Shown here piece by piece: positions 1 to 64,000 of a DNA stretch of 64,000 nucleotides. How positions within the stretch are numbered: the first letter of the stretch is position 1; every line of letters starts with the position of its first letter. A model generated the notes under the pieces. The model ran no database searches and was not told where the DNA came from. It was given only the letters and a program-made list of their open reading frames with translations. A program made the translations under genes and the position numbers. Source of the DNA: Sulfurovum sp. TSL6 (GTDB lineage Bacteria; Campylobacterota; Campylobacteria; Campylobacterales; Sulfurovaceae); contig NZ_BPFJ01000002.1 in the NCBI RefSeq assembly GCF_019972115.1, positions 682,001 through 746,000 of the forward strand, in the 5' to 3' direction.

Positions 1-2
1 CG

Positions 3-806
3 GATGAGATCAGTGATACATTGCAAAAGAATGAGAATGAAGCACAACATGTACAAAAAATGCAACGTCATTACCTGGAGCTTTATCAGTTACCTTTGGG
101 ATTGGCTCTTTTATTGTTCTTTATGGTACATACACGTGCTGTCAAATACTTGCTCATCCTCTTTACATTTTTAGGGGTACAGGCAGAAGCTTCCATGCTT
201 GACAACTACCATCTGAACCTTGCCTACAAAAGTTACAAAGCCTCTGATCTGAATGAGACAAAAAAACAGATCCAGCAGATAAAGGTCCGTTCTTTGCAAA
301 GCCAAATGGTACTGGCAAATACGTACTACAAACAGCGTGCCTTTAAAAAAGCGATCCAAACCTACAAATCTATACGATCTACTTCTCCAAAGATCAAACA
401 GCAACTCTATTACAATATTGCCAATGCCTATGCCATGCTTGAATCGTATGATAAAGCCAAAATTTACTATACTAAAGCCTTACAATTAGGTGAAGATCCG
501 GATGCTAAACATAATCTACATCTGATTGCCCTCCTGAGTGACCAAAAGAGTGCAGATCTTGGTATCGCACACCCAAAATCACAAGACTCTTCTTCAAGTA
601 AAAGTGAATCACAAGAAGAGACCAAAGAGTCAAAAAGTGAAGATGAACCCAGCTCGGGAAGTGGTGGAGGCGGCGAAAGCCAAACACAAAAAGAACAGGA
701 AAAAAGTAAACTCTTAGATGCAGGAAACCAAGAGCAGCACCCTCTAGGTTCTAAAGTCTATGAACTTATCAATAAAGGATATATACGTGAAAAACAACCT
801 TGGTAA
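3..806 (+). CDS. BatB/BatC-like membrane VWA-TPR protein, C-terminal part (cut by window edge)
   Basis: The reading frame is open to the left edge, so only about the last 267 residues are visible. They comprise a short helical stretch, two hydrophobic segments close together (visible residues about 30-62, separated by MVHTRAVK), about 110 residues of TPR-like helices with the NIANAYAMLESYDKAK pattern, and a Ser/Glu/Lys/Gly-rich tail. In Bat (aerotolerance) operons BatB is a membrane VWA protein and BatC a periplasmic TPR protein. Here the two look fused, and the second hydrophobic segment ends in a signal-peptidase-like VQA-EA. The batD, moxR and DUF58 genes follow directly, which supports the assignment. 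A separate BatC start at base 123 is possible but has no ribosome binding site. The VWA domain lies outside the window, so the fusion is inferred. Confidence 0.75.
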   Translation, partial: DEISDTLQKNENEAQHVQKMQRHYLELYQLPLGLALLLFFMVHTRAVKYLLILFTFLGVQAEASMLDNYHLNLAYKSYKASDLNETKKQIQQIKVRSLQSQMVLANTYYKQRAFKKAIQTYKSIRSTSPKIKQQLYYNIANAYAMLESYDKAKIYYTKALQLGEDPDAKHNLHLIALLSDQKSADLGIAHPKSQDSSSSKSESQEETKESKSEDEPSSGSGGGGESQTQKEQEKSKLLDAGNQEQHPLGSKVYELINKGYIREKQPW

Positions 807-1932
807 AAGATCTTTACATCTGTTCTTTTTTCTTCTAAGTTTTCTTACACTGCAGGCAGAAGATTTTACCTATACGTTTAAGGTGGATAAACCAACGCCT
901 TATGTCAAAGAACCCATTCTACTTACCCTTGACCTCAACCAAACCAATCATGATATCGTTCTGCTCTTTAACTTTAACATTCATCAAAGTGAAGATTATA
1001 CTTTTCAAAGACTTGATATCCAGAAAACCGAGAACTATCATGATGCCAAAATTCATTATGTCTACCTCATCTACCCTTTAAGGTCTGGAGATATTAACAT
1101 TACCTTCGATCTCATTAAAAAAGTAACGACGGATGAGAGTCTGGCGTATAGTTTCTCCGGGGACAGAGACAATGTAAAGAAATTGGTTACTACGGATACA
1201 CAGATCAATCTCCCTCCTTTGCAACTCCGGGTCAAGCCACTCCCTGAGGGAACCGTCCTTGTAGGAGACTTTGCGTTAACCTATGACATTAAAAAGCATC
1301 AAGCCAATGCCTATGAACCCTTGCCTTTCCAAGTAAGCATCAAAGGAAAGGGTTACCCTCCTCTCGTAGAGACATTACTTCCAAAAGAGGGTAACTTTAC
1401 GCGTTTTACAGAAAAGCCTATTGTCAACTCTGTAGCAACCAGAGGAGGAACACAAAACACGGTGACCTACCCCATGGCACTTTCACATAGTCAAAGCTTT
1501 ACACTCTCACCTATCGTGCTCAAAGCCTTTGACCCTAAAACAGCTAAAAGTTACACACTTGAGATCCCTTCACAGCATTTTGACATTGAGAAAGTGGATA
1601 CCCAACGTTTGGTTGACACGGTAGATGCACCCGATACTGTAAAGGAAGACTGGTCCTGGCTAAATACACTTTTGGGTTACGTTATAGCATTTTTTGCTGG
1701 GTATATCACCGCCCTTAGTTGGAAATGGAGTAAGAAAAAGCGCCAGAAAGAAGACCATCCTTTGATCCAAAAGATACGAGACTGTAAAGATGAAAAAGCG
1801 TTACTTCAAGTACTTATCGCAGCAGACCATACTGGTTTTACCTCTAGTATAGAGAAACTCGAAGCTTCTTTATACGGAAATGGTAAAATTAATTTGAACA
1901 AAGTAAAACAAGAGGCAGAAGAAAACATATGA
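787..1932 (+). CDS. batD: BatD-family protein (Bat aerotolerance operon)
   Basis: This is a 381-residue exported membrane protein. It has a signal peptide (a hydrophobic run ending LQA-ED), a long beta-rich periplasmic part, one transmembrane segment near residues 290-312, and a basic cytoplasmic tail. This matches the BatD (oxygen tolerance) family layout. I chose the GTG at 787 because AAAGGA at 774-779 sits 7 nt before it and it gives a clean signal peptide. An ATG at 760 in the same frame has no such site. The gene overlaps the preceding gene by 20 nt and moxR by 4 nt, so translation is probably coupled. The biochemical role of BatD is not established; the Bat complex is linked to envelope and oxidative stress in other bacteria. 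Confidence 0.8.
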   Translation: MKNNLGKRSLHLFFFLLSFLTLQAEDFTYTFKVDKPTPYVKEPILLTLDLNQTNHDIVLLFNFNIHQSEDYTFQRLDIQKTENYHDAKIHYVYLIYPLRSGDINITFDLIKKVTTDESLAYSFSGDRDNVKKLVTTDTQINLPPLQLRVKPLPEGTVLVGDFALTYDIKKHQANAYEPLPFQVSIKGKGYPPLVETLLPKEGNFTRFTEKPIVNSVATRGGTQNTVTYPMALSHSQSFTLSPIVLKAFDPKTAKSYTLEIPSQHFDIEKVDTQRLVDTVDAPDTVKEDWSWLNTLLGYVIAFFAGYITALSWKWSKKKRQKEDHPLIQKIRDCKDEKALLQVLIAADHTGFTSSIEKLEASLYGNGKINLNKVKQEAEENI

Positions 1933-2876
1933 ATGAACAGATAAACATACTTAAAAAAGAAATAAGCAAAGCCGTTATAGGACAGGAAGCTATGGTCGAA
2001 GGCTTACTCATAGGACTACTTTGTGATGGCCATATCCTTGTAGAGGGTGTGCCTGGGCTTGCAAAGACTACCACCATCAATGCGCTGTCACGTGCCTTGG
2101 GATTAGATTCCAAACGTATACAGTTCACGCCTGACCTTTTACCCTCAGACATTATCGGTGCACAGATCTATAATCCGAAAAACCATAGCTTTAGTATCAA
2201 AAAAGGGCCACTTTTTACACACCTACTCTTAGCGGACGAGATCAACCGTGCCCCTGCCAAAGTACAGTCTGCACTGCTTGAAGTGATGCAGGAGAGACAG
2301 GTCACCATTGCTGAAGAGACCTTTAAACTTGAACGCCCGTTTCTGGTCATGGCAACACAGAACCCCATAGAACAAGAAGGGGTCTACGCACTCCCTGAAG
2401 CGCAGTTGGACCGGTTTATGATGAAGATCGTAGTACAACACAACAGTGAAGCCCAAGAGCTGGAGATCATGCGAAAAGCAGCAAGTAAAAGTTTTGGTGA
2501 AGTACAAACCGTACTGAGTATAGAAGATCTGTTCACCCTTCAGGAGGAGATAGGGAAGATCCACATCGATGAAGAAATGGAACGCTATATGGTACAGATC
2601 ATCACTGCAACAAGAGACCCTCTCAAATTTGACTTAGAGGAGATCGCTGAAAACATTATGTTCGGAGCAAGCCCAAGAGCCTCTATAGACCTATACAAAG
2701 CAGCCAAAGCAAAAGCCTTTTTACGTGGTAATGATTTTGTAAGTCCTGCAGACATTGGATATGTGATCCACAACGTACTCCGTCACCGTATCGTGCTTTC
2801 CTATGAGGCCAGAGCCAAAGGTATACATACAGATGAGATCATCTCTGCTATCATTGAGACTTTACCGATACCCTGA
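1929..2876 (+). CDS. moxR: MoxR-family AAA+ ATPase
   Basis: This is a 315-residue cytoplasmic ATPase of the MoxR group, thought to act as a chaperone that loads or activates VWA-domain partners. The Walker A motif GVPGLAKTT lies near residues 40-48 and the Walker B stretch LLLADEINRA near 99-108. A sensor region with ATQNPIEQEGVYALPEAQLD follows and is very typical of the family. Length is normal. It overlaps batD by 4 nt and the DUF58 gene by 1 nt (TGATG), so the four genes form one operon. The likely clients are the VWA-type proteins encoded on either side. Confidence 0.93.
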   Translation: MNEQINILKKEISKAVIGQEAMVEGLLIGLLCDGHILVEGVPGLAKTTTINALSRALGLDSKRIQFTPDLLPSDIIGAQIYNPKNHSFSIKKGPLFTHLLLADEINRAPAKVQSALLEVMQERQVTIAEETFKLERPFLVMATQNPIEQEGVYALPEAQLDRFMMKIVVQHNSEAQELEIMRKAASKSFGEVQTVLSIEDLFTLQEEIGKIHIDEEMERYMVQIITATRDPLKFDLEEIAENIMFGASPRASIDLYKAAKAKAFLRGNDFVSPADIGYVIHNVLRHRIVLSYEARAKGIHTDEIISAIIETLPIP

Positions 2877-3703
2877 TGAATACAGCCCTTAAAGCACTAC
2901 AACTCAAAGCCAGACACCAAGTATACACGTTGCTTAGTGGACATAATCTCTCCAAGCTTCATGGAGAGGGATATGATTTCTCAGAGTTGAGAGAATACCA
3001 GCCGGGTGATGACATCCGCAAGATCAACTGGACCATCTCAGCAAAGTTGGGTCTTCCTTATATCAAAGAGTTGCATGCAAATCGTGAACTCTCCGTCGTA
3101 GTAGCTGCCTTCATGGATGCCAGCCTCTATTTTGGCTCAGGAAATGCCAAACAGAAGAAGCTTACAGAAGTAGCCACCATCTTAGGCTATGCCGCACAGC
3201 AAAACAATGATCTCTTTACAGGGATACACTATACGCAAGAGCAAACTTATTCGACCCCACCCACCAAGCAACTCTATGATATAGAACAATTCTCGCAAAC
3301 ACTCTATCATGCATCTCTGCTCAATACTGCACTGAACCACAGTGCCGCTGTTCAAGACCTTTTCAAAAGGCTTCATAAACCTTCACTTCTCTTTATTCTG
3401 AGTGACTTTTTAGAAGAGATGGATCTCTCTTTGCTCTCTCAAAAACACGAAGTCATCGCGGTAATACTCCGAGACAGAGAAGAAGAAGTGCCTAAAAAAC
3501 TTGGAGAAGTCACACTCTCTCATCCACAGGACAACAAGAAAATGGATACCTATTTTGGCCAAAGAAGTATAGAGCGGTATCTTGCGAAACTCGAAGAGAA
3601 TGATGCAAAACTCTCTGAGCATTTTGCCCGCTATGACATTCGCTCTGTCAAGATATTCACAGATGACGAAGTCGTAAGCAAATTGGTGGGACTTTTTGTA
3701 TAG
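2876..3703 (+). CDS. DUF58 domain protein (VWA-like, MoxR partner)
   Basis: This 275-residue soluble protein carries the DUF58 signature GxGYDFSELREYQPGDDIRKINW near residues 30-55, followed by a VWA-like Rossmann domain. DUF58 proteins are nearly always encoded directly after moxR, as here, and are presumed MoxR partners. The start codon overlaps the moxR stop (TGATG). It is the last gene of the operon, and the convergent chaA gene ends only 18 nt away. No transmembrane segment is evident, unlike some longer DUF58 proteins. The molecular activity is unknown. Confidence 0.88.
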   Translation: MNTALKALQLKARHQVYTLLSGHNLSKLHGEGYDFSELREYQPGDDIRKINWTISAKLGLPYIKELHANRELSVVVAAFMDASLYFGSGNAKQKKLTEVATILGYAAQQNNDLFTGIHYTQEQTYSTPPTKQLYDIEQFSQTLYHASLLNTALNHSAAVQDLFKRLHKPSLLFILSDFLEEMDLSLLSQKHEVIAVILRDREEEVPKKLGEVTLSHPQDNKKMDTYFGQRSIERYLAKLEENDAKLSEHFARYDIRSVKIFTDDEVVSKLVGLFV

Positions 3704-3721
3704 TGTCTATATCGTTTAGCT

Positions 3722-4816
3722 TCAGACAAACAATAAGTAAACAAACACCACAAATAAAATGACATGCAGGAAACCTTCAAGCATGTTGGTTTCACCGTCA
3801 TTGAAGTTAACGATACTGACAAGCAGGGTTAACCCTAACATCACTCCTTGTACCGGTGTGATAGCAAGGTTCAGATCCATACCCATATAACGTGTCACAA
3901 TGATCACAGCGGGTACTGTTAACAGTATGGTTGCCAGAGAAGCCCCCAACGCAATATTGACAACGGTCTGCATACGATTATCCAACGCCGCACGTACTGC
4001 AGTAATCAGTTCTGGTGCAGCTGAGATAATGGCTACGCCTACCGCAGCTATAGAGAGAGGCAGCCCGAACGTTTTCATTGTATTGCCCATAAATATGGCC
4101 AAAATTTCAGAAAGCACCCCGATCATGATGATGGCCACAACCAAATTCACACTGTGGTACCATCCGTTGATCTTATGCGGATTAGGGGTACAGTGTCCCT
4201 CTTCGTCACATACTTCGTCTTCTTCATGTTCATACTCAAAAAAGTATCTGTGTGACGCTACCTGTATGCGTGTAAAGGTAATATAGAGCAAGATGAACAT
4301 CGCCACATTAAACATCATAAAATTATCGATATGGGCGGCATCCATGAAGTGCGGTACCACCATCGCGATACCTATAGCCACGAGCAGCATCGAGAGATAA
4401 GAGTTTGAGGAGTCTATATTGTAGGGCTGTTCACCATACTTGATCCCCCCTATGATCGCTGCCAATCCCAGCAAGGCATTGATATCAAGCATAATAGCTG
4501 CATAGATGGTATCACGTGCCAGTACAGGATTATGCTCATGTATCATCATAATAGCGATGATGACGATCTCCACGACGACTGCAGAGATAGTCAATATCAG
4601 TGTCCCATAAGGCTCCCCAAATTTTTCTGCCAACATCTCTGCATGGTGCGCTACAGACATCGCTGCATAGATAATGACTACGAACAACACAGAAAAGCCT
4701 ATAAAGTTCCCTAGCGTTGACTCTACCAGCGTATGTTCAAAATGACTGATGACAAAATAGGCGATGATCGCTGCAAAGAGACTATACTCTTTTGAAAATT
4801 CTTTAAGTAATCGCAT
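3722..4816 (-). CDS. chaA: ChaA-type cation (Ca2+/Na+):proton antiporter
   Basis: This is a 364-residue inner-membrane protein with about eleven hydrophobic segments and the two inverted CaCA-family alpha repeats. The first repeat includes GTLILTISAVVVEIVII and the second AAPELITAVRAALDNRMQ. An acidic hydrophilic loop rich in Glu, Asp and His (HEEDEVCDEEGHC, around residues 205-217) separates the halves and is the usual place for cation sensing. The family exchanges Ca2+, Na+ or K+ for protons; which ion is used here cannot be read from sequence. The start codon overlaps the stop of the upstream HTH gene by one base (TAATG), so the two are co-translated. Confidence 0.85.
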   Translation of the reverse strand: MRLLKEFSKEYSLFAAIIAYFVISHFEHTLVESTLGNFIGFSVLFVVIIYAAMSVAHHAEMLAEKFGEPYGTLILTISAVVVEIVIIAIMMIHEHNPVLARDTIYAAIMLDINALLGLAAIIGGIKYGEQPYNIDSSNSYLSMLLVAIGIAMVVPHFMDAAHIDNFMMFNVAMFILLYITFTRIQVASHRYFFEYEHEEDEVCDEEGHCTPNPHKINGWYHSVNLVVAIIMIGVLSEILAIFMGNTMKTFGLPLSIAAVGVAIISAAPELITAVRAALDNRMQTVVNIALGASLATILLTVPAVIIVTRYMGMDLNLAITPVQGVMLGLTLLVSIVNFNDGETNMLEGFLHVILFVVFVYLLFV

Positions 4817-5469
4817 TATTTCAAGATATCCTTATAGCTTTTGTTGGCATTGAACTTGAGTTTATCTTCCACTCTCATGATGCGTTCATCCCCTGATCTA
4901 TAGGCTTTTTTCAAACGTTTTGTGATCTTCGCCTGTTCTTTTTCTTTCGTGATCTTGTGTTGTTTCAAGAATTTTTTAAGTCCTACCCAACGATCTTCTT
5001 CAACATCTACACTCTCTTCATCAGAGATAATTTCTATCGCCTCTTGTGATTTTTTTTGCTCTAACTGATGTGCATACAGTGTACGCATTTCATAAAATGC
5101 CTCTTTGAGCAAGTCAATTTCCCCTTTGAGGGTTGTTGAAATTTGCTTATTGGACTTTTTGAGGTCCTTGACGGTACCTTTGAGGACCGAGATCGTTTCC
5201 TCTTTGGCTTGAAGCAATGCTTTATAGTCTTTAACCTCTGCAGGAGGTACAGAAGTGCTGGTTTGCGTGGGAATAGGCTTCTTTGTTATGACAGTAGTAT
5301 CTTTTTCAGTAGAGGATGTTTCTTCTGCACTGTCACTGTCAACTACAATGTAAAGTTTACCCTCTACATTTTTCGCTGTCAATATTCCCCGTTTAATCTT
5401 GGCATAGACTGCTTGTCTTGAGATGCCCAGTTCCTGTGCATACTCAGCAGGTTTCATCAACTTTTCCAT
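4816..5469 (-). CDS. HTH-domain protein with coiled coil
   Basis: This 217-residue protein has an N-terminal helix-turn-helix of the excisionase/MerR-like kind (EYAQELGISRQAVYAKIKRG, residues about 10-29) followed by a short beta wing. A Ser/Thr/Glu-rich linker (about 48-75) leads into a long coiled coil (about 80-125) and a Lys/Glu-rich C-terminus. It resembles HTH proteins that are common and uncharacterised in Campylobacterota (possibly DUF3972); I am not certain of the family. It is co-translated with chaA through a TAATG overlap, so it may regulate ion transport, but a structural DNA-binding role is equally possible. The 230-nt region upstream is shared with the divergent GerW-like gene. 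Confidence 0.6.
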   Translation of the reverse strand: MEKLMKPAEYAQELGISRQAVYAKIKRGILTAKNVEGKLYIVVDSDSAEETSSTEKDTTVITKKPIPTQTSTSVPPAEVKDYKALLQAKEETISVLKGTVKDLKKSNKQISTTLKGEIDLLKEAFYEMRTLYAHQLEQKKSQEAIEIISDEESVDVEEDRWVGLKKFLKQHKITKEKEQAKITKRLKKAYRSGDERIMRVEDKLKFNANKSYKDILK

Positions 5470-5701
5470 ATTCTCCCCTGTTTACAATTTTGTAAATGAT
5501 AGCATAAGTTTTATGAAAGGCTTACGGAGAGAAAAAAAGATATCAGGTAGCAAACTTCTTCCGGGAAGTAACTATTTAAGTTATTGTTTGTTTATTATTT
5601 GTTAAGCGATGTTCACTATACTTTATAAAGGTCCATGAAACAACAAAGGAGTCTGGAATCATATCAGACAACGTACGTGATACAACACAAAGGATACCAT
5701 G

Positions 5702-6052
5702 ATGGAACATGTGAAAGATGTATTAAAAACCTCGTTGGAGGAATTGGAAAGAGTACTGGATACTAAAACAGTTGTAGGGGAGCCGATCGTCATAGAAGGC
5801 AATACACTGATTCCACTGATCAGTATCGGATTTGGCTTTGGTGCCGGAGGTGGTACCGGAAAGTGCAAAAAAAGTGATGATGAGGGAATTGGCGCCGGTA
5901 CCGGTGGTGGTGGTGGCATTAAGCCGGTTGCCCTTGTAATCATCAACAAAGACGGTGACGTAAGGGTTGAGTCTATCAAAAGTGGTATGGCTTCAGCGTT
6001 CGAACATATAGGCGAAACTATCGGTAAATCGTTACAGGAGAAAGATAAATAA
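5702..6052 (+). CDS. GerW/YtfJ-family protein
   Basis: This small protein (116 residues from this start) has the GerW (YtfJ) pattern: an N-terminal amphipathic part, then a conserved core beginning VVGEPIVIEG and leading into a very glycine-rich stretch (FGFGAGGG, then GAGTGGGGG), and a C-terminal VNIDG-like segment (VIINKDGDVRV). GerW was named for a Bacillus spore protein, but the family is wide in non-spore-formers and its function is unknown. AAAGGA at 5689-5694 lies 7 nt before this ATG and 4 nt before the alternative ATG at 5699, so the second ATG is slightly favoured. A DUF2953 gene follows 26 nt later, the same pairing seen in Firmicutes. Confidence 0.75.
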   Translation: MEHVKDVLKTSLEELERVLDTKTVVGEPIVIEGNTLIPLISIGFGFGAGGGTGKCKKSDDEGIGAGTGGGGGIKPVALVIINKDGDVRVESIKSGMASAFEHIGETIGKSLQEKDK

Positions 6053-6078
6053 CATAAAAATCATGGATCGGAAACACT

Positions 6079-6636
6079 ATGGAAATTATAGCCATTTTTA
6101 TTGGATTCCTACTCTTTTGCCTGGTTGTACTTACTATTCCCGTTGATCTGAGTTTCTATCTAGAAAAAGACGAAGCATTGGATTATCAGGCAAAGCTTTG
6201 CTTACTGTTCGGTTTTATCACTATAGATATGAACAGTAAGGATAGGAAAGTAGAAAAAAGAGTTTTACCAAAGAAGAAAAAAAGCGGGAAAGAACATCTT
6301 ATGTCAATGTTCAGAAACAAAGAGTTTATCAAACGGCTCATCCGCTTGGTTTTGGATCTTTTGTACAGTTGTCGGATAAAAGAGTTAAACTTACATTGTC
6401 GCATCGGACTGGGTGACCCTGCAGAGACAGGAATACTTGTAGGTATATTGTCGCCACTTCTACTAGCTTGGGAAAATACCATACTCAAAACAGATTTCCA
6501 AGAAGCAGTCTTTGAAGGTTATTGCAAAGCGAAGATCCGTATTTTTCCGATCCAAATCATCGGTTATCTTCTCGCCTTTATATTTTCTCCAATAACAGTG
6601 CGGGCTATGAAAATCTCTCTATTTAAACAACGATAA
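6079..6636 (+). CDS. DUF2953 membrane-associated protein
   Basis: This 185-residue protein begins with a hydrophobic anchor (residues 1-22) and a beta-strand-rich stretch (VDLSFYLEKDEALDYQAKLCLLFGF), followed by a Lys-rich segment. An amphipathic region with GLGDPAETGILVGILSPLL follows, and the protein ends with another hydrophobic part. The GDPAxTG motif is the hallmark of DUF2953. In Bacillus relatives this family sits next to ytfJ/gerW, and here it follows the GerW-like gene by 26 nt, so the two probably act together at the membrane. Function is unknown. The gene ends 2 nt before the end of the convergent pcm gene. Confidence 0.75.
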   Translation: MEIIAIFIGFLLFCLVVLTIPVDLSFYLEKDEALDYQAKLCLLFGFITIDMNSKDRKVEKRVLPKKKKSGKEHLMSMFRNKEFIKRLIRLVLDLLYSCRIKELNLHCRIGLGDPAETGILVGILSPLLLAWENTILKTDFQEAVFEGYCKAKIRIFPIQIIGYLLAFIFSPITVRAMKISLFKQR

Positions 6637-6638
6637 AT

Positions 6639-7277
6639 TTATTTTTGCGTACCGTCGAGTACGGGGACAAAGAGACATTGTTCTATCGTTTCAGATGTAA
6701 TACGGCCGTTTTTCTTATAGTAGCGCGTGATGATATGATAATTTTCTGCCTCTTCCACCGGAGCCACCAATATACCGCCTTCAGCCAATTGTTCAAAAAG
6801 TACCTCAGGTATCTCTTTGGCCGTTGCAGAGAAGAGTATACGTTCAAATGGAGCATACTGCTTCCATCCTCTCTGCCCATCATCAAAGCGTGTAATAATA
6901 TTGTGCATTTCAAGGGAAGAAAAACGGCTTTTTGCCTCCTTGAGAAGCTCATCGATACGCTCTATGGTGAAGACACGGCGACAGATCTTGCTGAGTATCG
7001 CTGCTTGATAACCGCTTCCACAGCCGACTTCAAGAACAGAGTCAACCCCTTCAAGTTCTAAATGCTGTGTCATTTTAGCGACCGTTAGAGGAGAGGATAT
7101 CCACTGACTTGCAGCCAAAGGGAGAGCTTCGAGCTGGTAAGCAAGATGTTTAAACTGAGAAGGGACAAAAGTCTCTCTGTCAACAGCCAAAAATGCCTCT
7201 CTGACATGCTCATCCAATGCAAAGTGTTTCTCGATCTCTACAACAAGATTTTGTCGCTGTCTCTCTTTTATCATCAA
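6639..7277 (-). CDS. pcm: Protein-L-isoaspartate O-methyltransferase
   Basis: This 212-residue SAM-dependent methyltransferase repairs isoaspartyl residues in aged proteins. The SAM-binding motif VLEVGCGSGYQAA lies near residues 80-92. The family-typical N-terminal region containing REAFLAVDRETFVP and the ISSPLTVAKMT stretch that contacts the substrate are both present. Length matches the family (205-220). Two adjacent ATG codons (7277 and 7274) are possible starts. It is convergent with the DUF2953 gene. Nothing unusual is visible. Confidence 0.92.
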   Translation of the reverse strand: MMIKERQRQNLVVEIEKHFALDEHVREAFLAVDRETFVPSQFKHLAYQLEALPLAASQWISSPLTVAKMTQHLELEGVDSVLEVGCGSGYQAAILSKICRRVFTIERIDELLKEAKSRFSSLEMHNIITRFDDGQRGWKQYAPFERILFSATAKEIPEVLFEQLAEGGILVAPVEEAENYHIITRYYKKNGRITSETIEQCLFVPVLDGTQK

Positions 7278-7364
7278 TTAAATTCCCTCATCCCAAATAA
7301 TGCAGAAATTCTATCTAAAATCTCGTTAAAAAGGCTTTTGTGCTTATCTTAGATGCCAGATTTT

Positions 7365-8096
7365 CTAGTTCATCACTATATAGCGACGCATTTTTTTGAT
7401 CTCTCTGAAGTCGATGCTTCCCTCTACCGCTTCTAACGCATCATTCATCGTTACTTCACCCGTCGGTGAAATGATAGACGATGAACTTGCCATATCTTCA
7501 TCACTAGAGTTTGAAACGACAACATAACACTGATTCATCACTGCCAGTGCACGAGAGAGTACTTCCAGGTGTGTTTTACGCGGCTTTCCCCATCTTGAGG
7601 GGACAAACACTACATCTGCACCTTCTACCTGCTTCCATAACTCTTTAAACCGTAACTCAAAACAGATCAGTATGGCATACTTCACGCCTTCGATCTCAAA
7701 AGGTTTGATCTTCTTCTTTTTCCCTGCTAAAAAATAGAGGTCCTCATCCCCCAGTTTAAAGAGTTTTACCTTCTCTTGTCTATGCACGATCTTATGCTTA
7801 TGGATCACCACTGCCTGATTAATAAAATGTTCACCCTCTTCAAGAATAAGTGTGAATACTACTATCTGATCATTCACCTCTTTTTTAAGCGTTTTAAGTG
7901 CATTGGCAGAAAATTTTGCAGCCGTTGCCATATGCTCATAATCGTGTGCAGTCAAAAAGACTTCCGGTGCTACAACAATGTGTTTGTCTTGATGTTCTTT
8001 CAGATGGAAAAGCAGTGTATCCAGGTTTTCCTGATACCGTTTGTAAGAAGGAAGCTGTAAAGTGACAACTTCCATGGTTTTAGGCATGATTAACAT
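7365..8096 (-). CDS. Carbon-nitrogen hydrolase (nitrilase superfamily)
   Basis: This 243-residue cytoplasmic amidase-like enzyme has the Glu-Lys-Cys catalytic triad of the nitrilase superfamily: Glu in VVAPEVFLT (about residue 43), Lys in HRQEKVKLF (about 111) and Cys in AILICFELRF (about 145). The substrate cannot be inferred; omega-amidase and N-carbamoyl hydrolase types are possible. The start lies 8 nt downstream of the nrdB stop, so it is probably translated with nrdB. An alternative ATG at 8087 gives a slightly shorter protein; neither has a strong ribosome binding site. Its neighbour nrdB suggests only co-transcription, not shared function. Confidence 0.82.
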   Translation of the reverse strand: MLIMPKTMEVVTLQLPSYKRYQENLDTLLFHLKEHQDKHIVVAPEVFLTAHDYEHMATAAKFSANALKTLKKEVNDQIVVFTLILEEGEHFINQAVVIHKHKIVHRQEKVKLFKLGDEDLYFLAGKKKKIKPFEIEGVKYAILICFELRFKELWKQVEGADVVFVPSRWGKPRKTHLEVLSRALAVMNQCYVVVSNSSDEDMASSSSIISPTGEVTMNDALEAVEGSIDFREIKKMRRYIVMN

Positions 8097-8104
8097 ATGA
8101 GGGC

Positions 8105-9124
8105 CTAAAAGTCATCCAGGTCCAGACTTCCTTTGGAATAGTTCGTTACATTCCCTTCAAAGAAGTTTGTCTTTTGATCATTAAACTGTGAAAAGTTGTC
8201 TACCCATTTAATAGGATGTTCCACATTATAGATTTTCTCAAGTCCTACTGCATGTAATCTTTTGTCAGCAAGATATTGAATATACTGTGTGATGATGTCA
8301 TCTGTAAGTCCCAGTATTTGTCCTTGCGTAATATAGGCTCCCCATTCACACTCAAGTTTTACTGCGGATCTGAACATTTCATACACATCATCAATAAGCT
8401 CTTTTGTAAAAAGCTCCGGTCTCTCTTTTTTGGTAGAGTTGATCATGTTTTGGAACAAAAGAAGGTGTGTCACCTCATCTCTTTGAATAAAACGTATCAT
8501 CTGTGCTGTTCCAAGCATTTTATCTGAACGTGCCAATGTATAGAGGTAAGCAAAACCACTGTAAAAGTAGATACCTTCAAGAATTTGATTGGCGAACATC
8601 GCTTTTACGATATTTTCATCTGTTGGATTACTTGTAAGCTCGTCATAGACTTTGGCTATAGCATCATTTTTAGACTTGAGCATCATGTCCCTTCTCCAAA
8701 GCTCATAGATCTCATCAGAGTTTGTAGAGATGCTGTCTACCATTACCGCATAACTCTGAGAGTGTAGCGCCTCTTCAAAGGCCTGTCTTACCAAGATAAG
8801 ATTGACTTCGGGAGAAGTAATAAAAGGGTTCAAATTGTCAATGATGTTATTGGTCTGCAAAGAATCCATAAAGATGAGTTGTGCCAGTACTTTATCGTAT
8901 GCAGACTTTTCTGAATCAGTCAGGTTTTTATAGTCATTCACATCGCGGGTCATGTCCACTTCTTTAGGGAACCAAGTGTTATTTAACATCATTTCCCATA
9001 GGTTATAGGCCCACTGGTATTTGATGTCATTCAGTTCAAATATTCCGGTAGGATCTCCACCAAATATCTTACGTTCATTTGTTGTTTCTTTAGAGTCAGG
9101 GTTGTATATTTTTTTTCGTTCCAT
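8105..9124 (-). CDS. nrdB: Ribonucleoside-diphosphate reductase, beta subunit (class Ia)
   Basis: This is the 339-residue radical-generating subunit of aerobic ribonucleotide reductase. The di-iron and radical residues match E. coli numbering plus three: Asp87, Glu118 and His121 in EEALHSQSY, and the radical Tyr125. The presence of the tyrosine argues for a Y-radical class Ia/b enzyme rather than the tyrosine-less class Ic. AAGG lies 7 nt before the ATG, and a TATAAT -10 box sits at 9175-9180 on this strand. Its partner nrdA is not adjacent: an 85-codon gene and about 1.1 kb of mostly non-coding DNA lie between. Confidence 0.96.
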
Positions 9125-9174
9125 CTGTATACCTTGATAAATTTTTTAACGATTAATTTAAAACATTATACACA

Positions 9175-9180
9175 TTTTGG
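9175..9180 (-). promoter_or_regulatory. Probable nrdB -10 box
   Basis: TATAAT on the minus strand, about 50 nt upstream of the nrdB start. No clear -35 is visible, which is normal for this phylum. The rest of the 227-nt gap between nrdB and the next gene (9125-9351) holds nothing else I recognise. Confidence 0.5.
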
Positions 9181-9351
9181 CTGATTATTTAGTTAGAATA
9201 AGTCGATGAATGATTGATAAAAATACAAACTTAAATGACTGCCTGAGTCCGTGCCAGATAGACCTTCAAACTACATCGTCCACTTCAGTGAGGAGAGTTG
9301 CTAAAGATCTGCCATATACCCTAAGAAACATAAACATTTCCACAGGAGTGT

Positions 9352-9609
9352 TTATTCTTCCCATTTATGTTTATGTGGGGTTCGTTCCAAATACTCATGA
9401 TCATAAATGTCATCATCGTATTCATCGTCTGCATCCGCCCATCCAAAAAATTCATCAGTGAAGACCTTCTCATACCCCATCTCAACAAGCATATCGTCTA
9501 GTATCTGATAATCTGTACCTTTAGTTCTACAATAATGTATAAGCGTTTGCATATCCTCTTCCCCAACCCTGTTTGCTTTCAAAGCAAACTCAATCTCTTG
9601 AAAGGTCAT
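9352..9609 (-). CDS. Small acidic protein upstream of nrdB (unknown function)
   Basis: I do not recognise this 85-residue protein. It begins with a helical part (MTFQEIEFALKANRVGEEDM), has a middle segment with one Cys (IHYCRTKGTDYQILDDMLVE), and ends in a strongly acidic tail (ADADDEYDDDIYDHEY) followed by a basic His-rich end. The ATG at 9609 is chosen over one at 9645 because GAGGAG lies 8 nt before it. It is upstream of nrdB on the same strand, with a 227-nt gap and a separate nrdB promoter, so co-transcription is uncertain. The acidic tail could bind metal or mimic DNA, but that is speculation. The codons look coding. Confidence 0.6.
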   Translation of the reverse strand: MTFQEIEFALKANRVGEEDMQTLIHYCRTKGTDYQILDDMLVEMGYEKVFTDEFFGWADADDEYDDDIYDHEYLERTPHKHKWEE

Positions 9610-9856
9610 CCTGCCCTCTCCTCTTTTTAAATCACTGCTATACAAACAGTTTCTCTGGAAGTTTTATCTTTCTATCCATATTAGAATTATATTTCAAAAT
9701 CTGAGATTTTAAGCTAAAAAAAATCTTAATTTATCTAAAAAAATATTGACTGTTTTGTAACCTATGATGCAGCAGGGTGAAAGTATAAAAAAAGGAAGAA
9801 GAATGATGTCATTTAAGTGATTAGCTCAAGAAGTAACAACTAAAAGGTAACTTTTC

Positions 9857-10033
9857 ATGGGAAATATATTTGAAAAGGGAGATGCATCTTTAGGGAAAAC
9901 AAAGATGACATATAATGTGAAAAGCTACCTAGAAAGCCTGAAGTATCAAAAAGGGATAAGAGTCCTTCATGACTTTCTTGTTGCGAGTATAACTTCATTG
10001 CATGAAGTAAGTGTGAAGTCTGCCCGTCAGTAA
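9857..10033 (+). CDS. Possible 58-residue protein in the nrdB-nrdA gap
   Basis: An ATG-initiated frame of 58 codons begins MGNIFEKGDASLGKTK and has amphipathic helical stretches after it. Its Shine-Dalgarno-like AAAGG (9843-9847) lies in a perfect 5-bp hairpin with a GUAA tetraloop (9842-9855) ending 1 nt before the ATG. A mini-frame of five codons (9803-9820) with a good AAGGA site precedes it. I recognise no family. A 61-codon frame is open antisense to it, so length alone is weak evidence. It could be a real small protein, a leader, or chance within a non-coding RNA. Confidence 0.3.
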   Translation: MGNIFEKGDASLGKTKMTYNVKSYLESLKYQKGIRVLHDFLVASITSLHEVSVKSARQ

Positions 10034-10055
10034 CCATCAAAGAAATGATTTTTAT

Positions 10056-10151
10056 ATGGACAGTGTTATTTTTGATAGACTCAAGCTTCTAAAACAAGAT
10101 AACTTTTGTACATTTTGGACTGTCTTAAGGGAGGTTATTCACATAATATGA
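10056..10151 (+). CDS. Possible 31-residue peptide (weak)
   Basis: A short frame starting MDSVIFDRLKLLKQDNF and ending in hydrophobic residues. It has no convincing ribosome binding site, lies in a different frame from the 58-codon ORF, and its last codons enter a hairpin (10133-10158). It may be decayed coding sequence or chance. Confidence 0.15.
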   Translation: MDSVIFDRLKLLKQDNFCTFWTVLREVIHII

Positions 10152-10158
10152 GAATACC
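10133..10158 (+). ncRNA. Imperfect palindrome/hairpin
   Basis: GGT-T-ATTC-A-CATA faces TATG-A-GAAT-ACC: three paired blocks of 3, 4 and 4 bp separated by one bulged T and one A·A mismatch, with almost no loop. It is the first of two hairpins upstream of the terminator at 10418 and probably part of the same transcript. Confidence 0.4.
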
Positions 10159-10178
10159 ATATAAAAATAAATCAAAAG

Positions 10179-10240
10179 CTATCTAGAAAACCATCGAGGC
10201 TTAAAAAGGGAGGGAGGAGTAACCTCAGTGGTTTTCATAG
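10179..10240 (+). ncRNA. Stem-loop with polypurine loop (candidate structured RNA)
   Basis: GAAAACCA (10186-10193) pairs with TGGTTTTC (10229-10236). Inside, GAGG (10196-10199) pairs with CCTC (10223-10226). Outside, CTAT (10179-10182) pairs with ATAG (10237-10240) across a 3-nt bulge. The 23-nt loop contains GGGAGGGAGGAG, which resembles repeated GGA/Shine-Dalgarno motifs. No known RNA family is recognised. The stem is symmetric, so strand is assigned only from the nearby plus-strand terminator. Confidence 0.45.
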
Positions 10241-10417
10241 TGCTATTATATTCTTTGTGTGTGTAATGATTGTGAAATCTATAGGTAAGGACAACAATAG
10301 AGAAAAAAATTGTACTATGCAAAAAAATAATTGAACTGTAACAAAACATCTTAAATAGTAAGACCAGGACAACTCTACCTGAATGACTAATAAATACTAT
10401 AGTTTTATCGTCAGAAT

Positions 10418-10458
10418 AACCTCTTTTTAGCATCCAAAATAAGAGGTTTTTTTATTTT
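10418..10458 (+). terminator. Intrinsic terminator on the plus strand
   Basis: AACCTCTT (10418-10425) pairs with AAGAGGTT (10441-10448); extra T/A pairs extend into the loop, and a run of T (TTTTTATTTTTT) follows directly. The T run is only on the plus strand, so something is transcribed rightward here although both nrd genes run leftward. Confidence 0.7.
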
Positions 10459-10553
10459 TTCCATATCAGAGGTTAAAAAAGGGTTTAAAGTGTGTTATTT
10501 TGTGAGTTAGATAGCCTATTATTGATTCTATGGATTTATCCTATCTTAGCTCT

Positions 10554-10660
10554 CGTCATTCTCCTACTCAACACGGGAATCTACACGTTTTAGCTATAAA
10601 TAAATTTGGAAATATAAAGTAGTTTGAATTTTGGCTCCCCGGGTCAAACCCTAGGATGAC
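10554..10660. repeat. Pair of inverted dispersed-repeat units
   Basis: Unit 1 (10554-10581) begins CGTCATTCTC and ends CGGGAAT. Unit 2 (10636-10660) contains CCCCGGGTCAA and ends GGATGAC, and is roughly the reverse complement of unit 1. About 55 nt of AT-rich DNA separates them. A closely related unit is at 50101-50130. The arrangement resembles paired palindromic units of REP/BIME type. Confidence 0.5.
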
Positions 10661-10730
10661 TGGACATAGAATTTGGAACATCCATTGTAAAAATTGCATT
10701 AATAAAATATTTGATTTAAGTATCGGTAAG

Positions 10731-10760
10731 TGACCGGACGAAACGAAGCCGTCCGATGAA
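10731..10760. repeat. CGAAG-loop hairpin repeat, copy 1
   Basis: CGGACG (10735-10740) pairs with CGTCCG (10750-10755) around the loop AAACGAAGC. The flanks and loop match a second copy at 32085-32113 (TGACC...ACG.AACGAAGCCGT.C). It lies 27 nt from the end of nrdA. Confidence 0.45.
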
Positions 10761-10781
10761 AGATTCAATGAGATAAAAGAA

Positions 10782-13151
10782 CTACTGGCAACCTACACAC
10801 TCTTGTGATCTATCTTCAATATCATTAGAAGATTCAGGAGACTGAGATCTTAGATAATAGGTAGACTTCAATCCGAACTTCCACGCATTCATATAAATCT
10901 CATTCAAGTATTTACCGCTCGCTTTGTCCAGTGTGATAAAGATATTCAAACTTTGTCCCTGGTCTAACCATTTTTGTCTGATCGCTCCTGCTTTGATAAG
11001 GAGGTTTTGATCCAAATCATAACTAGGCGTATAGTATTGCCATGTATCAGCGGAAAGATTAGGTGCGACCACCGGGATAAGTCCAGAAAGATTCTCTTCA
11101 AACCATTTTCTTTTATAGACCGGTTCGATGGCTTGTGTTGTACCTGTCAAAATAGAGATAGAACTTGTCGGTGCGATAGCCATAAGGTAACCGTTTCTCA
11201 TCCCATCGCTCTTAACCTTTTCTTTCAGCCCCTGCCAGTCATGGCTGTATCCAAAGAGGCCCCCTCTGTCAACAAGTTTACAAGCATTCTCATTTGCTTT
11301 ATCAATAGGGAAAATACCCTTAGACCAGTCAGAACCTTCAAAGTTCGGATAACATCCTTTCTCCAATGCCAAATTGCTTGATGCTTCGATCGTATAGTAA
11401 GAGAAGGACTCCATCACTTCATCTATTTTAGTGAAGTGATCATGGCTTCCCCACTCTATCTGTGCCTCTGCAAGCATTTGAGCTTCACCCATCACACCAA
11501 GGCCTATCGATCTTGACTTTTCATTGGTCTTCTTTACTTTTGCCAAAGGATAGAAGTTCAAGTCAATCACATTGTCAAGCATACGGATCGCCGTTGGTAC
11601 GACACGCTCCAGATCTTCTTTTGTATGTACGTTAGCAAGGTTGACAGAAGCAAGGTTACATACCGCTGTATCACCATCCGTTTTTTCTTTGTCAACGATC
11701 CATATCTGTTTACCGTTAAGACTGTCTAGTGCTGTCACTTTTTTAGCCGGTTTTGTTGTTCCGTTGTCTACAGTAAGCATCTCATTTTCATCATAGGCTT
11801 CTTGTGTTCCATCTTCAAAGGTAAAACGTGTTTTATAGGTATTCGGTCCTGTATTTTGGAAAATCTCGGTACAGAGGTTGGTACTTCTAATGATACCTGC
11901 ATGCTTGTTAGGGTTTGCTCTGTTCGCTGTATCTTTGAATGTAAGGAATGGGTTTCCTGTTTCAAAATAAGACCTAAGCATCTCTTTCCAAAGACTTTTC
12001 GCAGAGACTCTTTCTCTAGTAATGTTGTCATCAGAGTTTTCAAGTTCTATATAGCGTGCTTCAAACTCTTCACCATAAAGGGTTGTCAACTCTGTCACTT
12101 CAAATGGATCAAAGAGTGTCCACATTTCATCTGCTTCAACTCTTTTCATAAAGAGATCATTGAGCCAGATCGCAGGGAAAAGGTCATGTGCTCTACGACG
12201 CTCTTCACCTGAGTTCTTCTTCAAGTCAAGGAAGTCACGGATGTCAACATGCCACGGCTCTATGTAAACAGCAATAGCCCCTTTACGTGTACCAAGCTGA
12301 TCTACAGCTATAGCAACATCATTGGCTATCTTAAGGAAAGGCACGATACCCCCGGCAGCATGTTTGTGTCCATCGATGTATGAACCCATACCACGGACCA
12401 GTGACCAGTCCCAACCGATCCCTCCACCAAATTTGGAAAGCAATGCCATCTCTTTATATCCGTCAAAGATACCTTCAATATTATCAGGTGTTGACCCGAT
12501 ATAACAAGAACTCAATTGGTGTCTCGGTGTTCTTGCATTTGACAATGTCGGTGTTGCGGCCATGACTTCAAATTTACTCAAAATATCGTAAAACTTTTTC
12601 GCCCATGTCTGGCAGTCAAATTCATTTTGTGCCAAGAACATTGCCACACCCATAAAAAGCTGCTGAGGCAATTCAATAGGTACCCCGCTACGGTCTTTTA
12701 TCAAATATCTGTCATAGAGTGTACGAATACCCAGGTAGGTGAACTGTAGATCACGTTCAGGCTTAATATAATCGTTAAGATCGTCAAGATCATATTTGTC
12801 TTTAAGTCCCAGGACAATACGTCCCTCTTTCTCTCCACGTTCAAAATGTTCACGTAAATGGTTATAGCCTGTAAAGCCCGTTACTTTATGGTAAAGATCA
12901 TAAAGGAAAAGTCTGGCAGCAACAAACGTCCAATCCGGTCTGTCAATGTCTATCTTGTCAACAGCTGTTTTAATAAGTGTTTGCTGTATCTCTTCAGAAG
13001 AGATCATGTCACGAAATTGTAGCTTGGCATCCACTTCAAGTTCACTTTGACTTACCCTTACAAGGCCCTCTACCGCAGCGGCAGTATATTTCTGAATCTT
13101 ACCAACATCTAAAGTTTCTACTCTACCATTTCGTTTAACAACTCTGATCAT
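10782..13151 (-). CDS. nrdA: Ribonucleoside-diphosphate reductase, alpha subunit (class Ia)
   Basis: This 789-residue catalytic subunit reduces ribonucleotides to deoxyribonucleotides together with NrdB. It has an N-terminal ATP-cone (from MIRVVKRNGR), then the catalytic residues: Cys216 (LSSCYI), Asn425/Cys427/Glu429 (NLCTE) and Cys498 (AVCNLASVNL). A C-terminal cysteine pair (CVGCQ) re-reduces the active site. The spacing between Cys427 and Cys498 is 71 residues, against 23 in E. coli, so about 48 residues are inserted. I chose the ATG at 13151 because AAGGA lies 10 nt upstream and the ATP-cone begins there. In-frame ATGs at 13193 and 13220 lack ribosome binding sites. Confidence 0.95.
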   Translation of the reverse strand: MIRVVKRNGRVETLDVGKIQKYTAAAVEGLVRVSQSELEVDAKLQFRDMISSEEIQQTLIKTAVDKIDIDRPDWTFVAARLFLYDLYHKVTGFTGYNHLREHFERGEKEGRIVLGLKDKYDLDDLNDYIKPERDLQFTYLGIRTLYDRYLIKDRSGVPIELPQQLFMGVAMFLAQNEFDCQTWAKKFYDILSKFEVMAATPTLSNARTPRHQLSSCYIGSTPDNIEGIFDGYKEMALLSKFGGGIGWDWSLVRGMGSYIDGHKHAAGGIVPFLKIANDVAIAVDQLGTRKGAIAVYIEPWHVDIRDFLDLKKNSGEERRRAHDLFPAIWLNDLFMKRVEADEMWTLFDPFEVTELTTLYGEEFEARYIELENSDDNITRERVSAKSLWKEMLRSYFETGNPFLTFKDTANRANPNKHAGIIRSTNLCTEIFQNTGPNTYKTRFTFEDGTQEAYDENEMLTVDNGTTKPAKKVTALDSLNGKQIWIVDKEKTDGDTAVCNLASVNLANVHTKEDLERVVPTAIRMLDNVIDLNFYPLAKVKKTNEKSRSIGLGVMGEAQMLAEAQIEWGSHDHFTKIDEVMESFSYYTIEASSNLALEKGCYPNFEGSDWSKGIFPIDKANENACKLVDRGGLFGYSHDWQGLKEKVKSDGMRNGYLMAIAPTSSISILTGTTQAIEPVYKRKWFEENLSGLIPVVAPNLSADTWQYYTPSYDLDQNLLIKAGAIRQKWLDQGQSLNIFITLDKASGKYLNEIYMNAWKFGLKSTYYLRSQSPESSNDIEDRSQECVGCQ

Positions 13152-13386
13152 CTTTTCCCTGTCCTTGTGTGTTGCTTTCTCATCATATTTCATGACAATG
13201 ATTAATCCGATTTTACTCAAATTTACCTTGTGTATTTTTGAAATGTTGCATCATTTTTAGACATCTTTTTTATAAGATTTTGTGATAGTATTTGAAAGAC
13301 TGTCTGGGAGGGAGGTTCCCCTAAGTATAAGGGTTGTTTATAAGAAAAAAAGGTGTGAAAAGTCATGCGGAATATCTATATTTTAC

Positions 13387-13405
13387 CGTGGACAAAGTGT
13401 CCACG
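13387..13405 (-). terminator. Hairpin downstream of purB
   Basis: CGTGGACA and TGTCCACG form a perfect 8-bp stem with a 3-nt loop, 8 nt past the purB stop. No strong U run follows on the purB strand, so it may be a weak terminator or an mRNA 3' end. The rest of the 13152-13412 gap contains the nrdA upstream region and nothing else recognised. Confidence 0.4.
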
Positions 13406-13412
13406 ATACACT

Positions 13413-14741
13413 CTATTTAAACACTCTTTTGAAAATAGCATCTACATTTTTTGTGTAATAATCAAAGTTAAAACATTCTCTGATCTGCTCTTCAGAAAGT
13501 TTAGATCTTAATTCTTCATCTGCAAGTAAGTGCCCTAAGTATAAAGATTCACCTTCGTCATTAGTAGATGGTTTGCCCTGCTGGATCTCTTCCCATACTT
13601 TCATAGCATTTCTTTGAACAATTCTATACGCATCTTCTCTACTTACACCAGCTTTAGGAAGCTCTAGCAGTACTCTTTGCGAGAAAACAAGTCCACCAGT
13701 AAGGTTAAGGTTTTTCATCATATTCTCAGGCATGACTGTGAGGTTTGCAATGACATTGTTCATTCTGTGCATCATGAAGTCTGTAGTGATAAACGCATCA
13801 GGAAGCCAAAATCTTTCAGTAGATGAGTGAGAGATATCTCTCTCATGCCAAAGTGCTACATTTTCCATTGCTGGCGCAGCATAAGCTCTGATCATTCTGG
13901 CAAGACCGGTGATATTTTCTGTAAGGATCGGATTTCGTTTATGCGGCATAGCAGAAGATCCCTTTTGACCTTTTGCAAAAAACTCCTCAGCTTCATATAC
14001 TTCTGTTCTTTGCAAATGTCTCACTTGTACTGCAAATTTTTCTACAGAAGAAGCCATAAGCGCTAAAGCCGTTGCCAATCTTGCATACCTGTCTCTATGT
14101 ACCACCTGATTTGAACAAGGCTCAGGTTTTAAACCTAGTTCAGCCATGGCTAACTCTTCAAGTTCTAGTGGTGCATGTGCAAAGTTACCCATGGCTCCAG
14201 AGATTTGACCGACAGCGATCACTTCCATGGTCTCCTCAAGGTTCTTAAGATGTCTAGCCATCTCATCATACCACACGGCCAAAGTCAAACCAAATGTAAT
14301 TGGCTCACCATGGATACCATGGCTTCTTCCTACCATGAGAGTCATTTTGTGTTCTTCGGCACGTTTCTTGATCGACTCCATAAGCATCTTTGTATCAGCA
14401 ATGATGATTTCCAGTGAAGCTTTCATTTGAAGTGCAACACCTGTATCCACTGCATCTGAAGATGTCATACCATAGTGAAACCATCTAGACTCCTCTCCAA
14501 GACTTTCACTGACACTTGTATTAAAAGCAATGAGATCATGTTTTGTAACCGCTTCTATCTCTTCGATTCTTTCTACTGAAAATGTAGCATTCTTCACGAT
14601 CTTTTGACAATCATCATCAGGAATAAGCCCCAGTTTATTCCATGCTTTCACAGCTGCTTTTTCAACCTCAAGCCATGCTGCATATCTTGCATGTTGTGTC
14701 CAATGTTTTGTCATCTCTTCTCTTGCGTATCTTTCTACCAT
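13413..14741 (-). CDS. purB: Adenylosuccinate lyase
   Basis: This 442-residue enzyme catalyses two purine-pathway steps, splitting SAICAR and adenylosuccinate. The fumarase/aspartase-superfamily signature GSSAMPHKRNP is present near residues 261-271. The conserved regions TSSDAVDTG and VGRSHGIHGEP supply the catalytic His. Length is typical of the shorter bacterial PurB form. AAGGG lies 6 nt before the ATG. It is divergent from the pseudouridine synthase gene across a 181-nt region that contains a 16-nt palindrome. Confidence 0.96.
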   Translation of the reverse strand: MVERYAREEMTKHWTQHARYAAWLEVEKAAVKAWNKLGLIPDDDCQKIVKNATFSVERIEEIEAVTKHDLIAFNTSVSESLGEESRWFHYGMTSSDAVDTGVALQMKASLEIIIADTKMLMESIKKRAEEHKMTLMVGRSHGIHGEPITFGLTLAVWYDEMARHLKNLEETMEVIAVGQISGAMGNFAHAPLELEELAMAELGLKPEPCSNQVVHRDRYARLATALALMASSVEKFAVQVRHLQRTEVYEAEEFFAKGQKGSSAMPHKRNPILTENITGLARMIRAYAAPAMENVALWHERDISHSSTERFWLPDAFITTDFMMHRMNNVIANLTVMPENMMKNLNLTGGLVFSQRVLLELPKAGVSREDAYRIVQRNAMKVWEEIQQGKPSTNDEGESLYLGHLLADEELRSKLSEEQIRECFNFDYYTKNVDAIFKRVFK

Positions 14742-14798
14742 TGCATACCCTTATGTGTATAAAAATTTGATACAATTCTACCAAAATAGCAGTTAATA

Positions 14799-14881
14799 AT
14801 ACGACTAGTCGTATGAGCCAACTGCTGTAATCACGCATTAAAATGCAGTACAAGCGAAGCACTAAATGCTGAGTCGTATGA
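14799..14881. promoter_or_regulatory. Palindrome and repeated half-site between divergent genes
   Basis: ATACGACTAGTCGTAT (14799-14814) is a perfect 16-nt palindrome. Its right half continues as AGTCGTATGA (14807-14816), repeated exactly at 14872-14881. Between them are GCATT-AA-AATGC (14834-14845) and a CGAAG-type imperfect hairpin near 14845-14862. It could be an operator for purB and/or the divergent gene, or repeat debris. Confidence 0.35.
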
Positions 14882-14922
14882 CCAAGCGTCAACAATCTAT
14901 TTTCTAAAAAGGTGAAGAAAAG

Positions 14923-15849
14923 ATGCCATTTGTTAAAGAGAAGTTTACTGTACCAAAGAAAATGCCCGCTTTTCTATTTATCATGCGTACCTTTAACTTT
15001 ACCCAGGGTCAAGCACAACGTGTACTTGCAAAAGGCAGATTACTTATCAATGGTGCATCCATATTTAATACAGGGCAGTCCATAGAAGGAGAAGTAGAAG
15101 TCGTCTATTTTAAGCCTGCTTCACAAGGGAAAGAACCTCTATTTCACAATAAAGATTTTATGGTCTTTGAAAAATATTCCGGTGTTTTAGTCCACCCCAA
15201 TACCATGGCAACACCTTACTCTCTCCTCGATGAAATTCGTAGTGTTGCCGGTGATAATGCCAATGCTGTACACCGTATAGATATGGAAACATCCGGATTG
15301 CTTTTGGCCAGTAAACATAAAAAGTCCGAATCCTTTTTAAAGATGTCATTTGAAGACAGAAGCATTAAAAAGTCTTACCTTGCATGGGTGGATGGAAAAC
15401 TCACAGAACCCTTTTCTTCGAGCGAGCGTATCAAGATAAACAATGACTATAGCCAAACCAAACACAAGGTCTTTATCTCTGATGAAGGGAAGGCTTCACA
15501 CACTGACTTTATTCCTTTGGAGTATGATGAAACACTGGATGCTACGCTTGTAGCCTGTTATCCTCATACAGGGAGAACCCATCAGATAAGGGTCCATTTG
15601 TTTCACGTGAAACATCCTATTTTGGGTGATCCTATCTATGGTACGACTTTTGAAGCTGCCAATGCCTACCTCGAGGAGGAACTCAGTCCGGAAGAGCGTA
15701 TAAGAGAGATGGGTGCAAGCAGACTGATGCTACATGCACAGAGTTTGACCTTTACTATGGGTTCAAGATTTCATATAGAGAGCAAAAGTGATTTTTCTCA
15801 GATGAGAGATCTGATCTGTGAGAAAGAAAAAAGAGTATTTAACGCATAA
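14923..15849 (+). CDS. RluA-family 23S rRNA/tRNA pseudouridine synthase
   Basis: This 308-residue enzyme has an N-terminal S4-like RNA-binding part (FTQGQAQRVLAKGRLLINGA) and an RluA catalytic domain. The active-site Asp lies in HRIDMETSGLLLAS (about residue 128). PHTGRTHQIRVHLFH is the second conserved family motif. The specific target (RluA, RluC or RluD position) cannot be set from sequence alone. AAAAGG lies upstream of the ATG. A weak AGGGG/CCCCT hairpin (15851-15868) follows the stop. Confidence 0.9.
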   Translation: MPFVKEKFTVPKKMPAFLFIMRTFNFTQGQAQRVLAKGRLLINGASIFNTGQSIEGEVEVVYFKPASQGKEPLFHNKDFMVFEKYSGVLVHPNTMATPYSLLDEIRSVAGDNANAVHRIDMETSGLLLASKHKKSESFLKMSFEDRSIKKSYLAWVDGKLTEPFSSSERIKINNDYSQTKHKVFISDEGKASHTDFIPLEYDETLDATLVACYPHTGRTHQIRVHLFHVKHPILGDPIYGTTFEAANAYLEEELSPEERIREMGASRLMLHAQSLTFTMGSRFHIESKSDFSQMRDLICEKEKRVFNA

Positions 15850-16004
15850 AAGGGGAATGTAAACCCCTCCAAGAATATTAACAAAGATAGAATATCCTAG
15901 CCCACGTCAGGTTCCCACACTTTTATTTTAAATATGCCGAGGTGCATGTTTTGTGTTCGTCTTCTGCTTTGTTGTGAACAAAGAAATTAAAAAAATGAAA
16001 GAGA

Positions 16005-16106
16005 TTATTTCTCCTCGTCACTCCGGGAATCATAGATAAACCAACCTACACCTATAGCCGCTACCAGGACAATAAATCCTAACATAAAGATCTCTAAACT
16101 AGGCAT
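16005..16106 (-). CDS. 33-residue single-pass membrane protein coupled to rlmN
   Basis: The ATG overlaps the rlmN stop codon by one base (TAATG) and is preceded by a perfect AGGAGGTGA Shine-Dalgarno that lies inside the end of rlmN. The peptide starts MPSLEIFML, has a hydrophobic helix of about 18 residues rich in Val/Ile/Gly/Ala, and ends with a charged tail (YDSRSDEEK). It is therefore probably a one-helix inner-membrane protein. I recognise no family; CcoQ-like or small assembly proteins have this general shape. The strong ribosome binding site and coupling make it likely to be real. The 155-nt stretch beyond it (15850-16004) contains no further gene I can support. Confidence 0.65.
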   Translation of the reverse strand: MPSLEIFMLGFIVLVAAIGVGWFIYDSRSDEEK

Positions 16107-17176
16107 TAGACTTCACCTCCTAATTCTTGTTCTCTTAACTGGCCGCAAGCTGCTGATATATCCAATCCTTTAGATTCGCGTATGGTACAATGCAAACCTC
16201 TTTTAGTCAAATACTCCTGAAATTCTTTCATATCTTTTTCACTTGGACGTTTGAACTCAGTCCCTCCATACGGATTAAAATAGATCAAATTCACTTTGGC
16301 CTTGATACCATCCAGAAGAGAGAGAAGTTTCTTTGCTGCAGAGATATCATCATTGACATCTTTGATGACAAGATACTCGAACATCACTCTTTTTCTGTCA
16401 TTGACAGGAAAGTTTTTCACTGCAGTGATGATAGACTCAATATTGTACGCCTTGTTAATAGGCATCAACTGTTGTCTCAGCTCATCGTCAACTGCATGTA
16501 AAGAGATAGCCAAGTTCACGCCTAGTTCCATCTTTCCAAGTCTTTCGATCTTGGTACTGAGTCCGGAAGTAGAAATGGTTTGTCTATGTGTCGCTATTGC
16601 CATACCTTCCGGATCTGCGAATATCTTTACGGACTTTGCCACTTCTGTCAGGTTGTCAAGCGGTTCACCCATTCCCATATAGACAATATTGACACGACGG
16701 TTGGCATCGATCGCATTGTCTTTTTTGATCATTCGTACCTGTTCAACGATCTCACCCGCTGTCAGATTGCGCATAAAACCACCCTTTGCTGTCAAACAAA
16801 AAGCACACCCGACCTTGCACCCTACCTGAGATGAGATACAGATCGTATAGCGTTCCTGATGCTTTACAGAGCCATCTTCATGATACTCCTTATCTCTCAT
16901 TAAAAGTAGTACTGCTTCCACAGTATGTTTATCATGCAGTTCAAAAAGATATTTACGGCTTCCGTCTTTAGAATTTTGTACCATGACTGTTTTGAGAGGG
17001 GTAAGAGTATACTCTTCATCCAGTTTTTCTCTCATCTCTTTTGGAAGATTTTTCATCTCTTCAAACGAATCTGCATATTTATGGTAGATCCAGTTGTATA
17101 TCTGCTTTGCACGAAAAGAAGGCTTTATCAGCTCACTTAATTCTTCTTTTGTCAGATCTTGTATTATTTTCTTCAT
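16106..17176 (-). CDS. rlmN: 23S rRNA/tRNA adenine-2-methyltransferase (radical SAM)
   Basis: This 356-residue radical-SAM enzyme methylates C2 of adenosine in 23S rRNA (A2503 in E. coli) and some tRNAs. The CxxxCxxC cluster motif (CKVGCAFC) lies near residues 121-128. GMGEPLDN is conserved near 168-175. The C-terminal Cys in SAACGQL corresponds to the methylated/resolving residue. It starts immediately after the stop of the phosphorylase-like gene and overlaps the small membrane-protein gene, forming an operon with hisF. Confidence 0.96.
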
Positions 17177-17701
17177 TTATTTACTTTCTTTTATATACTT
17201 GGTCAATCTAAGCATTGCTTCTTTATGGTTGTCCATAAAGTCTTTATGTGCATTTTCATCACAATAATTTGTCACTATAAAAATACCTGCTGCAGGGATA
17301 TCAAAAGATTTTGCTACTTTCAATACGGTATAGTATTCCATATTTTCCAAATGTATATTTTTGGAAAGATACGCTTTTCCTATGCTTTTATCCGTCGTAA
17401 TATAATTGGAGCTGTTCACAATTGTTTCACGTGAAACATCTTCAGCCGTGGAAACCATATTATCTATAGGGGTATAGGACCCCCCTGTGAAGAAACTGTT
17501 TTCTATGTTCACTGCTGTCTTTGATTCTATAATGTCAAACACTTTCTTTTCTCCATAAGAACCTGCCGTACCTACGAACAATAAAAATTTTGGTTTTTGA
17601 GACAGACATAAACGCGTTAAATTAATCGCTACGTCTGTCAACCCAATGCCAACGGGTAAAGCAAAATTAAACTGCTCACTCTCTCCTGCACAAATGATCA
17701 T
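17177..17701 (-). CDS. Purine-nucleoside phosphorylase/MTAN-superfamily protein
   Basis: This 174-residue protein has the phosphorylase-superfamily fold features LLFVGTAGSYG (about residues 40-50) and a C-terminal NYCDENAH segment where these enzymes carry the catalytic Asp/Asn. At 174 residues it is shorter than typical MTAN or PNP proteins (about 230), lacking part of the N-terminus, so the substrate is uncertain. It sits between hisF (2-nt gap) and rlmN (no gap), in one operon. It may be a nucleoside-salvage enzyme; catalytic competence is not proven by sequence. Confidence 0.7.
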   Translation of the reverse strand: MIICAGESEQFNFALPVGIGLTDVAINLTRLCLSQKPKFLLFVGTAGSYGEKKVFDIIESKTAVNIENSFFTGGSYTPIDNMVSTAEDVSRETIVNSSNYITTDKSIGKAYLSKNIHLENMEYYTVLKVAKSFDIPAAGIFIVTNYCDENAHKDFMDNHKEAMLRLTKYIKESK

Positions 17702-17703
17702 GA

Positions 17704-18468
17704 CTACATTCTCACTGGGATATTTTTCCCTCTAAGATAGCTTTTTAATTCCATAATGTCAATCTCTTTAAAGTGGAAGATCGAAGCCGCTAAAGCAGCA
17801 TCAGCATGTCCGATCGTAAATGCCTCTTCAATGTGCTGCATCGTCCCTGCTCCGCCTGATGCAATCACCGGAATATTCACAAGATCACTGATCTTTCTGT
17901 TTAAGCTATTATCAAAACCTGCTTTGGTTCCATCTGCATCCATAGAGGTGACGAGCAATTCACCTGCACCTCTTTCATACGCTTCTTTTGCCCATTCCAG
18001 TGCATCGATACCCGTATCGTTACGTCCACCATGGGTAAAGACATGCCATGTGTCTTCTGAAACTCTTTTGGCATCTATCGCCACTACAATACACTGAGAT
18101 CCAAAACGTTTTGCACCCTCTTCTATGAATGCCGGGTTTTTAATGGCTGCCGAATTCACACTGACTTTGTCACAACCTACATTGAGAAGGCTATAGATAT
18201 CAGAAAGCTCTCTGATCCCTCCTCCTACAGTCAGAGGAATAAAAACTTCCTGCGCTACTTTTTTCACCACATCCACAATCGTGTCACGTCCTTCATGACT
18301 CGCACCGATATCCAGAAAAGTGATCTCGTCTGCACCCTCTTCGTTGTAACGTCTGGCCACTTCAACAGGATCTCCTGCATCACGCAAACCAACAAAATTA
18401 ACACCTTTCACTACCCGTCCGTTATCTACATCCAGACAAGGTATGATACGTTTTGCAAAATAATCCAT
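17704..18468 (-). CDS. hisF: Imidazole glycerol phosphate synthase, cyclase subunit
   Basis: This 254-residue TIM-barrel enzyme of histidine synthesis works with HisH, using ammonia to form IGP and AICAR. The catalytic Asp11 is in [10 protein letters not shown] and the second Asp (about 130) in VVAIDAKR. Phosphate-binding motifs GGGIREL and ASGGAGTM are present. Length is standard. No hisH is next to it. It is the first gene of the operon with the phosphorylase-like gene, rlmN and the small membrane protein. Confidence 0.96.
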
Positions 18469-18562
18469 CTAATTAGCCGTGTTCCTCTCAAAATTATGAT
18501 AAGATTATACAAAAATTATCCCAAACTCGGGATTAGTATGAAGTATAAAGGTAGATTATAGT

Positions 18563-19420
18563 ATGATTATTGAAAATTTAGCCGAATTTGCCAGTAAAAA
18601 ATTTGGTCAAAACTTTTTGAAGAATGATATCTATCTTCATAAAATCATCCAAGCGATGCCCAATGACGATTTAAAAGTCGCAGAGATTGGGCCTGGCTTA
18701 GGTGATTTAACCAAAGAACTTGTAAAAGTTCGAAATGTCACAGCATTTGAGGTTGATAAAAGATTATGTGAGCATCTTACGACTGAATTCAAAGAACCTA
18801 TCCACGAAGGGCGCTTTGAATTACGGTGTGGAGATGTGCTTGAGCGTTGGGAGTCAGGAAGTCTGTTGGATGAGCCTTATCATCTGGTAGCCAACTTGCC
18901 CTACTATATCGCAACCAATATTATTTTAAAAGCATTTAAAGATGAACACTGCCAGTCTATTCTGGTGATGGTTCAAAAAGAAGTAGCTGTTAAGTTTGCT
19001 GCAAGTGTCAAACAGAAAGAGTTTTCTGCTCTTTCTGTTCTTGCTGCAAGTGTAGGAAAAGCGACACTTTGTTTCGAAGTTGAGCCCGAAGCATTTGTGC
19101 CGCCTCCAAACGTTACTTCCGCCGTGCTTTTAATAGAGAAGAATCGGTCACTGGATGACGAGAAGTTTGAAGCGTTCTTAAAGATCGCATTTGCGCAACC
19201 GCGTAAAAAACTCTCTAAAAACCTTATGGCAGTTTTTTCTAAAGATATTGTCAATAACATTTTCGCAAAGTTGGAACTTGATTCTAACTTACGACCTCAT
19301 GAAGCTGGGACATCTATTTATCATCACATATATAATGAACTAAAGGATAATTTAGATGCAAAACAACAATCAGAACAACGAAAACTCTCAAAATCAAGGG
19401 CCAAGAACACCCAGAGATAG
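18563..19420 (+). CDS. rsmA: 16S rRNA dimethyladenosine transferase
   Basis: This 285-residue enzyme (KsgA) dimethylates two adjacent adenosines near the 3' end of 16S rRNA. KKFGQNFLKND at the N-terminus, the SAM motif EIGPGLGDLT (about residues 41-50) and the catalytic NLPYY (about 112-116) are all present. The C-terminal tail (QQSEQRKLSKSRAK) is basic. Its last 65 nt overlap the start of rnj in another frame, so the tail also encodes the RNase J ribosome binding site and first 21 codons. Confidence 0.95.
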   Translation: MIIENLAEFASKKFGQNFLKNDIYLHKIIQAMPNDDLKVAEIGPGLGDLTKELVKVRNVTAFEVDKRLCEHLTTEFKEPIHEGRFELRCGDVLERWESGSLLDEPYHLVANLPYYIATNIILKAFKDEHCQSILVMVQKEVAVKFAASVKQKEFSALSVLAASVGKATLCFEVEPEAFVPPPNVTSAVLLIEKNRSLDDEKFEAFLKIAFAQPRKKLSKNLMAVFSKDIVNNIFAKLELDSNLRPHEAGTSIYHHIYNELKDNLDAKQQSEQRKLSKSRAKNTQR

Positions 19421-21503
19421 AAAGCCAAATCCGCATAGACAAAACAGACCAAATATGCAGGGTGAAAATAACCCAAATCCAAATAGGAAACCTCACCCAA
19501 ACAGAAAACCAAACCCTAACAGAACACCTGATGGGAATGTAGCCAGTACAGAGGGTCAAGGAAACGCGCAAAACCCAAATAGAAAGCCAAACCCTAATAG
19601 GAACAACCCTAACCAAAACCGAAATAATCCAAATAGAAAACCAAACCCAAGCAATAAACCAGGTGGTAAGCCGGGTGCTAAACCTGGTGGTAAGCCAGGT
19701 GGTAAGCCAGGCGGCAATAAAAACAGAGGCAGAAGAAAAAATGTAACTACTGTCAATGATACAATGAGAGCTTCTATCGACGAAAATGCCCGCGTGAAAG
19801 ACGCTACCATGAATCCATGGAAAAAGATTGATATGTCAGCAAAAGGTAAAATACGTTTCACTCCACTAGGTGGGCTAGGTGAAATCGGTGGGAACATGGC
19901 TGTACTTGAAACAGAGACTACCGCTATCATCATCGATGTGGGTATGAGCTTCCCTGATGAAACAATGCACGGTGTAGATATCTTGGTACCTGATTTCTCT
20001 TACTTGCATACACTTAAAGAAACAAAAGATGTGTATGTCATCATCACGCACGGTCACGAAGACCATATCGGTGCAATGCCTTACTTGTTTAAAGAATTAC
20101 AATTCCCTATCTATGCAACACCGCTTGCACTTGCAATGATAGAAAACAAGTTTAATGAACATGGACTGAGTAAACACACAAATAAATTTAACTTTGTCAC
20201 ACTGAGAAAACAGTATCAAATCGGTGATATGAAGATAGAATGGCTGCATAATACCCACTCTATCATCGATGCCTGTTCGCTTGCTATTGAGACACCTGCA
20301 GGGATCATTATGCATACGGCTGACTTTAAAGTAGACCACACACCTGTAGATAACTATACTATGGACTTACGTCGTTATGCCCATTACGGGGAAAAAGGTG
20401 TACTTTGTCTTTTCTCGGATTCTACAAACTCGCATAACCCAGGATTCACAAAGAGTGAAAAAGTGGTTGGAAAAACATTTGACTCACTCTTTGACCTTGC
20501 AAAAGGGAGAGTGATCATGTCCACCTTCTCATCCAATGTACACCGTATCTTCCAGGCAATGGAAAGAGCAGTAACACACGGTAGAAAGATCTGTGTTATC
20601 GGTCGTTCAATGGAGAGAAATGTTGAAACCAATAGAGCACTTGGTTTTGTAGACATTGAAGAAAAACACTTCATCGAGGTACACGAAGTACCAAAATATG
20701 CTGACCATGAAGTACTTATCGTCACTACGGGGTCTCAAGGGGAAACCATGGCTGCATTGAACCGTATGGCAACGGATGAGCATAGACACATCAAACTTAA
20801 ACCATCAGACACCGTCATCATCTCTGCTTCAGCGATCCCAGGAAATGAAGCTTCAGTTTCGGGCCTCATGAACAAGCTTATCAAAGCTGGTGTAACAGTA
20901 CGTTATAAAGAGTTTGGAGACATTCATGTTTCTGGTCACGCATCACAAGAAGAGCAAAAGCTCATTTTGAGACTTATCCAACCTAAATTCTTCTTGCCTG
21001 TTCACGGTGAATATAACCATATCGCTAAGCATGCTAAAACAGCTGTGGAGTGTGGTGTAGATGAAAGAAATATCTTGCTTATGAGTGATGGGGATCAAGT
21101 AGAGATCACCACGAAGTACCTTAAAAAAGTGAAAACAGTCAAGAGCGGTAAAACCTATATCGATAATCAAAACAATATGACGATTGAAAATGATGTGGTC
21201 CTTGACAGACAAAAACTGGCTGAAGACGGTATCGTGAATGTGGTAGCACAGATAAGTCAAAGCAACCAGAAAGTTGTTGGTAAACCAGTGGTGACAAGTC
21301 ATGGACTGGTACCGGACAAAGAAGATAAAAAGTTTGCAAAAGAGATCGAAGTATTGCTTGAGACTATGATGCTTAACATGAAACCTGAAGCACTGAAAAA
21401 CCATAGAGATATTGAAAATGAGATTCGTAATGTAGTGAGAAAACATGTGGTTCGCACTAAAAAAAGATATCCGCTTATTATTCCTACGATCTTCATCATC
21501 TAA
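19356..21503 (+). CDS. rnj: Ribonuclease J
   Basis: This is a 715-residue metallo-beta-lactamase/beta-CASP nuclease with exo- and endonuclease activity in mRNA and rRNA processing. The first about 140 residues are low-complexity: Asn/Pro/Arg/Lys repeats (NPNRKPNPNR), then GGKPG repeats. This resembles the extension of Helicobacter pylori RNase J that influences assembly and partner binding. The catalytic core follows, with the metal motif THGHEDHIGA (about residues 230-239), then the beta-CASP region and HVSGHAS. AAAGGA at 19342-19347 lies 8 nt before the ATG, inside rsmA. A CTGCC-TTTA-GGCAG hairpin (21511-21524) follows the stop. Confidence 0.95.
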   Translation: MQNNNQNNENSQNQGPRTPRDRKPNPHRQNRPNMQGENNPNPNRKPHPNRKPNPNRTPDGNVASTEGQGNAQNPNRKPNPNRNNPNQNRNNPNRKPNPSNKPGGKPGAKPGGKPGGKPGGNKNRGRRKNVTTVNDTMRASIDENARVKDATMNPWKKIDMSAKGKIRFTPLGGLGEIGGNMAVLETETTAIIIDVGMSFPDETMHGVDILVPDFSYLHTLKETKDVYVIITHGHEDHIGAMPYLFKELQFPIYATPLALAMIENKFNEHGLSKHTNKFNFVTLRKQYQIGDMKIEWLHNTHSIIDACSLAIETPAGIIMHTADFKVDHTPVDNYTMDLRRYAHYGEKGVLCLFSDSTNSHNPGFTKSEKVVGKTFDSLFDLAKGRVIMSTFSSNVHRIFQAMERAVTHGRKICVIGRSMERNVETNRALGFVDIEEKHFIEVHEVPKYADHEVLIVTTGSQGETMAALNRMATDEHRHIKLKPSDTVIISASAIPGNEASVSGLMNKLIKAGVTVRYKEFGDIHVSGHASQEEQKLILRLIQPKFFLPVHGEYNHIAKHAKTAVECGVDERNILLMSDGDQVEITTKYLKKVKTVKSGKTYIDNQNNMTIENDVVLDRQKLAEDGIVNVVAQISQSNQKVVGKPVVTSHGLVPDKEDKKFAKEIEVLLETMMLNMKPEALKNHRDIENEIRNVVRKHVVRTKKRYPLIIPTIFII

Positions 21504-21596
21504 TAACCTTCTGCCTTTAGGCAGGAGATATGATTATTTACTTTATCTATTTCATTGAAAGAAGAACAAACATCTCCTCTCCCCTGCTAATTATGC

Positions 21597-21602
21597 TATA
21601 AT
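21597..21602 (+). promoter_or_regulatory. Probable -10 box for kdsD
   Basis: TATAAT located 27 nt before the kdsD start, in the AT-rich gap after rnj. No convincing -35 is seen. Confidence 0.45.
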
Positions 21603-21629
21603 CCTTTAAAAATATATAAAGACTGAACT

Positions 21630-22598
21630 ATGGATCTCATTAAAATTGCACAAGAAACTTTTCACACAGAAGCAGATGCACTATACAAAGCTGCCGAACG
21701 TCTGGACCAGAATTTTCTGGATGCCATTTCACTTATATTGAGAACAGAGGGAAAGCTCATCATTACGGGTGTAGGAAAGTCCGGTCTTGTAGGTGCCAAA
21801 ATGGCCGCTACTTTCGCAAGTACAGGTACATCAAGTTTCTTTTTACATCCGACAGAAGCACTGCATGGCGACTTGGGAATGATAGGAAAAAGCGATACCC
21901 TGCTTGCTATAAGCAGTAGTGGAGAGAGTGAAGAATTGACCAAAATTCTTCCTCATATCAAACGCTTTGATATTCCACTTATTGGTCTGACAGGAAATGA
22001 GCATTCATCACTTGGCTCCTACGCGGATGTTTTTCTTGACATTTCTGTAGAGAAGGAAGCTTGTCCGCTGGGTGCGGCACCTACGACATCCACTACCCTG
22101 ACCATGGCACTGGGTGATGCCTTGGCTGTAGCACTGATGAAACAAAGAGGATTTAAACAAGAGGATTTTGCCTCTTTCCACCCTGGAGGCTCACTGGGAA
22201 GAAAACTTTTTGTGAAGATAAAAGATCTCATGAGAACAACAGATCTGCCTATCATCAAAGATACTACTACCCTGAAAGATGCCATTGTCGCCATGAGCGA
22301 AGGGAAACTTGGTACAGTACTTATCGTAGATGCAGAAGATAGATTTATCGCTATTTTAAGTGATGGTGACCTTAGACGGGCACTGATGAAAGAAGGATTC
22401 AGCTTAGAACACTTGGCTATAGAATATGCCAGCAGGAATCCTAAAAGTTATACTAATACAGAGTTGCTGGCAAGTGATGCCCTTGAAATTATAGAAGATG
22501 GGCGCATACAACTTTTGCCAATCACAAATGATGCAGGAAAGATCATCGGTGTATTGCACATCCATGATTTGATCAATGCCGGCATTAAAAGCAAATAA
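21630..22598 (+). CDS. kdsD: Arabinose-5-phosphate isomerase (KpsF/GutQ family)
   Basis: This 322-residue enzyme interconverts ribulose-5-phosphate and arabinose-5-phosphate, the first step to Kdo for lipopolysaccharide. An N-terminal SIS domain (ITGVGKSGLVGAKMAATFASTG, about residues 47-68, then SSSGESEE) is followed by two CBS domains (about 205-320). The sequence PLGAAPTTSTT is typical of the family. It is followed 11 nt later by the pseudouridine synthase gene. Being a single-copy-looking housekeeping KdsD is inferred; capsule-associated KpsF has the same domains. Confidence 0.92.
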   Translation: MDLIKIAQETFHTEADALYKAAERLDQNFLDAISLILRTEGKLIITGVGKSGLVGAKMAATFASTGTSSFFLHPTEALHGDLGMIGKSDTLLAISSSGESEELTKILPHIKRFDIPLIGLTGNEHSSLGSYADVFLDISVEKEACPLGAAPTTSTTLTMALGDALAVALMKQRGFKQEDFASFHPGGSLGRKLFVKIKDLMRTTDLPIIKDTTTLKDAIVAMSEGKLGTVLIVDAEDRFIAILSDGDLRRALMKEGFSLEHLAIEYASRNPKSYTNTELLASDALEIIEDGRIQLLPITNDAGKIIGVLHIHDLINAGIKSK

Positions 22599-22609
22599 AA
22601 CGAGAAACA

Positions 22610-23488
22610 ATGAGACTAAACAAATATATATCACATAATACTAAATATTCAAGAAGAGAAGCAGATAAGCTTATAGAAGACGGAGAAGTCACTTTAAACA
22701 AAAAAGTCTTGAAAGATTTTGGCTATGAAGTAGAAGAAGGTGACCAGATCTATATCAAAGGTAAGCCGGTCAAGAAAAGTACAGAACTGACTGTCATCGT
22801 GTACAACAAACCTAAAGGTGTTCTGGTCACAAAAAAAGATGACAGAGGACGTGCCACTATCTATCATAAACTGCCAGGCAAATATAGGCACTTTGTACCT
22901 GTAGGTAGACTGGACTATGCCTCTGAAGGACTTTTACTCTTAACAGACTCCCCAGAAGTAGCAACGGCCCTTATGGAGAGTGGCTTGGACCGAACCTATA
23001 ACCTGAAAATAGATAAACCTGTCACTGAAGAGATGATCACTGCTATGAAAGAAGGGCTTGTCCTTGATGATGCCCGTGCCGGTGCACATGAAAAAAGTAA
23101 GATCTACAGTATGGAATTTGCCCCTTTTGCGCACTTTGAAATAAGAGCAGAGGGAAAGAACTTTTCAAAGCTTCGTGTCACCATCACTGAAGGAAAGAAC
23201 AGAGAGTTAAGACGTTTCTTTGCACATTTTGAAGCAAAAGTGCTTGACCTCAAACGTGTCGCCTTCGGAGGGATAGAATTAAACAATCTACCTACGAACA
23301 AAACACGTTACTTTACGCGCAGAGAATACGATGATATACATAAATTCATGAAACGTTTCAGAGCCAATACACAAGCAGAGGCCAAGAATAAAGCCAATGC
23401 CCTGAAACAGGCAGAGAAAAACAAACAAGAAAAAGTGTTTGAAGATAAAAGCCCTGACAAATCAAAGAAGTTTTCTAAGAAAGATTAA
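22610..23488 (+). CDS. RsuA/RluB-family pseudouridine synthase
   Basis: This 292-residue enzyme has an N-terminal S4 RNA-binding domain (YISHNTKYSRREADKLIEDG, residues 5-24) and a pseudouridine synthase domain with the catalytic Asp in VGRLDYASEGLLLLT (about residue 104). Proteins of this group act on 23S rRNA (RluB/E/F) or 16S rRNA (RsuA); the length and S4 type favour RluB. The C-terminal about 50 residues are Lys/Asn-rich and disordered-looking. It lies in a run with kdsD (11-nt gap) and rarA (3-nt gap). Confidence 0.88.
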   Translation: MRLNKYISHNTKYSRREADKLIEDGEVTLNKKVLKDFGYEVEEGDQIYIKGKPVKKSTELTVIVYNKPKGVLVTKKDDRGRATIYHKLPGKYRHFVPVGRLDYASEGLLLLTDSPEVATALMESGLDRTYNLKIDKPVTEEMITAMKEGLVLDDARAGAHEKSKIYSMEFAPFAHFEIRAEGKNFSKLRVTITEGKNRELRRFFAHFEAKVLDLKRVAFGGIELNNLPTNKTRYFTRREYDDIHKFMKRFRANTQAEAKNKANALKQAEKNKQEKVFEDKSPDKSKKFSKKD

Positions 23489-23491
23489 GTT

Positions 23492-24673
23492 TTGCCAAAC
23501 CTTGCACTGAAATATCGTCCCAAAACACTTGATACGCTGATAGGTCAGTCACACCTTTTAGGTGACAGTGCCATATTACGAAAGCTCATTACCACAGACA
23601 CCCTCTCCCATACTTTCTTTTACGGACCGCCGGGCTGCGGGAAAACAACACTTGCAAGGGTGATCGCTACCCTTCTTGATAAACCTTTTTACGAGATGAA
23701 TGCCACTACTCTTAAGATCGAGGATCTGCGTAAGATCTTTAAAGAGTATACCAATGCTTTACAAAAACCTCTTATTTTCATAGATGAAGTCCATAGACTG
23801 AGCAAGAACCAGCAAGAAGTACTCTTGCCTTTTATGGAAAACCATGCCGCACTCATCATAGGAGCTTCCACAGAAAACCCTTACTATTCACTCACTGCAG
23901 CGATGCGTTCTCGTTCCCATCTTTTTGAACTTGCACCCATAGATGAAAAGGAACTACATGCCTATCTTGAAAAGATCATCAAACTGGAAGATCTCACCAT
24001 AGAAGAGGATGCAAAAGAGTACCTCGTCTTTTCAAGTGGCGGTGATGTCCGCGCAATGCTAAACCTGCTTGAGAGTGCTGCTGCAGTGGAGAAGTCCATT
24101 AGCCTTGCAACACTCAAACAGATACGTCCTCATGCCATGCAGGCAGGAAGTGCTGAGAGCGAAAGCCACTATGAACTGACTTCTGCCATGATCAAAAGTA
24201 TTCGGGGTTCTGATATAGATGCTTCTATCTATTATCTTGCCAGACTGATAGATGGAGGAGAGCCTGCAGAGTTCATCGCAAGACGCCTAGCCATTCTAGC
24301 CAGTGAAGACATCGGAAATGCAAACCCCCCTGCTCTCAATCTTGCCAGTTCTACACTGAACATCGTTAAACATATAGGGTATCCTGAAGCAAGGATCTCT
24401 CTCTCCCAACTGGTTATCTATCTTGCCTCTTCGCCCAAGTCTAACAGCGCTTATATGGCAATCAACACTGCGCTAAACTCTATAAAAGAGGGAGAGATAC
24501 ACCCTATTCCCTCTCATATAAAGACCCATGCAAAAGCATATCTCTATCCCCATGATTTTGGTGGATGGGTAGAACAATCCTACCTTTCAGTACCCAAAAA
24601 ATACTATGAGTCTAAACAGATAGGTTTTGAAAAAACCCTTTGGCAATGGCATGAGAAAATAAAATCTAAATAA
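23492..24673 (+). CDS. rarA: Replication-associated recombination protein A
   Basis: This 393-residue AAA+ ATPase related to the clamp loader (RarA/MgsA) acts at stalled forks. Walker A GPPGCGKTTLARV is near residues 45-57 and Walker B IFIDEVHRL near 94-102. The C-terminal MgsA domain includes GEPAEFIARRLAI. The start is a TTG at 23492, only 3 nt after the preceding stop; no in-frame ATG fits the conserved N-terminus NLALKYRPKTLDTLIGQ. The length is slightly shorter than E. coli RarA (447), as usual for this phylum. Confidence 0.92.
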   Translation: MPNLALKYRPKTLDTLIGQSHLLGDSAILRKLITTDTLSHTFFYGPPGCGKTTLARVIATLLDKPFYEMNATTLKIEDLRKIFKEYTNALQKPLIFIDEVHRLSKNQQEVLLPFMENHAALIIGASTENPYYSLTAAMRSRSHLFELAPIDEKELHAYLEKIIKLEDLTIEEDAKEYLVFSSGGDVRAMLNLLESAAAVEKSISLATLKQIRPHAMQAGSAESESHYELTSAMIKSIRGSDIDASIYYLARLIDGGEPAEFIARRLAILASEDIGNANPPALNLASSTLNIVKHIGYPEARISLSQLVIYLASSPKSNSAYMAINTALNSIKEGEIHPIPSHIKTHAKAYLYPHDFGGWVEQSYLSVPKKYYESKQIGFEKTLWQWHEKIKSK

Positions 24674-24683
24674 TGTACCACTT

Positions 24684-24708
24684 TTATAACACATTTCTGT
24701 GTTATAAT
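24684..24708 (+). promoter_or_regulatory. Perfect inverted repeat overlapping a -10 box
   Basis: TTATAACACA (24684-24693) and TGTGTTATAA (24698-24707) form a 10-bp inverted repeat with a TTTC centre. The right arm plus the next base reads TATAAT (24703-24708), a likely -10 for the lipoprotein gene starting at 24740. The site could be an operator, or a hairpin ending the rarA transcript (only TTT follows). Confidence 0.5.
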
Positions 24709-24739
24709 TTACACTATTTAATATAAGAAGGAAATTTAC

Positions 24740-25015
24740 ATGAAAAGAAATATACTTAAGTTCATACTTGTATCAAGTACAAGTATTGCCTTATTAAATG
24801 GCTGTACAGGACAAGAAGTAGCCCCTAACAATGCAACACAAACCGGTGCGGCAACTGGCGCTGTAGCAGGTGCAGTCATAGGGTACAATACAGGTAGTGG
24901 CGGTGGAAAAAATGCTGCAGTAGGAGCCCTAATAGGTACAGCTCTTGGTGCAGGTATAGGAAATGCTGTAGACAATAGTAATCCGGAACCCGTAGAAACA
25001 GGCGGATGGCAATAA
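24740..25015 (+). CDS. Small glycine-zipper lipoprotein
   Basis: This 91-residue protein has a lipoprotein signal peptide with lipobox LLNGC (Cys at residue 22). The mature part is a glycine-zipper membrane motif (GAATGAVAGAVIGYNTGSGG then AAVGALIGTALGAGIGN). AAGGAA precedes the ATG. Families of this kind (SlyB/Pcp-like, YMGG) sit in the outer membrane and may aid integrity. The next gene encodes the same motif fused to an OmpA domain, which suggests duplication; the two genes are 35 nt apart and probably co-transcribed. Confidence 0.8.
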   Translation: MKRNILKFILVSSTSIALLNGCTGQEVAPNNATQTGAATGAVAGAVIGYNTGSGGGKNAAVGALIGTALGAGIGNAVDNSNPEPVETGGWQ

Positions 25016-25050
25016 ATATTTAGTCATTAAAAAAGTAAAAAGGAAATAGA

Positions 25051-25758
25051 ATGAAATTAAAAAAACAAATAGTAGCTGCATCTGCAGCGGCCTTCATGCT
25101 CGGAGGATGTTACAATCAGCCTGGTCTTGTTGAAGATCAAAGCTACAATCGTACAAAAACAGGTGTAGCTACTGGTGCACTTGCGGGTTCTGTGATCGGT
25201 TATAATACAGGTAGCCGTGATGCAAAAAGTGCCATCATTGGTGGTCTTTTAGGTGCTGCTGTGGGTGGAGCTGTAGGCTACAGTATGGACCAACAAGCCA
25301 ATGAAGTTGCGCGTGCACTCGGTACTGGAGTCAACAATGACCCTCTAGCTGCACTTGACCCACGTAGAGACATCGTTGTTTCAAAATTCAATGATCATGT
25401 AAAAATCATATTTAGAGATCGTATGATGTTTGCTACAGGATCATCAAGACTACAACCCAATGCAAAACACAAAGTCAACAAAGTGGCACAAGTTTTACGT
25501 AACTATCCTCAAACCATTGTAGGTGTAGCAGGATTTACCGATAATGTAGGAAGCTACTCTTACAACCTTGATCTTTCTAAAAGACGTGCAGCTACTGTAA
25601 GCAATATTCTTGCTGTAAATGGAAGACCATACACAAAAGGATGTTCGTACAATAAAGCCATTGTACCGAATGACTCTGCCAAAAACAGAGCACTTAATAG
25701 ACGTGTAGAAGTCTATCTCTATGCAGACAGAAACAGAATGTCTGATCCTTGTCGTTAA
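25051..25758 (+). CDS. OmpA-family lipoprotein with glycine zipper
   Basis: This 235-residue outer-membrane lipoprotein has the lipobox MLGGC (Cys21), then a glycine zipper almost identical to that of the preceding gene (GVATGALAGSVIGYNTGSRD). A C-terminal OmpA peptidoglycan-binding domain follows (about 115-235), with FATGSSRLQPNAKHKVNKVA, GFTDNVGS and LSKRRAATV. NRALNRRVEVYL is the usual ending. It likely tethers the outer membrane to peptidoglycan (Pal/YiaD-like). Two extra Cys near the end (GCSYN, DPCR) could form a disulfide. Confidence 0.88.
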   Translation: MKLKKQIVAASAAAFMLGGCYNQPGLVEDQSYNRTKTGVATGALAGSVIGYNTGSRDAKSAIIGGLLGAAVGGAVGYSMDQQANEVARALGTGVNNDPLAALDPRRDIVVSKFNDHVKIIFRDRMMFATGSSRLQPNAKHKVNKVAQVLRNYPQTIVGVAGFTDNVGSYSYNLDLSKRRAATVSNILAVNGRPYTKGCSYNKAIVPNDSAKNRALNRRVEVYLYADRNRMSDPCR

Positions 25759-25764
25759 CCTCGG

Positions 25765-26178
25765 CTATTTCAATGAGCTAAGCTCTCGCTTGGCTTGTTC
25801 TGCATTCATTGCCCCAGAAAAATATTGACTTTCGACATGATCAATAGAAGCAATAAGTTTTACCTTTAGGATCTCTCCTCTCAGTCTCTCTTTTACAAAT
25901 ATTTTCATTTCAGAAAAATCAGGAAAAAGCTCTAAAAACTCTGCTTTCAACTCAGAATTATTCCATGCTTGCACTTGTATATTTACAGGTGCATCGGTCA
26001 TATCAAGTATTTCCCGCCCTATACTATCAACACTTTGATACTGATCAAATTGGTGCTTTTGCTTATACTCTTCATTTTGAAATTTCTCATCTTCCTGTAT
26101 ATCACCTACAAAGTTGGTGATAAAATAAAGAAATCCAATACCTATGAGAATAAAGAAAAATAAACTTTTGTCCATCAT
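25765..26178 (-). CDS. Hypothetical membrane-anchored protein
   Basis: I do not recognise this 137-residue protein. It has one N-terminal transmembrane helix (FFFILIGIGFLYFITNFVG, about residues 7-25), a hydrophilic charged stretch (QEDEKFQNEEYKQKHQ), and a C-terminal alpha/beta-looking domain with no Cys. Topology is probably a large exported domain on a single anchor, because there are few positive charges after the helix. The second Met may be the real start. It is convergent with the OmpA-like lipoprotein gene (6-nt gap), which does not clarify its role. Confidence 0.6.
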   Translation of the reverse strand: MMDKSLFFFILIGIGFLYFITNFVGDIQEDEKFQNEEYKQKHQFDQYQSVDSIGREILDMTDAPVNIQVQAWNNSELKAEFLELFPDFSEMKIFVKERLRGEILKVKLIASIDHVESQYFSGAMNAEQAKRELSSLK

Positions 26179-26313
26179 AAAATCCTAAATATATATTTAC
26201 TATGTAAAGTATACAATAATTTTTGACATATGTTAATTATAGTAATGGTTTTAATTCTAAATCTATTAAAATAGATGAAGATATATGAGAAGCGAAAGAA
26301 AAAGAGAGAAAAG

Positions 26314-26697
26314 ATGAAAAATATACTGCTAGCTACCCTAATACTGTTTACTAGTACCCATACATGTATGAGTGCAGAAGTGATAGATCCCGACCTTGAA
26401 CCCAAGATACTGCCAAATCTCATTAAAGCAAAAAAAATTACCAAAAAACCAAGGGGAAAACTAAGAAAAAAGCCAAGAAAAAGACCCATGATCTACCACC
26501 ATTACTATACAACTACCATAGAGAAAAATTGCGATAGATATATCAATATCATCAACGAAAAAAATAAGGAAATTGAAGCATTATCAACAGAGATTAAACA
26601 CTTAAGAGAGAATAAATATGAAATTATGCGACAACAGCTCAAAGAAGAATATAATAAAGAGTTGAAAAAATTTGAGGAAAAAAGAAAGTCATACTAA
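26314..26697 (+). CDS. Hypothetical exported basic coiled-coil protein
   Basis: This protein has 127 residues from the ATG at 26314, which opens with a clean signal peptide (MKNILLATLILFTSTHT, cleavage near SA-EV). An earlier in-frame ATG at 26275 would add a highly basic 13-residue stretch before it. The mature part has a Lys/Arg/Pro-rich segment (KKPRGKLRKKPRKRP) and a C-terminal coiled coil (about 80-125). The basic segment could bind nucleic acid or a polyanionic surface, but no family is recognised. It is not obviously in an operon. Confidence 0.5.
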   Translation: MKNILLATLILFTSTHTCMSAEVIDPDLEPKILPNLIKAKKITKKPRGKLRKKPRKRPMIYHHYYTTTIEKNCDRYINIINEKNKEIEALSTEIKHLRENKYEIMRQQLKEEYNKELKKFEEKRKSY

Positions 26698-26783
26698 TCA
26701 AAGGGCTATACAGAAATATTCAAGTAAAATTTATCTTCTCATACCTAAAAATGATTAAATGCCTTGAAAAAGGACTTTATAAG

Positions 26784-26868
26784 TGGTGCGGATGAGAGGA
26801 CTCGAACCTCCACGCCGTAAAGCACCAGATCCTAAGTCTGGCGTGTATACCAATTTCACCACATCCGC
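26784..26868 (-). tRNA. tRNA-Leu (anticodon TAG)
   Basis: Acceptor GCGGATG pairs with CATCCGC and is followed by A and an encoded CCA. The anticodon loop is CTTAGGA. It has the long variable arm expected of tRNA-Leu and the T-loop GGTTCGAGTCC. It is the last tRNA of a five-tRNA operon. Confidence 0.96.
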
Positions 26869-26901
26869 ATGTGATTGTTTTACAAAACAATAAAAAGTAA
26901 G

Positions 26902-26978
26902 TGGTACACCCGTTAGGATTCGAACCTAAGACCCTCGCCTTAGAAGGGCGATGCTCTATCCAGCTGAGCTACGAGTGC
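26902..26978 (-). tRNA. tRNA-Arg (anticodon TCT)
   Basis: Acceptor GCACTCG pairs with CGGGTGT (two G·T pairs); CCA is encoded. The anticodon loop CTTCTAA sits in the stem TCGCC/GGCGA, and the T-loop contains GGTTCGAATCC. Confidence 0.96.
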
Positions 26979-27019
26979 ACAAAAAATATAATAATAAATA
27001 CCAAAACTGATACATTAAA

Positions 27020-27096
27020 TGGTACGCCAGAGAGGACTCGAACCCCTAACCCTCAGATCCGAAGTCTGATGCTCTATCCAATTGAGCCACTAGCGC
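27020..27096 (-). tRNA. tRNA-Arg (anticodon TCG)
   Basis: Acceptor GCGCTAG pairs with CTGGCGT; CCA is encoded. The anticodon loop CTTCGGA sits in the stem TCAGA/TCTGA. Confidence 0.95.
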
Positions 27097-27132
27097 TTCA
27101 TCATTTGGGTGGTTACCCTGTTTAATTACCAA

Positions 27133-27209
27133 TGGGGTGGGCGACGGGACTCGAACCCGCGACAAACAGTACCACAAACTGTCGCTCTACCAACTGAACT
27201 ACGCCCACC
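27133..27209 (-). tRNA. tRNA-His (anticodon GTG)
   Basis: Acceptor GTGGGCG pairs with CGCCCAC. An extra 5' G (-1, base 27209) faces C73, the histidine identity pair. The anticodon loop is TTGTGGT and CCA is encoded. Confidence 0.96.
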
Positions 27210-27252
27210 ATAATTAAATGATTACTTATTATTATAATGTTAAATACCTAAA

Positions 27253-27329
27253 TGGTCGGAGTGAAAGGACTCGAACCTTCGACCCCCTGGTCCCAAACCA
27301 GGTGCGCTACCAGACTGCGCTACACTCCG
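27253..27329 (-). tRNA. tRNA-Pro (anticodon TGG)
   Basis: Acceptor CGGAGTG pairs with CACTCCG; CCA is encoded. The anticodon loop TTTGGGA sits in the stem CCTGG/CCAGG. It is the first tRNA transcribed. Confidence 0.96.
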
Positions 27330-27351
27330 TTACCTTATAAAAAGGAACGCA

Positions 27352-27380
27352 ATTATAGTCAAAAGACTTTCATTTGTCAA
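27352..27380 (-). promoter_or_regulatory. Consensus sigma-70 promoter of the tRNA operon
   Basis: On the minus strand TTGACA (27375-27380) and TATAAT (27352-27357) are separated by exactly 17 nt. Both hexamers match the consensus fully. A TGCG discriminator follows, and the first tRNA begins 22 nt downstream of the -10. Confidence 0.88.
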
Positions 27381-27484
27381 TAGATTTTAGAAAAAAAATG
27401 AAAAATATGCTTTTAATCCCTATATTAGAGGTACTTTAACCGTGAATGAGTATAATAGTTCCATCTACATGGCAGGGTTAACAT

Positions 27485-28951
27485 ATGAACAGTATATTTG
27501 AACAAATCAATGGCCTCTTGGGCTCTTTATTCTTTTTTGACATCTTTTTCGGCAGCATGGAAGGTACAAATATGCCCTTTATAGTTGCATGGCTGATCGT
27601 TGGAGGACTTTTTCTTACTTTTCGTTTTGGCTTTATTAATGCACGTATGTTCGGTCATGCCTTTAAGATCATCACTGGCAAATATAAGACCGCTGACGAC
27701 GTAGGAGAGATCACTCCTTTCCAGTCTTTGACAACCGCCCTATCCGCCACAGTTGGACTTGGGAATATTGCAGGGGTTGCCATTGCCATTGCGGTAGGAG
27801 GTCCTGGAGCTACATTCTGGATGATCTTGGCAGGCTTCTTTGGCATGACACTCAAATTTACAGAAGTGACCCTTGCACAGATCTATAGGGAGAGAAGACC
27901 TGATGGACGTATCATGGGTGGAGCGATGCAGTATCTTTCCATAGGGCTGGCCTCTAAAGGCTATATCAAACTGGGAAAAGTACTCGCTGTGATGTTTGCT
28001 GTGCTTGCTATAGGAGGCAGTTTGGGTGCAGGGAATGCTTTCCAAACTTCACAAGCCATGGGTGCACTCTCAGAACGTATCCCTTTCTTTCAAGAGTATC
28101 CGATCGTTTTTGGTCTTATCTTGGCCACACTTGTAGGATTTGTCATTATCGGAGGGATTAAACGGATCGCAAGTACCGCAGAGAAGATCGTTCCTACAAT
28201 GGTATTTATCTATTTGGCCGCATCCTTATGGATACTCCTCACAAACGCTTCTCAAGTGCCTGGTGCTATCTCAACCATCTTTCATGAAGCCTTTGCTCCT
28301 ACTGCCGCTGCAGGTGGCCTTATAGGTGTTCTTGTACAAGGTTTTAAACGTGCTGCCTTCTCAAGTGAAGCGGGTATAGGTTCAGCTGCCATTGTACACT
28401 CTACTGCCTCAGTCAAATACCCTGTCAGACAGGGGATGGTAGCGCTTTATGAACCCTTTATAGATACCATCGTTATCTGTAGTATGACAGCGCTTGTGAT
28501 CGTCACTACAGGGGTCTATGACCCTAGTGGCGAGTTTGCGAACCTTGTCGCTTCAAAACAGGGTGCGGCGCTTACAGCAGCAGCCTATGGAACGGTGATT
28601 TCATGGTTCCCTGTTATCTTGTCATTTTCCATTGTACTTTTTGCTTTTTCCACGATGATATCATGGTCTTATTATGGCGAGCGTTCTTGGACTTACCTCT
28701 TTGGAGAAAAATATACTTTATTGTATAAACTGATCTTTGTTTCATTTACCGTCATCTCATCAGTCACCAGCGCTTCCACGCTGTTAGAATTCTCCGATCT
28801 TCTCATCTTGGGGATGGCCTTGCCAAACCTTATAGGACTCTATATGCTGCAAGGTGTTGTTCACTCAAACCTCAAAGCGTATCTTAAAAAATGGAAAAGT
28901 GGTGAGTTAGACAGAGAGTGTATAGAAAAAGGGGTGTGCAAAACTGAGTAA
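27485..28951 (+). CDS. Sodium:alanine (amino acid) symporter, AGCS family
   Basis: This 488-residue inner-membrane transporter has about ten to eleven hydrophobic segments. It carries the AGCS signature region TALSATVGLGNIAGVAIAIAVGGPG (about residues 85-109), a substrate/sodium-binding part of the family. GPGATFWMILAGFFGMTLKFTE and the later FKRAAFSSEAGIGSA motif are also typical. It takes up alanine or glycine with Na+. A TATAAT at 27451-27456 may be its -10; the promoter region is shared back-to-back with the tRNA operon. Confidence 0.92.
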   Translation: MNSIFEQINGLLGSLFFFDIFFGSMEGTNMPFIVAWLIVGGLFLTFRFGFINARMFGHAFKIITGKYKTADDVGEITPFQSLTTALSATVGLGNIAGVAIAIAVGGPGATFWMILAGFFGMTLKFTEVTLAQIYRERRPDGRIMGGAMQYLSIGLASKGYIKLGKVLAVMFAVLAIGGSLGAGNAFQTSQAMGALSERIPFFQEYPIVFGLILATLVGFVIIGGIKRIASTAEKIVPTMVFIYLAASLWILLTNASQVPGAISTIFHEAFAPTAAAGGLIGVLVQGFKRAAFSSEAGIGSAAIVHSTASVKYPVRQGMVALYEPFIDTIVICSMTALVIVTTGVYDPSGEFANLVASKQGAALTAAAYGTVISWFPVILSFSIVLFAFSTMISWSYYGERSWTYLFGEKYTLLYKLIFVSFTVISSVTSASTLLEFSDLLILGMALPNLIGLYMLQGVVHSNLKAYLKKWKSGELDRECIEKGVCKTE

Positions 28952-29002
28952 TATTCGACCGGGTATCTCACCTGTCAAATATTTTAGAAGCAAGGAGGGT
29001 GA

Positions 29003-29998
29003 TTACACCATCTCCACACCCTTTTCACCATGTGCAAGTGCACCGATGACATAACCGTCTGTATTTGCAAGTACGGCATCTACATTTTCAGGTTCTACAA
29101 CCCATACCATTCCTACACCCATATTAAAGGCTCTGTACATCTCTTCTTCTTCAACATACTTGCTCATGAATTCAAAGATAGGCAATACTTTTATGGCATC
29201 TTTGTTTACAATAGCTCTCATACCCTCAGGAAGGACTCTAGGAAGGTTTTCTACAATCCCTCCTCCTGTGATGTGGGCCAAGGCTTTCACATAGTGTTTA
29301 TTGGCTTTATACTCTTTTACATAGATACGTGTCGGTTCGAGCAGGGTCTCTACAAGCGGTTTGCCTTCAAACTCTGTCTCAAGACTCATACCCAACTTGT
29401 CAAAGAGAAGTTTTCTCACCAATGAATACCCGTTTGAATGTACTCCAGAGCTTGGCATAGCAATAAGGACCTGCCCCTCTTTCACATTGGCAACCGTATC
29501 CATCTCTGAACGTTCTGCTATACCTACTGCAAATCCTGCAAGGTCAAAGTCATCATCTGAATACATGCCAGGCATTTCAGCTGTTTCACCCCCTACAAGC
29601 GCACATTCAGATCTGCGACAACCCTCTGCGATACCAGCAACCACATCTTTTGCATTCTCAGGAAGCAATTTACCCGTTGCATAGTAGTCTAGGAAGAACA
29701 TCGGTGTACCGTTGTTACAGATAAGATCATTGACACACATAGCTACAAGGTCGATACCTACGGTATCAAGTTTACCGCTCTCTATGGCGATACGAAGCTT
29801 CGTACCCACGCCATCTGTTGCAGAAAGTATGACTGGCTCTTTATAACCTGTCGGAAGTGCATAGGCACCTGCAAATGAACCGATACCGCCGATGACATTT
29901 TTATCAAAAGTAGATTTTACATCGCTCTTGATCGCTTCTACAAACTCATTACCCGCATCGATATCGACACCGGCATCTTTATATGATATATTTGACAT
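29003..29998 (-). CDS. purM: Phosphoribosylformylglycinamidine cyclo-ligase
   Basis: This 331-residue enzyme closes the imidazole ring in purine synthesis (AIR synthetase). N-terminal YKDAGVDIDAGNEFV, the ATP-binding region SATDGVGTKLRIA (about residues 59-71) and GGETAEMPGMY (about 137-147) are classic PurM motifs. The C-terminal domain has ITGGGIVENLPRVLP. The start codon overlaps the stop of the upstream DUF2892 gene by one base (TAATG), so translation is coupled. Confidence 0.96.
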   Translation of the reverse strand: MSNISYKDAGVDIDAGNEFVEAIKSDVKSTFDKNVIGGIGSFAGAYALPTGYKEPVILSATDGVGTKLRIAIESGKLDTVGIDLVAMCVNDLICNNGTPMFFLDYYATGKLLPENAKDVVAGIAEGCRRSECALVGGETAEMPGMYSDDDFDLAGFAVGIAERSEMDTVANVKEGQVLIAMPSSGVHSNGYSLVRKLLFDKLGMSLETEFEGKPLVETLLEPTRIYVKEYKANKHYVKALAHITGGGIVENLPRVLPEGMRAIVNKDAIKVLPIFEFMSKYVEEEEMYRAFNMGVGMVWVVEPENVDAVLANTDGYVIGALAHGEKGVEMV

Positions 29999-30222
29999 TA
30001 GTTGTTGTCCTTTTCATTGGTTTCTTCACATTTACACGCAGGGAAAATCTTTTTAAGCATAATGAGCCCTGGACAGAAGCCTGTCAATCCTGCGATAACA
30101 AGCGTGACCATCATGGCAAATTGCAAAATAAATGCAGCTGCATACATGCCAGAACCTGCCAAACCCATAACAAAGCCCAGTATACTAGCCTGTATTAAAC
30201 GTTGTATCTTTTCAGCACACAT
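29998..30222 (-). CDS. Small membrane protein, DUF2892/YgaP-like
   Basis: This 74-residue protein has two transmembrane helices (about residues 12-30 and 34-52) and a short C-terminal tail with Cys (GFCPGLIMLKKIFPACKCEE). It matches the DUF2892 pattern found alone or fused to rhodanese domains. The cysteines after the second helix might carry sulfur, but this is inference. AAGGA lies 7 nt before the ATG. A TATAAT -10 is at 30251-30256, so it leads the operon with purM. Confidence 0.75.
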   Translation of the reverse strand: MCAEKIQRLIQASILGFVMGLAGSGMYAAAFILQFAMMVTLVIAGLTGFCPGLIMLKKIFPACKCEETNEKDNN

Positions 30223-30250
30223 TTAAAGATCCTTATGAGAAATTGGGCGT

Positions 30251-30256
30251 ATTATA
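30251..30256 (-). promoter_or_regulatory. Probable -10 box of the DUF2892-purM operon
   Basis: TATAAT on the minus strand, 28 nt before the first start codon. The 150-nt gap behind it (to 30373) also holds TTAACAC/GTGTTAA arms around the 3' end of the next gene. Confidence 0.5.
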
Positions 30257-30373
30257 TCTAATTTTAGCTGTTTAACTTCCCTTACCATTAAGGAGAACGC
30301 TTTTAGAGCAAAGCCCTAAAAACTACGTTAACACTGTGTCCTCTTCAGCAGATGGCTCAAACAACCAGTTGTG

Positions 30374-30688
30374 TTAAGAACGAAGTTTTCGTCCTAGCTT
30401 TTCTTCAACAGAACCTACTTTGTTACCCAGTCTACCCACTGGACCATCACGCCAATCAATCTTTATAGAGCTATAGACACGACCGCAATCTTTTTGGAGT
30501 TCTTCATAGGCATTGTTGATCACAGCCAAAACTTCTTCTACGGTTTCACCTTCTATGATCGTACCCATAGGTGTAAGCTGGTACGCCAATCCGCTTTTAT
30601 CTACAATGTCTAAGACTCTTGCTACAAAGGCACTTTTACTTTGGGTTTTTTCCGTTGGGAACATACTGAATTCTACTAATGCTGACAT
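30374..30688 (-). CDS. MTH1187/YkoF-like thiamine-binding domain protein (DUF77)
   Basis: This 104-residue ferredoxin-like protein (start at 30688, the second ATG; the first at 30694 is also possible) has the DUF77 features VEFSMFPTEK at the N-terminus, YQLTPMGTIIEG in the middle and a C-terminal Lys/Arg-rich helix. Family members bind thiamine or related small molecules and form tetramers. The neighbours (purM on one side, a divergent flavoprotein on the other) do not point to thiamine metabolism, so the ligand here is uncertain. Confidence 0.82.
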   Translation of the reverse strand: MSALVEFSMFPTEKTQSKSAFVARVLDIVDKSGLAYQLTPMGTIIEGETVEEVLAVINNAYEELQKDCGRVYSSIKIDWRDGPVGRLGNKVGSVEEKLGRKLRS

Positions 30689-30772
30689 GATCATCCTTAT
30701 TCTTTAATTTATTTTTGATGTTATAACAGATTATAGGTTATAATCCAGCATAGTTCGGGTTAAAGGATGAAA

Positions 30773-31984
30773 ATGGCGGATATGATTGTTGTAGGTGCGG
30801 GGGCAGCAGGGCTCGTCGCTGCTATCACTGCTGCAAGAACAGGGCAGAAGGTACTATTACTGGAACAAAACAGCAAAATCGGCAAAAAAATACTTGTTTC
30901 TGGTAACGGAAAATGTAACATAGACAACAAATACATCGCCTTACATCGCTTTCATGGAGAAAATCCTGATTTTATAGACGCAATATTAAAAGGATATGAC
31001 TTTGACGTAGTAGAAAAGTTTTTCACATCCATAGGACTTGAGCTCATCGAAGGAAAAGAAGGCAAAATGTTTCCTATGTCATTGCAAGCCAGTTCCGTGG
31101 TTGAAATGCTTGAGTATGAAGCCAAAAGGGCAGGCGTACAGATACTATGTGACTGTGGAGTCACATCCTTAAGTAAAGAAGGTGATACTTTTACTCTAGA
31201 AACATCTCAAGGAATCAAGCGTTGCAAAAAACTCCTTTTGGCATCAGGTTCACCTGCCGCACCACAACTTGGGGGTTCGAACTCCGGATATGCCTTTGCC
31301 ACAAAGATGGGACATAGTCTCATACCGCGTCACCCTTCTCTCGTCCAACTCTGTTCAGATGAAACATGGGTGAAAGCCTGTGCAGGAGTGAAAGTGTCCG
31401 GAGTGGCACAACTCTATGCCAACGGTGAGTACATCACAGAGAAAAAGGGTGACCTGCTTTTCACAAACTATGGAATCAGCGGATTGGCCATCCTGGATCT
31501 TAGCCGGGAGGTCAGTACAAGACTGGCAAATTATGACTATTGTGAACTCAACTTGGATCTCATGCCAGAACTTAGCAAAGAAAAACTCACCAACTTACTG
31601 CTAGGTCGCATAAAAGAGGGAAGTGAAAAACCTATAGAGATATGGCTTCACGGTGTCATAAACAAAAAACTCATCTCAATCATTTTAGAACAGTCGAAGT
31701 GTAAAGCCAAACAAGAAAATGACTTAAACAGAAAAGAGATAGGCAAACTTGTCTACGCTATCAAAAACCTCAAACTTTCCATCAACGATACCAAAGGGTT
31801 CAAAGGTGCAGAAGTCGCCACAGGCGGTGTCAACACCACTGAAATAAACCCGCAAACGATGGAATCAAAACTCGTACCCAATCTTTACTTTGCAGGAGAA
31901 ATACTCGATGTCGATGGAGACAGGGGAGGATTTAACTTTCACTTCGCCTGGATAAGCGGATTACGGATAGGAAATAATCTATAA
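30773..31984 (+). CDS. FAD-dependent oxidoreductase, HI0933/YhiN family
   Basis: This flavoprotein of about 403 residues has an N-terminal dinucleotide-binding motif VVGAGAAGLVAAITAA (near residues 5-20). The HI0933-type stretch KIGKKILVSGNGKCNI (about 38-53) and a C-terminal GGVNTTEINPQTMESK / GEILDVDGDRGGFNFHFAW region define the family. The natural substrate is unknown. AAAGGA (30762-30767) lies 5 nt before this ATG; the ATG at 30767 overlaps that site and is unlikely. Confidence 0.88.
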   Translation: MADMIVVGAGAAGLVAAITAARTGQKVLLLEQNSKIGKKILVSGNGKCNIDNKYIALHRFHGENPDFIDAILKGYDFDVVEKFFTSIGLELIEGKEGKMFPMSLQASSVVEMLEYEAKRAGVQILCDCGVTSLSKEGDTFTLETSQGIKRCKKLLLASGSPAAPQLGGSNSGYAFATKMGHSLIPRHPSLVQLCSDETWVKACAGVKVSGVAQLYANGEYITEKKGDLLFTNYGISGLAILDLSREVSTRLANYDYCELNLDLMPELSKEKLTNLLLGRIKEGSEKPIEIWLHGVINKKLISIILEQSKCKAKQENDLNRKEIGKLVYAIKNLKLSINDTKGFKGAEVATGGVNTTEINPQTMESKLVPNLYFAGEILDVDGDRGGFNFHFAWISGLRIGNNL

Positions 31985-32084
31985 AATTATTTTCAAAATA
32001 TAGTGAAAGATTCATGGTCGTTTAGTTTGTTATAGATATGCTTGAATGGGGTAAGGAAAGTGAAGAAGCTTACGCTAAAGTATA

Positions 32085-32160
32085 TGACCAAACGGAACGA
32101 AGCCGTTCAGTCAGAGATGGAGTGAAATATACCCCACTTACGCTTTAGCGACAGGGGTAT
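32085..32160. repeat. CGAAG-loop hairpin repeat copy 2 with adjacent hairpin
   Basis: AACGG (32091-32095) pairs with CCGTT (32103-32107) around AACGAAG, related to the copy at 10731. Next to it ATACCCC (32129-32135) pairs with GGGGTAT (32154-32160), enclosing CGCTTTAGCG. The whole 199-nt gap (31985-32183) between the flavoprotein and typA shows no gene. Confidence 0.45.
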
Positions 32161-32183
32161 CGGCATTTAGTGCCAGAAAAGAA

Positions 32184-34001
32184 CTATTTAGCGTTCTTTT
32201 TGTCTCTTGCCATTCTCTTTCGGATATTCTCATCCAAATATTTCTTTCTGATTCTGATCGAGATAGGAGTAATTTCGATAAGTTCATCATCTTCTATCCA
32301 TTCCATTGCGCTTTCAAGGGTAATAGGTCTTGGTGGTACAAGCTTGATGGCATCATCAGCACCCGAAGTTCTCATGTTTGTAAGCTGCTTTCCTTTAAGC
32401 GGGTTCACATCCAAGTCACCCGGTCTTGCAGATTCCCCGATAACCATACCCGAGTATACTTTGTCTTGTGGTTTAATGAACATCACACCTCTAGCCTGAA
32501 GGTTAAAGATAGAGAAGGCTACGGCTTCACCGTTATCCATAGAAACCAATGCACCCGGTGTTCTACTAACAACAGTTCCAGAATAAGGTCTGTACTCTAA
32601 GTAAGAGTGGTTCATGATACCTTCACCCTTAGTGTCTGTCAAAAATTCATTTCTAAATCCGATAAGTCCACGTGCAGGAATTTCAAATTCAAGTCTTACA
32701 GTACCGTCTGGCATAGGTGTGAGTGAAGTCATCTCAGCTTTTCTTTTTCCGAGTTTTTCAATGGCAACCCCCTGAAACTCTTCCGGAACATCTACAACCA
32801 AGTGTTCGAATGGCTCCATTCTTACACCGTTTTCTTCTTTCACAACAACTTCAGGACGTGCAAGAAGGAATTCAAACCCTTCTCTTCTCATATTTTCAGC
32901 CAAAATACCGATCTGTAGTTCCCCACGGCCTGATACTTTGAATGCTGCTTCACCTGTAGGCTCCATACGCATAGCAATGTTTGTTTCCATCTCTTTTTCA
33001 AGTCTTTCACGGATCTTGTTAGAGGTGACGTGTTTACCTTCTGTACCTGCCAAAGGACCGTCATTGACCGACATGATAACTGAAAGTGTAGGCTCTTCAA
33101 CATGCATAGGGTCTAGTGCTACCGGATTTACAGGATCACAGATAGAGTCACCCACATCAATGTCAGCAAACCCTGCGATCGCTACAATATCACCTGCTTC
33201 AGCTTCTTGGATCTCGATACGATCAAGTCCTTTAAATCCGATAAGTTTAGAAACTCTAGATTTTGATTTAGAACCATCTGCTTTAACGAGAAGATACTCA
33301 TCCCCTTTTTTCACTTTCCCGTTAAAGATACGTGTAATACCTATACGTCCAACAAAATTGTCTGAATCAAGGGTAAATACCTGTGCCTGTGTATCGTTGT
33401 CCGGTGAACCCTGTGGATATGGTACTTTTTCTAAAATCGCTTCGAAAAGTGGTGTCATGTCTTTGTTTTCATCTTCCATTTCCCATTTTGCATAACCATC
33501 TCTTGCTGCTGCATAAAGGACTGGGAATTCTAATTGTTCTTCATTTGCATCCAGCGCAACCAGAAGGTCGAACATTTCGTCAAGTACTCTTTCCGGATCT
33601 GCTCCATCTTTGTCGATCTTGTTGATCACAACAACGGGAATAAGTCCAAGTTCAACCGCTTTTTTCAAAACGAATTTTGTTTGTGGCATCGCACCTTCTT
33701 GTGCATCAACTAGCATCAATACACCATCTACCATCTTAAGTACACGCTCAACTTCACCACCAAAGTCGGCGTGACCCGGGGTGTCAATAATGTTGATCTT
33801 GTGATCACCATAAGTAATAGCCGTGTTTTTAGAAAGAATCGTAATTCCTCTTTCTTTTTCGATATCATTAGAGTCCATTGCTCTTTCTTGCACCTCTTGG
33901 TGTGCAGCATATGTTCCTGATTGCTGAAGTAATTGATCCACAAGTGTAGTTTTACCGTGGTCAACGTGAGCGATAACCGCAATGTTTTTAATTTTTTGCA
34001 T
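32184..34001 (-). CDS. typA: Ribosome-associated GTPase TypA/BipA
   Basis: This 605-residue translational GTPase related to EF-G/LepA helps ribosome assembly and stress adaptation. P-loop [15 protein letters not shown] (residues about 10-24), the switch motif [15 protein letters not shown] and [10 protein letters not shown] are all present. A beta-barrel and two alpha/beta domains follow, ending in the BipA-specific C-terminal domain ([20 protein letters not shown]). Length is normal. It is transcribed alone; 143 nt of AT-rich DNA with no feature separates it from dgt. Confidence 0.97.
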
Positions 34002-34144
34002 AAAATGTCCTGAAATAAGGCCTCTTGCCCTATGTAATTTTCGCGAATTATACCCAAAATTTACTATATAAGAGATTTTTATGTAAAAAATTACCTAAAT
34101 CACTCTCTTAATATCTATCAAGACATCTATTTTACACTGATGTA

Positions 34145-35248
34145 TTATAGTGAAAACCCGTACATTTCATGATACGTTTTCATCGCATAACGGTCCGTCA
34201 TTGCTGCAATATAATCTGCAATGACCCGTTCTTTTGTACGTACTTCAAAAAGCTCTTTTTGATAGGGAGGAAGTAGATCTGTATCTTCTGTAAATGCTTT
34301 ATAGAGTCCTTGAATACACTGTTTCCCTGCGTGCATTTTACGTACAATTTTTTGATGTCTGTAAAGTTTCTGATGTAGCAGTTTTTTGAGTTTTTTAAGC
34401 TGTATTCCTGTCTCTTTTGAAAATCCTACAGGTAATTTCTCTTGTGCATCGATGGTCACACAAATAGGTGTTTCTTCTCGATATTTTTTTGCACCATCCT
34501 TTGAATTATCTATAAAATCCTCTACAAGCAGCTTAATAAGCCCTGCTACAAAACGGTGTCTATAGAGTTTTTCTTCTCGTGTAACGCCCTCATTTTGTAC
34601 CACTTCATCCACTCTTAAACAAAGCTCATCTTTTAACAGATCATCAAAAGTAATGAGTCCGTATTTGATACCGTCATCTATGTCGTGTGAGGTGTAGGCT
34701 ATCTCATCTGCATGATCCACTACCATCGCTTCAAGTGAAGGATGTTTTTCTAAATCAAAATGGGGATCTAATCCGTCTAAAAAAGGTTTTTTATAAGGAT
34801 AGGAGTGTTTAAGTACCCCTTCGAGCGTAGCAAACGTGAGATTAAGCCCATCAAACTCTTTATAACGTTTTTCCAGTTTGGTCAAAACCCTGAACGACTG
34901 AAAATTATGTTCAAAGCCCAATGGTCTGCCATCTGCCTTGAGAAGTTTATCTAACTCGTCTCCACCCACATGCCCAAACGGTGTATGTCCCAGATCATGT
35001 GAAAGTGCAATCACTTCTGCAAGGGTCTCATTGAGCTCCAACATACGTGAAAGTGTTCTGGCTATCTGACTTACTTCAAGTGAATGGGTTAATCGTGTAC
35101 GAAAATAGTCACCCTCATGGTTCAAAAAAACCTGTGTTTTATACTCTAACCGTCTAAAAGAGCTGCAGTGGACTACTCTATCTCTGTCTCTTGCATAAGG
35201 GTCTCTAAAATCTTTTTCGAAACTAAAAAATCGTTCATCGGGTCTCAC
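34145..35248 (-). CDS. dgt: Deoxyguanosinetriphosphate triphosphohydrolase-like protein
   Basis: This 367-residue HD-domain enzyme of the dGTPase family cleaves dNTPs to nucleosides plus triphosphate. The HD motif is in ALSHDLGHTPFGHVG (about residues 80-94), with the early His in RTRLTHSLEVSQIAR (about 51-65) and the later Asp in MVVDHADEIAYTSHDIDD. The start is a GTG at 35248 with AAGGA 7 nt upstream. It diverges from thyX, so two nucleotide-pool genes share one 69-nt promoter region. Confidence 0.92.
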   Translation of the reverse strand: MRPDERFFSFEKDFRDPYARDRDRVVHCSSFRRLEYKTQVFLNHEGDYFRTRLTHSLEVSQIARTLSRMLELNETLAEVIALSHDLGHTPFGHVGGDELDKLLKADGRPLGFEHNFQSFRVLTKLEKRYKEFDGLNLTFATLEGVLKHSYPYKKPFLDGLDPHFDLEKHPSLEAMVVDHADEIAYTSHDIDDGIKYGLITFDDLLKDELCLRVDEVVQNEGVTREEKLYRHRFVAGLIKLLVEDFIDNSKDGAKKYREETPICVTIDAQEKLPVGFSKETGIQLKKLKKLLHQKLYRHQKIVRKMHAGKQCIQGLYKAFTEDTDLLPPYQKELFEVRTKERVIADYIAAMTDRYAMKTYHEMYGFSL

Positions 35249-35317
35249 AGCTTAATCCTTATATTGCTCTAAATTTATAGTGATATAATTGTATCTAAAT
35301 TATGATGGAGTGAGCCC

Positions 35318-36160
35318 ATGGAAACAATGGAAATGTATCACATAGAGTATGAAAAACCTAAAGTTACACTTTTGCAACAATCTGGCCTTGGTGTTGCAGA
35401 GATAGCTGCAAGAACATGCTATGATAGTTTTGAAAACAGTGAAAATGCATGTGTAAAGCATGCAATGGACGATTTAGATACGGATGCCATCAATAATATC
35501 GAGGATTCAGATCTGCTTTCAAACCTTGCGTGGGTACATCACCATCACTCCATTATCGAACATGCGTCTTTAAGCTTTTTGATACAGGGAACTTCACGAG
35601 GTGTGCTTCAGGAACATGCAAGACACAGACTTCAAGCTATTTCTGTGAGAAGTACACGTTACACCATGTCAAGCGTTATCAATGCTTTTGTAGCTTCAAT
35701 TGAGGCAGAAGACGGTTTTGCCTTCTTTTTTGAAACACTTCTCACTTTAAACCTCTTCGTCATTACAGACAAAGCGTATTTAAATATTGAGATCAGAGCG
35801 ATCTATGATAAATTATATTTTCAATATCAAAGAGACAGTGATTTCATACAGACTGCCGTAGCAAAATCTTCTATACCTTTCATAGAAGAAAACAAAGACA
35901 ATGCTGAAGCACTCTTTAAAGCATTGGAAAACGGAAAGAAAAAAAGAAATGTGGGAGATGGATTTAAACACATTGTCTCAGATAACTGGAAAGTAGATAT
36001 GGTGGTCACATTTAATATCAGAAGTCTTAAAAACTATTTTGACCTTAGAGATTCCGGTGCAGCATGGTTCCAGATACAATGGCTGGCTGAAGCAATGAAA
36101 GAAGTCACCCCTTTAAAATACTTGAAACTCATAGATAAAAATTATAAACAAAAATCATAG
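35318..36160 (+). CDS. thyX: FAD-dependent thymidylate synthase
   Basis: This 280-residue enzyme makes dTMP from dUMP using FAD and folate, unrelated to ThyA. The ThyX signature RHRLQAISVRSTRY (near residues 102-115) is present, with HHHHSIIEHASLSFLI upstream for substrate and FAD binding. The protein is longer than minimal ThyX (about 220) because of an extra helical stretch after the signature, seen in other Campylobacterota. GGAG (35307-35310) lies 7 nt before the ATG. Confidence 0.93.
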   Translation: METMEMYHIEYEKPKVTLLQQSGLGVAEIAARTCYDSFENSENACVKHAMDDLDTDAINNIEDSDLLSNLAWVHHHHSIIEHASLSFLIQGTSRGVLQEHARHRLQAISVRSTRYTMSSVINAFVASIEAEDGFAFFFETLLTLNLFVITDKAYLNIEIRAIYDKLYFQYQRDSDFIQTAVAKSSIPFIEENKDNAEALFKALENGKKKRNVGDGFKHIVSDNWKVDMVVTFNIRSLKNYFDLRDSGAAWFQIQWLAEAMKEVTPLKYLKLIDKNYKQKS

Positions 36161-36206
36161 ATGCAATATGGTCATCTATTTCAAAAGTATAATTATAGAA
36201 AATAAA

Positions 36207-36236
36207 TTGACATTATCTATGATAATATGATATACA
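36207..36236 (+). promoter_or_regulatory. Promoter of the outer-membrane protein gene
   Basis: TTGACA (36207-36212) and TATACA (36231-36236) with an 18-nt spacer, about 50 nt before the start. A good -35 is unusual in this phylum and suggests high expression. Confidence 0.6.
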
Positions 36237-36284
36237 TTTATGATATACTTTAACAGTGTATATATCTCATACAAGGAGTAGTAA

Positions 36285-36836
36285 ATGAAAAAATTCAATC
36301 TTTCATTAGTAGCGTTTTTGACAATGAGTGCATTCGCAACAGCGGGTGGAGATATCGCAATAGTAGAACCAGTAGTAGAAACTCCAATGGTAGAGGAGTC
36401 TACAGGCTCATTTTATACAGGTCTAGGTTATGCTTATATGAATATAGATCCTGATAATAGTCCTGAGGCAAATGGAGACGCAGTACTTTTACTGGCAGGA
36501 TATAACTTTAACCAATATATCGGTGTAGAAGGTAGGTATTCTGGACTTACAGATTGCCTTGAAAATGCCGCCATTTATCTTAAACCTATGTATCCAATGA
36601 ACGGAATTACACTTTATGGATTGCTTGGATACGGGCAAGTAGATTATGATGGTGGACAAAGCTTATCTGAATCTGGTTTTCAGTGGGGTCTAGGTGCAAA
36701 CTATGAAGTGGTTGAGAATATAAGTGTATTCGTAGACTATACAAACCTCTATGATGACACAGGATTTGATGGTGCATTACCAAATCAAGATGTTCTGGCT
36801 GATTCTATCAATGTAGGATTTACCTATACATTCTAA
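36285..36836 (+). CDS. Outer-membrane beta-barrel protein (porin-like)
   Basis: This 183-residue exported protein has a signal peptide of 20 residues (cleavage near ATA-GG) followed by alternating amphipathic beta strands (FYTGLGYAYMNI, YNFNQYIGVEGRYSG, GLGANYEVVENISVFVDY). It ends in an aromatic residue (VGFTYTF) as outer-membrane proteins do. The size fits an eight-stranded barrel like OmpX/OmpA-N. Function is unknown. Its own promoter is strong, and a GCTAAG/CTTAGC hairpin lies just after the stop, so it is probably monocistronic. Confidence 0.85.
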   Translation: MKKFNLSLVAFLTMSAFATAGGDIAIVEPVVETPMVEESTGSFYTGLGYAYMNIDPDNSPEANGDAVLLLAGYNFNQYIGVEGRYSGLTDCLENAAIYLKPMYPMNGITLYGLLGYGQVDYDGGQSLSESGFQWGLGANYEVVENISVFVDYTNLYDDTGFDGALPNQDVLADSINVGFTYTF

Positions 36837-36842
36837 AATGGA

Positions 36843-36862
36843 GCTAAGCCCTAGGTCTTAGC
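36843..36862 (+). terminator. Hairpin after the outer-membrane protein gene
   Basis: GCTAAG (36843-36848) and CTTAGC (36857-36862) with an 8-nt loop, 6 nt past the stop. The following T tract is poor, so its strength as a terminator is uncertain. Confidence 0.4.
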
Positions 36863-36974
36863 CCTCAATAAATTCTCACTTAATTCACTCTTTTCTACTA
36901 CAATTAAAATTACACTAAATTTCACTATAATACGTTTTCATAATACTTTATATTTTAAATTTTGGAGCACTTTT

Positions 36975-38681
36975 TTGCGTTTTTTAACACTATTTATATT
37001 CTTACTATTGACACTAAATCCTCTTCATGCAGAAGCACTTTCAATTGACAATATCTCTGCACATATCCAAAAAGGACTCCAAACACGTATCAGTGGTCAA
37101 AATAAACCTATCATTCAAGATATTTATGCACAAACCGGTGATAAACCTTTATGGATCGGCAATCAAAACAAGACAAGAACAAGTCATTTGATACAAGCAC
37201 TCAATGATCCTCTTTTTAACTATAAAAATAAATCCTTTGATCAAATATCTATCAAACATCTCTTTTATCAGCTTGACAATGGAGAGATCAGCCAAGCAAA
37301 ACAAGCCTCTGCCTATGCAAAACTTGACCTTGTACTTACCAGTTCATTCGTACGTTTAGTCAGATTTATTGTTCAGGGTGATGTAGACTGGAACATGGTA
37401 CAGGAAAAACTGAACAGCCTTGAACAAAGTGATGATATTACAGCCAGATGGGAAATGGAACCTAAACCATTTCCAGATCATGACGAACTTATCTCTGCTA
37501 TAGAAAACGATACACTCTATGCGTATCTAACTTCTTTGCTTCCAATGGAAAAACGATATAGAAAACTCGTTACACTTTTAAATGATTATCGTAGGATGGA
37601 TAAATTTCCAAAGATAAAATATAGTAAGAAAACTTTAAAACTAGGTGACAGATCAAGTCGTATTAAAGAGATAAAGAGACGCCTGCAGATCACTGGAGAT
37701 TACCCTAAAAAAGCACCTATTGACAATAAGTTTGATCAAACGCTTAAAAGAGCTGTTATGACTTACCAAAAACGTTACCTTATCAAAGTGACCGGTATGG
37801 TTGACAGAACAACGACCTATTATCTTAATCTTCCTGCAAAAAATAATATACAGGCCATCATTACAAATTTGGACAAAACAAAACTCTATCCAAAACAATT
37901 TGAAGATGAGTATATTGAAGTGAATATCCCCGATTTTAATTTGCGATACTATAAAGAGGGTGAACAAATCATGAAAAAAGGTATTGTAGTAGGTCGCATA
38001 GACAGACCAACCCCTCTTTTCTCCAATGCGATACGCTATATGGTGCTCAACCCCACATGGACCATTACCGATAATCTGGTAAAACGGGATCTAATACCTG
38101 TGTTTAGAAAAGATCCTATGTATTTGGAAGAGAACAATATACATGCATTTAGAGGCAAAAAAGAGGTTGAGGTCACACCAGAGATGCTCGCCCCCTATGA
38201 AAAAAGTGAGGAAAAGGTGCCTTACCGTTTTGTACAGTTTCCGGGTGACAACAATGCCCTAGGAAGAGTGAAGTTCATGTTTCCCAACAAATACGATGTC
38301 TATCTGCATGATACAGATAATAAATCACTTCTCTCTCGACGTTATAAGATCTATAGTTCCGGATGTATGCGTCTGGAGAAACCTTTTGATCTTGTATCCT
38401 TGCTGCTTGAACACGTAAGAAAGAGTTATTCTCAAAATGAGATAGATGAAATACTTGAAAGCAATGAGCCAAAGATTATTGGACTCAGACAAACCGTACC
38501 TATACATATGCTTTATTTTACCGTGTATGAAGAAGATGGTTTGGCTTATTTTAAAAATGACATCTATCTGTATGATAAGATCATTGAAGAATCCGTGGTG
38601 GGAAATAAAAAGGCTACATTTACTGTACCTAAAAAGCGTATGATCTCTGTAAAAAAAAATGCACGGCCGCTTTCTAATTAG
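36975..38681 (+). CDS. YcbB/LdtD-type murein L,D-transpeptidase
   Basis: This 568-residue periplasmic enzyme cross-links peptidoglycan. A signal peptide (residues 1-20, ending LHA-EA) precedes a scaffold region and a peptidoglycan-binding domain (about 215-275, [16 protein letters not shown]). The L,D-transpeptidase domain has the active Cys464 in [12 protein letters not shown], and the YcbB-type motif [18 protein letters not shown] precedes it. The TTG start at 36975 has GGAG 7 nt upstream. The last 8 nt overlap the convergent ruvC gene. Confidence 0.9.
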
Positions 38682-39159
38682 ATTTTTTTCGTAATTTCAC
38701 CCTTTGAAGATGTGTCAGTGCTATAGCCATAGCATCTGTGATATCCAAAGGTTTGATCTCCTTTTTGATACCGAACAATCTTTTTACCATAAAAGCAACT
38801 TGTTCTTTATCTGCTTTTCCATTTCCTGTAACTGCTTTTTTTACCTGTAATGGTGTATATTCATAGAAATAACCTACCTCTTGAAGTATCTTTAATGAAA
38901 GTGCTCCTCTAAACTGTGCAAGCTTTAAAACCGACTTGGGATTATAAGCAAAAAAGATATCTTCAATGGCCACTTCATCCACTTTATGTGCCTTTAAAAT
39001 GACGTCTATACCCTCTACAAGCTCAACGATCTGTTCCTGTAGTTCTTTTGCTTTTATTTTGAGTAAACCTGCTTCAATAAGTGAAAACTTTTTTCCATCC
39101 CAATATATGATACAATACCCTAAATTACGGCTTCCGGGGTCTATTCCTAAAATATTCAT
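38674..39159 (-). CDS. ruvC: Holliday junction resolvase RuvC
   Basis: This 161-residue endonuclease cuts Holliday junctions with RuvAB. The catalytic acidic residues are recognisable: Asp7 ([12 protein letters not shown]), Glu in [17 protein letters not shown] (about residue 67), and the C-terminal [12 protein letters not shown]. It lies beside the origin, divergent from dnaA, the same arrangement as in Helicobacter pylori. A near-match DnaA box (39156-39164) overlaps its start codon. Confidence 0.95.
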
Positions 39160-39324
39160 TCACACCTTTGTTCACATAGTGAATAAAATTATTCAACTCT
39201 GTTTAATAACGCTATTTTAGCTTAAGTTGGCTAAAATGTTATAAGTTATTCACATTGAGAATTTTAACTTCTTAAAACTGTGAAAATTTATTCACACATT
39301 TAAAAATATCAAAGGCATGCACAG
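39156..39324. other. Origin of replication, part 1 (DnaA-box cluster upstream of dnaA)
   Basis: Exact TTATTCACA boxes lie at 39246-39254 and 39288-39296, and TTATTCACT on the minus strand at 39178-39186. One-mismatch boxes lie at 39156-39164 (TCATTCACA), 39168-39176 (TTGTTCACA) and 39189-39197 (TTATTCAAC). Four of the six fall within 42 nt. Position between ruvC and dnaA matches oriC1 of H. pylori. Confidence 0.85.
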
Positions 39325-40659
39325 ATGAATATAGGACAGAAAGTACTTTTTGAACTGAAAAAAGAGATCAGTGAAGTAGAATATGAACGATATATTAAAA
39401 ACCTTACCTATGATACCAAACGTTCTCGAAGTAATATTGTCTATTTTAATGCCCCCAATATGATCATTGCAAAATGGATCAAAAGTAAATATACTGAAAA
39501 ACTCATGCATCTTTTTGAATTGCAAAACGAAATAAAACCAGAAATAGAAATTACCGTGGGTAAACAAAAAGATCAACGTTCAGCACCAGCTGCAAAACAG
39601 GCTAGCGAAAAAAGCCATTCTAAAAGTACTTACCTCAATCCCTCTTTGACCTTTGAAAGTTTTATCGTGGGAAATTCCAACCAATTTGCCTATACTACTG
39701 CAAAATCCGTAGCAGAAAAACCTGGTAAACTCTATAACCCTCTTTTTCTTTATGGTGGTGTAGGACTGGGTAAAACCCATCTTCTCCAAGCCATAGGTAA
39801 TTATCATATAGATCTGGGAAAAACGGTTATCTATACCACACTGGAACAATTTATGAACTCTTTTACTTCACATCTACGTTCTCAAACGATGGACAGGTTT
39901 AGAGACAAGTTTAGAGAGTGTGATCTTCTTCTTATAGATGATATACAATTTCTCAGCAGAAAAGAACAAACCCAAGAAGAGTTTTTTCACACCTTTAACG
40001 AACTCTATAACAATAATAAACAGATTGTTATCACTTCAGACAGACAACCCAATAAAATCGCCGGACTGGTAGATAGACTGAGAAGCCGTTTTGAAATGGG
40101 ACTTATGGCAGATATACAACCGCCTGGACTAGAAACAAAAATTGCCATCATCCAGAAGAAATGTGAACTTGACGGTATCAAACTCGATAATGAGATCGTC
40201 AATTATATCGCTACACATATGGGTGACAATATACGTGAAATAGAAGGAACCATTATCAAACTTAACGCACTTTCTTCTATGCTTAACCAAGAGATAACAC
40301 TTGATTTTGCACAAAATGCCATCAAAGATCAACTGAAAGAGAAAAAAGAGAATATTACGATAGATGAAATTGTAAAAATTATTTCTAAAGAGCTCAATAT
40401 CAAACCTTCTGATATGAAATCAAAAAAACGTACAAAAAATGTGGTCAATGCCAGAAGAATTGCCATTTATTTGGCAAGAAACCTTACACCCAACTCAATG
40501 CCTCAAATTGCTGTATATTTTGGAATGAAAGACCATACAGCTATTTCACATGCGATGAAAAAAATCAATGAAATTATAGAAAGTGATGAAAATTTTAAAG
40601 TCATTTTAGAGGAACTCTCCAACAAAGTAAATACACATACTCAAAGTGATACTCTATAA
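39325..40659 (+). CDS. dnaA: Chromosomal replication initiator protein DnaA
   Basis: This 444-residue initiator opens the origin. Domain I (residues 1-80) is followed by a short linker (about 81-107). The AAA+ domain has Walker A YGGVGLGKTHLL (143-154) and Walker B LLLIDDIQFL (201-210). Domain IV (about 335-444) has the DnaA-box-binding signature MKDHTAISHAMKKI. DnaA-box clusters flank the gene on both sides. The gene may autoregulate through the upstream boxes, as in other bacteria. Confidence 0.98.
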   Translation: MNIGQKVLFELKKEISEVEYERYIKNLTYDTKRSRSNIVYFNAPNMIIAKWIKSKYTEKLMHLFELQNEIKPEIEITVGKQKDQRSAPAAKQASEKSHSKSTYLNPSLTFESFIVGNSNQFAYTTAKSVAEKPGKLYNPLFLYGGVGLGKTHLLQAIGNYHIDLGKTVIYTTLEQFMNSFTSHLRSQTMDRFRDKFRECDLLLIDDIQFLSRKEQTQEEFFHTFNELYNNNKQIVITSDRQPNKIAGLVDRLRSRFEMGLMADIQPPGLETKIAIIQKKCELDGIKLDNEIVNYIATHMGDNIREIEGTIIKLNALSSMLNQEITLDFAQNAIKDQLKEKKENITIDEIVKIISKELNIKPSDMKSKKRTKNVVNARRIAIYLARNLTPNSMPQIAVYFGMKDHTAISHAMKKINEIIESDENFKVILEELSNKVNTHTQSDTL

Positions 40660-40844
40660 ACTATATTTCATCATAGAAAACTTGAATAAAAAAAAGATAT
40701 AATTTTAGAAGTGAATAAATGTGAATGTTGAAAAAAAGTTAGACATCCATTTAAATAACGGTCACAGCAGCAATAAAGTAGTTTTTCACATATTCATGTC
40801 ACACTACTACTACGTACTAATTTTATTAAAAATAAGGAGAGTCA
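40660..40844. other. Origin of replication, part 2 (DnaA boxes and AT-rich region downstream of dnaA)
   Basis: TTATTCACT lies on the minus strand at 40710-40718. Weaker boxes are at 40682-40689 (TTATTCAA, minus) and 40782-40790 (TTTTTCACA). The stretches 40660-40710 and 40815-40840 are very AT-rich and could unwind. In H. pylori the second, post-dnaA cluster (oriC2) carries the unwinding element; that it does so here is inferred. Confidence 0.7.
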
Positions 40845-41912
40845 ATGAAGATAAGAGCACAAAAACAAATTATAGAATCTATACTCATTAATTTACAACC
40901 TTTTTTAGAAAAAAAAGATGCAAGTCAAATAACCTCACATATATTGTTTTCCACACAAAACGATAAATGTATTATTAAAGCTACAGATTCAGAAATAGGT
41001 TTACAAATTGTTACTGATAATATTAATATAGAAGCAGAAGGATCATTTACTTCACACGGTAAAAAACTTCTCGATATTATACGTATACTTAAAGACGATG
41101 AAATTACATTAGAACTTTTAGACAATACACTCATTATCAAACAAAAAAATTCTAAATTTAAACTTCCGACATTTGATCCTAACTCTTATCCATCATTCCC
41201 AACAATCAATGATAAACCCCAAATTTCTCTAGATTCTCTAAGTCTCATTCAAAATCTTAAAAAAATCTCTCCAGCAATCGATACAAACAATCCAAAGTTT
41301 GAACTTAATGGTGCTTTGATCAATATAAAAAATAATGGTACCGATCTAGTAGGTACTGATACCAGAAGATTGGCCATAACAACCATACCAGGTAATAATA
41401 ATGAAGAACTCTCTTTAATTGTCCCTAAAAAAGCTATTTTGGAAATTCAAAAACTTTTTTTAGATCAAATCGATATCTTTTTTGATGAAACAAACCTTAT
41501 TATTGCAAATGAAAATTACTATTTCTATACAAGGTTAATCAATGGAAAATTCCCGGATTATCAACGTATTATTCCAGCGACGACCAAACATCAGATCACA
41601 CTTCCAAAAAAAGAAATGATCGACGCGATAAAAATGATCACAACTATTTCACAAGAAATAAAAATGACACTTTTATCTGATACCATTATTTTTAACTCAT
41701 TAAGTGCAGATAATGTAGAAGCTAAAACGGAGTTAGAACTCAATACGGGTTTAAATGATAAATTCGAACTCTCTTTCAACAGTAAATATATTTTGGATTT
41801 TATTTCACAAACCAATAAAAATGATTTTACTATTGAATTCAACGAACCGTCATTGCCATTTATTGTTAAAGACGACAATTTTATTACAATCATCATGCCA
41901 ATTGTGGCATAA
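40845..41912 (+). CDS. dnaN: DNA polymerase III beta subunit (sliding clamp)
   Basis: This 355-residue clamp is built from three repeated domains and tethers DNA polymerase III to DNA. Conserved segments include LLDIIRILKDDEITLELLDN, TDTRRLAITT (about residues 175-184), INGKFPDYQRIIP and the C-terminal FIVKDDNFITIIMPI. AAGGAG lies 7 nt before the ATG. It is followed 15 nt later by pyrG. Confidence 0.96.
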   Translation: MKIRAQKQIIESILINLQPFLEKKDASQITSHILFSTQNDKCIIKATDSEIGLQIVTDNINIEAEGSFTSHGKKLLDIIRILKDDEITLELLDNTLIIKQKNSKFKLPTFDPNSYPSFPTINDKPQISLDSLSLIQNLKKISPAIDTNNPKFELNGALINIKNNGTDLVGTDTRRLAITTIPGNNNEELSLIVPKKAILEIQKLFLDQIDIFFDETNLIIANENYYFYTRLINGKFPDYQRIIPATTKHQITLPKKEMIDAIKMITTISQEIKMTLLSDTIIFNSLSADNVEAKTELELNTGLNDKFELSFNSKYILDFISQTNKNDFTIEFNEPSLPFIVKDDNFITIIMPIVA

Positions 41913-41927
41913 AAGGAAAAGCGTTAT

Positions 41928-43559
41928 ATGAGTGAAAATAAAACAAAATATATTTTTGTTACAGGTGGGGTACTTTCATCTTTAGGAAAAGGTATTACAG
42001 CTGCAAGTGTAGGAACATTATTAAAACATACAGGAGAACGTGTAGGCGTATTGAAACTTGACCCCTATATCAATGTTGACCCTGGCACCATGTCACCTCT
42101 GGAACATGGTGAAGTTTTTGTGACCAAAGACGGAGCAGAGACAGATCTTGACCTGGGTCATTATGAAAGATTTTTAGACACGTCATTAACACAAAACAAT
42201 AACTTTACAACGGGACTTGTTTACAAAACGGTTATTGAAAATGAACGTAAAGGAAAATATCTTGGGAAAACGATCCAAGTCGTTCCTCATATTGTAAACG
42301 AGATCAAAGATCGTATTGTTAAAGCGGGTGAAAATAAAGATATTCTTATCGTAGAACTGGGCGGTACTACGGGTGATATCGAAGGTTTGCCATTTTTAGA
42401 AACCATTAGACAGATGAAACATGAATTTGGCAAAACACAGGTGATGAACATCCATGTCACTCTTTTACCTTATATCAAAGCTGCCGGGGAACTTAAAACA
42501 AAGCCGACACAACATTCTGTTCAAGAACTTAGACGTATAGGTATTGCACCTCATATGCTAGTACTGCGTGCTGAAGTACCTGTTTCAACTGAAATTAAAC
42601 GAAAAATAGCCTATTCCTGCGATGTAGATGAAGATTCTGTGATCATTGCTGCAGATGCACCAACAATTTATCAAGTACCTTTGAACTTTTTGGATCAAGA
42701 TATGTTAACACCTATCTGTAAGCAATTGGATCTTGAAAATTGTCAACCTAAGATGGATGAGTGGAGAGATTTGGTACACAAGATCATTATGCCTAGTGAG
42801 AGTATGAAGATAGCATTTGTAGGTAAATATTTGGATCTTAAAGAATCTTATAAATCTTTAACAGAAGCACTTATTCATGCAGGTGCACATCTTGATACAA
42901 AAGTAGAGATCAAGTGGGTGGACAGTGAAAAAGTTGAAGATGAGGGTGTACAAAAATATTTAAATGATTGTGATGGTATTTTGGTTCCAGGCGGTTTTGG
43001 AGGACGTGGTGTTGAAGGTAAAATTCAAGCTATCCAGTACGCAAGAGAAAATAAAATACCATTTTTAGGTATTTGTCTTGGTATGCAACTGGCAATGGTA
43101 GAATTTGCCAGAAATGTACTCGGTATCAAAGACGCAAATTCAGTAGAATTTGATGAAAATACCCCAAATCCTATTATTTATCTTATCGATGAATTCATAG
43201 ATGCGAGTGGTTCAAAACAAGTAAGAACTACGACATCTCCGATGGGTGGAACCATGCGTCTTGGTGAATATGAATGTGAAACGAAAGAGGGTTCAAATCT
43301 GAGAGCAGCCTATGATTCACGTATTATTTTTGAAAGACATAGACACCGTTATGAAGCGAATCCTAAATACAGAGAAGCATTAGAAGCAAAGGGTATGGAT
43401 ATTACAGGTGAATCTGGTGGACTGATAGAAGCCGTAGAAGTGAAAGATCATCCTTGGTTCTTGGGTGTGCAATTCCACCCGGAATTTACTTCTAGACTTC
43501 AAAATGCCAACCCATCGATTTTGGCTTTTGTAAATGCAGCAGTTCAACATAAAAAATAG
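41928..43559 (+). CDS. pyrG: CTP synthase
   Basis: This 543-residue enzyme aminates UTP to CTP. The synthetase domain starts with [18 protein letters not shown] (residues 10-27). The C-terminal glutamine amidotransferase domain has [11 protein letters not shown], the catalytic Cys in [11 protein letters not shown] (about 378-388) and the His-Glu pair in VQFHPEF. Length is standard. It is sandwiched between dnaN and recJ with 15- and 0-nt gaps, so it is in the dnaN operon. Usually gyrB follows dnaN in this phylum. Confidence 0.97.
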
Positions 43560-45146
43560 ATGGTCCAACCATTAACACTCACAGGGTTAGATTCAATTTT
43601 AAATAAGCGCTTTGAAGAGGGTTTCCTCTCTTTGCGGGATCTTCCTCAACCTTCCTTATTCAAAGATATGGACAGAGCGACAGAACGTATTGTTTCTGCC
43701 ATGCAAAACAGAGAAAAAATAACCATTATCGGTGACTATGATGTAGATGGCGTCACCTCTACAACGTTGATGAAACTTTTTTTCGATGAAATTGAGTATC
43801 CTATAGAGTGGATCATACCTAACCGTTTTAGAGATGGGTATGGACTCTCTGCAAATATCATACCTCGTATACTTGGTACAGATCTAGCCATTACAGTAGA
43901 TAATGGTATCTCTGCTGTTTATGCAGCCCAACTTTGTAAAGAAGAGGGCATAGATCTCATTATTACAGATCATCATCTTTTAGCACCCGAAGTGCCAGAA
44001 GCCTATGCAATTATAGACCAAAAACAAGAATCATGCACCTTTCCTTATGAAGATGTGTGTGGTGCTCAAATTGCCTGGTATCTTATTGCTTCACTCAAAA
44101 ATGCACTCAATATCAAAATTGACATGATGGGATATATGGAATTGGTCTCTATTGCTATTATTGCAGATATGATGCCTCTTCAGCACATTAACAGAGCGAT
44201 GGTCCTCGCAGGGATAAAAGCACTCAATAAGAGTCAACGACCGGCGATCAGAGCTTTTCTTGAAGAGAGTCAAAAAGAGACGATCACATCAGAAGATATA
44301 GGGTTTATTCTTGCACCTATACTGAACAGTGCAGGGCGGATGGATGATGCTTCTTTCGCCGTAGATTTTTTAACTTCAACCAACATCTATGATGCTAGAG
44401 TAAGACTCGAACGTCTCATAGAGTTCAATACCCTTAGAAAAGCTACCGAACAGTCTATTACACAAAAAGCTATGATACAGGTGGATCATGATGACGAAGT
44501 GATCATTGTAGTCGGTGAAGGGTGGCATGAGGGTGTGGTAGGCATTGTAGCAGCCAGAGTTGCACGGGCATGTGAAAAACCTTGTATCATACTTACCCAA
44601 AGTGAGGAAGGATTACTTAAAGGAAGTGGTAGAAGTTTTGGAGAGTGTGATCTCTTTGCTATCGTAGACAGTACTAGAATGCATCTGGAGAAGTTTGGAG
44701 GACATCAGGCAGCCATTGGTCTTTCTTTAAAAGAAGAGAGCTTAGAATCCTTTAAAACAGAAGTACAGAGAAACTTTGGTGAAGGTAATTATGTGAAAGA
44801 ACTCTTTGATCCTGAAATTGTAGGAAACTTACATTTTTCTGCGATCTCTTTTAATTTGACAAACATAGTAAAAAAGTATGAACCTTACGGACAGGGAAAC
44901 AGCACACCGAAGTTTATCTCTACGAATGTAGAGATACTCCAGGCAGACACGATGGGTAAAGAGGGAGAACATTTACGTTTCTCTTTTGCCCAAGAAGGAA
45001 TCGTGATGCAGGGTGTAAAATTCAAGACACGAGAAATATTTGAAATAGGATCAATAGTGGATATCACTTATACCGTAAACGAGAACCATTTTAGAGGGAA
45101 AGTGACTCTACAGCTGATGGTAGATAAGGTACGTGTCTGTGATTAA
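43560..45146 (+). CDS. recJ: Single-stranded-DNA-specific exonuclease RecJ
   Basis: This 528-residue 5'-3' exonuclease of recombination and repair has the DHH-family metal motifs IIGDYDVDGVTSTTL (about residues 56-70), AITVDNGISA and ITDHHLLAPE (about 138-147). DHHA1 motif GKGSGRSFGxCD-like LLKGSGRSFGECD and GGHQAAIG follow. An OB-like C-terminal part completes the protein. The start codon directly follows the pyrG stop. The 3' end overlaps the convergent msrQ gene by 4 nt. Confidence 0.95.
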   Translation: MVQPLTLTGLDSILNKRFEEGFLSLRDLPQPSLFKDMDRATERIVSAMQNREKITIIGDYDVDGVTSTTLMKLFFDEIEYPIEWIIPNRFRDGYGLSANIIPRILGTDLAITVDNGISAVYAAQLCKEEGIDLIITDHHLLAPEVPEAYAIIDQKQESCTFPYEDVCGAQIAWYLIASLKNALNIKIDMMGYMELVSIAIIADMMPLQHINRAMVLAGIKALNKSQRPAIRAFLEESQKETITSEDIGFILAPILNSAGRMDDASFAVDFLTSTNIYDARVRLERLIEFNTLRKATEQSITQKAMIQVDHDDEVIIVVGEGWHEGVVGIVAARVARACEKPCIILTQSEEGLLKGSGRSFGECDLFAIVDSTRMHLEKFGGHQAAIGLSLKEESLESFKTEVQRNFGEGNYVKELFDPEIVGNLHFSAISFNLTNIVKKYEPYGQGNSTPKFISTNVEILQADTMGKEGEHLRFSFAQEGIVMQGVKFKTREIFEIGSIVDITYTVNENHFRGKVTLQLMVDKVRVCD

Positions 45147-45688
45147 GTTCTTTTTGTCACTAAAATGTTTTTGATCTTATAGAAGGCTATAACAAACATA
45201 ATACTCAAATATCCATACTGTGACACAGATAAAGATTTTTGTGCCATGACAAAATGGATAGTGGTTAAAATGAGAACGATATAGAGGACTTTGTGGTATT
45301 TACGGTATTTTCTGAAATGTTTTTTTGTCGAAGTAGCTGCCATGAAGAACAAGAGTAAAAAAGAGATCATTCCCAAATAGATAAAAGGCTTATCAATCGT
45401 CTCTTTAAAGGCAAAGAGAAGGTCTGCATTCATATCTAAAATAAAAAAATTACACATATGTAAAAAAGCATAAAAAAAACCAAATAGACCTATCATTCTT
45501 CTGTATTTAATAAGTTTTTTGAACCATAAGGAGAGGGTTGTGGTAAAGAATAATAGTGTAATGGCTGTAGCCCCTGTAACCGTATAGATATATTTTATGG
45601 GGTCAATGGCCCTTTGAAAAATGAAAAGTTCTAATACCAAATAGATAAAAGGTATTAATAAAAGCAAAAAGATGAGGCCTCTTATCAT
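45143..45688 (-). CDS. msrQ: MsrQ heme-binding membrane subunit
   Basis: This 181-residue inner-membrane protein of the ferric-reductase-like/YedZ family has about five to six transmembrane helices. His residues in FYAFLHMCNFF, KYRKYHKVLYI and LILTTIHFVMA are likely b-heme ligands. It passes electrons from the quinone pool or flavin to MsrP for repair of oxidised periplasmic methionines. Its start overlaps the msrP stop by 4 nt, the usual msrPQ pairing. Confidence 0.88.
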   Translation of the reverse strand: MIRGLIFLLLLIPFIYLVLELFIFQRAIDPIKYIYTVTGATAITLLFFTTTLSLWFKKLIKYRRMIGLFGFFYAFLHMCNFFILDMNADLLFAFKETIDKPFIYLGMISFLLLFFMAATSTKKHFRKYRKYHKVLYIVLILTTIHFVMAQKSLSVSQYGYLSIMFVIAFYKIKNILVTKRT

Positions 45689-46629
45689 ATCTCTTTTCTC
45701 AAATCCATCTCTCTATACATATCTCCTACCTCTTTTTCATAACCATTGAAAAGCAAAGTTCTCTGTTTCACAAATTTTCCCAGTACACGTTCTGTCTTTT
45801 GAGACCATCTGGGGTGGTCAACCTCAGGATTTACATTGGCATAGAATCCAAACTCTTTTGGATTTTCCTTCTGCCAGGTATTGAGAGGTTGCTTCTCTAT
45901 AAATGAGATTTTATCTATAGATTTGATGGATTTAAAACCGTATTTCCAAGGTACGACCAATCGGATAGGGGCACCATTTTGGTTTTCTAATGTTTTACCG
46001 TAGAGACCGACGGCTAAAAGGGTTAAAGGATTCAATGCTTCATCCATTCTCAAGCCTTCAGTATAGGGGTAAGTGAGTGTAGCAAATATTCCTCTTCTTT
46101 GATCAGGAAACATTTCTTCATCATATTTGGTCCAGAATTGTACATATTTTGCACTTTTTAAAGGTTTGACATCCTGTATGAGTTTTTGTAATTCAAATCC
46201 TATCCATGGTACGACCATTGCCCAGCCTTCCACACATCTAAATCTATAGATCCTCTCCTCTAAAGCATACTTCTTCATAAGTTCTTCCACATCTAATGTA
46301 AGCGGCTTTTCGACCAGTCCGTCTATGGTTATCGTCCATGCTTCAGTGTTCATATCTTTGGCTAAAGCTTTAACCCCTCTTTTGCTGGTGGTAAATTCAT
46401 AAAAATTATTATAAGAAGTGATTTGTTTAAATGTATTCAATTTCAAATGATCTCTATTTGGATCTTTTTTAAATGTGAGGTTAGGGAGAGGAAGATTCTC
46501 TTTTGCCATAAGTTCCATCAGTGTTGATGAAGCTATAATAGAGGCAGCACCCAACTTTAAAAAACTTCTTCTTTGATTAAAAAGTATTTCCGGTGTGATG
46601 TCTATAGGGTTAAGCTGTTGCATCATCAT
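45685..46629 (-). CDS. msrP: Protein-methionine-sulfoxide reductase, molybdopterin subunit
   Basis: This 314-residue periplasmic Moco enzyme (YedY) carries a Tat signal (NQRRSFLKLGAAS, residues 18-30). The molybdenum-ligand Cys lies in YRFRCVEGWAMVVPW (about residues 128-142), and conserved GAPIRLVVPWKYGFKSIKSI is present near 220-239. It repairs methionine sulfoxide in exported proteins together with MsrQ. Export requires the Tat system and Moco; mobA for bis-MGD is elsewhere in this window, although MsrP uses the simple Moco form. A TATAAT lies just upstream at about 46644-46649. Confidence 0.93.
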   Translation of the reverse strand: MMMQQLNPIDITPEILFNQRRSFLKLGAASIIASSTLMELMAKENLPLPNLTFKKDPNRDHLKLNTFKQITSYNNFYEFTTSKRGVKALAKDMNTEAWTITIDGLVEKPLTLDVEELMKKYALEERIYRFRCVEGWAMVVPWIGFELQKLIQDVKPLKSAKYVQFWTKYDEEMFPDQRRGIFATLTYPYTEGLRMDEALNPLTLLAVGLYGKTLENQNGAPIRLVVPWKYGFKSIKSIDKISFIEKQPLNTWQKENPKEFGFYANVNPEVDHPRWSQKTERVLGKFVKQRTLLFNGYEKEVGDMYREMDLRKEI

Positions 46630-46746
46630 CCTTTCTTACTGATGAATTATAGGCTACTATATACGTTTAGTGTGCACTTTGTGTAGATTGTAATAAGAAG
46701 TGTTCAAAAAAGAGGAAGTGCATGCATTTTAAAAGTACCCATGCAT

Positions 46747-46828
46747 AAAAAAACGTTAAAACAGATGACGAGTGTTGTATTCAAAAAGGAGATTACAATA
46801 AAAAAATTGTAATTTATCTGTTTTAACG
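46747..46828 (-). terminator. Long nested hairpin followed by a T run (minus strand)
   Basis: CGTTAAAACAGAT (46754-46766) and ATCTGTTTTAACG (46816-46828) form a perfect 13-bp stem. Inside it ATTACAAT (46792-46799) pairs with ATTGTAAT (46806-46813). On the minus strand seven T residues (46747-46753) follow the stem directly, so it can end minus-strand transcription about 200 nt past nifU. Confidence 0.65.
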
Positions 46829-46984
46829 CCCATAGATTAGGAATTAATGCTATGGAAAGTTAGTATAACCTAGATAATTCAATCAATATAGTTGTTTCTG
46901 TATATTTATTAATCAATTAAAAGAAATGTAGGTAATTTTGAAATGATTGATGATCTTCAAATGGATAATTTAGTTTTAAATGAA

Positions 46985-47004
46985 CCTAAGGCAAAAGCCT
47001 CAGG
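46985..47004 (-). terminator. Hairpin directly after nifU
   Basis: CCT-A-AGGC and GCCT-C-AGG pair around AAAA, 24 nt past the nifU stop; on the minus strand a short T-rich stretch follows. Weak terminator or mRNA 3'-end stabiliser. Confidence 0.45.
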
Positions 47005-47028
47005 TGTAAAATGAAAAAGGAAGAGAGA

Positions 47029-48003
47029 TTAGATTGGTAAAACCCTGATATTCTCATCCAGTTTCTCTTTTAAGATATTTTCTATCGCGAAAAGTGTACC
47101 TGTACTTGAACTTGCACAACCAGAACATGCACCTAAATAACGGATATAAATGTCAAAGTTCTCACCGTTCTCTTTGATGTCCAGGATCTCCATGTCACCG
47201 CCATCCATGACAAGCATTTGTCTGATATTTTCATCTACTACCTTGTCCACCGCTTTGATACGTTGAACGATAGTCATTTTGGCAAAATCAGCCCCGGCAC
47301 CACTTTCATTACCAAGTGTTGCACCAGCAGCCATTTTTTCTTTTTCGTGTTCTTCCAACAAGTCTACAAGATACACATCTTTTTCTTCGTGTCCACCAGG
47401 TTTGATACATGATTTACAAAATGCACCCGCTTTTGTGTAATCTGTGATTTGTTCAACTGTTGTAAGGTCATTTAGACGAATTACCTCTTGCAGTGTAGAG
47501 AGGGTTACACGTGCACATTCACACACGATCACTTCCTCTTCCAAGCTTTCTATATCTACACCTTTGTATTGTGCAGCAGCTTTTTTGATCACATCATAAG
47601 CCATAACAGAACAGTGCATTTTTTGCGGTGGAACTGCAGGCGTATCTGCATCATCACGCATTGCTTTTTCAACGTCAATATTCGTGATCTTTACTGCTTC
47701 ATCAACTGTTTTACCTTTACAAAGTTCAGCCATCGTGTCAGAAGAGGCAATAGCAGTACCACAACCAAAACTTTTAAACTTAGATGAAAGAATCTTGTCT
47801 GTTTCAGGCTCAACTGCCCAGTAAAGTCTTACGGCATCTCCACAACTCTCTGCACCAAAGTCAGCAACGATGAGTTTAGCACCCATCGCTTCCGCTTCTT
47901 CTTCTGTGATCTCACCCATGTTTTGTGGGTTGTTCATTAAATCTGTTACTTTATTGCTGTACTCATCCCAGATGGTACCGCCTACTAAACTATCTATACC
48001 CAT
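47029..48003 (-). CDS. nifU: NifU-type Fe-S cluster assembly scaffold
   Basis: This 324-residue scaffold has all three NifU parts. An IscU-like N-terminal domain has Cys in GAESCGD, FKSFGCGTAIASSD and KMHCSV. A central [2Fe-2S] ferredoxin-like domain carries VCECARV and FCKSCIKPGG. A C-terminal Nfu domain has the YLGACSGCASS cluster motif. It receives sulfur from NifS, encoded 28 nt upstream, and builds clusters for general use in organisms lacking Isc/Suf. It is the second gene of the nifS-nifU operon. Confidence 0.95.
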   Translation of the reverse strand: MGIDSLVGGTIWDEYSNKVTDLMNNPQNMGEITEEEAEAMGAKLIVADFGAESCGDAVRLYWAVEPETDKILSSKFKSFGCGTAIASSDTMAELCKGKTVDEAVKITNIDVEKAMRDDADTPAVPPQKMHCSVMAYDVIKKAAAQYKGVDIESLEEEVIVCECARVTLSTLQEVIRLNDLTTVEQITDYTKAGAFCKSCIKPGGHEEKDVYLVDLLEEHEKEKMAAGATLGNESGAGADFAKMTIVQRIKAVDKVVDENIRQMLVMDGGDMEILDIKENGENFDIYIRYLGACSGCASSSTGTLFAIENILKEKLDENIRVLPI

Positions 48004-48031
48004 TTTATATCCTTTATTAAATTTTTATCTA

Positions 48032-49237
<1,206 letters not shown>

Positions 49238-49310
49238 TCATTTTCTCCTTTGAATAGAACAAAATCCATTCAATTTTATTTAATTTTTTGTTTGTAACGA
49301 TACTCATTTT

Positions 49311-49335
49311 AATTAAGACTATTTTAGTCCTAATT
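49311..49335. promoter_or_regulatory. IscR type-1-like operator upstream of nifS-nifU
   Basis: The site reads AATTA-A-GACTATTTTAGTC-C-TAATT: a 25-nt dyad with one mismatched pair. The centre (49317-49329) fits the IscR type-1 core GACTRWWWYAGTC exactly; the outer bases do not fit the E. coli consensus. No IscR/Rrf2 gene lies in the window. The 262-nt gap (49238-49499) otherwise holds the folE 3' hairpin and nothing recognised. Confidence 0.6.
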
Positions 49336-49472
49336 GGTTTAACGCATAATACGATGTTATTCTTAAATTAAGATAAATTCTAAGTGAAAGAGGATGATTC
49401 TACTCTGATTTATATCTAAAGAGAGCGTTTAAATAGGGGCTGTCTATAGAATGTATAGGCAAGTAACAAGAG

Positions 49473-49498
49473 CCAAATACGGAGAGTGTCCGTTTTGG
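49473..49498 (-). terminator. Hairpin after folE
   Basis: CCAAA-ACGGA and TCCGT-TTTGG pair with one bulged base around a 5-nt loop, 1 nt past the folE stop. The T tract is weak on the minus strand. Confidence 0.45.
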
Positions 49499-49499
49499 T

Positions 49500-50081
49500 T
49501 TAAAAATTTGAAGGGGTAGGTGTATTAATAAGGTTATAAAATTCATTTCTGGTACGTTCATCACTTTTAAAGAGACCGCGTAGTGCAGAACTGACTGTCG
49601 TTGAATTGATCTTTTGGACCCCTCTCATTTCCATACACATATGACGTGCATGAACGACTACTGCTACACCCTTAGGCTTGATCGTTTCTGAAATGGCATC
49701 TGCTATCTGTTCTGTCATCTGTTCTTGTATCTGTAAACGTCTGGCATAGACATTGACGATGCGAGGGATCTTGGAGAGACCCACTACTTTTCCGTCGGGT
49801 ATGTATGCCACATGTGCACGCCCTATAATAGGTAGCATGTGATGTTCACACATAGAGTAGAATTCGATGTCACGTACGAGTACCATTTCATCATTGCTTG
49901 TGCTGAAAAGAGCCTGATTAAGGATTTTTTTTGGATCCTGGTCATAACCCTCTGTAAGAAACTTCAGAGCTTTGGCCACACGGCTGGGTGTTTGAAGTAA
50001 TCCTTCACGTTTCGGATCTTCTCCTAAAAGTTCAAGGACTTTGGTTACAGCTTGTTCAAATTCTTCTTCTTTATTCATCAT
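49500..50081 (-). CDS. folE: GTP cyclohydrolase I
   Basis: This 193-residue enzyme starts folate synthesis by converting GTP to dihydroneopterin triphosphate. The zinc ligands are in [12 protein letters not shown] (about residues 86-97) and in [13 protein letters not shown] (about 154-166). [14 protein letters not shown] is the typical helix between. Length is standard. The repeat unit at 50101-50130 lies just upstream, between folE and mutY, so the two may not share a promoter. Confidence 0.96.
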
Positions 50082-50100
50082 GGTATATCCTGCCTATGTG

Positions 50101-50130
50101 TCATTCCCGGGTCAAGCCCGAGAATGACGG
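50101..50130. repeat. Dispersed palindromic repeat unit
   Basis: TCATTC (50101-50106) pairs with GAATGA (50122-50127) and CGGG with CCCG inside, with one mismatch and the loop TCAAG. The bases 50104-50128 match 10636-10660 at about 20 of 25 positions, and the reverse complement shares its first ten and last seven bases with 10554-10581. Confidence 0.55.
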
Positions 50131-50143
50131 ATGCATTTATTTT

Positions 50144-51091
50144 TCACATTGTAGCTAAAAACAATTTAACAATCTTCTCATCCACTTTGGAGATAGCGAG
50201 TTTTTGTATTTCATCTTCACTGAAGTAGTCAGATTTTTCAGGACTATGCTCATAATAGACATAGACTTTGCAGATGAGCTTAAAGTGTGTATAGGCATGG
50301 GTGACTTCACCTAGATACTCAGAGGCACACTCTGGGATCTCCACAGATTCAAATCCCCATAGGCCATGCAGGAATTTACCTTCTCTTTGCGTCAGTGAAA
50401 GTTTATCTTCATATACACGGATGAGAATATTCTGTTCTCTGGTGGGGACCACACGTCTTTTTTTTGTAGGGTATCGTGTAGGTTCTTCCTTTCCTTTACA
50501 GATGTCACCGAGAGGACAGATCTCACATTTTGGATTTCTAGGCAAACAGATGGTTGCCCCTATATCCATCATCGCCTGGTTGTAGTCAAAAGAATTGACT
50601 TTGTCTACCAGGTCGTAAGCGATTTCCCAAAGTTTTTTATCCGTGGGTGTGATGAGTTGATGTAAACGGCAAAGTATACGTTTTACATTGGCTTCCATAA
50701 TGGGAACCGGTTGGTTAAAGGCGAAGGCTGCCACTGCATGTGCAGTATTTTGACCTATGCCGGGAAGTTTAATGAGTTCCTCTATATCACTTGGCAGTTC
50801 ATCTACAAGTGTAGCAGTCTTATGTAAATTTTTGGCACGATTATAGTAGCCAAGCCCTTCCCACATCTTTAGCACATCATCCAGAGGTGCTTCACCTAAA
50901 CTCTTAAGGGTAGGAAAACGTTCAATAAAAGGAATATAGTATTTCTCCAACACGGTTTTCACTTGTGTCTGCTGAAGCATCACTTCTGAGAGGTAGATAT
51001 AATAGGTTTCATCCGTATTACGCCAGGGCAAGTCCAGTCGTCCATATTCTTGGTACCAGTTTTGGATATTTTGGTGGGTTTGTCTATACAT
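50144..51091 (-). CDS. mutY: A/G-specific adenine DNA glycosylase
   Basis: This 315-residue repair enzyme removes adenine mispaired with 8-oxoguanine. It has a helix-hairpin-helix LIKLPGIGQNTAHAVAAFAF (about residues 107-126) with the catalytic Asp in QAMMDIGATIC, and a [4Fe-4S] cluster motif CLPRNPKCEICPLGDIC. A shortened C-terminal NUDIX-like domain recognises oxoG. LPWRNTDETYYIYLSEVMLQQTQV is the family N-terminus. It is slightly shorter than E. coli MutY (350). Confidence 0.95.
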   Translation of the reverse strand: MYRQTHQNIQNWYQEYGRLDLPWRNTDETYYIYLSEVMLQQTQVKTVLEKYYIPFIERFPTLKSLGEAPLDDVLKMWEGLGYYNRAKNLHKTATLVDELPSDIEELIKLPGIGQNTAHAVAAFAFNQPVPIMEANVKRILCRLHQLITPTDKKLWEIAYDLVDKVNSFDYNQAMMDIGATICLPRNPKCEICPLGDICKGKEEPTRYPTKKRRVVPTREQNILIRVYEDKLSLTQREGKFLHGLWGFESVEIPECASEYLGEVTHAYTHFKLICKVYVYYEHSPEKSDYFSEDEIQKLAISKVDEKIVKLFLATM

Positions 51092-51341
51092 GATGGGATT
51101 ATAGCATGTGTAGCTTTGTACGTGTAGAATGTATGATAAAGCTCTCTAAGATATATTTAGTGAAAGCGTAAAGAGGCAATGATAGAGAGGTTTTTGCAAA
51201 AAAGTGAATGATAAAAATGATACAGAAAAGTACTTTGTAAGAGAGAATTTGATGAAAGTACAGTTTATTTGATGGTTAAACACATATTAATGCAATTTTC
51301 ATTACCATAAGAGATTCTATTGAACACTATAAGGAAGACGT

Positions 51342-52340
51342 ATGAAATTAAATAAAGTGATATTGGCATTTTTGATGCTTGTTGGAGTCGCACAGGCAGA
51401 TGTGCATTCAAACATGGCAGAAACAAAACTTACAGCAGAACTTTGGGGAAATGAAGGTAATCAAGCGGTCCAGTTGGATGCGTTGATCAAAAAGTCAGAG
51501 TCAATTGGTTATTCTGTGGTGCAAGCTAACAAAAATATACAGGTACATTATCAAAACATGTTCAAAGAGAAAACTTTGGAGATGATCTCTTTCTATGGTC
51601 TTGTAAATCCAGAAGCACTTAGACCACTTTTCCTTAAAAACCCGGATTTTGGTGCCTATGCTCCCTTTAACTTCTTTGGCTATAAAACGCTTGATAAAGA
51701 AAAAGATGATAACACTTGGTATGGACACCTTGCTCCAGATACGATGTTGGACATCATTGGGGAGAAAGATCCGGAGACAAGGAAAGAGTTTACAGCTATG
51801 ATACATTCCTTTGATGCATTGGTAGAAAAAGAGATGAAGCCTATGAAATCAAAAAGATTTGAACATACGAAGCCATTACCGAAAAATGGATTGACAAGAA
51901 TGGTGAAAAAGTTTGAAAGAACAGATGATATAGAAACATTTGTTGAAGATTTTGTCATGGACCATGACGGACGTTTCTCTCAACATAATTTTATTATTGC
52001 CGGATTCATTGATTTTAAATTTGAATATGCTGATATGGAACTGGAATTTGACAAATATGATGCTTACTGGGTCTCTATGCTTTGTCACTTTGAATTTTCA
52101 AACTCCATCTTTAACAGAGGTATGCCTGAAGCAGGTATGTTCGCACCATGTTCAGTCTACTTCTATATTCCTAAAGGGAGCAATGAACTTCACGTAGGGT
52201 ATGCATCTGTGGATAATTGGATCAATGCACTCAACTTTAAAGACCAAAAACGTATCGATTATATGAGAGCGATCGATGCAGAAGTCGTTGAAACCTTTAA
52301 AGAGATGGGCTTTGAAGTGGTAACACTCGGTAAAGACTGA
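51342..52340 (+). CDS. Exported DUF302-like protein A
   Basis: This 332-residue protein has a signal peptide (residues 1-19, VGVAQA-DV). The mature part looks like two DUF302-type domains. The first has the IKKSESIGYSVVQ start and a phrase about PEALRPLFLKNPDFGAYAPF. The second (about 200-330) has MFAPCSVYFYIPKGSNELHVGYAS and ends FKEMGFEV. DUF302 domains are of unknown function and occur in periplasmic proteins of sulfur-oxidising and other bacteria. A 53-nt gap separates it from the related next gene. The 250 nt upstream shows no gene. Confidence 0.65.
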   Translation: MKLNKVILAFLMLVGVAQADVHSNMAETKLTAELWGNEGNQAVQLDALIKKSESIGYSVVQANKNIQVHYQNMFKEKTLEMISFYGLVNPEALRPLFLKNPDFGAYAPFNFFGYKTLDKEKDDNTWYGHLAPDTMLDIIGEKDPETRKEFTAMIHSFDALVEKEMKPMKSKRFEHTKPLPKNGLTRMVKKFERTDDIETFVEDFVMDHDGRFSQHNFIIAGFIDFKFEYADMELEFDKYDAYWVSMLCHFEFSNSIFNRGMPEAGMFAPCSVYFYIPKGSNELHVGYASVDNWINALNFKDQKRIDYMRAIDAEVVETFKEMGFEVVTLGKD

Positions 52341-52393
52341 TCGAGAAAGTTGAAGCAAGAGTGATGAAAAAAATTAAAAAAAGGGATACATAG

Positions 52394-53200
52394 ATGAAAT
52401 TGATCAACATAATATTAGCATTTTTATTGGCGTTGGCTACTGCACAAGCTGAAAGTACTAAACTGGATATATCTGCACCTGCACCTGAAGTGCTTAGTAC
52501 CTATTATGCAGCCAAAGCACAAGATGCCAAAAAAGTACAGTCAAAATTGAAAGCCAATGGTTTTTCCATTTTGGCTGTGACTGCACCGATCAAAGGTTCT
52601 ATTGTTATTACAGTGACAAATAAAGAATTAAAAGCTACAAACACTTGGTTGGCAACCTTGAATGTACTTGTCAATGAAAAAGAAGTGCGTGTACAAAATC
52701 CATCATACTTTGGTGCAGCATACCTTCAAGACACGTTTAAATATGGTCAGTTTGCCGGGACATTGAAGTCTCTTCAAAAAGCACTGGGTGATCTTTATAC
52801 AGTAGAAGATGAGTTTAAACTTGCAAAACTTCCTAACTATCAGTTTATGATGGGTATGGCTCATGTAGAAGATACGATCGGAGTAGCTGAAGGTGAAGAT
52901 TTGGAAACAAAACTCAAAGACAATAAATATATAAGTTATAGCCTTAAACTTCCTAATGGTTCAACGCTTGTCGGGCATAATCTAAGAAGCAGAACTAATA
53001 AGTTTCTTGTTAAGATCGATGCAGTACATAATGCACAGATACTGCCATATAGAAGCATCATCAAAGAGGGTAAGGCCGTGATGCTGGACCCTAAATATTA
53101 TTTGGCGGTTTCTCTGCCTCTTTTAAGTATGACAGAGTTTATGAAGATAGCCTCTGCTCCTGGTAATATAGAAAAAGACATTAAAAGAAGTTATAAATAG
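52394..53200 (+). CDS. Exported DUF302-like protein B
   Basis: This 268-residue periplasmic protein has a signal peptide (about residues 1-19, ATAQA-ES) closely resembling that of the preceding gene (MKLxxxILAFL). KVQSKLKANGFSILA and the later KYYLAVSLPLLSMTEF resemble the DUF302 fold. It is less conserved than protein A, and I assign it to the same group mainly by position, length and signal peptide. The two probably form a pair in the periplasm. A strong terminator follows 13 nt past its stop. Confidence 0.55.
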   Translation: MKLINIILAFLLALATAQAESTKLDISAPAPEVLSTYYAAKAQDAKKVQSKLKANGFSILAVTAPIKGSIVITVTNKELKATNTWLATLNVLVNEKEVRVQNPSYFGAAYLQDTFKYGQFAGTLKSLQKALGDLYTVEDEFKLAKLPNYQFMMGMAHVEDTIGVAEGEDLETKLKDNKYISYSLKLPNGSTLVGHNLRSRTNKFLVKIDAVHNAQILPYRSIIKEGKAVMLDPKYYLAVSLPLLSMTEFMKIASAPGNIEKDIKRSYK

Positions 53201-53213
53201 TTTGATTTTTTAG

Positions 53214-53241
53214 CTCTCCAGAGTCGCTCTGGAGAGTTTTT
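53214..53241 (+). terminator. Strong intrinsic terminator
   Basis: CTCTCCAGAG and CTCTGGAGAG form a perfect 10-bp stem with a TCG loop, followed by five T residues. It ends the DUF302 gene pair and insulates tig. Confidence 0.93.
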
Positions 53242-53333
53242 CTAGCAACCCCTTTTCCTCCTATCATTTTAACGCTTATTGGTATTTCAACTTTATTTAG
53301 ATAAAATCACGTAATTATATATAAAGGATTGTA

Positions 53334-54626
53334 GTGAAAGTTACAGTAAACAAAGTAGACGACGCAAATATTATCGTAAGCGGTACTATAGAAAACAGTG
53401 CTGTTGAAGAGAACATTAACAAGATGGCTGTTCAAGCTGGTAAAGAGATGAAAGTAGATGGATTCAGAAAAGGTAAAGTACCTGCCCACGTAGTGAAAAA
53501 GCTGCATGGTGACAAGCTTGCACAGGATGCTGAAGGTGAAGTACTCAGAGAGCTTATTGATGCGGGTATGAAAGAAGCCGGTATCAATCCTGCAGATATG
53601 CTCGGTCAGCCTACCTTTAAAAAGTATGAAAAAACTGATTCAGGTATTGATGTGGAAGTAGAGATCTCTACTAGACCGGTATTCGAAGCGGAAGGTCATA
53701 TGGATGTACTTCCTGCCTTTGAAAGACCAACAGCATCAGAAAAAGATATCCAAGAGAAACTTGATGAGATCGCTTCACAGCAAGCACCTTATGAAAAGAT
53801 CAAAAGAAAACGTATGGTAAGAGACGGTGACATGGTAGTGATCGACTTTGAAGGTTTTGTTGACGGTGTAGCATTTGACGGTGGTAAAGCTGAAAAATTC
53901 AGCCTTAAGATCGGTTCTGGACAATTCATCCCAGGATTTGAAGAACAGATCATCGGTATGAAGTATGATGAAGAGAAAACAGTGACAGTAACTTTCCCGG
54001 AAGAGTATCAGTCAGCTGACCTTGCAGGTAAAGAAGCAGAATTCAAAGTAAAACTTCATGAAATCCAAGAGCAGGTACCAGCAGAGCTTAACGATGAATT
54101 GGCACAAAAACTTCTTCAAGGTGAAGAGAATGCAACACTTGAAATGTTGACTGACAGAGTTAAAACTCAGATCGAATCAACAGAGATTTCAAAACTTTAT
54201 AACGAAGACCTCAAACCAAAATTGGTTGAAGCATTGGTGGCTAAATTTGATTTTGCATTGCCAAACAATATTGTTGAACAAGAGATCGATGCAAAGATCA
54301 ATGCAAAAGCACAGCAAATGAGTGAAGAGGAACTTAACTCTTTCAAAGACAATCCTGAAAAAGTTGAAGCACTCCGTGAAGAAGTAAGAGAAGATGCAGT
54401 AGCCTCTGTAAAAGCGACATTTATCGTAGATGCCTTGGCTAAAAAAGAAGATGTATCTGTAGATGATCAAGAAGTATCACAAGCCATTTACTACGAAGCG
54501 ATGATGAGTGGTCAAGATCCACAAGAAGTGATCAAATACTACCAGGAGAACAATCTTCTCCCAGCTGTGAAGATGGGTATGATCGAAGATAAACTCTTTG
54601 GTAAGATGTTAGGTTTAGATAAATAA
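53334..54626 (+). CDS. tig: Trigger factor
   Basis: This 430-residue ribosome-associated chaperone has the N-terminal ribosome-binding motif GFRKGKVPAHVVKK (about residues 42-55). The FKBP-type prolyl isomerase domain (about 155-240, VVIDFEGFVDGVAFDGG and FIPGFEEQIIGM) and an all-helical C-terminal domain follow. The start is a GTG with AAAGGA-like AAAGG 5-6 nt upstream. It precedes clpP and def, so the three deal with nascent chains and proteolysis; two RNA hairpins lie between tig and clpP. Confidence 0.96.
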   Translation: MKVTVNKVDDANIIVSGTIENSAVEENINKMAVQAGKEMKVDGFRKGKVPAHVVKKLHGDKLAQDAEGEVLRELIDAGMKEAGINPADMLGQPTFKKYEKTDSGIDVEVEISTRPVFEAEGHMDVLPAFERPTASEKDIQEKLDEIASQQAPYEKIKRKRMVRDGDMVVIDFEGFVDGVAFDGGKAEKFSLKIGSGQFIPGFEEQIIGMKYDEEKTVTVTFPEEYQSADLAGKEAEFKVKLHEIQEQVPAELNDELAQKLLQGEENATLEMLTDRVKTQIESTEISKLYNEDLKPKLVEALVAKFDFALPNNIVEQEIDAKINAKAQQMSEEELNSFKDNPEKVEALREEVREDAVASVKATFIVDALAKKEDVSVDDQEVSQAIYYEAMMSGQDPQEVIKYYQENNLLPAVKMGMIEDKLFGKMLGLDK

Positions 54627-54634
54627 AACAAGCA

Positions 54635-54664
54635 AACAAATAGCAACGTAAGTTGTTATTTGTT
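54635..54664 (+). promoter_or_regulatory. GUAA-tetraloop hairpin after tig
   Basis: AACAAATAGCAAC (54635-54647) pairs with GTTGTTATTTGTT (54652-54664) over 13 continuous pairs, one of them G·U, closed by GTAA, a GNRA-type tetraloop. It starts 8 nt after the tig stop. It may be a terminator or a processing/stability element; the following T-rich stretch is short. Confidence 0.65.
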
Positions 54665-54678
54665 CTGTTAACCTATAG

Positions 54679-54721
54679 AGTGTATAGTTGAGTGGATAAA
54701 AAATCTATTTAACTATATACT
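54679..54721 (+). promoter_or_regulatory. 19-bp hairpin directly upstream of the clpP ribosome binding site
   Basis: Bases 54679-54697 pair with 54703-54721 without a gap around AAAAA. Fifteen pairs are Watson-Crick and four are G·U, all with G on the left arm. The Shine-Dalgarno AAAGG (54726-54730) begins 4 nt after the stem. The structure is fully paired only as plus-strand RNA. Confidence 0.7.
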
Positions 54722-54736
54722 ATTTAAAGGCAAAAA

Positions 54737-55324
54737 ATGAGTTATATTCCATACGTTGTAGAACAGACAGGTAGAGGTGAAAGATCTTACGATATCTATT
54801 CACGGTTACTTAAAGACCGTATTATTATGCTAAGTGGTGAAGTCAATGATCAAGTGGCTTCTACTGTAGTGGCACAACTTCTTTTTCTTGAAGCACAAGA
54901 TCCGGATAAAGATATTTATTTTTACATTAACTCTCCAGGGGGTGTGATCACGTCTGGACTTTCAATGTTCGATACGATGAACTACATCAAACCGGATATT
55001 GTAACAATCTGTATAGGTCAAGCAGCATCTATGGGTGCTTTCTTGCTCTCTTCGGGGACAAAGGGTAAACGTTATGCGCTGCCACATGCACGTATTATGA
55101 TCCACCAGCCTTCAGGTGGTGCGCAAGGACAGTCAACAGATATCCAGATACAAGCACAAGAGATACAAAGACTCAAAGACACATTGAATGAGATCTTGGC
55201 AGAGCAAACAGGTAAAACAACCAAACGTATTGAAAAAGATACAGAGAGAGATAACTTTATGTCAGCTAGAGAAGCATTGGAATACGGGCTTATAGACAAA
55301 GTACTCACAAAAAGCTTTATATAA
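54737..55324 (+). CDS. clpP: ATP-dependent Clp protease proteolytic subunit
   Basis: This 195-residue serine peptidase forms the tetradecameric chamber used with ClpX/ClpA. The catalytic triad is Ser98 (GQAASMGAF), His123 (MIHQPSGG) and Asp172 (ERDNF). [20 protein letters not shown] is the conserved N-terminus. It is followed 12 nt later by def. Its leader contains a long RNA hairpin ending 4 nt before the ribosome binding site, which may control its translation. Confidence 0.97.
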
Positions 55325-55336
55325 TAGAGACGGTAT

Positions 55337-55861
55337 ATGGTTAGAGAAATAGTAGTATATCCGGACAAAAGGCTCAAACTTATTTCAAAAGAGGTAGAGT
55401 CTTTTAATGGTACATTGCATGATCTTCTTGATGACATGTATGATACGATGCGTGCACGTAACGGTGTAGGTCTCGCAGCCATTCAAGTCGGTGTTGATAT
55501 AAGGGCACTGATCATCAACATTCCTTTAGAGGGTGCAGACGGAGAACATGATCAGCCTAAAGAAAATACACTAGAGATGATCAACCCTATGATACTTGAA
55601 AAAGATGGTTCAGAAAAATTTCAAGAAGGATGCCTCTCTGTTCCGGGTATCTATGAAGAAGTTGAACGTGCAAAACATGTAAAAGTAGAGTATCTTGACA
55701 GAGAGGGTAATAAGCATATGATAGAAGATGATGACTTTCTTGCTATTGCCATACAACATGAGATAGATCATTTGGATGGAAAAGTATTCATTGAAAAACT
55801 CTCTTATATGAAGAGAAAGAAATTCGAAAAAGAGTGGAAACGAAGATTAAAAGAGGCATAA
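55337..55861 (+). CDS. def: Peptide deformylase
   Basis: This 174-residue metalloenzyme removes the formyl group from new proteins. All three motifs are present: GVGLAAIQVG (about residues 44-53), EGCLSVPG (about 98-105) and the metal-binding HEIDHLDGKVF (about 140-150). Length is usual. Its position after tig and clpP groups nascent-chain processing functions. Two hairpins lie between its stop and the end of the convergent gdhA gene. Confidence 0.97.
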   Translation: MVREIVVYPDKRLKLISKEVESFNGTLHDLLDDMYDTMRARNGVGLAAIQVGVDIRALIINIPLEGADGEHDQPKENTLEMINPMILEKDGSEKFQEGCLSVPGIYEEVERAKHVKVEYLDREGNKHMIEDDDFLAIAIQHEIDHLDGKVFIEKLSYMKRKKFEKEWKRRLKEA

Positions 55862-55875
55862 GCAGCAATCTTGAA

Positions 55876-55981
55876 CTTTGAATTTTTCGGAGTACTTCAC
55901 GTACACCTGTAAAATTCAAAGCACAACCTTACGACTTCTGACACTTTTTGAAAGCATTTCCAGTTTTTTGGAAAATGCTTC
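55876..55981. terminator. Two hairpins between def and gdhA
   Basis: The first: CTTTGAATTTT (55876-55886) pairs with AAAATTCAAAG (55911-55921), enclosing GG-A-GTAC and GTAC-A-CC around TTCAC. The second: AAGCATTTCC (55952-55961) pairs with GGAAAATGCTT (55970-55980) with one bulge. Neither has a strong T run; they probably mark convergent transcript ends. Confidence 0.5.
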
Positions 55982-55997
55982 CTTTAAAATGTATTAT

Positions 55998-57350
55998 TTA
56001 TACCCCTTGCATGATCATCGCATCAGCGACACGTTTAAATCCTAAAATATTAGCAGCAGAGATAAGATCCATATCGAGCTTATGTTCATCACATGTTTTC
56101 TTAAGGTCACTATAGATATTTGACATAATGTCTCGCAGTTTTTCATCTACTTTTTCAAAGGAAAAATAATTCAGTGAACTGTTTTGGCTCATCTCTAATA
56201 CAGAGACGGCTACACCACCGGCATTGGCTGCTTTGGCAGGGGCAAAAAGAATGTTGTTCTCTGTAAAAAGATTGATAGCGTCAGGTGTGGTAGGCATATT
56301 TGCACCTTCCGCAACGATCTTCACATCATTGTCTATGAGTAATTTTGCAGAGCTTGCACCTAATTCATTTTGTGTGGCACAAGGAAATGCTGCAAAACAG
56401 GGTATGTCCCATACAAAACTGCATCCCTCCTTATAGCTTTCTCTTTTCACATAAACGGCTTTCTTTCTTTCGAGTGCATAATATTCCAGTGAAGCCCTTC
56501 TTTCTAGCTTTATCTTTTTTAAAAGTTCAAGGTCTATACCGTTACTGTCATGGATAGCACCTTTGGAATCTGAACAGGTGACAGGAATGGCACCGATCTC
56601 ATAAAGTTTTTCTATCGCATGGATCGCGACATTACCGCTGCCGCTAATAGTACAGATTTTACCTTTGAGTGTTTCTCCCATATCCTCCAGGAAGGTTTGT
56701 GTGAAATAGATTAGTCCATACCCTGTTGCCTCGGTACGTCCTAAACTTCCACCTAGGGAAAGGGGCTTAGAGGTGATGATACTGTCATAAGAGTTGGTGA
56801 GCTGTTTGTATTGTCCAAAAAGGTAGCCCACTTCTCTGGCCCCTACACCGATATCTCCACCCAGGATATCAATGTCTGCACCTATACTGTTATAAAAAGC
56901 AGACATAAACGCTTGACAGAACTTCATGATCTCTTTATCGCTTTTATCTTTAGGATCAAAATCGGCTCCACCCTTTGCACCTCCTATATGAAGTCCGGTG
57001 ATCGCATTTTTAAAGATCTGTTCAAAAGCAAGAAACTTTAAGATATCCGGATTGACCGAAGGATGAAAACGTACACCGCCTTTGTAAGGGCCCAAAGCAT
57101 TGTTAAATTGAATTCTGTACCCGTTATTGACATGGATGATATTGTCATCATCCATCCATTCTATTTTAAAGTGAATCTCTCTATTGGGAACCATAATACG
57201 GTCTATGATATTTTGATGCAGATATTCGGGATGTTTTTCTATCAGCGGTTGTATCGTATCGAGCACTTCTCTTAGTGCTTGAAAAAAAATGATGTCTCCT
57301 TTACAGTTACTTTTTTCGGCACGCGTCATGGCTTGCTCAATATACTCCAT
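55998..57350 (-). CDS. gdhA: Glutamate dehydrogenase (NADP-type)
   Basis: This enzyme of about 450 residues assimilates ammonium into glutamate. PYKGGVRFHPSVN, the catalytic GGAKGGADFDPKDKSD (about residues 123-138) and the dinucleotide site ISGSGNVAIHAIEKL are present. The start at 57350 (MEYIEQAM) has AAAGGA 5 nt upstream and matches the family length. An ATG at 57398 in the same frame would add 16 residues without a ribosome binding site. It is divergent from comM. Confidence 0.95.
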   Translation of the reverse strand: MEYIEQAMTRAEKSNCKGDIIFFQALREVLDTIQPLIEKHPEYLHQNIIDRIMVPNREIHFKIEWMDDDNIIHVNNGYRIQFNNALGPYKGGVRFHPSVNPDILKFLAFEQIFKNAITGLHIGGAKGGADFDPKDKSDKEIMKFCQAFMSAFYNSIGADIDILGGDIGVGAREVGYLFGQYKQLTNSYDSIITSKPLSLGGSLGRTEATGYGLIYFTQTFLEDMGETLKGKICTISGSGNVAIHAIEKLYEIGAIPVTCSDSKGAIHDSNGIDLELLKKIKLERRASLEYYALERKKAVYVKRESYKEGCSFVWDIPCFAAFPCATQNELGASSAKLLIDNDVKIVAEGANMPTTPDAINLFTENNILFAPAKAANAGGVAVSVLEMSQNSSLNYFSFEKVDEKLRDIMSNIYSDLKKTCDEHKLDMDLISAANILGFKRVADAMIMQGV

Positions 57351-57519
57351 GTCATTCCTTTGTATGTATGTAAACCCAATTATATTACAATTTGACATAT
57401 TTTCAACCTTTTTTTCAAAATTAGTGCATCATGATTGTATGAATGCAAAAACGGATAGTGGTACCCCACCTCAAAAGCAAGAGAACCAAGGAAAACAAAG
57501 ACCCAAAAAAGAGGCTATT

Positions 57520-59028
57520 GTGAATAGATTGACCTGTGCAACACTTGAGGGTGTGAATGCACAGGTAATAGAAGTCGAAGCCACATTTACCAAGGGGCTT
57601 CCGGGATTTACGGTCGTAGGTTTAGCCAGCAGTGACATTCAGGAAGCAAAAGAGAGAACAAAGTCTGCACTGCTTACCAATGACTTTGTTTTTCCTCCGC
57701 TAAAGATTACGATTAATTTGAGTCCTTCGGATCTCAAGAAGTCAGGGACCCACTTGGATTTGGCTATGGCATTGCTCATTGCTATGCATAAAACCGTAGT
57801 AGACGAGGAAGGACTTTTTGTATTTGGTGAACTTGGATTGGATGGAAAGGTGAAAACAAGTTCCATGCTTTTCCCGTTGGTCTTATCTCTTAAGGAACAA
57901 GGCTTGATCAGACGGGCCATTGTTCCTAAAGAGTCCATTCCCTATTTGAGTCATATCTCTGGGGTAGATTTTATTGCGGTAGATTCACTTAATGAGGCGA
58001 TGGGGATATTGAAGAGCAAGAACTTTAAAGCAAATGTACAGGCATTTTCTTACAAATCTGAATGTTTAACACTGAAAGAGAGATCGTATTATTTCGAAAG
58101 AAAATATGAAAGTGATTTTAGTGATGTCAAAGGGCAATCCATAGCCAAAAGAGCTTCGCTCATTGCAGCAGCCGGAATGCATAATCTTTTGATGGAAGGA
58201 AATCCGGGATGTGGTAAGAGTATGATAGCCAAACGTATCAAAGATATCTTGCCTCCACTCTTTGAAGAAGAGATACTTTCCATAGCCAAACATCAGTTTT
58301 TAGATGGCGTAACACCAAGCTTTTCAGCCTTGCGCCCTATACGGTCTCCTCATCACACAGCCACCTCTGCATCTATTTTCGGTGGAGGCTCCTCTGTAGC
58401 CAAGATAGGAGAGGTGGCCTTGGCACATAAGGGGATACTCTTCTTCGATGAACTTCCCCACTTCTCCAAAGCAGTCCTTGAAGCCCTTAGAGAACCACTT
58501 CAAGATAAAAAAGTACACATCGCCAGGGTCAATGCCAAGATCGAGTATGAAGCGGATATCATGTTCGTAGCCGCGCAGAACCCTTGTTCTTGCGGTAATC
58601 TTCTTTCCAAAAGTAAAGCTTGCAGATGCAGTGAAGTGGAGATAAAGCGTTACCAGAACAAACTCTCTGACCCATTTTTGGACCGTATAGACCTTTTTAT
58701 TGTGATGCAGGAAGTAGATAGTAAGGATAAAGGCGACATCAGCTCTGCCCAGATGCACCAAGAAGTACTTGAAGCATTTAAGATGCAAAAAGCACGTGGA
58801 CAGGAACGTCTCAATGGAAAATTGAGTGAAGAGGAGATAGAGAGATATTGTCTCTTAGGGAATAATGCAAGTCAGATTTTAGAGAATGCCATCAGTAAAT
58901 TTGCACTTTCACATAGAAGTATTGCATCAGTGAAAAAAATAGCCAGAACGATCGCTGATTTGAATGCTCACACGTTGATAGAAAGATCAGATATATTAGA
59001 GGCCCTCAGTTATAGAAGAAGGGGATAG
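57520..59028 (+). CDS. comM: YifB/ComM-family Mg-chelatase-like AAA ATPase
   Basis: This protein of about 502 residues is linked to natural transformation, where ComM is a branch-migration helicase. The N-terminal domain (from LTCATLEGVNAQ) precedes the AAA part with Walker A EGNPGCGKSMIAKRI (about residues 225-239). FFDELPHFSKAVLEALREPL (Walker B region) and the cysteines in NPCSCGNLLSKSKACRCS are typical. I chose the GTG at 57520, with AAGAGG 5 nt upstream. An in-frame ATG at 57439 would add an unconserved Lys/Gln-rich 27 residues. Confidence 0.88.
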   Translation: MNRLTCATLEGVNAQVIEVEATFTKGLPGFTVVGLASSDIQEAKERTKSALLTNDFVFPPLKITINLSPSDLKKSGTHLDLAMALLIAMHKTVVDEEGLFVFGELGLDGKVKTSSMLFPLVLSLKEQGLIRRAIVPKESIPYLSHISGVDFIAVDSLNEAMGILKSKNFKANVQAFSYKSECLTLKERSYYFERKYESDFSDVKGQSIAKRASLIAAAGMHNLLMEGNPGCGKSMIAKRIKDILPPLFEEEILSIAKHQFLDGVTPSFSALRPIRSPHHTATSASIFGGGSSVAKIGEVALAHKGILFFDELPHFSKAVLEALREPLQDKKVHIARVNAKIEYEADIMFVAAQNPCSCGNLLSKSKACRCSEVEIKRYQNKLSDPFLDRIDLFIVMQEVDSKDKGDISSAQMHQEVLEAFKMQKARGQERLNGKLSEEEIERYCLLGNNASQILENAISKFALSHRSIASVKKIARTIADLNAHTLIERSDILEALSYRRRG

Positions 59029-59050
59029 ATAAGGATCGATCTGTTCAGTA

Positions 59051-60115
59051 TTAAAATACCGAACAAACCGCTTTAGTAACGACAAATCCACCAAGTACCA
59101 GCCATGCGAACATTGCTGATGCCGTATAGACCGGTGCGAGTCCAAGTCCTTTGAACTTCGCAAAACGTGTTCCCATACCTAGCGCAGTCATTGCCATAGT
59201 AAGAAGGAAAGTATCGATCTCGTTGATAAGGCTTACAATATCTGTAGGTATAAGATGCAGTGAGTTGAACCCTGCCACACCGATAAAGTAAACTGCAAAC
59301 CAAGGAATCACAAGTTTCACTTTTTCACCTGCACCCCCCTCTTTTTTAGCAGAGTAGCTTAAGTAGATACCAAGAATGATCAGCATTGGAGCGATCATAA
59401 TAACCCTTGTCATCTTAACGATCACAGCCGCATCAGCCATCTCTTTAGGTGCACCAGGTACGGAAGCAGGTACCGCAACCACTTGCGCAACTTCGTGGAT
59501 CGTACCACCTACGTAGATACCAAACTCTTTTGCAGTCATATGAAGGAATCCAGCTGCAGGTTCAATGATCGCCGTGTAGAGTACAGGGTAGAGGAACATC
59601 GAGATCGTACCGAAAAGTACAACCATCGATACCGCAATAGCAGCTTTATACTCTTCAGATTTCAGTACAGGCTCAGTAGCAAGTACCGCTGCGGCACCAC
59701 ATACTGATGCTCCTGAAGCGGTCAGCATAGAAGTATCTTTCTCCATACCGAAGATTTTGTGCCCTAACCATGTACCGAGGATAAAGGTAGAAGCCAGCAT
59801 GATAAGAGAAACAAGGAATCCTGCCAACCCTACATCGATGATCTCTTGGAAGGTAAGTCTAAAACCATAGAAAACGATCGCAAAACGAAGAATCTTTTTC
59901 GCTGAAAAAGTGATCCCTCCTTGCCATGCTTCGGGAGTTTGGTTATGCAAAGTGTTGGCATAAAAAATACCCATGACGATACCGATCACAAGCGGTGAGA
60001 TACCCAAGGCCTTTACAGCAGGGAAATCTGAGATAAATGTTGCAGCTGCAGCGAAGATAGCAACAAAGAAAATACCACTTAGGGTACCTTTACGTTTTTG
60101 TGGAGAAAACGGCAT
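59051..60115 (-). CDS. YeiH-family (UPF0324) membrane protein
   Basis: This inner-membrane protein of about 354 residues has some ten helices and the UPF0324/YeiH pattern: SPLVIGIVMGIFYAN, LTASGASVCGAAAVLATEP and IHEVAQVVAVPASV. Members are called putative sulfate or sulfite exporters on indirect evidence. The start at 60115 has AAAGGA 5 nt upstream; 60190 is another in-frame ATG without one. A divergent LysR regulator gene begins 119 nt away, the same pairing as yeiH-yeiE in E. coli. In a sulfur oxidiser a role in sulfur oxyanion export is plausible but unproven. Confidence 0.85.
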   Translation of the reverse strand: MPFSPQKRKGTLSGIFFVAIFAAAATFISDFPAVKALGISPLVIGIVMGIFYANTLHNQTPEAWQGGITFSAKKILRFAIVFYGFRLTFQEIIDVGLAGFLVSLIMLASTFILGTWLGHKIFGMEKDTSMLTASGASVCGAAAVLATEPVLKSEEYKAAIAVSMVVLFGTISMFLYPVLYTAIIEPAAGFLHMTAKEFGIYVGGTIHEVAQVVAVPASVPGAPKEMADAAVIVKMTRVIMIAPMLIILGIYLSYSAKKEGGAGEKVKLVIPWFAVYFIGVAGFNSLHLIPTDIVSLINEIDTFLLTMAMTALGMGTRFAKFKGLGLAPVYTASAMFAWLVLGGFVVTKAVCSVF

Positions 60116-60234
60116 AAAAATCCTTTTATTCAAAATTATTGATAACATTTTTAGAATTCTACTATAATTTTGATATAATTTCCAAACCATTCATTGAACT
60201 AATGAAGTAAATCAATTCTAAAGAAGAGAAAAAT

Positions 60235-61134
60235 ATGAAATTAACACTTAGACAAATGGAGATCTTCTTAAATGTTGTGGTCTCTGGGCATTTGACGAAT
60301 GTGGCTAAAGATATGAAGCTAAGTCAATCAGCGATCTCTATGTCCATTAAAGAATTAGAAAATATTTTGGGTCGACCTGTGTTTGACCGGATCAATAAAA
60401 AGCTTGTGCTTAATGAAGTGGGACGTGCATTTTATAAAGAGATTGATCCCATCTTTAAAAAGCTTTCAGACATTGAGTATGAATTTAAGAATTCAGAAAA
60501 CAAGGGGATGATCCGGGTAGGTGCGAGTACCACCATCGTGGACTATTTGATGCCTGCCATTATCTGTAGTTATATGAGTTCTTATCCTGATGTGAAGATC
60601 ACGCTCAAAGAGGGTAACACCAAAGAGATCGCAGATATGATCAAAGAGGGAACGATTGATATAGGTTTTGTGGAAGGGCTAGTGCCAGGTTCAGAGATAG
60701 TGAAAGAGAAAATAGGGGTAGATGAACTGGTTGTTGTCACAGCAGACAAGAACCTTTGTAAACCATGTACAATCGATGAACTGCAACACAAAAGATGGGT
60801 ACTTAGAGAAGAGGGTTCTGGTACAAGAGACGTCTTTTTGGGTTATATTAAAGATAAAGTAGACGATCTGAATATTTTCTTGGAACTTGGACATACAGAG
60901 TCCATTAAAAGTATTTTGATGAACCGTGAATGTTTGACCTGTATCTCAAAGATCTCAGTGAAAAATGAAATCGAGGAAGGGAAACTCTATAAAGTGCCTG
61001 TAAAAGACTTTGAGTGTAAAAGAGATTTCCTGATGATTTATCATAAAGACAAGTATCATAGCTCACTGTTCGAAAAGTTTGTCTTCTTCTCTCGAAAACT
61101 GATGATGCAGATGATAGAGGGACAAACAGACTAG
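60235..61134 (+). CDS. LysR-family transcriptional regulator (YeiE-like)
   Basis: This 299-residue protein has an N-terminal winged HTH (LRQMEIFLNVVVSGHLTNVAKDMKLSQSAISMSIKELE, residues about 5-42) and a C-terminal LysR effector-binding domain (about 88-295). It is divergent from the YeiH gene, the classic arrangement for a LysR protein and its target, and probably regulates it. The effector is unknown; sulfite has been suggested for YeiE relatives. AAGAGAA precedes the ATG. Confidence 0.92.
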   Translation: MKLTLRQMEIFLNVVVSGHLTNVAKDMKLSQSAISMSIKELENILGRPVFDRINKKLVLNEVGRAFYKEIDPIFKKLSDIEYEFKNSENKGMIRVGASTTIVDYLMPAIICSYMSSYPDVKITLKEGNTKEIADMIKEGTIDIGFVEGLVPGSEIVKEKIGVDELVVVTADKNLCKPCTIDELQHKRWVLREEGSGTRDVFLGYIKDKVDDLNIFLELGHTESIKSILMNRECLTCISKISVKNEIEEGKLYKVPVKDFECKRDFLMIYHKDKYHSSLFEKFVFFSRKLMMQMIEGQTD

Positions 61135-61137
61135 CCA

Positions 61138-61713
61138 TTAATGGTTTTTAAAAGTTTTAAGGGCCTCTTGATATTCTCTGGGATGGTTCAGGTTTGTAAA
61201 GGGAGCATCTTCATCAAACTCTACAAAGAGTGTATTGGCAAGGCGTAGCAGATCACCCAATCTATGATTCTCTTTTTCTAATTGTGTATAGGCCAAAGGC
61301 AAGAGTGACCTTTTATAGAGTCCACAGAGAGGCTGAACACCACTTGGACTTTGTGCTACGATCACATCGAATTTGCTTTCATTATGTTTCAAGATCTTCT
61401 CTATGGTCTCTTTGTTGACGAAGGGTGCATCCACACTTAAAATAAAAACCTCTTCTGCTTTTAGTGTTTCAAAAATAGAGATGAGCCCCACAAGAGGAGA
61501 GCTCTCTTTATAGTTGTCTTTGATCACTATACAGTCAAAATCAAATTTATTCTCCTTTGCCGAGATATATACTTTGTCAAATAGGGTACTGAGTTTATCC
61601 TGTTGAAACTCAGTCAGTGTAGGGTAATGAGCAAAAGGCAGCAGAGCCTTGTCTTCGCCCATACGAGAACTTTTCCCACCTGCAAAGATGACGGCAGTTG
61701 TGATTCCTCTCAT
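61138..61713 (-). CDS. mobA: Molybdenum cofactor guanylyltransferase
   Basis: This 191-residue nucleotidyltransferase attaches GMP to Mo-molybdopterin to form the MGD cofactor of many oxyanion reductases. The N-terminal FAGGKSSRMGEDKALLPF motif (residues about 10-27) and VDAPFVNKE (about 98-106) are typical. The start overlaps the MFS gene stop by 4 nt (ATGA), so it is co-translated with that gene. It implies MGD-type molybdoenzymes elsewhere in the genome. Confidence 0.9.
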   Translation of the reverse strand: MRGITTAVIFAGGKSSRMGEDKALLPFAHYPTLTEFQQDKLSTLFDKVYISAKENKFDFDCIVIKDNYKESSPLVGLISIFETLKAEEVFILSVDAPFVNKETIEKILKHNESKFDVIVAQSPSGVQPLCGLYKRSLLPLAYTQLEKENHRLGDLLRLANTLFVEFDEDAPFTNLNHPREYQEALKTFKNH

Positions 61714-62828
61714 ATGGTTACACGCGCTTTACGTTGTTGATGTATTATCAAGACGGCAAATGCAATAAAAGTGATAAGAGACTCGATTAAGAAAATATAT
61801 TCTCCATAGACTTGACCGGAAAGTACAGCACCCACTGAACCCCCTAACCCAAATGAGATACCCAGAAAAAACTGTTGTGCAAGTTTTTTCTGGGTATAGA
61901 GTGAAAACACATAGGTGATGGCTGCAGTATGGTAGAGTGCAAAACCGATGGCATGTAAAGATTGTGATGCAAAGGTCCATGTGATCGAGTCTGGAAAGAG
62001 ATACAATATCATCCACCTGAGTGCGGTTATCAGTGTAGCAAACTGCAAGATACGAAGCAGGTTTCTTTGCAGAAGAGGACCTTGGAAATAGTACATAAAA
62101 ATTTCACAGATCACGCCAAAACTCCACATCCAACTTGTCATTTCAAGTGAGATCCCATGTGCGGTTTCGTAGATGGTAAAAAAGTTATAGAAGCCGCCAA
62201 AACCCACTTGCATTAAAAAGATAGAAACCCAAAATGCCCAATATTTTGTGAGTGAAAATGAGGCATCATCTTGTGCTGAAGAATGGGAGATCGTGTCATA
62301 TCTTGTAAGCATAGCACCAAAAAGAAGGGTTAAGAATGCCACTGCACTTAAGTAATAGAGGGCTTCATAAGGTGATTCAAGTACTTTCCCCAACCATAGC
62401 GCAATACCCATAAACCCAAGAGAACCCCACAGTCGTACTTTGCCGTAAATGTGTCTGGACAGAGAAGCCAGAGCAATGGTTTCAACATAGGGAAGAGAGA
62501 TCCCCATCGCGGCACCAAAGAGAAGGTTTGCAGCAAGATAAACCCAAAAATCATGTACCGTGGCCAAGAAAAGCAAGGTACCTACAAAGGTAAAGAACAA
62601 GGAAAGTTGGTAGACCTTAGGGCTTAAAGAGAGAAAGTGTCGAAAAACAAAAGGCAGTAAAAAGCGCATGAAGGGCGCAGCTGCAAAAATGATACCCACT
62701 TCCATAGGGGTATATCCCAGATCCAACAATACTTTTGGCAGGAAGATGACATAGACACCCACAAGGGCAAAGTAAAAAAAGTAGTATCCCCCTAAAAGCG
62801 GTGAAAGTAATGTGTTGGCTGGTTTCAT
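61710..62828 (-). CDS. MFS transporter, PPP/HcaT-like
   Basis: This 372-residue inner-membrane protein has about twelve helices. It shows GYTPMEVGIIFAAAPFMRFLLPFVF in the first helices and LWGSLGFMGIALWLGKVL in the middle, both typical of the MFS_1_like (3-phenylpropionate permease-like) group. The substrate is not predictable. It overlaps both its neighbours (RDD gene by 4 nt, mobA by 4 nt), so the four genes from the right edge to mobA form one operon. Confidence 0.8.
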   Translation of the reverse strand: MKPANTLLSPLLGGYYFFYFALVGVYVIFLPKVLLDLGYTPMEVGIIFAAAPFMRFLLPFVFRHFLSLSPKVYQLSLFFTFVGTLLFLATVHDFWVYLAANLLFGAAMGISLPYVETIALASLSRHIYGKVRLWGSLGFMGIALWLGKVLESPYEALYYLSAVAFLTLLFGAMLTRYDTISHSSAQDDASFSLTKYWAFWVSIFLMQVGFGGFYNFFTIYETAHGISLEMTSWMWSFGVICEIFMYYFQGPLLQRNLLRILQFATLITALRWMILYLFPDSITWTFASQSLHAIGFALYHTAAITYVFSLYTQKKLAQQFFLGISFGLGGSVGAVLSGQVYGEYIFLIESLITFIAFAVLIIHQQRKARVTI

Positions 62829-63310
62829 TTTTTGTTTACAACTGCCGTTGCAGACAAGAGGTCATGCAGTGTTTTGTTGTCTTTTCTAAAAAACATCAGT
62901 GCCCAACCCAGAAAGGTGAACAAAGAAAGAATCGCAGTCAGATTTCTAAACAGGATGACAAAAAGAGCAGGTTTCTTTTTGGTATGATCATCAATCAGTG
63001 TAATGTGATAGGCACGATACCCTGGTGTTTGCCCCGTCTTATACATAAAAAGCGTCTGCACGATGATCAAGGGGAGAAGTATATAGAACCACCCCAGGAG
63101 TTTGTGTTCGGCAAAATCTTCCCTGCCATCCATGACAAGATAAAAAACAACATACATAATAGGCATAAGAAGCATGAAGGCATCGGTCAAAAAAGCTTTG
63201 ATTTTCAATCCTACGGATGCATAATTATTCTGATCTGATGAAGAATTCACTTTGGGTGTCTGTTCTTGGACCTTCCCTTGTTTGATCTCTCTAAAACGTT
63301 GTTTAGCCAT
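62825..63310 (-). CDS. RDD-family membrane protein
   Basis: This 161-residue protein has a basic N-terminus, three to four transmembrane helices and the RDD signature: the Arg/Asp-type motif around AFLTDAFMLLMPIMYVVFYL, followed later by GQTPGYRAYHI. Function is unknown; some RDD proteins have been linked to Na+/H+ exchange. I set the start at 63310, where ATG overlaps the preceding stop by one base (TAATG); an ATG at 63322 is in frame but would overlap by 13 nt. Confidence 0.82.
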   Translation of the reverse strand: MAKQRFREIKQGKVQEQTPKVNSSSDQNNYASVGLKIKAFLTDAFMLLMPIMYVVFYLVMDGREDFAEHKLLGWFYILLPLIIVQTLFMYKTGQTPGYRAYHITLIDDHTKKKPALFVILFRNLTAILSLFTFLGWALMFFRKDNKTLHDLLSATAVVNKK

Positions 63311-63999
63311 TAAAAATCCCAAAGAACAGCAGCATAGGGACCTGAGAAGTCCATGTCTGCATTGAATCGATTGATCAAATCATCACTGTCCAGGTGAAAT
63401 GCCTTATATCCTGCTTCCAGACCTACTCCCATAGCCAGGGTATAGCGGGCAGAGAGTTCATAATCATAAGCGGTGATATCCCAATAACTGATGGCATTGG
63501 CTTCAAGCTGAAAAGAGAGATCCGTGACAGGTAGTGTAAAACGTACTTTACCATAGAGCATCGGTACCCAGGTTGAAAAGTCTGCAACATTACTCCCTTC
63601 CACGCTGTGCACATCCATATCTCCAGAGATATATCTCAGGGTAAGTCCGGCATCCGTTTCAGCCCAATTGTCAAGAAATTCATAATAGAGTGTGACATCC
63701 GTCATGTCAAGCGACAAGCTGCTGGCTATCGTACCATTATAGGTAGTATCTCCCCATGTAAAGTTATCTACACTACTGCTCCCTTCATGTGAAAGTGTGG
63801 TATATCCCAATTTTATATTGGGAATGACAGGTAAAGGATGTTCCAAATACGCTTTTAAAAAGATATCCTGTTCCTCACTGAAGCCTAGCGTTTCTTCCAT
63901 ATCTGTAGCGCTTCCTTTATAAGAAGCATCGCCGTTAGGCTGATGATTGAAAAAACCAAGGGAAATTTCTCCCCCTATCGTATCCGCATGCATCTGACT
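63310..63999 (-). CDS. TIGR04219-type outer-membrane beta-barrel protein, C-terminal part (cut by window edge)
   Basis: The frame continues past the right edge (SQ precedes the first visible Met), so the signal peptide is missing. About 229 residues are visible. MHADTIGGEISLGFF looks like the start of the mature protein, and amphipathic strands run to a C-terminal aromatic residue (AAVLWDF). The pattern fits TIGR04219 barrels. The stop overlaps the RDD gene start by one base. Function is unknown; expression with a transporter and mobA is probably only operon packing. Confidence 0.75.
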   Translation of the reverse strand, partial: SQMHADTIGGEISLGFFNHQPNGDASYKGSATDMEETLGFSEEQDIFLKAYLEHPLPVIPNIKLGYTTLSHEGSSSVDNFTWGDTTYNGTIASSLSLDMTDVTLYYEFLDNWAETDAGLTLRYISGDMDVHSVEGSNVADFSTWVPMLYGKVRFTLPVTDLSFQLEANAISYWDITAYDYELSARYTLAMGVGLEAGYKAFHLDSDDLINRFNADMDFSGPYAAVLWDF

Positions 64000-64000
64000 T

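What the first reader, a model, noticed from the sequence alone, without database searches (positions are those of the whole stretch)
9720..10460. Cryptic plus-strand transcription unit between nrdB and nrdA
Both nrd genes run leftward, yet a good rightward terminator (10418-10458) sits in the middle of a gene-poor 1.1-kb gap. Upstream of it on the same strand are two hairpins and at least three short frames. This looks like a small RNA or small-protein locus antiparallel to the RNR genes, and could be what keeps nrdA and nrdB apart.
Basis: partly seen in the sequence, partly recalled or inferred. Interest (0 to 1): 0.55.

Follow-up and report, generated by a model that had tools for sequence, protein, structure and literature searches.

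The report
Twin small RNA genes beside nrdB
The gap between the two ribonucleotide-reductase genes of this Sulfurovum-like bacterium holds two tandem copies of a small RNA that matches no catalogued family, on the strand opposite to the one first suspected and next to the scar of a lost citrate-synthase gene; its loops look suited to blocking the ribosome-binding sites of other messages, which remains to be tested.

Summary
The plus-strand reading is mostly wrong. Window 9844-9980 and 10096-10239 are tandem copies of a ~140-nt structured RNA on the MINUS strand, co-directional with nrdA and nrdB. In 56 distinct members 97.3% of helix cells pair and 12 of 18 pairs show two-sided changes; on the minus strand there are 51 G-U cells against 4 A-C, which fixes the strand. 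55 of 63 distinct copies keep an exact TATAMT -10, 50 of them exactly 8 nt before the first hairpin; most add a tandem TWCACA box. Found in 73 of 175 Sulfurovaceae genomes, 1-4 copies each; no credible hit outside the family; no Rfam match. It lies 64-940 bp upstream of nrdB in 37 of 80 nrdB loci, but at other loci in a third genus, so it looks like an independent gene. Loops carry CCUCCC/UCCC/CUCC, as in LhrC and alpha-r14 sRNAs. Most likely: a trans-acting sRNA that masks Shine-Dalgarno sites, sharing a promoter motif (40 sites against 4 in a control) with envelope-type genes. Expression, ends and targets are untested.

The parts
10096..10239 (-). sRNA copy 2: 5' hairpin H1 (10186-10236) and long hairpin H2 (10097-10184)
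   Evidence: CM R1 97.7 bits, E 6.8e-16 in own genome; MFE -36.4, z -5.2. This sequence is one of those R1 was built from.
9844..9980 (-). sRNA copy 1: H1 (9932-9977) and H2 (9845-9930)
   Evidence: CM R1 110.2 bits, E 2.3e-18; MFE -36.1, z -5.8. Also in the R1 training set.
10201..10218 (-). H1 loop of copy 2, UCCUCCCUCCCUUUUUAA (SD-complementary)
   Evidence: sequence and fold
9947..9959 (-). H1 loop of copy 1, UUAUCCCUUUUUG
   Evidence: sequence
10245..10276 (-). promoter of copy 2: TTCACA-N5-TACACA-N9-TATAAT
   Evidence: 0-mismatch match to the motif; conserved across copies
9986..10017 (-). promoter of copy 1: TTCACA-N5-TTCATG-N9-TATACT
   Evidence: 2-mismatch match
10342..10386 (+). relic of the last codons of gltA (a relative ends ..KIARPRQLYTGE*)
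   Evidence: blastn W10344-10586 vs L030 75.5%, E 8e-39, running about 40 nt into gltA coding DNA; W10344-10513 vs L046 E 6e-22; sequences
10418..10458 (+). terminator-like hairpin downstream of the gltA relic
   Evidence: stem not conserved
10434..10530 (.). conserved block of unknown role, mostly downstream of gltA in relatives
   Evidence: blastn hits in 20 places; no consensus RNA fold
8105..9124 (-). nrdB
   Evidence: PF00268 E 4e-81; NF007184
10782..13220 (-). nrdA
   Evidence: NF006279
9352..9645 (-). 97-aa hypothetical ORF between copy 1 and nrdB
   Evidence: relatives in L028, L033 and L035 only, of 80 loci; no Pfam match

Best explanation
Two tandem genes of a trans-acting small RNA family, found only in Sulfurovaceae and in several copies in some genomes. 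SHOWN by comparison: the structure (a 5' hairpin H1 with a pyrimidine loop, then a long hairpin H2 whose closing stem GGUAACUUUU/AAAAGUUACC encloses a second pyrimidine-rich stretch), the minus strand, a -10 box at a near-constant distance, long linkage to nrdB, other loci in another genus. INFERRED: transcription starts about 5-7 nt after the -10, at or just before H1; H2 also ends the transcript; the redundant CCUCCC/UCCC/CUCC loops pair with purine-rich Shine-Dalgarno regions and block translation of several mRNAs; copies with the tandem TWCACA box are switched on by an activator, perhaps an OmpR-family response regulator, together with secreted and efflux proteins.
For: Covariation: 97.3% of 991 cells paired and 12 of 18 pairs with two-sided change in 56 distinct sequences, against 87.9% and 8.3 in shuffles, and 43-65% paired when the partner is slid (alignment fitted to the model); 9 of 18 pairs already on the MAFFT alignment of 20, not fitted to a model. 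Strand: 51 G-U against 4 A-C cells; about 20 against 1 on the MAFFT alignment (my tally of the table). MFE below all 30 shuffles in 61 of 63 distinct RNAs; unpaired CUCC/UCCC sites 2.2 per RNA against 0.8 in shuffles. Exact TATAMT in 55 of 63, 50 of these 8 nt before H1; TWCACA pair with at most 2 of 12 mismatches in 47 of those 55. Spread: 48 of 78 genomes in the genus with R1, 73 of 175 in the family with R2. Synteny: 37 of 80 nrdB loci, 38 of 38 hits on nrdB's strand and 64-940 bp upstream; between nrdA and nrdB in four g20 genomes. Non-nrd loci in genus g23. Promoter motif at 40 sites against 4 for the reversed control in the own genome.
Against: No RNA-seq or Northern data. Only 24 of 63 copies have 4 or more T in the first 6 nt after H2, so H2 is a weak terminator in most. 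One of five covariation measures, further pair types, is not above shuffles (26 against 24.6; 120 of 500 reach it). Loop sequences differ between genera, and 3 of 63 RNAs have no unpaired CUCC/UCCC site. The C3 paralogue and its relatives lack the TWCACA box. 102 of 175 family genomes and 43 of 80 nrdB loci gave no hit; some are incomplete or have little upstream DNA, others are simply without it. Complementarity to SD sequence in general names no target.
Confidence: 0.72

Rival explanations
1. A cis-acting leader or attenuator of nrdB: the structured RNA is the 5' part of a long nrdB transcript.
For: Same strand as nrdB and within 64-940 bp upstream in 37 of 80 loci.
Against: Each copy has its own -10 in nearly all cases; in some relatives an opposite-strand gene lies between the RNA and nrdB (sequences); RNA at non-nrd loci in g23; dispersed paralogues in own and other genomes.
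Confidence: 0.12
2. Plus-strand small RNA or small-protein unit ending at 10458, as first read.
For: 8-bp stem plus T-run at 10418; short + ORFs.
Against: G-U/A-C asymmetry, 58-aa frame not conserved, gltA relic just upstream of the terminator, no consensus plus-strand fold for the block 10434-10530.
Confidence: 0.05
3. CsrA sponge: on the plus strand the same loops read GGGAGGGAGG and AAAGGAG, as in CsrB/RsmZ RNAs.
For: GGA motifs in the loops of the plus strand.
Against: Strand evidence; the conserved -10 is on the minus strand.
Confidence: 0.04
4. Miniature mobile element (MITE): H2 arms as terminal inverted repeats, several copies per genome.
For: 2-4 copies in some genomes, tandem copies in the window and in L028.
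Against: Copies are diverged yet compensatory, with conserved promoter spacing and old synteny.
Confidence: 0.03
5. The lineage's 6S RNA.
For: RF00013 finds nothing else in the own genome; H2 is a long hairpin with an internal bubble.
Against: Two hairpins, ~140 nt, several copies, C-rich loops. RF00013 itself rings in only 5 of 14 control genomes, so its miss says little.
Confidence: 0.03

Closest known systems
LhrC1-5 multicopy sRNAs of Listeria (PMC4132741; abstract and section 'A redundant CU-rich motif' read)
   Same: Several copies in a genome, two stem-loops, redundant UCCC/CU-rich single-stranded sites that recognise the target; LhrC needs a two-component system of envelope stress, and here the promoter box precedes mainly proteins with a hydrophobic start.
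   Different: Different phylum (recalled); relatedness tested only through Rfam (no match); targets and regulator unknown here; linked to nrdB; most genomes with the RNA show one copy.
alpha-r14 / NfeR1 / cuckoo RNAs (PMC10746234, passages read; the cuckoo-RNA paper itself is not held)
   Same: Hairpins with unpaired CCUCCUCCC-type anti-SD motifs over variable stems; NfeR1 is described there as Hfq-independent.
   Different: alpha-r14 has three hairpins with one identical, ultraconserved CCUCCUCCC motif; here two hairpins, and the loop motif varies (CCUCCC, UCCC, CUCC).
RepG of Helicobacter pylori (PMC8322730, passages read)
   Same: Trans-acting sRNA in the same phylum (Campylobacterota, recalled), in an organism stated to lack Hfq and ProQ; pairs with a G-repeat in a 5' UTR.
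   Different: Targets homopolymeric G repeats; its C/U-rich loop is recalled, not read; no homology tested.

Membership tests
Any family of Rfam 15 | score above a family's gathering cut-off | tested here: not met
   No match at 9720-10460 in the window nor over the RNA in 15 loci that hold members; best sub-threshold hit E 2.4, on +
alpha-r14/cuckoo RNA | three hairpins each with CCUCCUCCC | tested here: not met
   Two hairpins in the 20 folds (five with an inner third one in H1); motif variable; definition from PMC10746234
LhrC-type CU-rich multicopy sRNA | more than one copy in a genome | tested here: met
   3 copies in own genome, up to 4 in relatives; but most of the genomes with a hit show one
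LhrC-type CU-rich multicopy sRNA | redundant unpaired UCCC/CU-rich sites | tested here: met
   mean 2.2 sites against 0.8 in shuffles; 2 or more sites in 45 of 63 RNAs
LhrC-type CU-rich multicopy sRNA | binds SD of a target mRNA | not testable with these tools
   needs gel shift or reporter
LhrC-type CU-rich multicopy sRNA | two-component control | tested here: inconclusive
   tandem 11-bp repeat box; regulator not identified
Independent trans-acting sRNA | own promoter-like sequence and position independent of one gene | tested here: met
Independent trans-acting sRNA | detected discrete transcript | not testable with these tools
   no expression data
6S RNA (RF00013) | match to the covariance model | tested here: not met
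   own genome 0 hits at E 0.001, by a model that also misses 9 of 14 control genomes
CsrB/RsmZ | GGA motifs in loops of the transcribed strand | tested here: not met
   strand inferred as minus, loops C-rich there

The most novel reading that the evidence does not exclude
A new Sulfurovaceae family of anti-Shine-Dalgarno sRNAs, multi-copy in some genomes, that serves as the post-transcriptional arm of an envelope or metal-stress response (tandem TWCACA box shared with Met-rich small proteins, outer-membrane efflux proteins and small secreted proteins), and whose ancestral seat between nrdA and nrdB couples that stress to dNTP supply.
Probability: 0.3. Interest if true: 0.7.

Novelty: new member of a known kind. 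Interest (0 to 1): 0.55.

Why it matters
I found no description of this RNA: no Rfam 15 match and no paper on it among the listings of the searches I ran (8 of 8 papers listed; 12 of 35; 12 of 3,687). A covarying, strand-resolved RNA family with old synteny gives a direct entry to riboregulation in Sulfurovaceae, a group common at vents (recalled). It also points to a promoter motif with about 40 sites in this genome. And it is a warning that a terminator plus hairpins can suggest the wrong strand: the hairpin here stands behind a lost citrate-synthase gene.

Tried and rejected
Rejected: a plus-strand unit (strand asymmetry, gltA relic); a 58-aa gene on +; CsrA sponge; MITE; 6S RNA. tblastn of a relative's gltA against the window found nothing significant, the relic being too short (best E 1.5); only DNA alignment shows it. 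The block 10434-10530 was tested for a consensus RNA fold and gave none of note (a first attempt with a wrong length pattern was useless). The two class-level hits outside the family (G126, G324; E 0.003 and 0.006 among 397 genomes) lie in or across coding frames and were discarded as chance. OmpR-family regulator genes near motif sites: 3 of 15 lie within 3 kb by my count, against about 1.6 expected, so no regulator is claimed. A genome-wide target prediction was not done.

Rows dropped: of 22 extracted RNAs 20 went into A1 (L038 with an insert and the truncated L045 left out). The promoter table holds 63 distinct RNAs: 56 from A2 plus 7 of the 8 newer loci (L161 omitted). 8 of these 63 have no exact TATAMT and were left out of the box count (47 of 55). 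Of 40 motif sites 27 were examined for downstream genes (the 12 non-RNA sites with 0-1 mismatch and 15 with 2); 2 sites are the RNA promoters themselves and 11 were not examined. 3 of the 27 had no SD plus start and left the count. The yardstick of hydrophobic N-termini is crude and its two sides used different ORF minima (30 aa with SD; 100 aa).

Full report
WHAT WAS CLAIMED AND WHAT IS THERE. The window lies in a Sulfurovum-like genome (G000:C2:682001-746000; nearest named nrdB locus Sulfurovum sp. AR, 96%). nrdB (8105-9124) and nrdA (10782-13220) both run leftward. A stem of 8 perfect pairs with a T-run sits at 10418-10458 on +; such elements occur at 2 places on the window's + strand and 0.1 on average in 20 shuffles. 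The short plus frames exist. The 58-aa one was compared in 5 relatives: from the same ATG it stops after 21 codons in L119 and L129, and the ATG is gone in L028, L154 and L029, though a frame stays open in L029. The + strand as a whole does not fold unusually (z -1.1).

THE TERMINATOR IS BESIDE A GENE SCAR. In 12 of 31 relative loci that hold both nrdA and nrdB, a plus-strand (window sense) citrate-synthase gene lies between them (partial in L053), in 6 of the 12 with an FAD-oxidase-like gene upstream of the malate:quinone or 2-hydroxyglutarate oxidase kind, the one tested scoring below all NCBIfam cut-offs (counts tallied). The other 19 have no gltA there. Window 10344-10586 aligns at 75.5% (E 8e-39) to L030 and 10344-10513 to L046 (E 6e-22), in both running about 40 nt into the gltA coding end. 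Window 10342-10386 reads as a damaged gltA end. L028 (strain AR) has the downstream block but no such relic. In the own genome PF00285 has one hit, in a 603-aa frame that looks like the ATP-citrate lyase large subunit (that name is recalled). The exact stem of the terminator-like hairpin is not kept in the 20 other copies aligned.

THE RNA. BLAST of the gap against relatives showed a second conserved region. Lined up, it is a two-hairpin RNA, present twice in the window (9844-9980, 10096-10239). RNAalifold on the MAFFT alignment of 20 sequences gives 18 pairs, 9 with two-sided changes. By my reading each of the 20 folds alone into the same two hairpins; H1 has an inner further hairpin in L030, L031, L037, L043 and L075. 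On 56 distinct members found by the model, 97.3% of cells pair, 12 of 18 pairs have two-sided change, and sliding the partner drops pairing to 43-65%; the count of further pair types is not above shuffles. 61 of 63 RNAs fold better than all 30 shuffles.

STRAND. A G-U pair on one strand is an A-C clash on the other. On the minus strand there are 51 G-U and 4 A-C cells (that alignment was fitted to a minus-strand model); on the unfitted alignment about 20 against 1 (tallied; the structure was predicted on that strand). An exact TATAMT lies upstream on the minus strand in 55 of 63 copies, in 50 of them 8 nt before H1; the 8 without it are L028 copy 2 and its like in L125 (TATCAT), L139, the truncated L045, three of genus g20 (TACAAT, TAAAAT) and L162 (TATAGT). 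So the RNA runs with nrdA and nrdB.

DISTRIBUTION. Own genome: 3 copies, the third at C3:346910-347042 beside a gene that reads like a PP2C/kinase fusion (name recalled from sequence). Genus: 48 of 78 genomes with R1. Family: 73 of 175 with R2, 3 of 11 genera. Order sample with R1: 11 of 298, all in the family. Class sample with R2: 13 of 397, 11 in the family and 2 weak ones in coding frames. These large searches use stricter filters that lose weak matches. Rfam 15: no match. In 37 of 80 nrdB loci the RNA is 64-940 bp upstream, 38 of 38 hits on nrdB's strand; 43 loci gave none, several with little upstream DNA. In four g20 genomes it fills the roughly 240-bp gap between nrdA and nrdB, which suggests the ancestral place. 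In g23 it stands at other loci with the same build (L167-L170, L174), and in L168 and L169 H2 is followed by a U-run; over all 63 copies only 24 have 4 or more T in the first 6 nt after H2.

PROMOTER AND REGULON. Of the 55 copies with TATAMT, 47 carry TWCACA-N5-TWCACA-N9 before it with at most 2 of 12 mismatches. In the own genome this pattern with up to 2 mismatches occurs 40 times, its reversed control 4 times; copy 2 is one of three perfect matches. Of 27 sites examined 24 have an SD plus start close behind; 18 of these 24 proteins begin with a hydrophobic stretch against 15 of 58 window ORFs (Fisher p 6e-5; crude test, unequal ORF minima). They include outer-membrane efflux proteins, Met-rich small proteins, DUF2202 and EF-hand proteins; multicopper-oxidase-like genes lie nearby (name recalled from sequence). 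Direct repeats 11 bp apart are typical of OmpR-family regulators (recalled); 15 such genes exist, none tied to the box. The third copy (C3) and its relatives (L146-L150) have another upstream region.

HOW IT MAY WORK. The loops hold CUCC/UCCC sites, 2.2 per RNA unpaired against 0.8 in shuffles. LhrC uses three redundant CU-rich sites to bind an mRNA and block its translation, and depends on a two-component system (PMC4132741, abstract and one section read); alpha-r14 RNAs use CCUCCUCCC loops (PMC10746234, passages read). I infer the same action here. It works like them; it is not shown to be related to them, and it fails the alpha-r14 definition.

WHAT IS NOT KNOWN. Expression, ends, targets, regulator, and the role of block 10434-10530. 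Paper searches with Sulfurovum or Campylobacterota and small-RNA terms listed no paper on such an RNA; I saw listings only, and 71 of a small part of the papers found.

Noticed in passing
window 10434-10530: A block of about 80-100 bp is conserved (70-84%) in 20 places in relatives, mostly just downstream of gltA, with second copies in L044 and L068. No RNA fold of note; the minus strand often shows an ATG followed by a similar N-terminus (my reading). Unexplained.
   Followed up: partly
own genome, 40 sites: Promoter motif TWCACA-N5-TWCACA-N9-TATAMT enriched tenfold over its reversed control, in the part examined mainly before proteins with a hydrophobic N-terminus: a likely regulon.
   Followed up: partly
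window 9352-9645 (-): 97-aa ORF without Pfam match, with relatives in only 3 of 80 nrdB loci.
   Followed up: partly
G000:C3:346910-347042 (L141:4911-5043) and L146, L147, L148, L149, L150: Second class of paralogues of the RNA with another upstream region (TTATTTTTTATACAG); L141, L146 and L148 lie beside genes that read like rnr and htpX, L150 near a multicopper-oxidase-like gene (names recalled).
   Followed up: partly
L038:4299-4497: A copy of the RNA with a large hairpin insert inside H2.
   Followed up: no
L039:9724-9798: c-di-GMP-I riboswitch (RF03167).
   Followed up: no
window 26787-27329 (-): Cluster of five tRNA genes.
   Followed up: no
own genome: PF00285 (citrate synthase) hits only a 603-aa ATP-citrate-lyase-like frame; would fit reliance on the reductive TCA cycle.
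   Followed up: partly

Follow-up and report, generated by a model that had tools for sequence, protein, structure and literature searches.

The gap between tig and clpP in Sulfurovum sp. TSL6 holds two hairpins in tandem, the longer of which ends just before the clpP ribosome-binding site. The locus raises the question of whether these hairpins act in the DNA or in the transcript, and what they do to the expression of the genes on either side. It lies in a window of 64,000 nucleotides (contig NZ_BPFJ01000002.1, positions 682,001 to 746,000), the whole stretch of DNA that was analysed and the reference for coordinates given without a contig or locus handle. A first-pass annotation had described the hairpin pair and taken it for an RNA element, naming a thermometer, cleavage by RNase III and control of read-through from tig as its possible functions.

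The hairpins at the tig-clpP junction

Positions, lengths, loops and G·U pairs of the tandem hairpins were confirmed to the base (Table 1), as was the spacing of 4 nt (54722-54725) between hairpin 2 and the Shine-Dalgarno sequence AAAGG. The G·U pairs of hairpin 2 (54682/54718, 54690/54710, 54692/54708 and 54694/54706) always carry the G on the left arm, and the stem folds with -21.9 kcal/mol on the plus strand and -6.8 kcal/mol on the minus strand. The folding energy of the region 54627-54760 is -41.2 kcal/mol, against -19.3 ± 3.1 kcal/mol for its shuffles (z = -6.97, reached by 0 of 200). Stems of at least 14 pairs appeared in none of the 1215 dinucleotide shuffles made from 405 upstream regions of the same genome, and 19 pairs were never reached. 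Hairpin 1, with a GC content of about 0.27, has no strong U-tract in the window and is not among the matches of the terminator scan; a U-tract is seen in some relatives (L015, L011), and the hairpin may be terminator-like or protect a 3' end. At gathering score only tRNAs of the window are recognized by Rfam, the hairpins giving just chance matches far below threshold. The start of def lies 12 nt past the end of clpP, a position that presumably places both genes in one operon.

Table 1. Features of the tig-clpP-def region (positions in the window)
Feature	Positions	Strand	Remarks
-10 element (TAAAAT), likely tig-clpP-def promoter	53302..53307	+	11.7 bits, -10 model
tig, trigger factor	53334..54626	+	TIGR00115, 354 bits
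Hairpin 1, 13 bp, loop GUAA	54635..54664	+	54635-54647 with 54652-54664; one G·U, 54643/54656
Hairpin 2, 19-bp AT-rich stem, loop AAAAA	54679..54721	+	54679-54697 with 54703-54721; models R1 and R2
AGU of the shared core	54691..54693	+	pairs with AUU 54707-54709, central G·U
clpP Shine-Dalgarno AAAGG	54726..54730	+	not part of stem 2; partial pairing with CCU 54672-54674 in the read-through transcript
clpP	54737..55324	+	TIGR00493, 345 bits
def, peptide deformylase	55337..55861	+	TIGR00079

An AT- and G·U-rich stem before the gene of a stress protease is what an RNA thermometer might look like, heat melting the stem and opening clpP to translation, and the position just before a stress gene is shared with the thermometers ROSE and fourU. 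Here, however, the Shine-Dalgarno sequence lies outside the stem, which stays closed at physiological temperatures. Folding at several temperatures gave a pairing of stem 2 of 0.98 at 50 °C and still 0.97 at 60 °C, far above growth temperature, with the accessibility of the Shine-Dalgarno sequence rising only gradually; moreover, the same hairpin also precedes genes unrelated to stress. Temperature sensing, as proposed by the first-pass annotation, is thus extremely improbable.

Conservation at clpP and recurrence before other genes

The tig-clpP gaps of 80 relatives were collected, the nearest named one being Sulfurovum sp. AR (tig identity 96%), and both hairpins are kept in about 36 Sulfurovum species. 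Of the 42 clpP gaps with hairpin 2, 39 also show a hairpin in the position of hairpin 1, its shape being kept while its sequence varies. Hairpin 2, by contrast, keeps its sequence to a high degree (consensus TTAATGTATATTTGAGTTGAT-loop-ATCTATTTAACTATATATTA), to the point that a T-C mismatch is retained in 20 of 28 relatives, and shows no clear covariation above shuffles except at columns 4/48 (A-U/G-U/G-C); compensatory events on the tree amount to 2, against 0-1 in controls. The distance between AGT and ATT is about 9-17 nt and is larger where small hairpins are inserted, some species carrying an extra hairpin in the loop of hairpin 2 (L033, L188). Both hairpins are absent from five loci (L003, L014, L035, L050 and L051), the gaps of which measure 13-26 nt. 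The contig of L003, titled Thaumarchaeota archaeon NORP47, has a Sulfurovum tig-clpP region (88% tig identity) and comes from a mislabelled or contaminated bin. At L028:4330-4442 the right arm is split by an imperfect inverted insertion of ~50 nt that resembles a MITE. In a more distant lineage (L055 and L056, Sulfurovaceae BB41 and BB14) the gap holds an unrelated hairpin of 17-18 pairs (TGTAGGCTTAGTATTA...TAATACTAAGCCTACA), which looks like an independent re-invention of the element.

A scan of the TSL6 genome for stems with a score of at least 13 just before start codons returned 15 regions, with 0.7 expected, those of fabF and perR included. Model R1, of the clpP hairpin, has one match in its own genome, a single copy on which a repeat or mobile element was rejected; among relatives it weakly matched sites preceding perR and guaA. 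Orthologous gaps were then fetched for guaA, fabF and perR, up to 30 for each. In most species these three co-directional gaps, acpP-fabF, prx-perR (prx, peroxiredoxin) and nhaD-guaA, have the anatomy of the clpP gap: a GC-richer hairpin 1 (GC about 0.45) comes first, hairpin 2, long and AT-rich (GC about 0.2), follows directly, and the Shine-Dalgarno sequence and the start codon come last. Hairpin 2 is present in 24 of 30 guaA, 29 of 30 fabF and 15 of 29 perR gaps, and the median distance from the end of stem 2 to the start codon is 13-22 nt across all four genes. The stems share a core in which AGU stands opposite AUU, with a G·U pair in 61 of the 96 core-bearing stems, and the half-site TAT-N5-A[AG]T recurs. 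The four bases between TAT and AGT vary among the loci of one genome and are complementary within each locus; at guaA, stem 2 occurs as GTTAAGT/ATTTAAC, AATAAGT/ATTTATT, AATCAGT/ATTGATT and AAAGAGT/ATTCTTT.

Model R2 finds four convincing copies in the TSL6 genome, before clpP, fabF, perR and guaA; two further matches (C2:8523 and C3:287370) are weak and look unrelated. It matched 59 of the 175 genomes of the family, nearly all of them within the genus; elsewhere in the family one genus has copies at fabF and nusB and a third genus one at guaA. In the nusB case, the ribH-nusB gap L324 (G168), the match lies directly before nusB, behind a GC-rich hairpin. Across the class 12 of 397 genomes were matched; G303 and G304, which lie outside the family, were set aside, since chance alone could account for two matches among that many genomes. 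The matches of G304, from another family, form a hairpin (AGATATAAATC...GATTTATATCT) in the tRNA-23S rRNA spacers of three rRNA operons (L366, L369 and L371; E 0.006), within chance for that number of genomes yet at a plausible processing site. Judged from these searches, hairpin 2 is a member of a small hairpin family that is absent from Rfam and essentially confined to one family of bacteria, and no paper on it was found in the literature that was searched. One two-hairpin module would thus stand at several unrelated operon junctions of a genus abundant in the deep sea and in sediments, its long hairpin each time close ahead of the second gene's start codon.

Long AT-rich stems not matched by R2 also precede start codons in the TSL6 genome. 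One of 20 pairs (C1:367814-367861) stands before a pckA-like ORF and others before a modE-like (C1:152602-152660) and a raiA/hpf-like gene (C2:338262-338296); they are possibly operators or more processing hairpins. The palindrome GATAAGTGATAATAGTTATCATTTATATAGG at C2:677718-677760 (in L173), before a feoB-like gene, resembles a Fur box.

Covariation and the level at which hairpin 2 acts

Whether the pairing itself is maintained was judged from changes on both sides of the stem. The ungapped mixed alignment A2 has 98 both-side cells, against 35 ± 4.5 after shuffling and 6-22 in slid registers. As A2 had been picked for pairing, events were also counted on FastTree gene trees; the anchor used for this was strand-symmetric, and the core was excluded. 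Changes on both sides from one standard pair to another numbered 31 at guaA (slid controls 0-3), 22 at fabF (1-3) and 13 at perR (0-2). Because the A[GA]T core and pairing also served to anchor the loci, absolute pairing is overestimated, the tree contrasts being less affected. These counts indicate that a nucleic-acid structure is kept at guaA, fabF and perR, to which clpP adds almost nothing alone. The first-pass annotation had held that a stem neither conserved nor covarying among close relatives would speak against its reading; clpP, with its 2 events, nearly presents the lack of covariation, and the RNA reading of that stem stands only because the same element covaries at the other three genes.

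Many of the double changes pass from one Watson-Crick pair to another without intermediates, and part of the covariation could come from templated correction of quasi-palindromes. Carried to its end, this gives a neutral explanation in which template switching keeps AT-rich inverted repeats perfect and functionless, and the loss of the element from several genomes would suit it. Mutation of this kind would hardly, however, put the element at the same position before the start of four unrelated genes in dozens of species, with a common core and with hairpin 1 nearly always ahead, and this explanation is very unlikely.

A structure could be kept in the DNA or in the RNA. The first-pass annotation had derived selection on the plus-strand RNA from the G·U pairs with G on the left arm, an argument that proved weak. 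The excess of left-G/right-U pairs over all loci is mostly due to the one conserved core and to clpP pairs that were inherited. Tree events leading from Watson-Crick to G·U and to A·C pairs stand at 45:25 over the four loci and at 113:91 in the slid controls, a difference that is not significant, and so the asymmetry does not decide the strand. An argument from a single locus, by G·U asymmetry or local conservation, can thus be inconclusive where the view of the whole family is strong.

A -10 model (extended TTTTGnTATAAT) was trained on 201 divergent upstream regions of the genome, tig being left out; 846 kb of the 2.25 Mb genome were used for the promoter and hairpin statistics. Real upstream regions have a median -10 score of 7.9, exceeded by that of tig, whereas the best score in the tig-clpP gap is 4.3, the same as the shuffled median. 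A promoter-grade -10 (score of at least 7.9) was found in 0 of 30 guaA, 0 of 30 fabF, 1 of 29 perR and 1 of 63 clpP gaps. With such sigma-70 sites nearly absent from the gaps and a strong one before tig, these sequences suggest that clpP, fabF, perR and guaA are probably transcribed by read-through, which would make hairpin 2 part of their transcripts. At clpP the left arm contains a weak TATATT-like block that relatives devoid of the palindrome also keep, and it may mark a minor internal transcription start in the gap.

That block also enters the case for a DNA dyad, where a dimeric regulator would bind over a clpP promoter inside the gap and the RNA hairpin would be a by-product. Such an operator was at first favoured, as serving a single-gene repressor, on the conservation at clpP, where the sequence of the arms is conserved and mismatches are fixed. 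The recurring half-site, the nearly strand-symmetric mismatch types and the persistence of a TTAAC-N10-TATATT-like block in the left arm where the palindrome is missing (L037, L042, L045, L046 and L059) also agree with it. It was demoted by the covarying copies and by the promoter model, which finds almost no promoter-grade -10 in the gaps. The spacing of the half-sites, moreover, is not constant, the spacer varying and holding inserted hairpins, and the bases between TAT and AGT differ across loci yet match within each, a pairing that a protein reading DNA would not need. The DNA dyad is therefore considered unlikely. A shared heat-shock operator was rejected too: a half-site scan gave 38 matches against 29 in the reversed control, and the other genes of the hairpin family are not classic heat-shock genes. 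In contrast, an RNA-level function of some kind is quite probable for hairpin 2, because the spacing of the arms varies at clpP and accommodates extra loop hairpins, unlike a dimer site, because the TAT-AGT interval differs between loci and matches within each, and because the gaps are almost devoid of promoter-grade sites. To this extent the earlier proposal of a hairpin pair acting in the RNA, with RNase III processing and read-through control among its options, is supported.

Candidate processing at operon junctions

In the mechanism that we propose, tig, clpP and def would be transcribed from the tig promoter, and hairpin 1, as a leaky terminator or protector, would reduce read-through, shield the 3' end of the tig message, or both. 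The read-through RNA would form hairpin 2, whose long duplex is typical of RNase III substrates and is most likely cut by this enzyme; the cut would separate the abundant tig message from that of clpP and free the clpP ribosome-binding site. The module might serve in the same way at acpP-fabF, prx-perR and nhaD-guaA, parting a highly expressed upstream message from the downstream one. If so, neighbouring genes of a shared transcript could be expressed at different levels, and an RNase III module would offer a rule, visible in the sequence, for where operon transcripts are cut in bacteria whose transcripts are scarcely documented.

Processing of read-through RNA by RNase III at hairpin 2 is given an even chance, on the basis of the ~20-bp stem, the arrangement like that of Escherichia coli junctions, the presence of rnc (TIGR02191, 243 bits against a cut-off of 166) and a hint from the 23S rRNA stems described below. 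In the predicted structures at 37 °C the GG of the Shine-Dalgarno sequence is about 10-20% unpaired in the read-through RNA, whereas in an RNA starting at 54695 its AAAG is about 95% unpaired, so that removal of the left arm frees the site. The same difference, together with the same covariation and position, would also suit a hairpin 2 that is active in the RNA and not cut by RNase III, either tuning or insulating read-through translation or capping the 5' end of a message cut between the hairpins by another nuclease. The CCU:AGG pairing is, however, not strictly kept, most relatives having CU:AG or none, and this variant is possible but clearly less probable than cleavage by RNase III. More tentative still is the joint proposal that the family, with its TAT-N5-A[GA]U : AUU-N5-AUA core and covarying arms, is read sequence-specifically by one factor, either an RNase III whose preference is particular to the lineage or an RNA-binding protein, that would set the output of clpP, fabF, guaA and perR together.

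The closest precedents for such junctions are in E. coli, where RNase III sites of aceEF and pflBA lie in hairpins that appear only when transcription continues from the gene before, and further sites occur in the ahpC-ahpF and metY-nusA-infB read-through RNAs; cleavage is proven there, and some of the hairpins hold true promoters (PMC5371410). The likeness lies in the separation of neighbouring messages, and in both sets one of the junctions has a peroxiredoxin gene on its upstream side; here, in contrast, the cleavage sites are candidates and promoter signals weak, and a single hairpin type, recognizable by its core, stands before several genes. By this analogy the hairpins would work like known processing hairpins at operon junctions, the new element being one recurring type with a common core.

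At the E. coli rplL-rpoB junction, a partial terminator is followed by an RNase III stem. The order of a highly expressed gene, a leaky terminator-like hairpin, a long processing stem and a less expressed gene is the same as proposed here, although hairpin 1 lacks a strong U-tract, processing is predicted, and genes and sequence are unrelated.

Within the genus itself, the stems that process the 16S and 23S pre-rRNAs resemble hairpin 2 as long, near-perfect duplexes. That of 23S rRNA is a duplex of ~24 bp (22-26 positions) in which the one wobble common to all intact stems lies in an AUU:AGU context; this likeness is taken as a hint only, since agreement over three pairs can be accidental (probability of the order of 0.1). 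The rRNA stems differ in that they enclose the rRNA, with no short loop, and have no TAT box, the likeness being confined to three base pairs; some 16S processing stems end in A[GA]U:AUU, like the core of hairpin 2.
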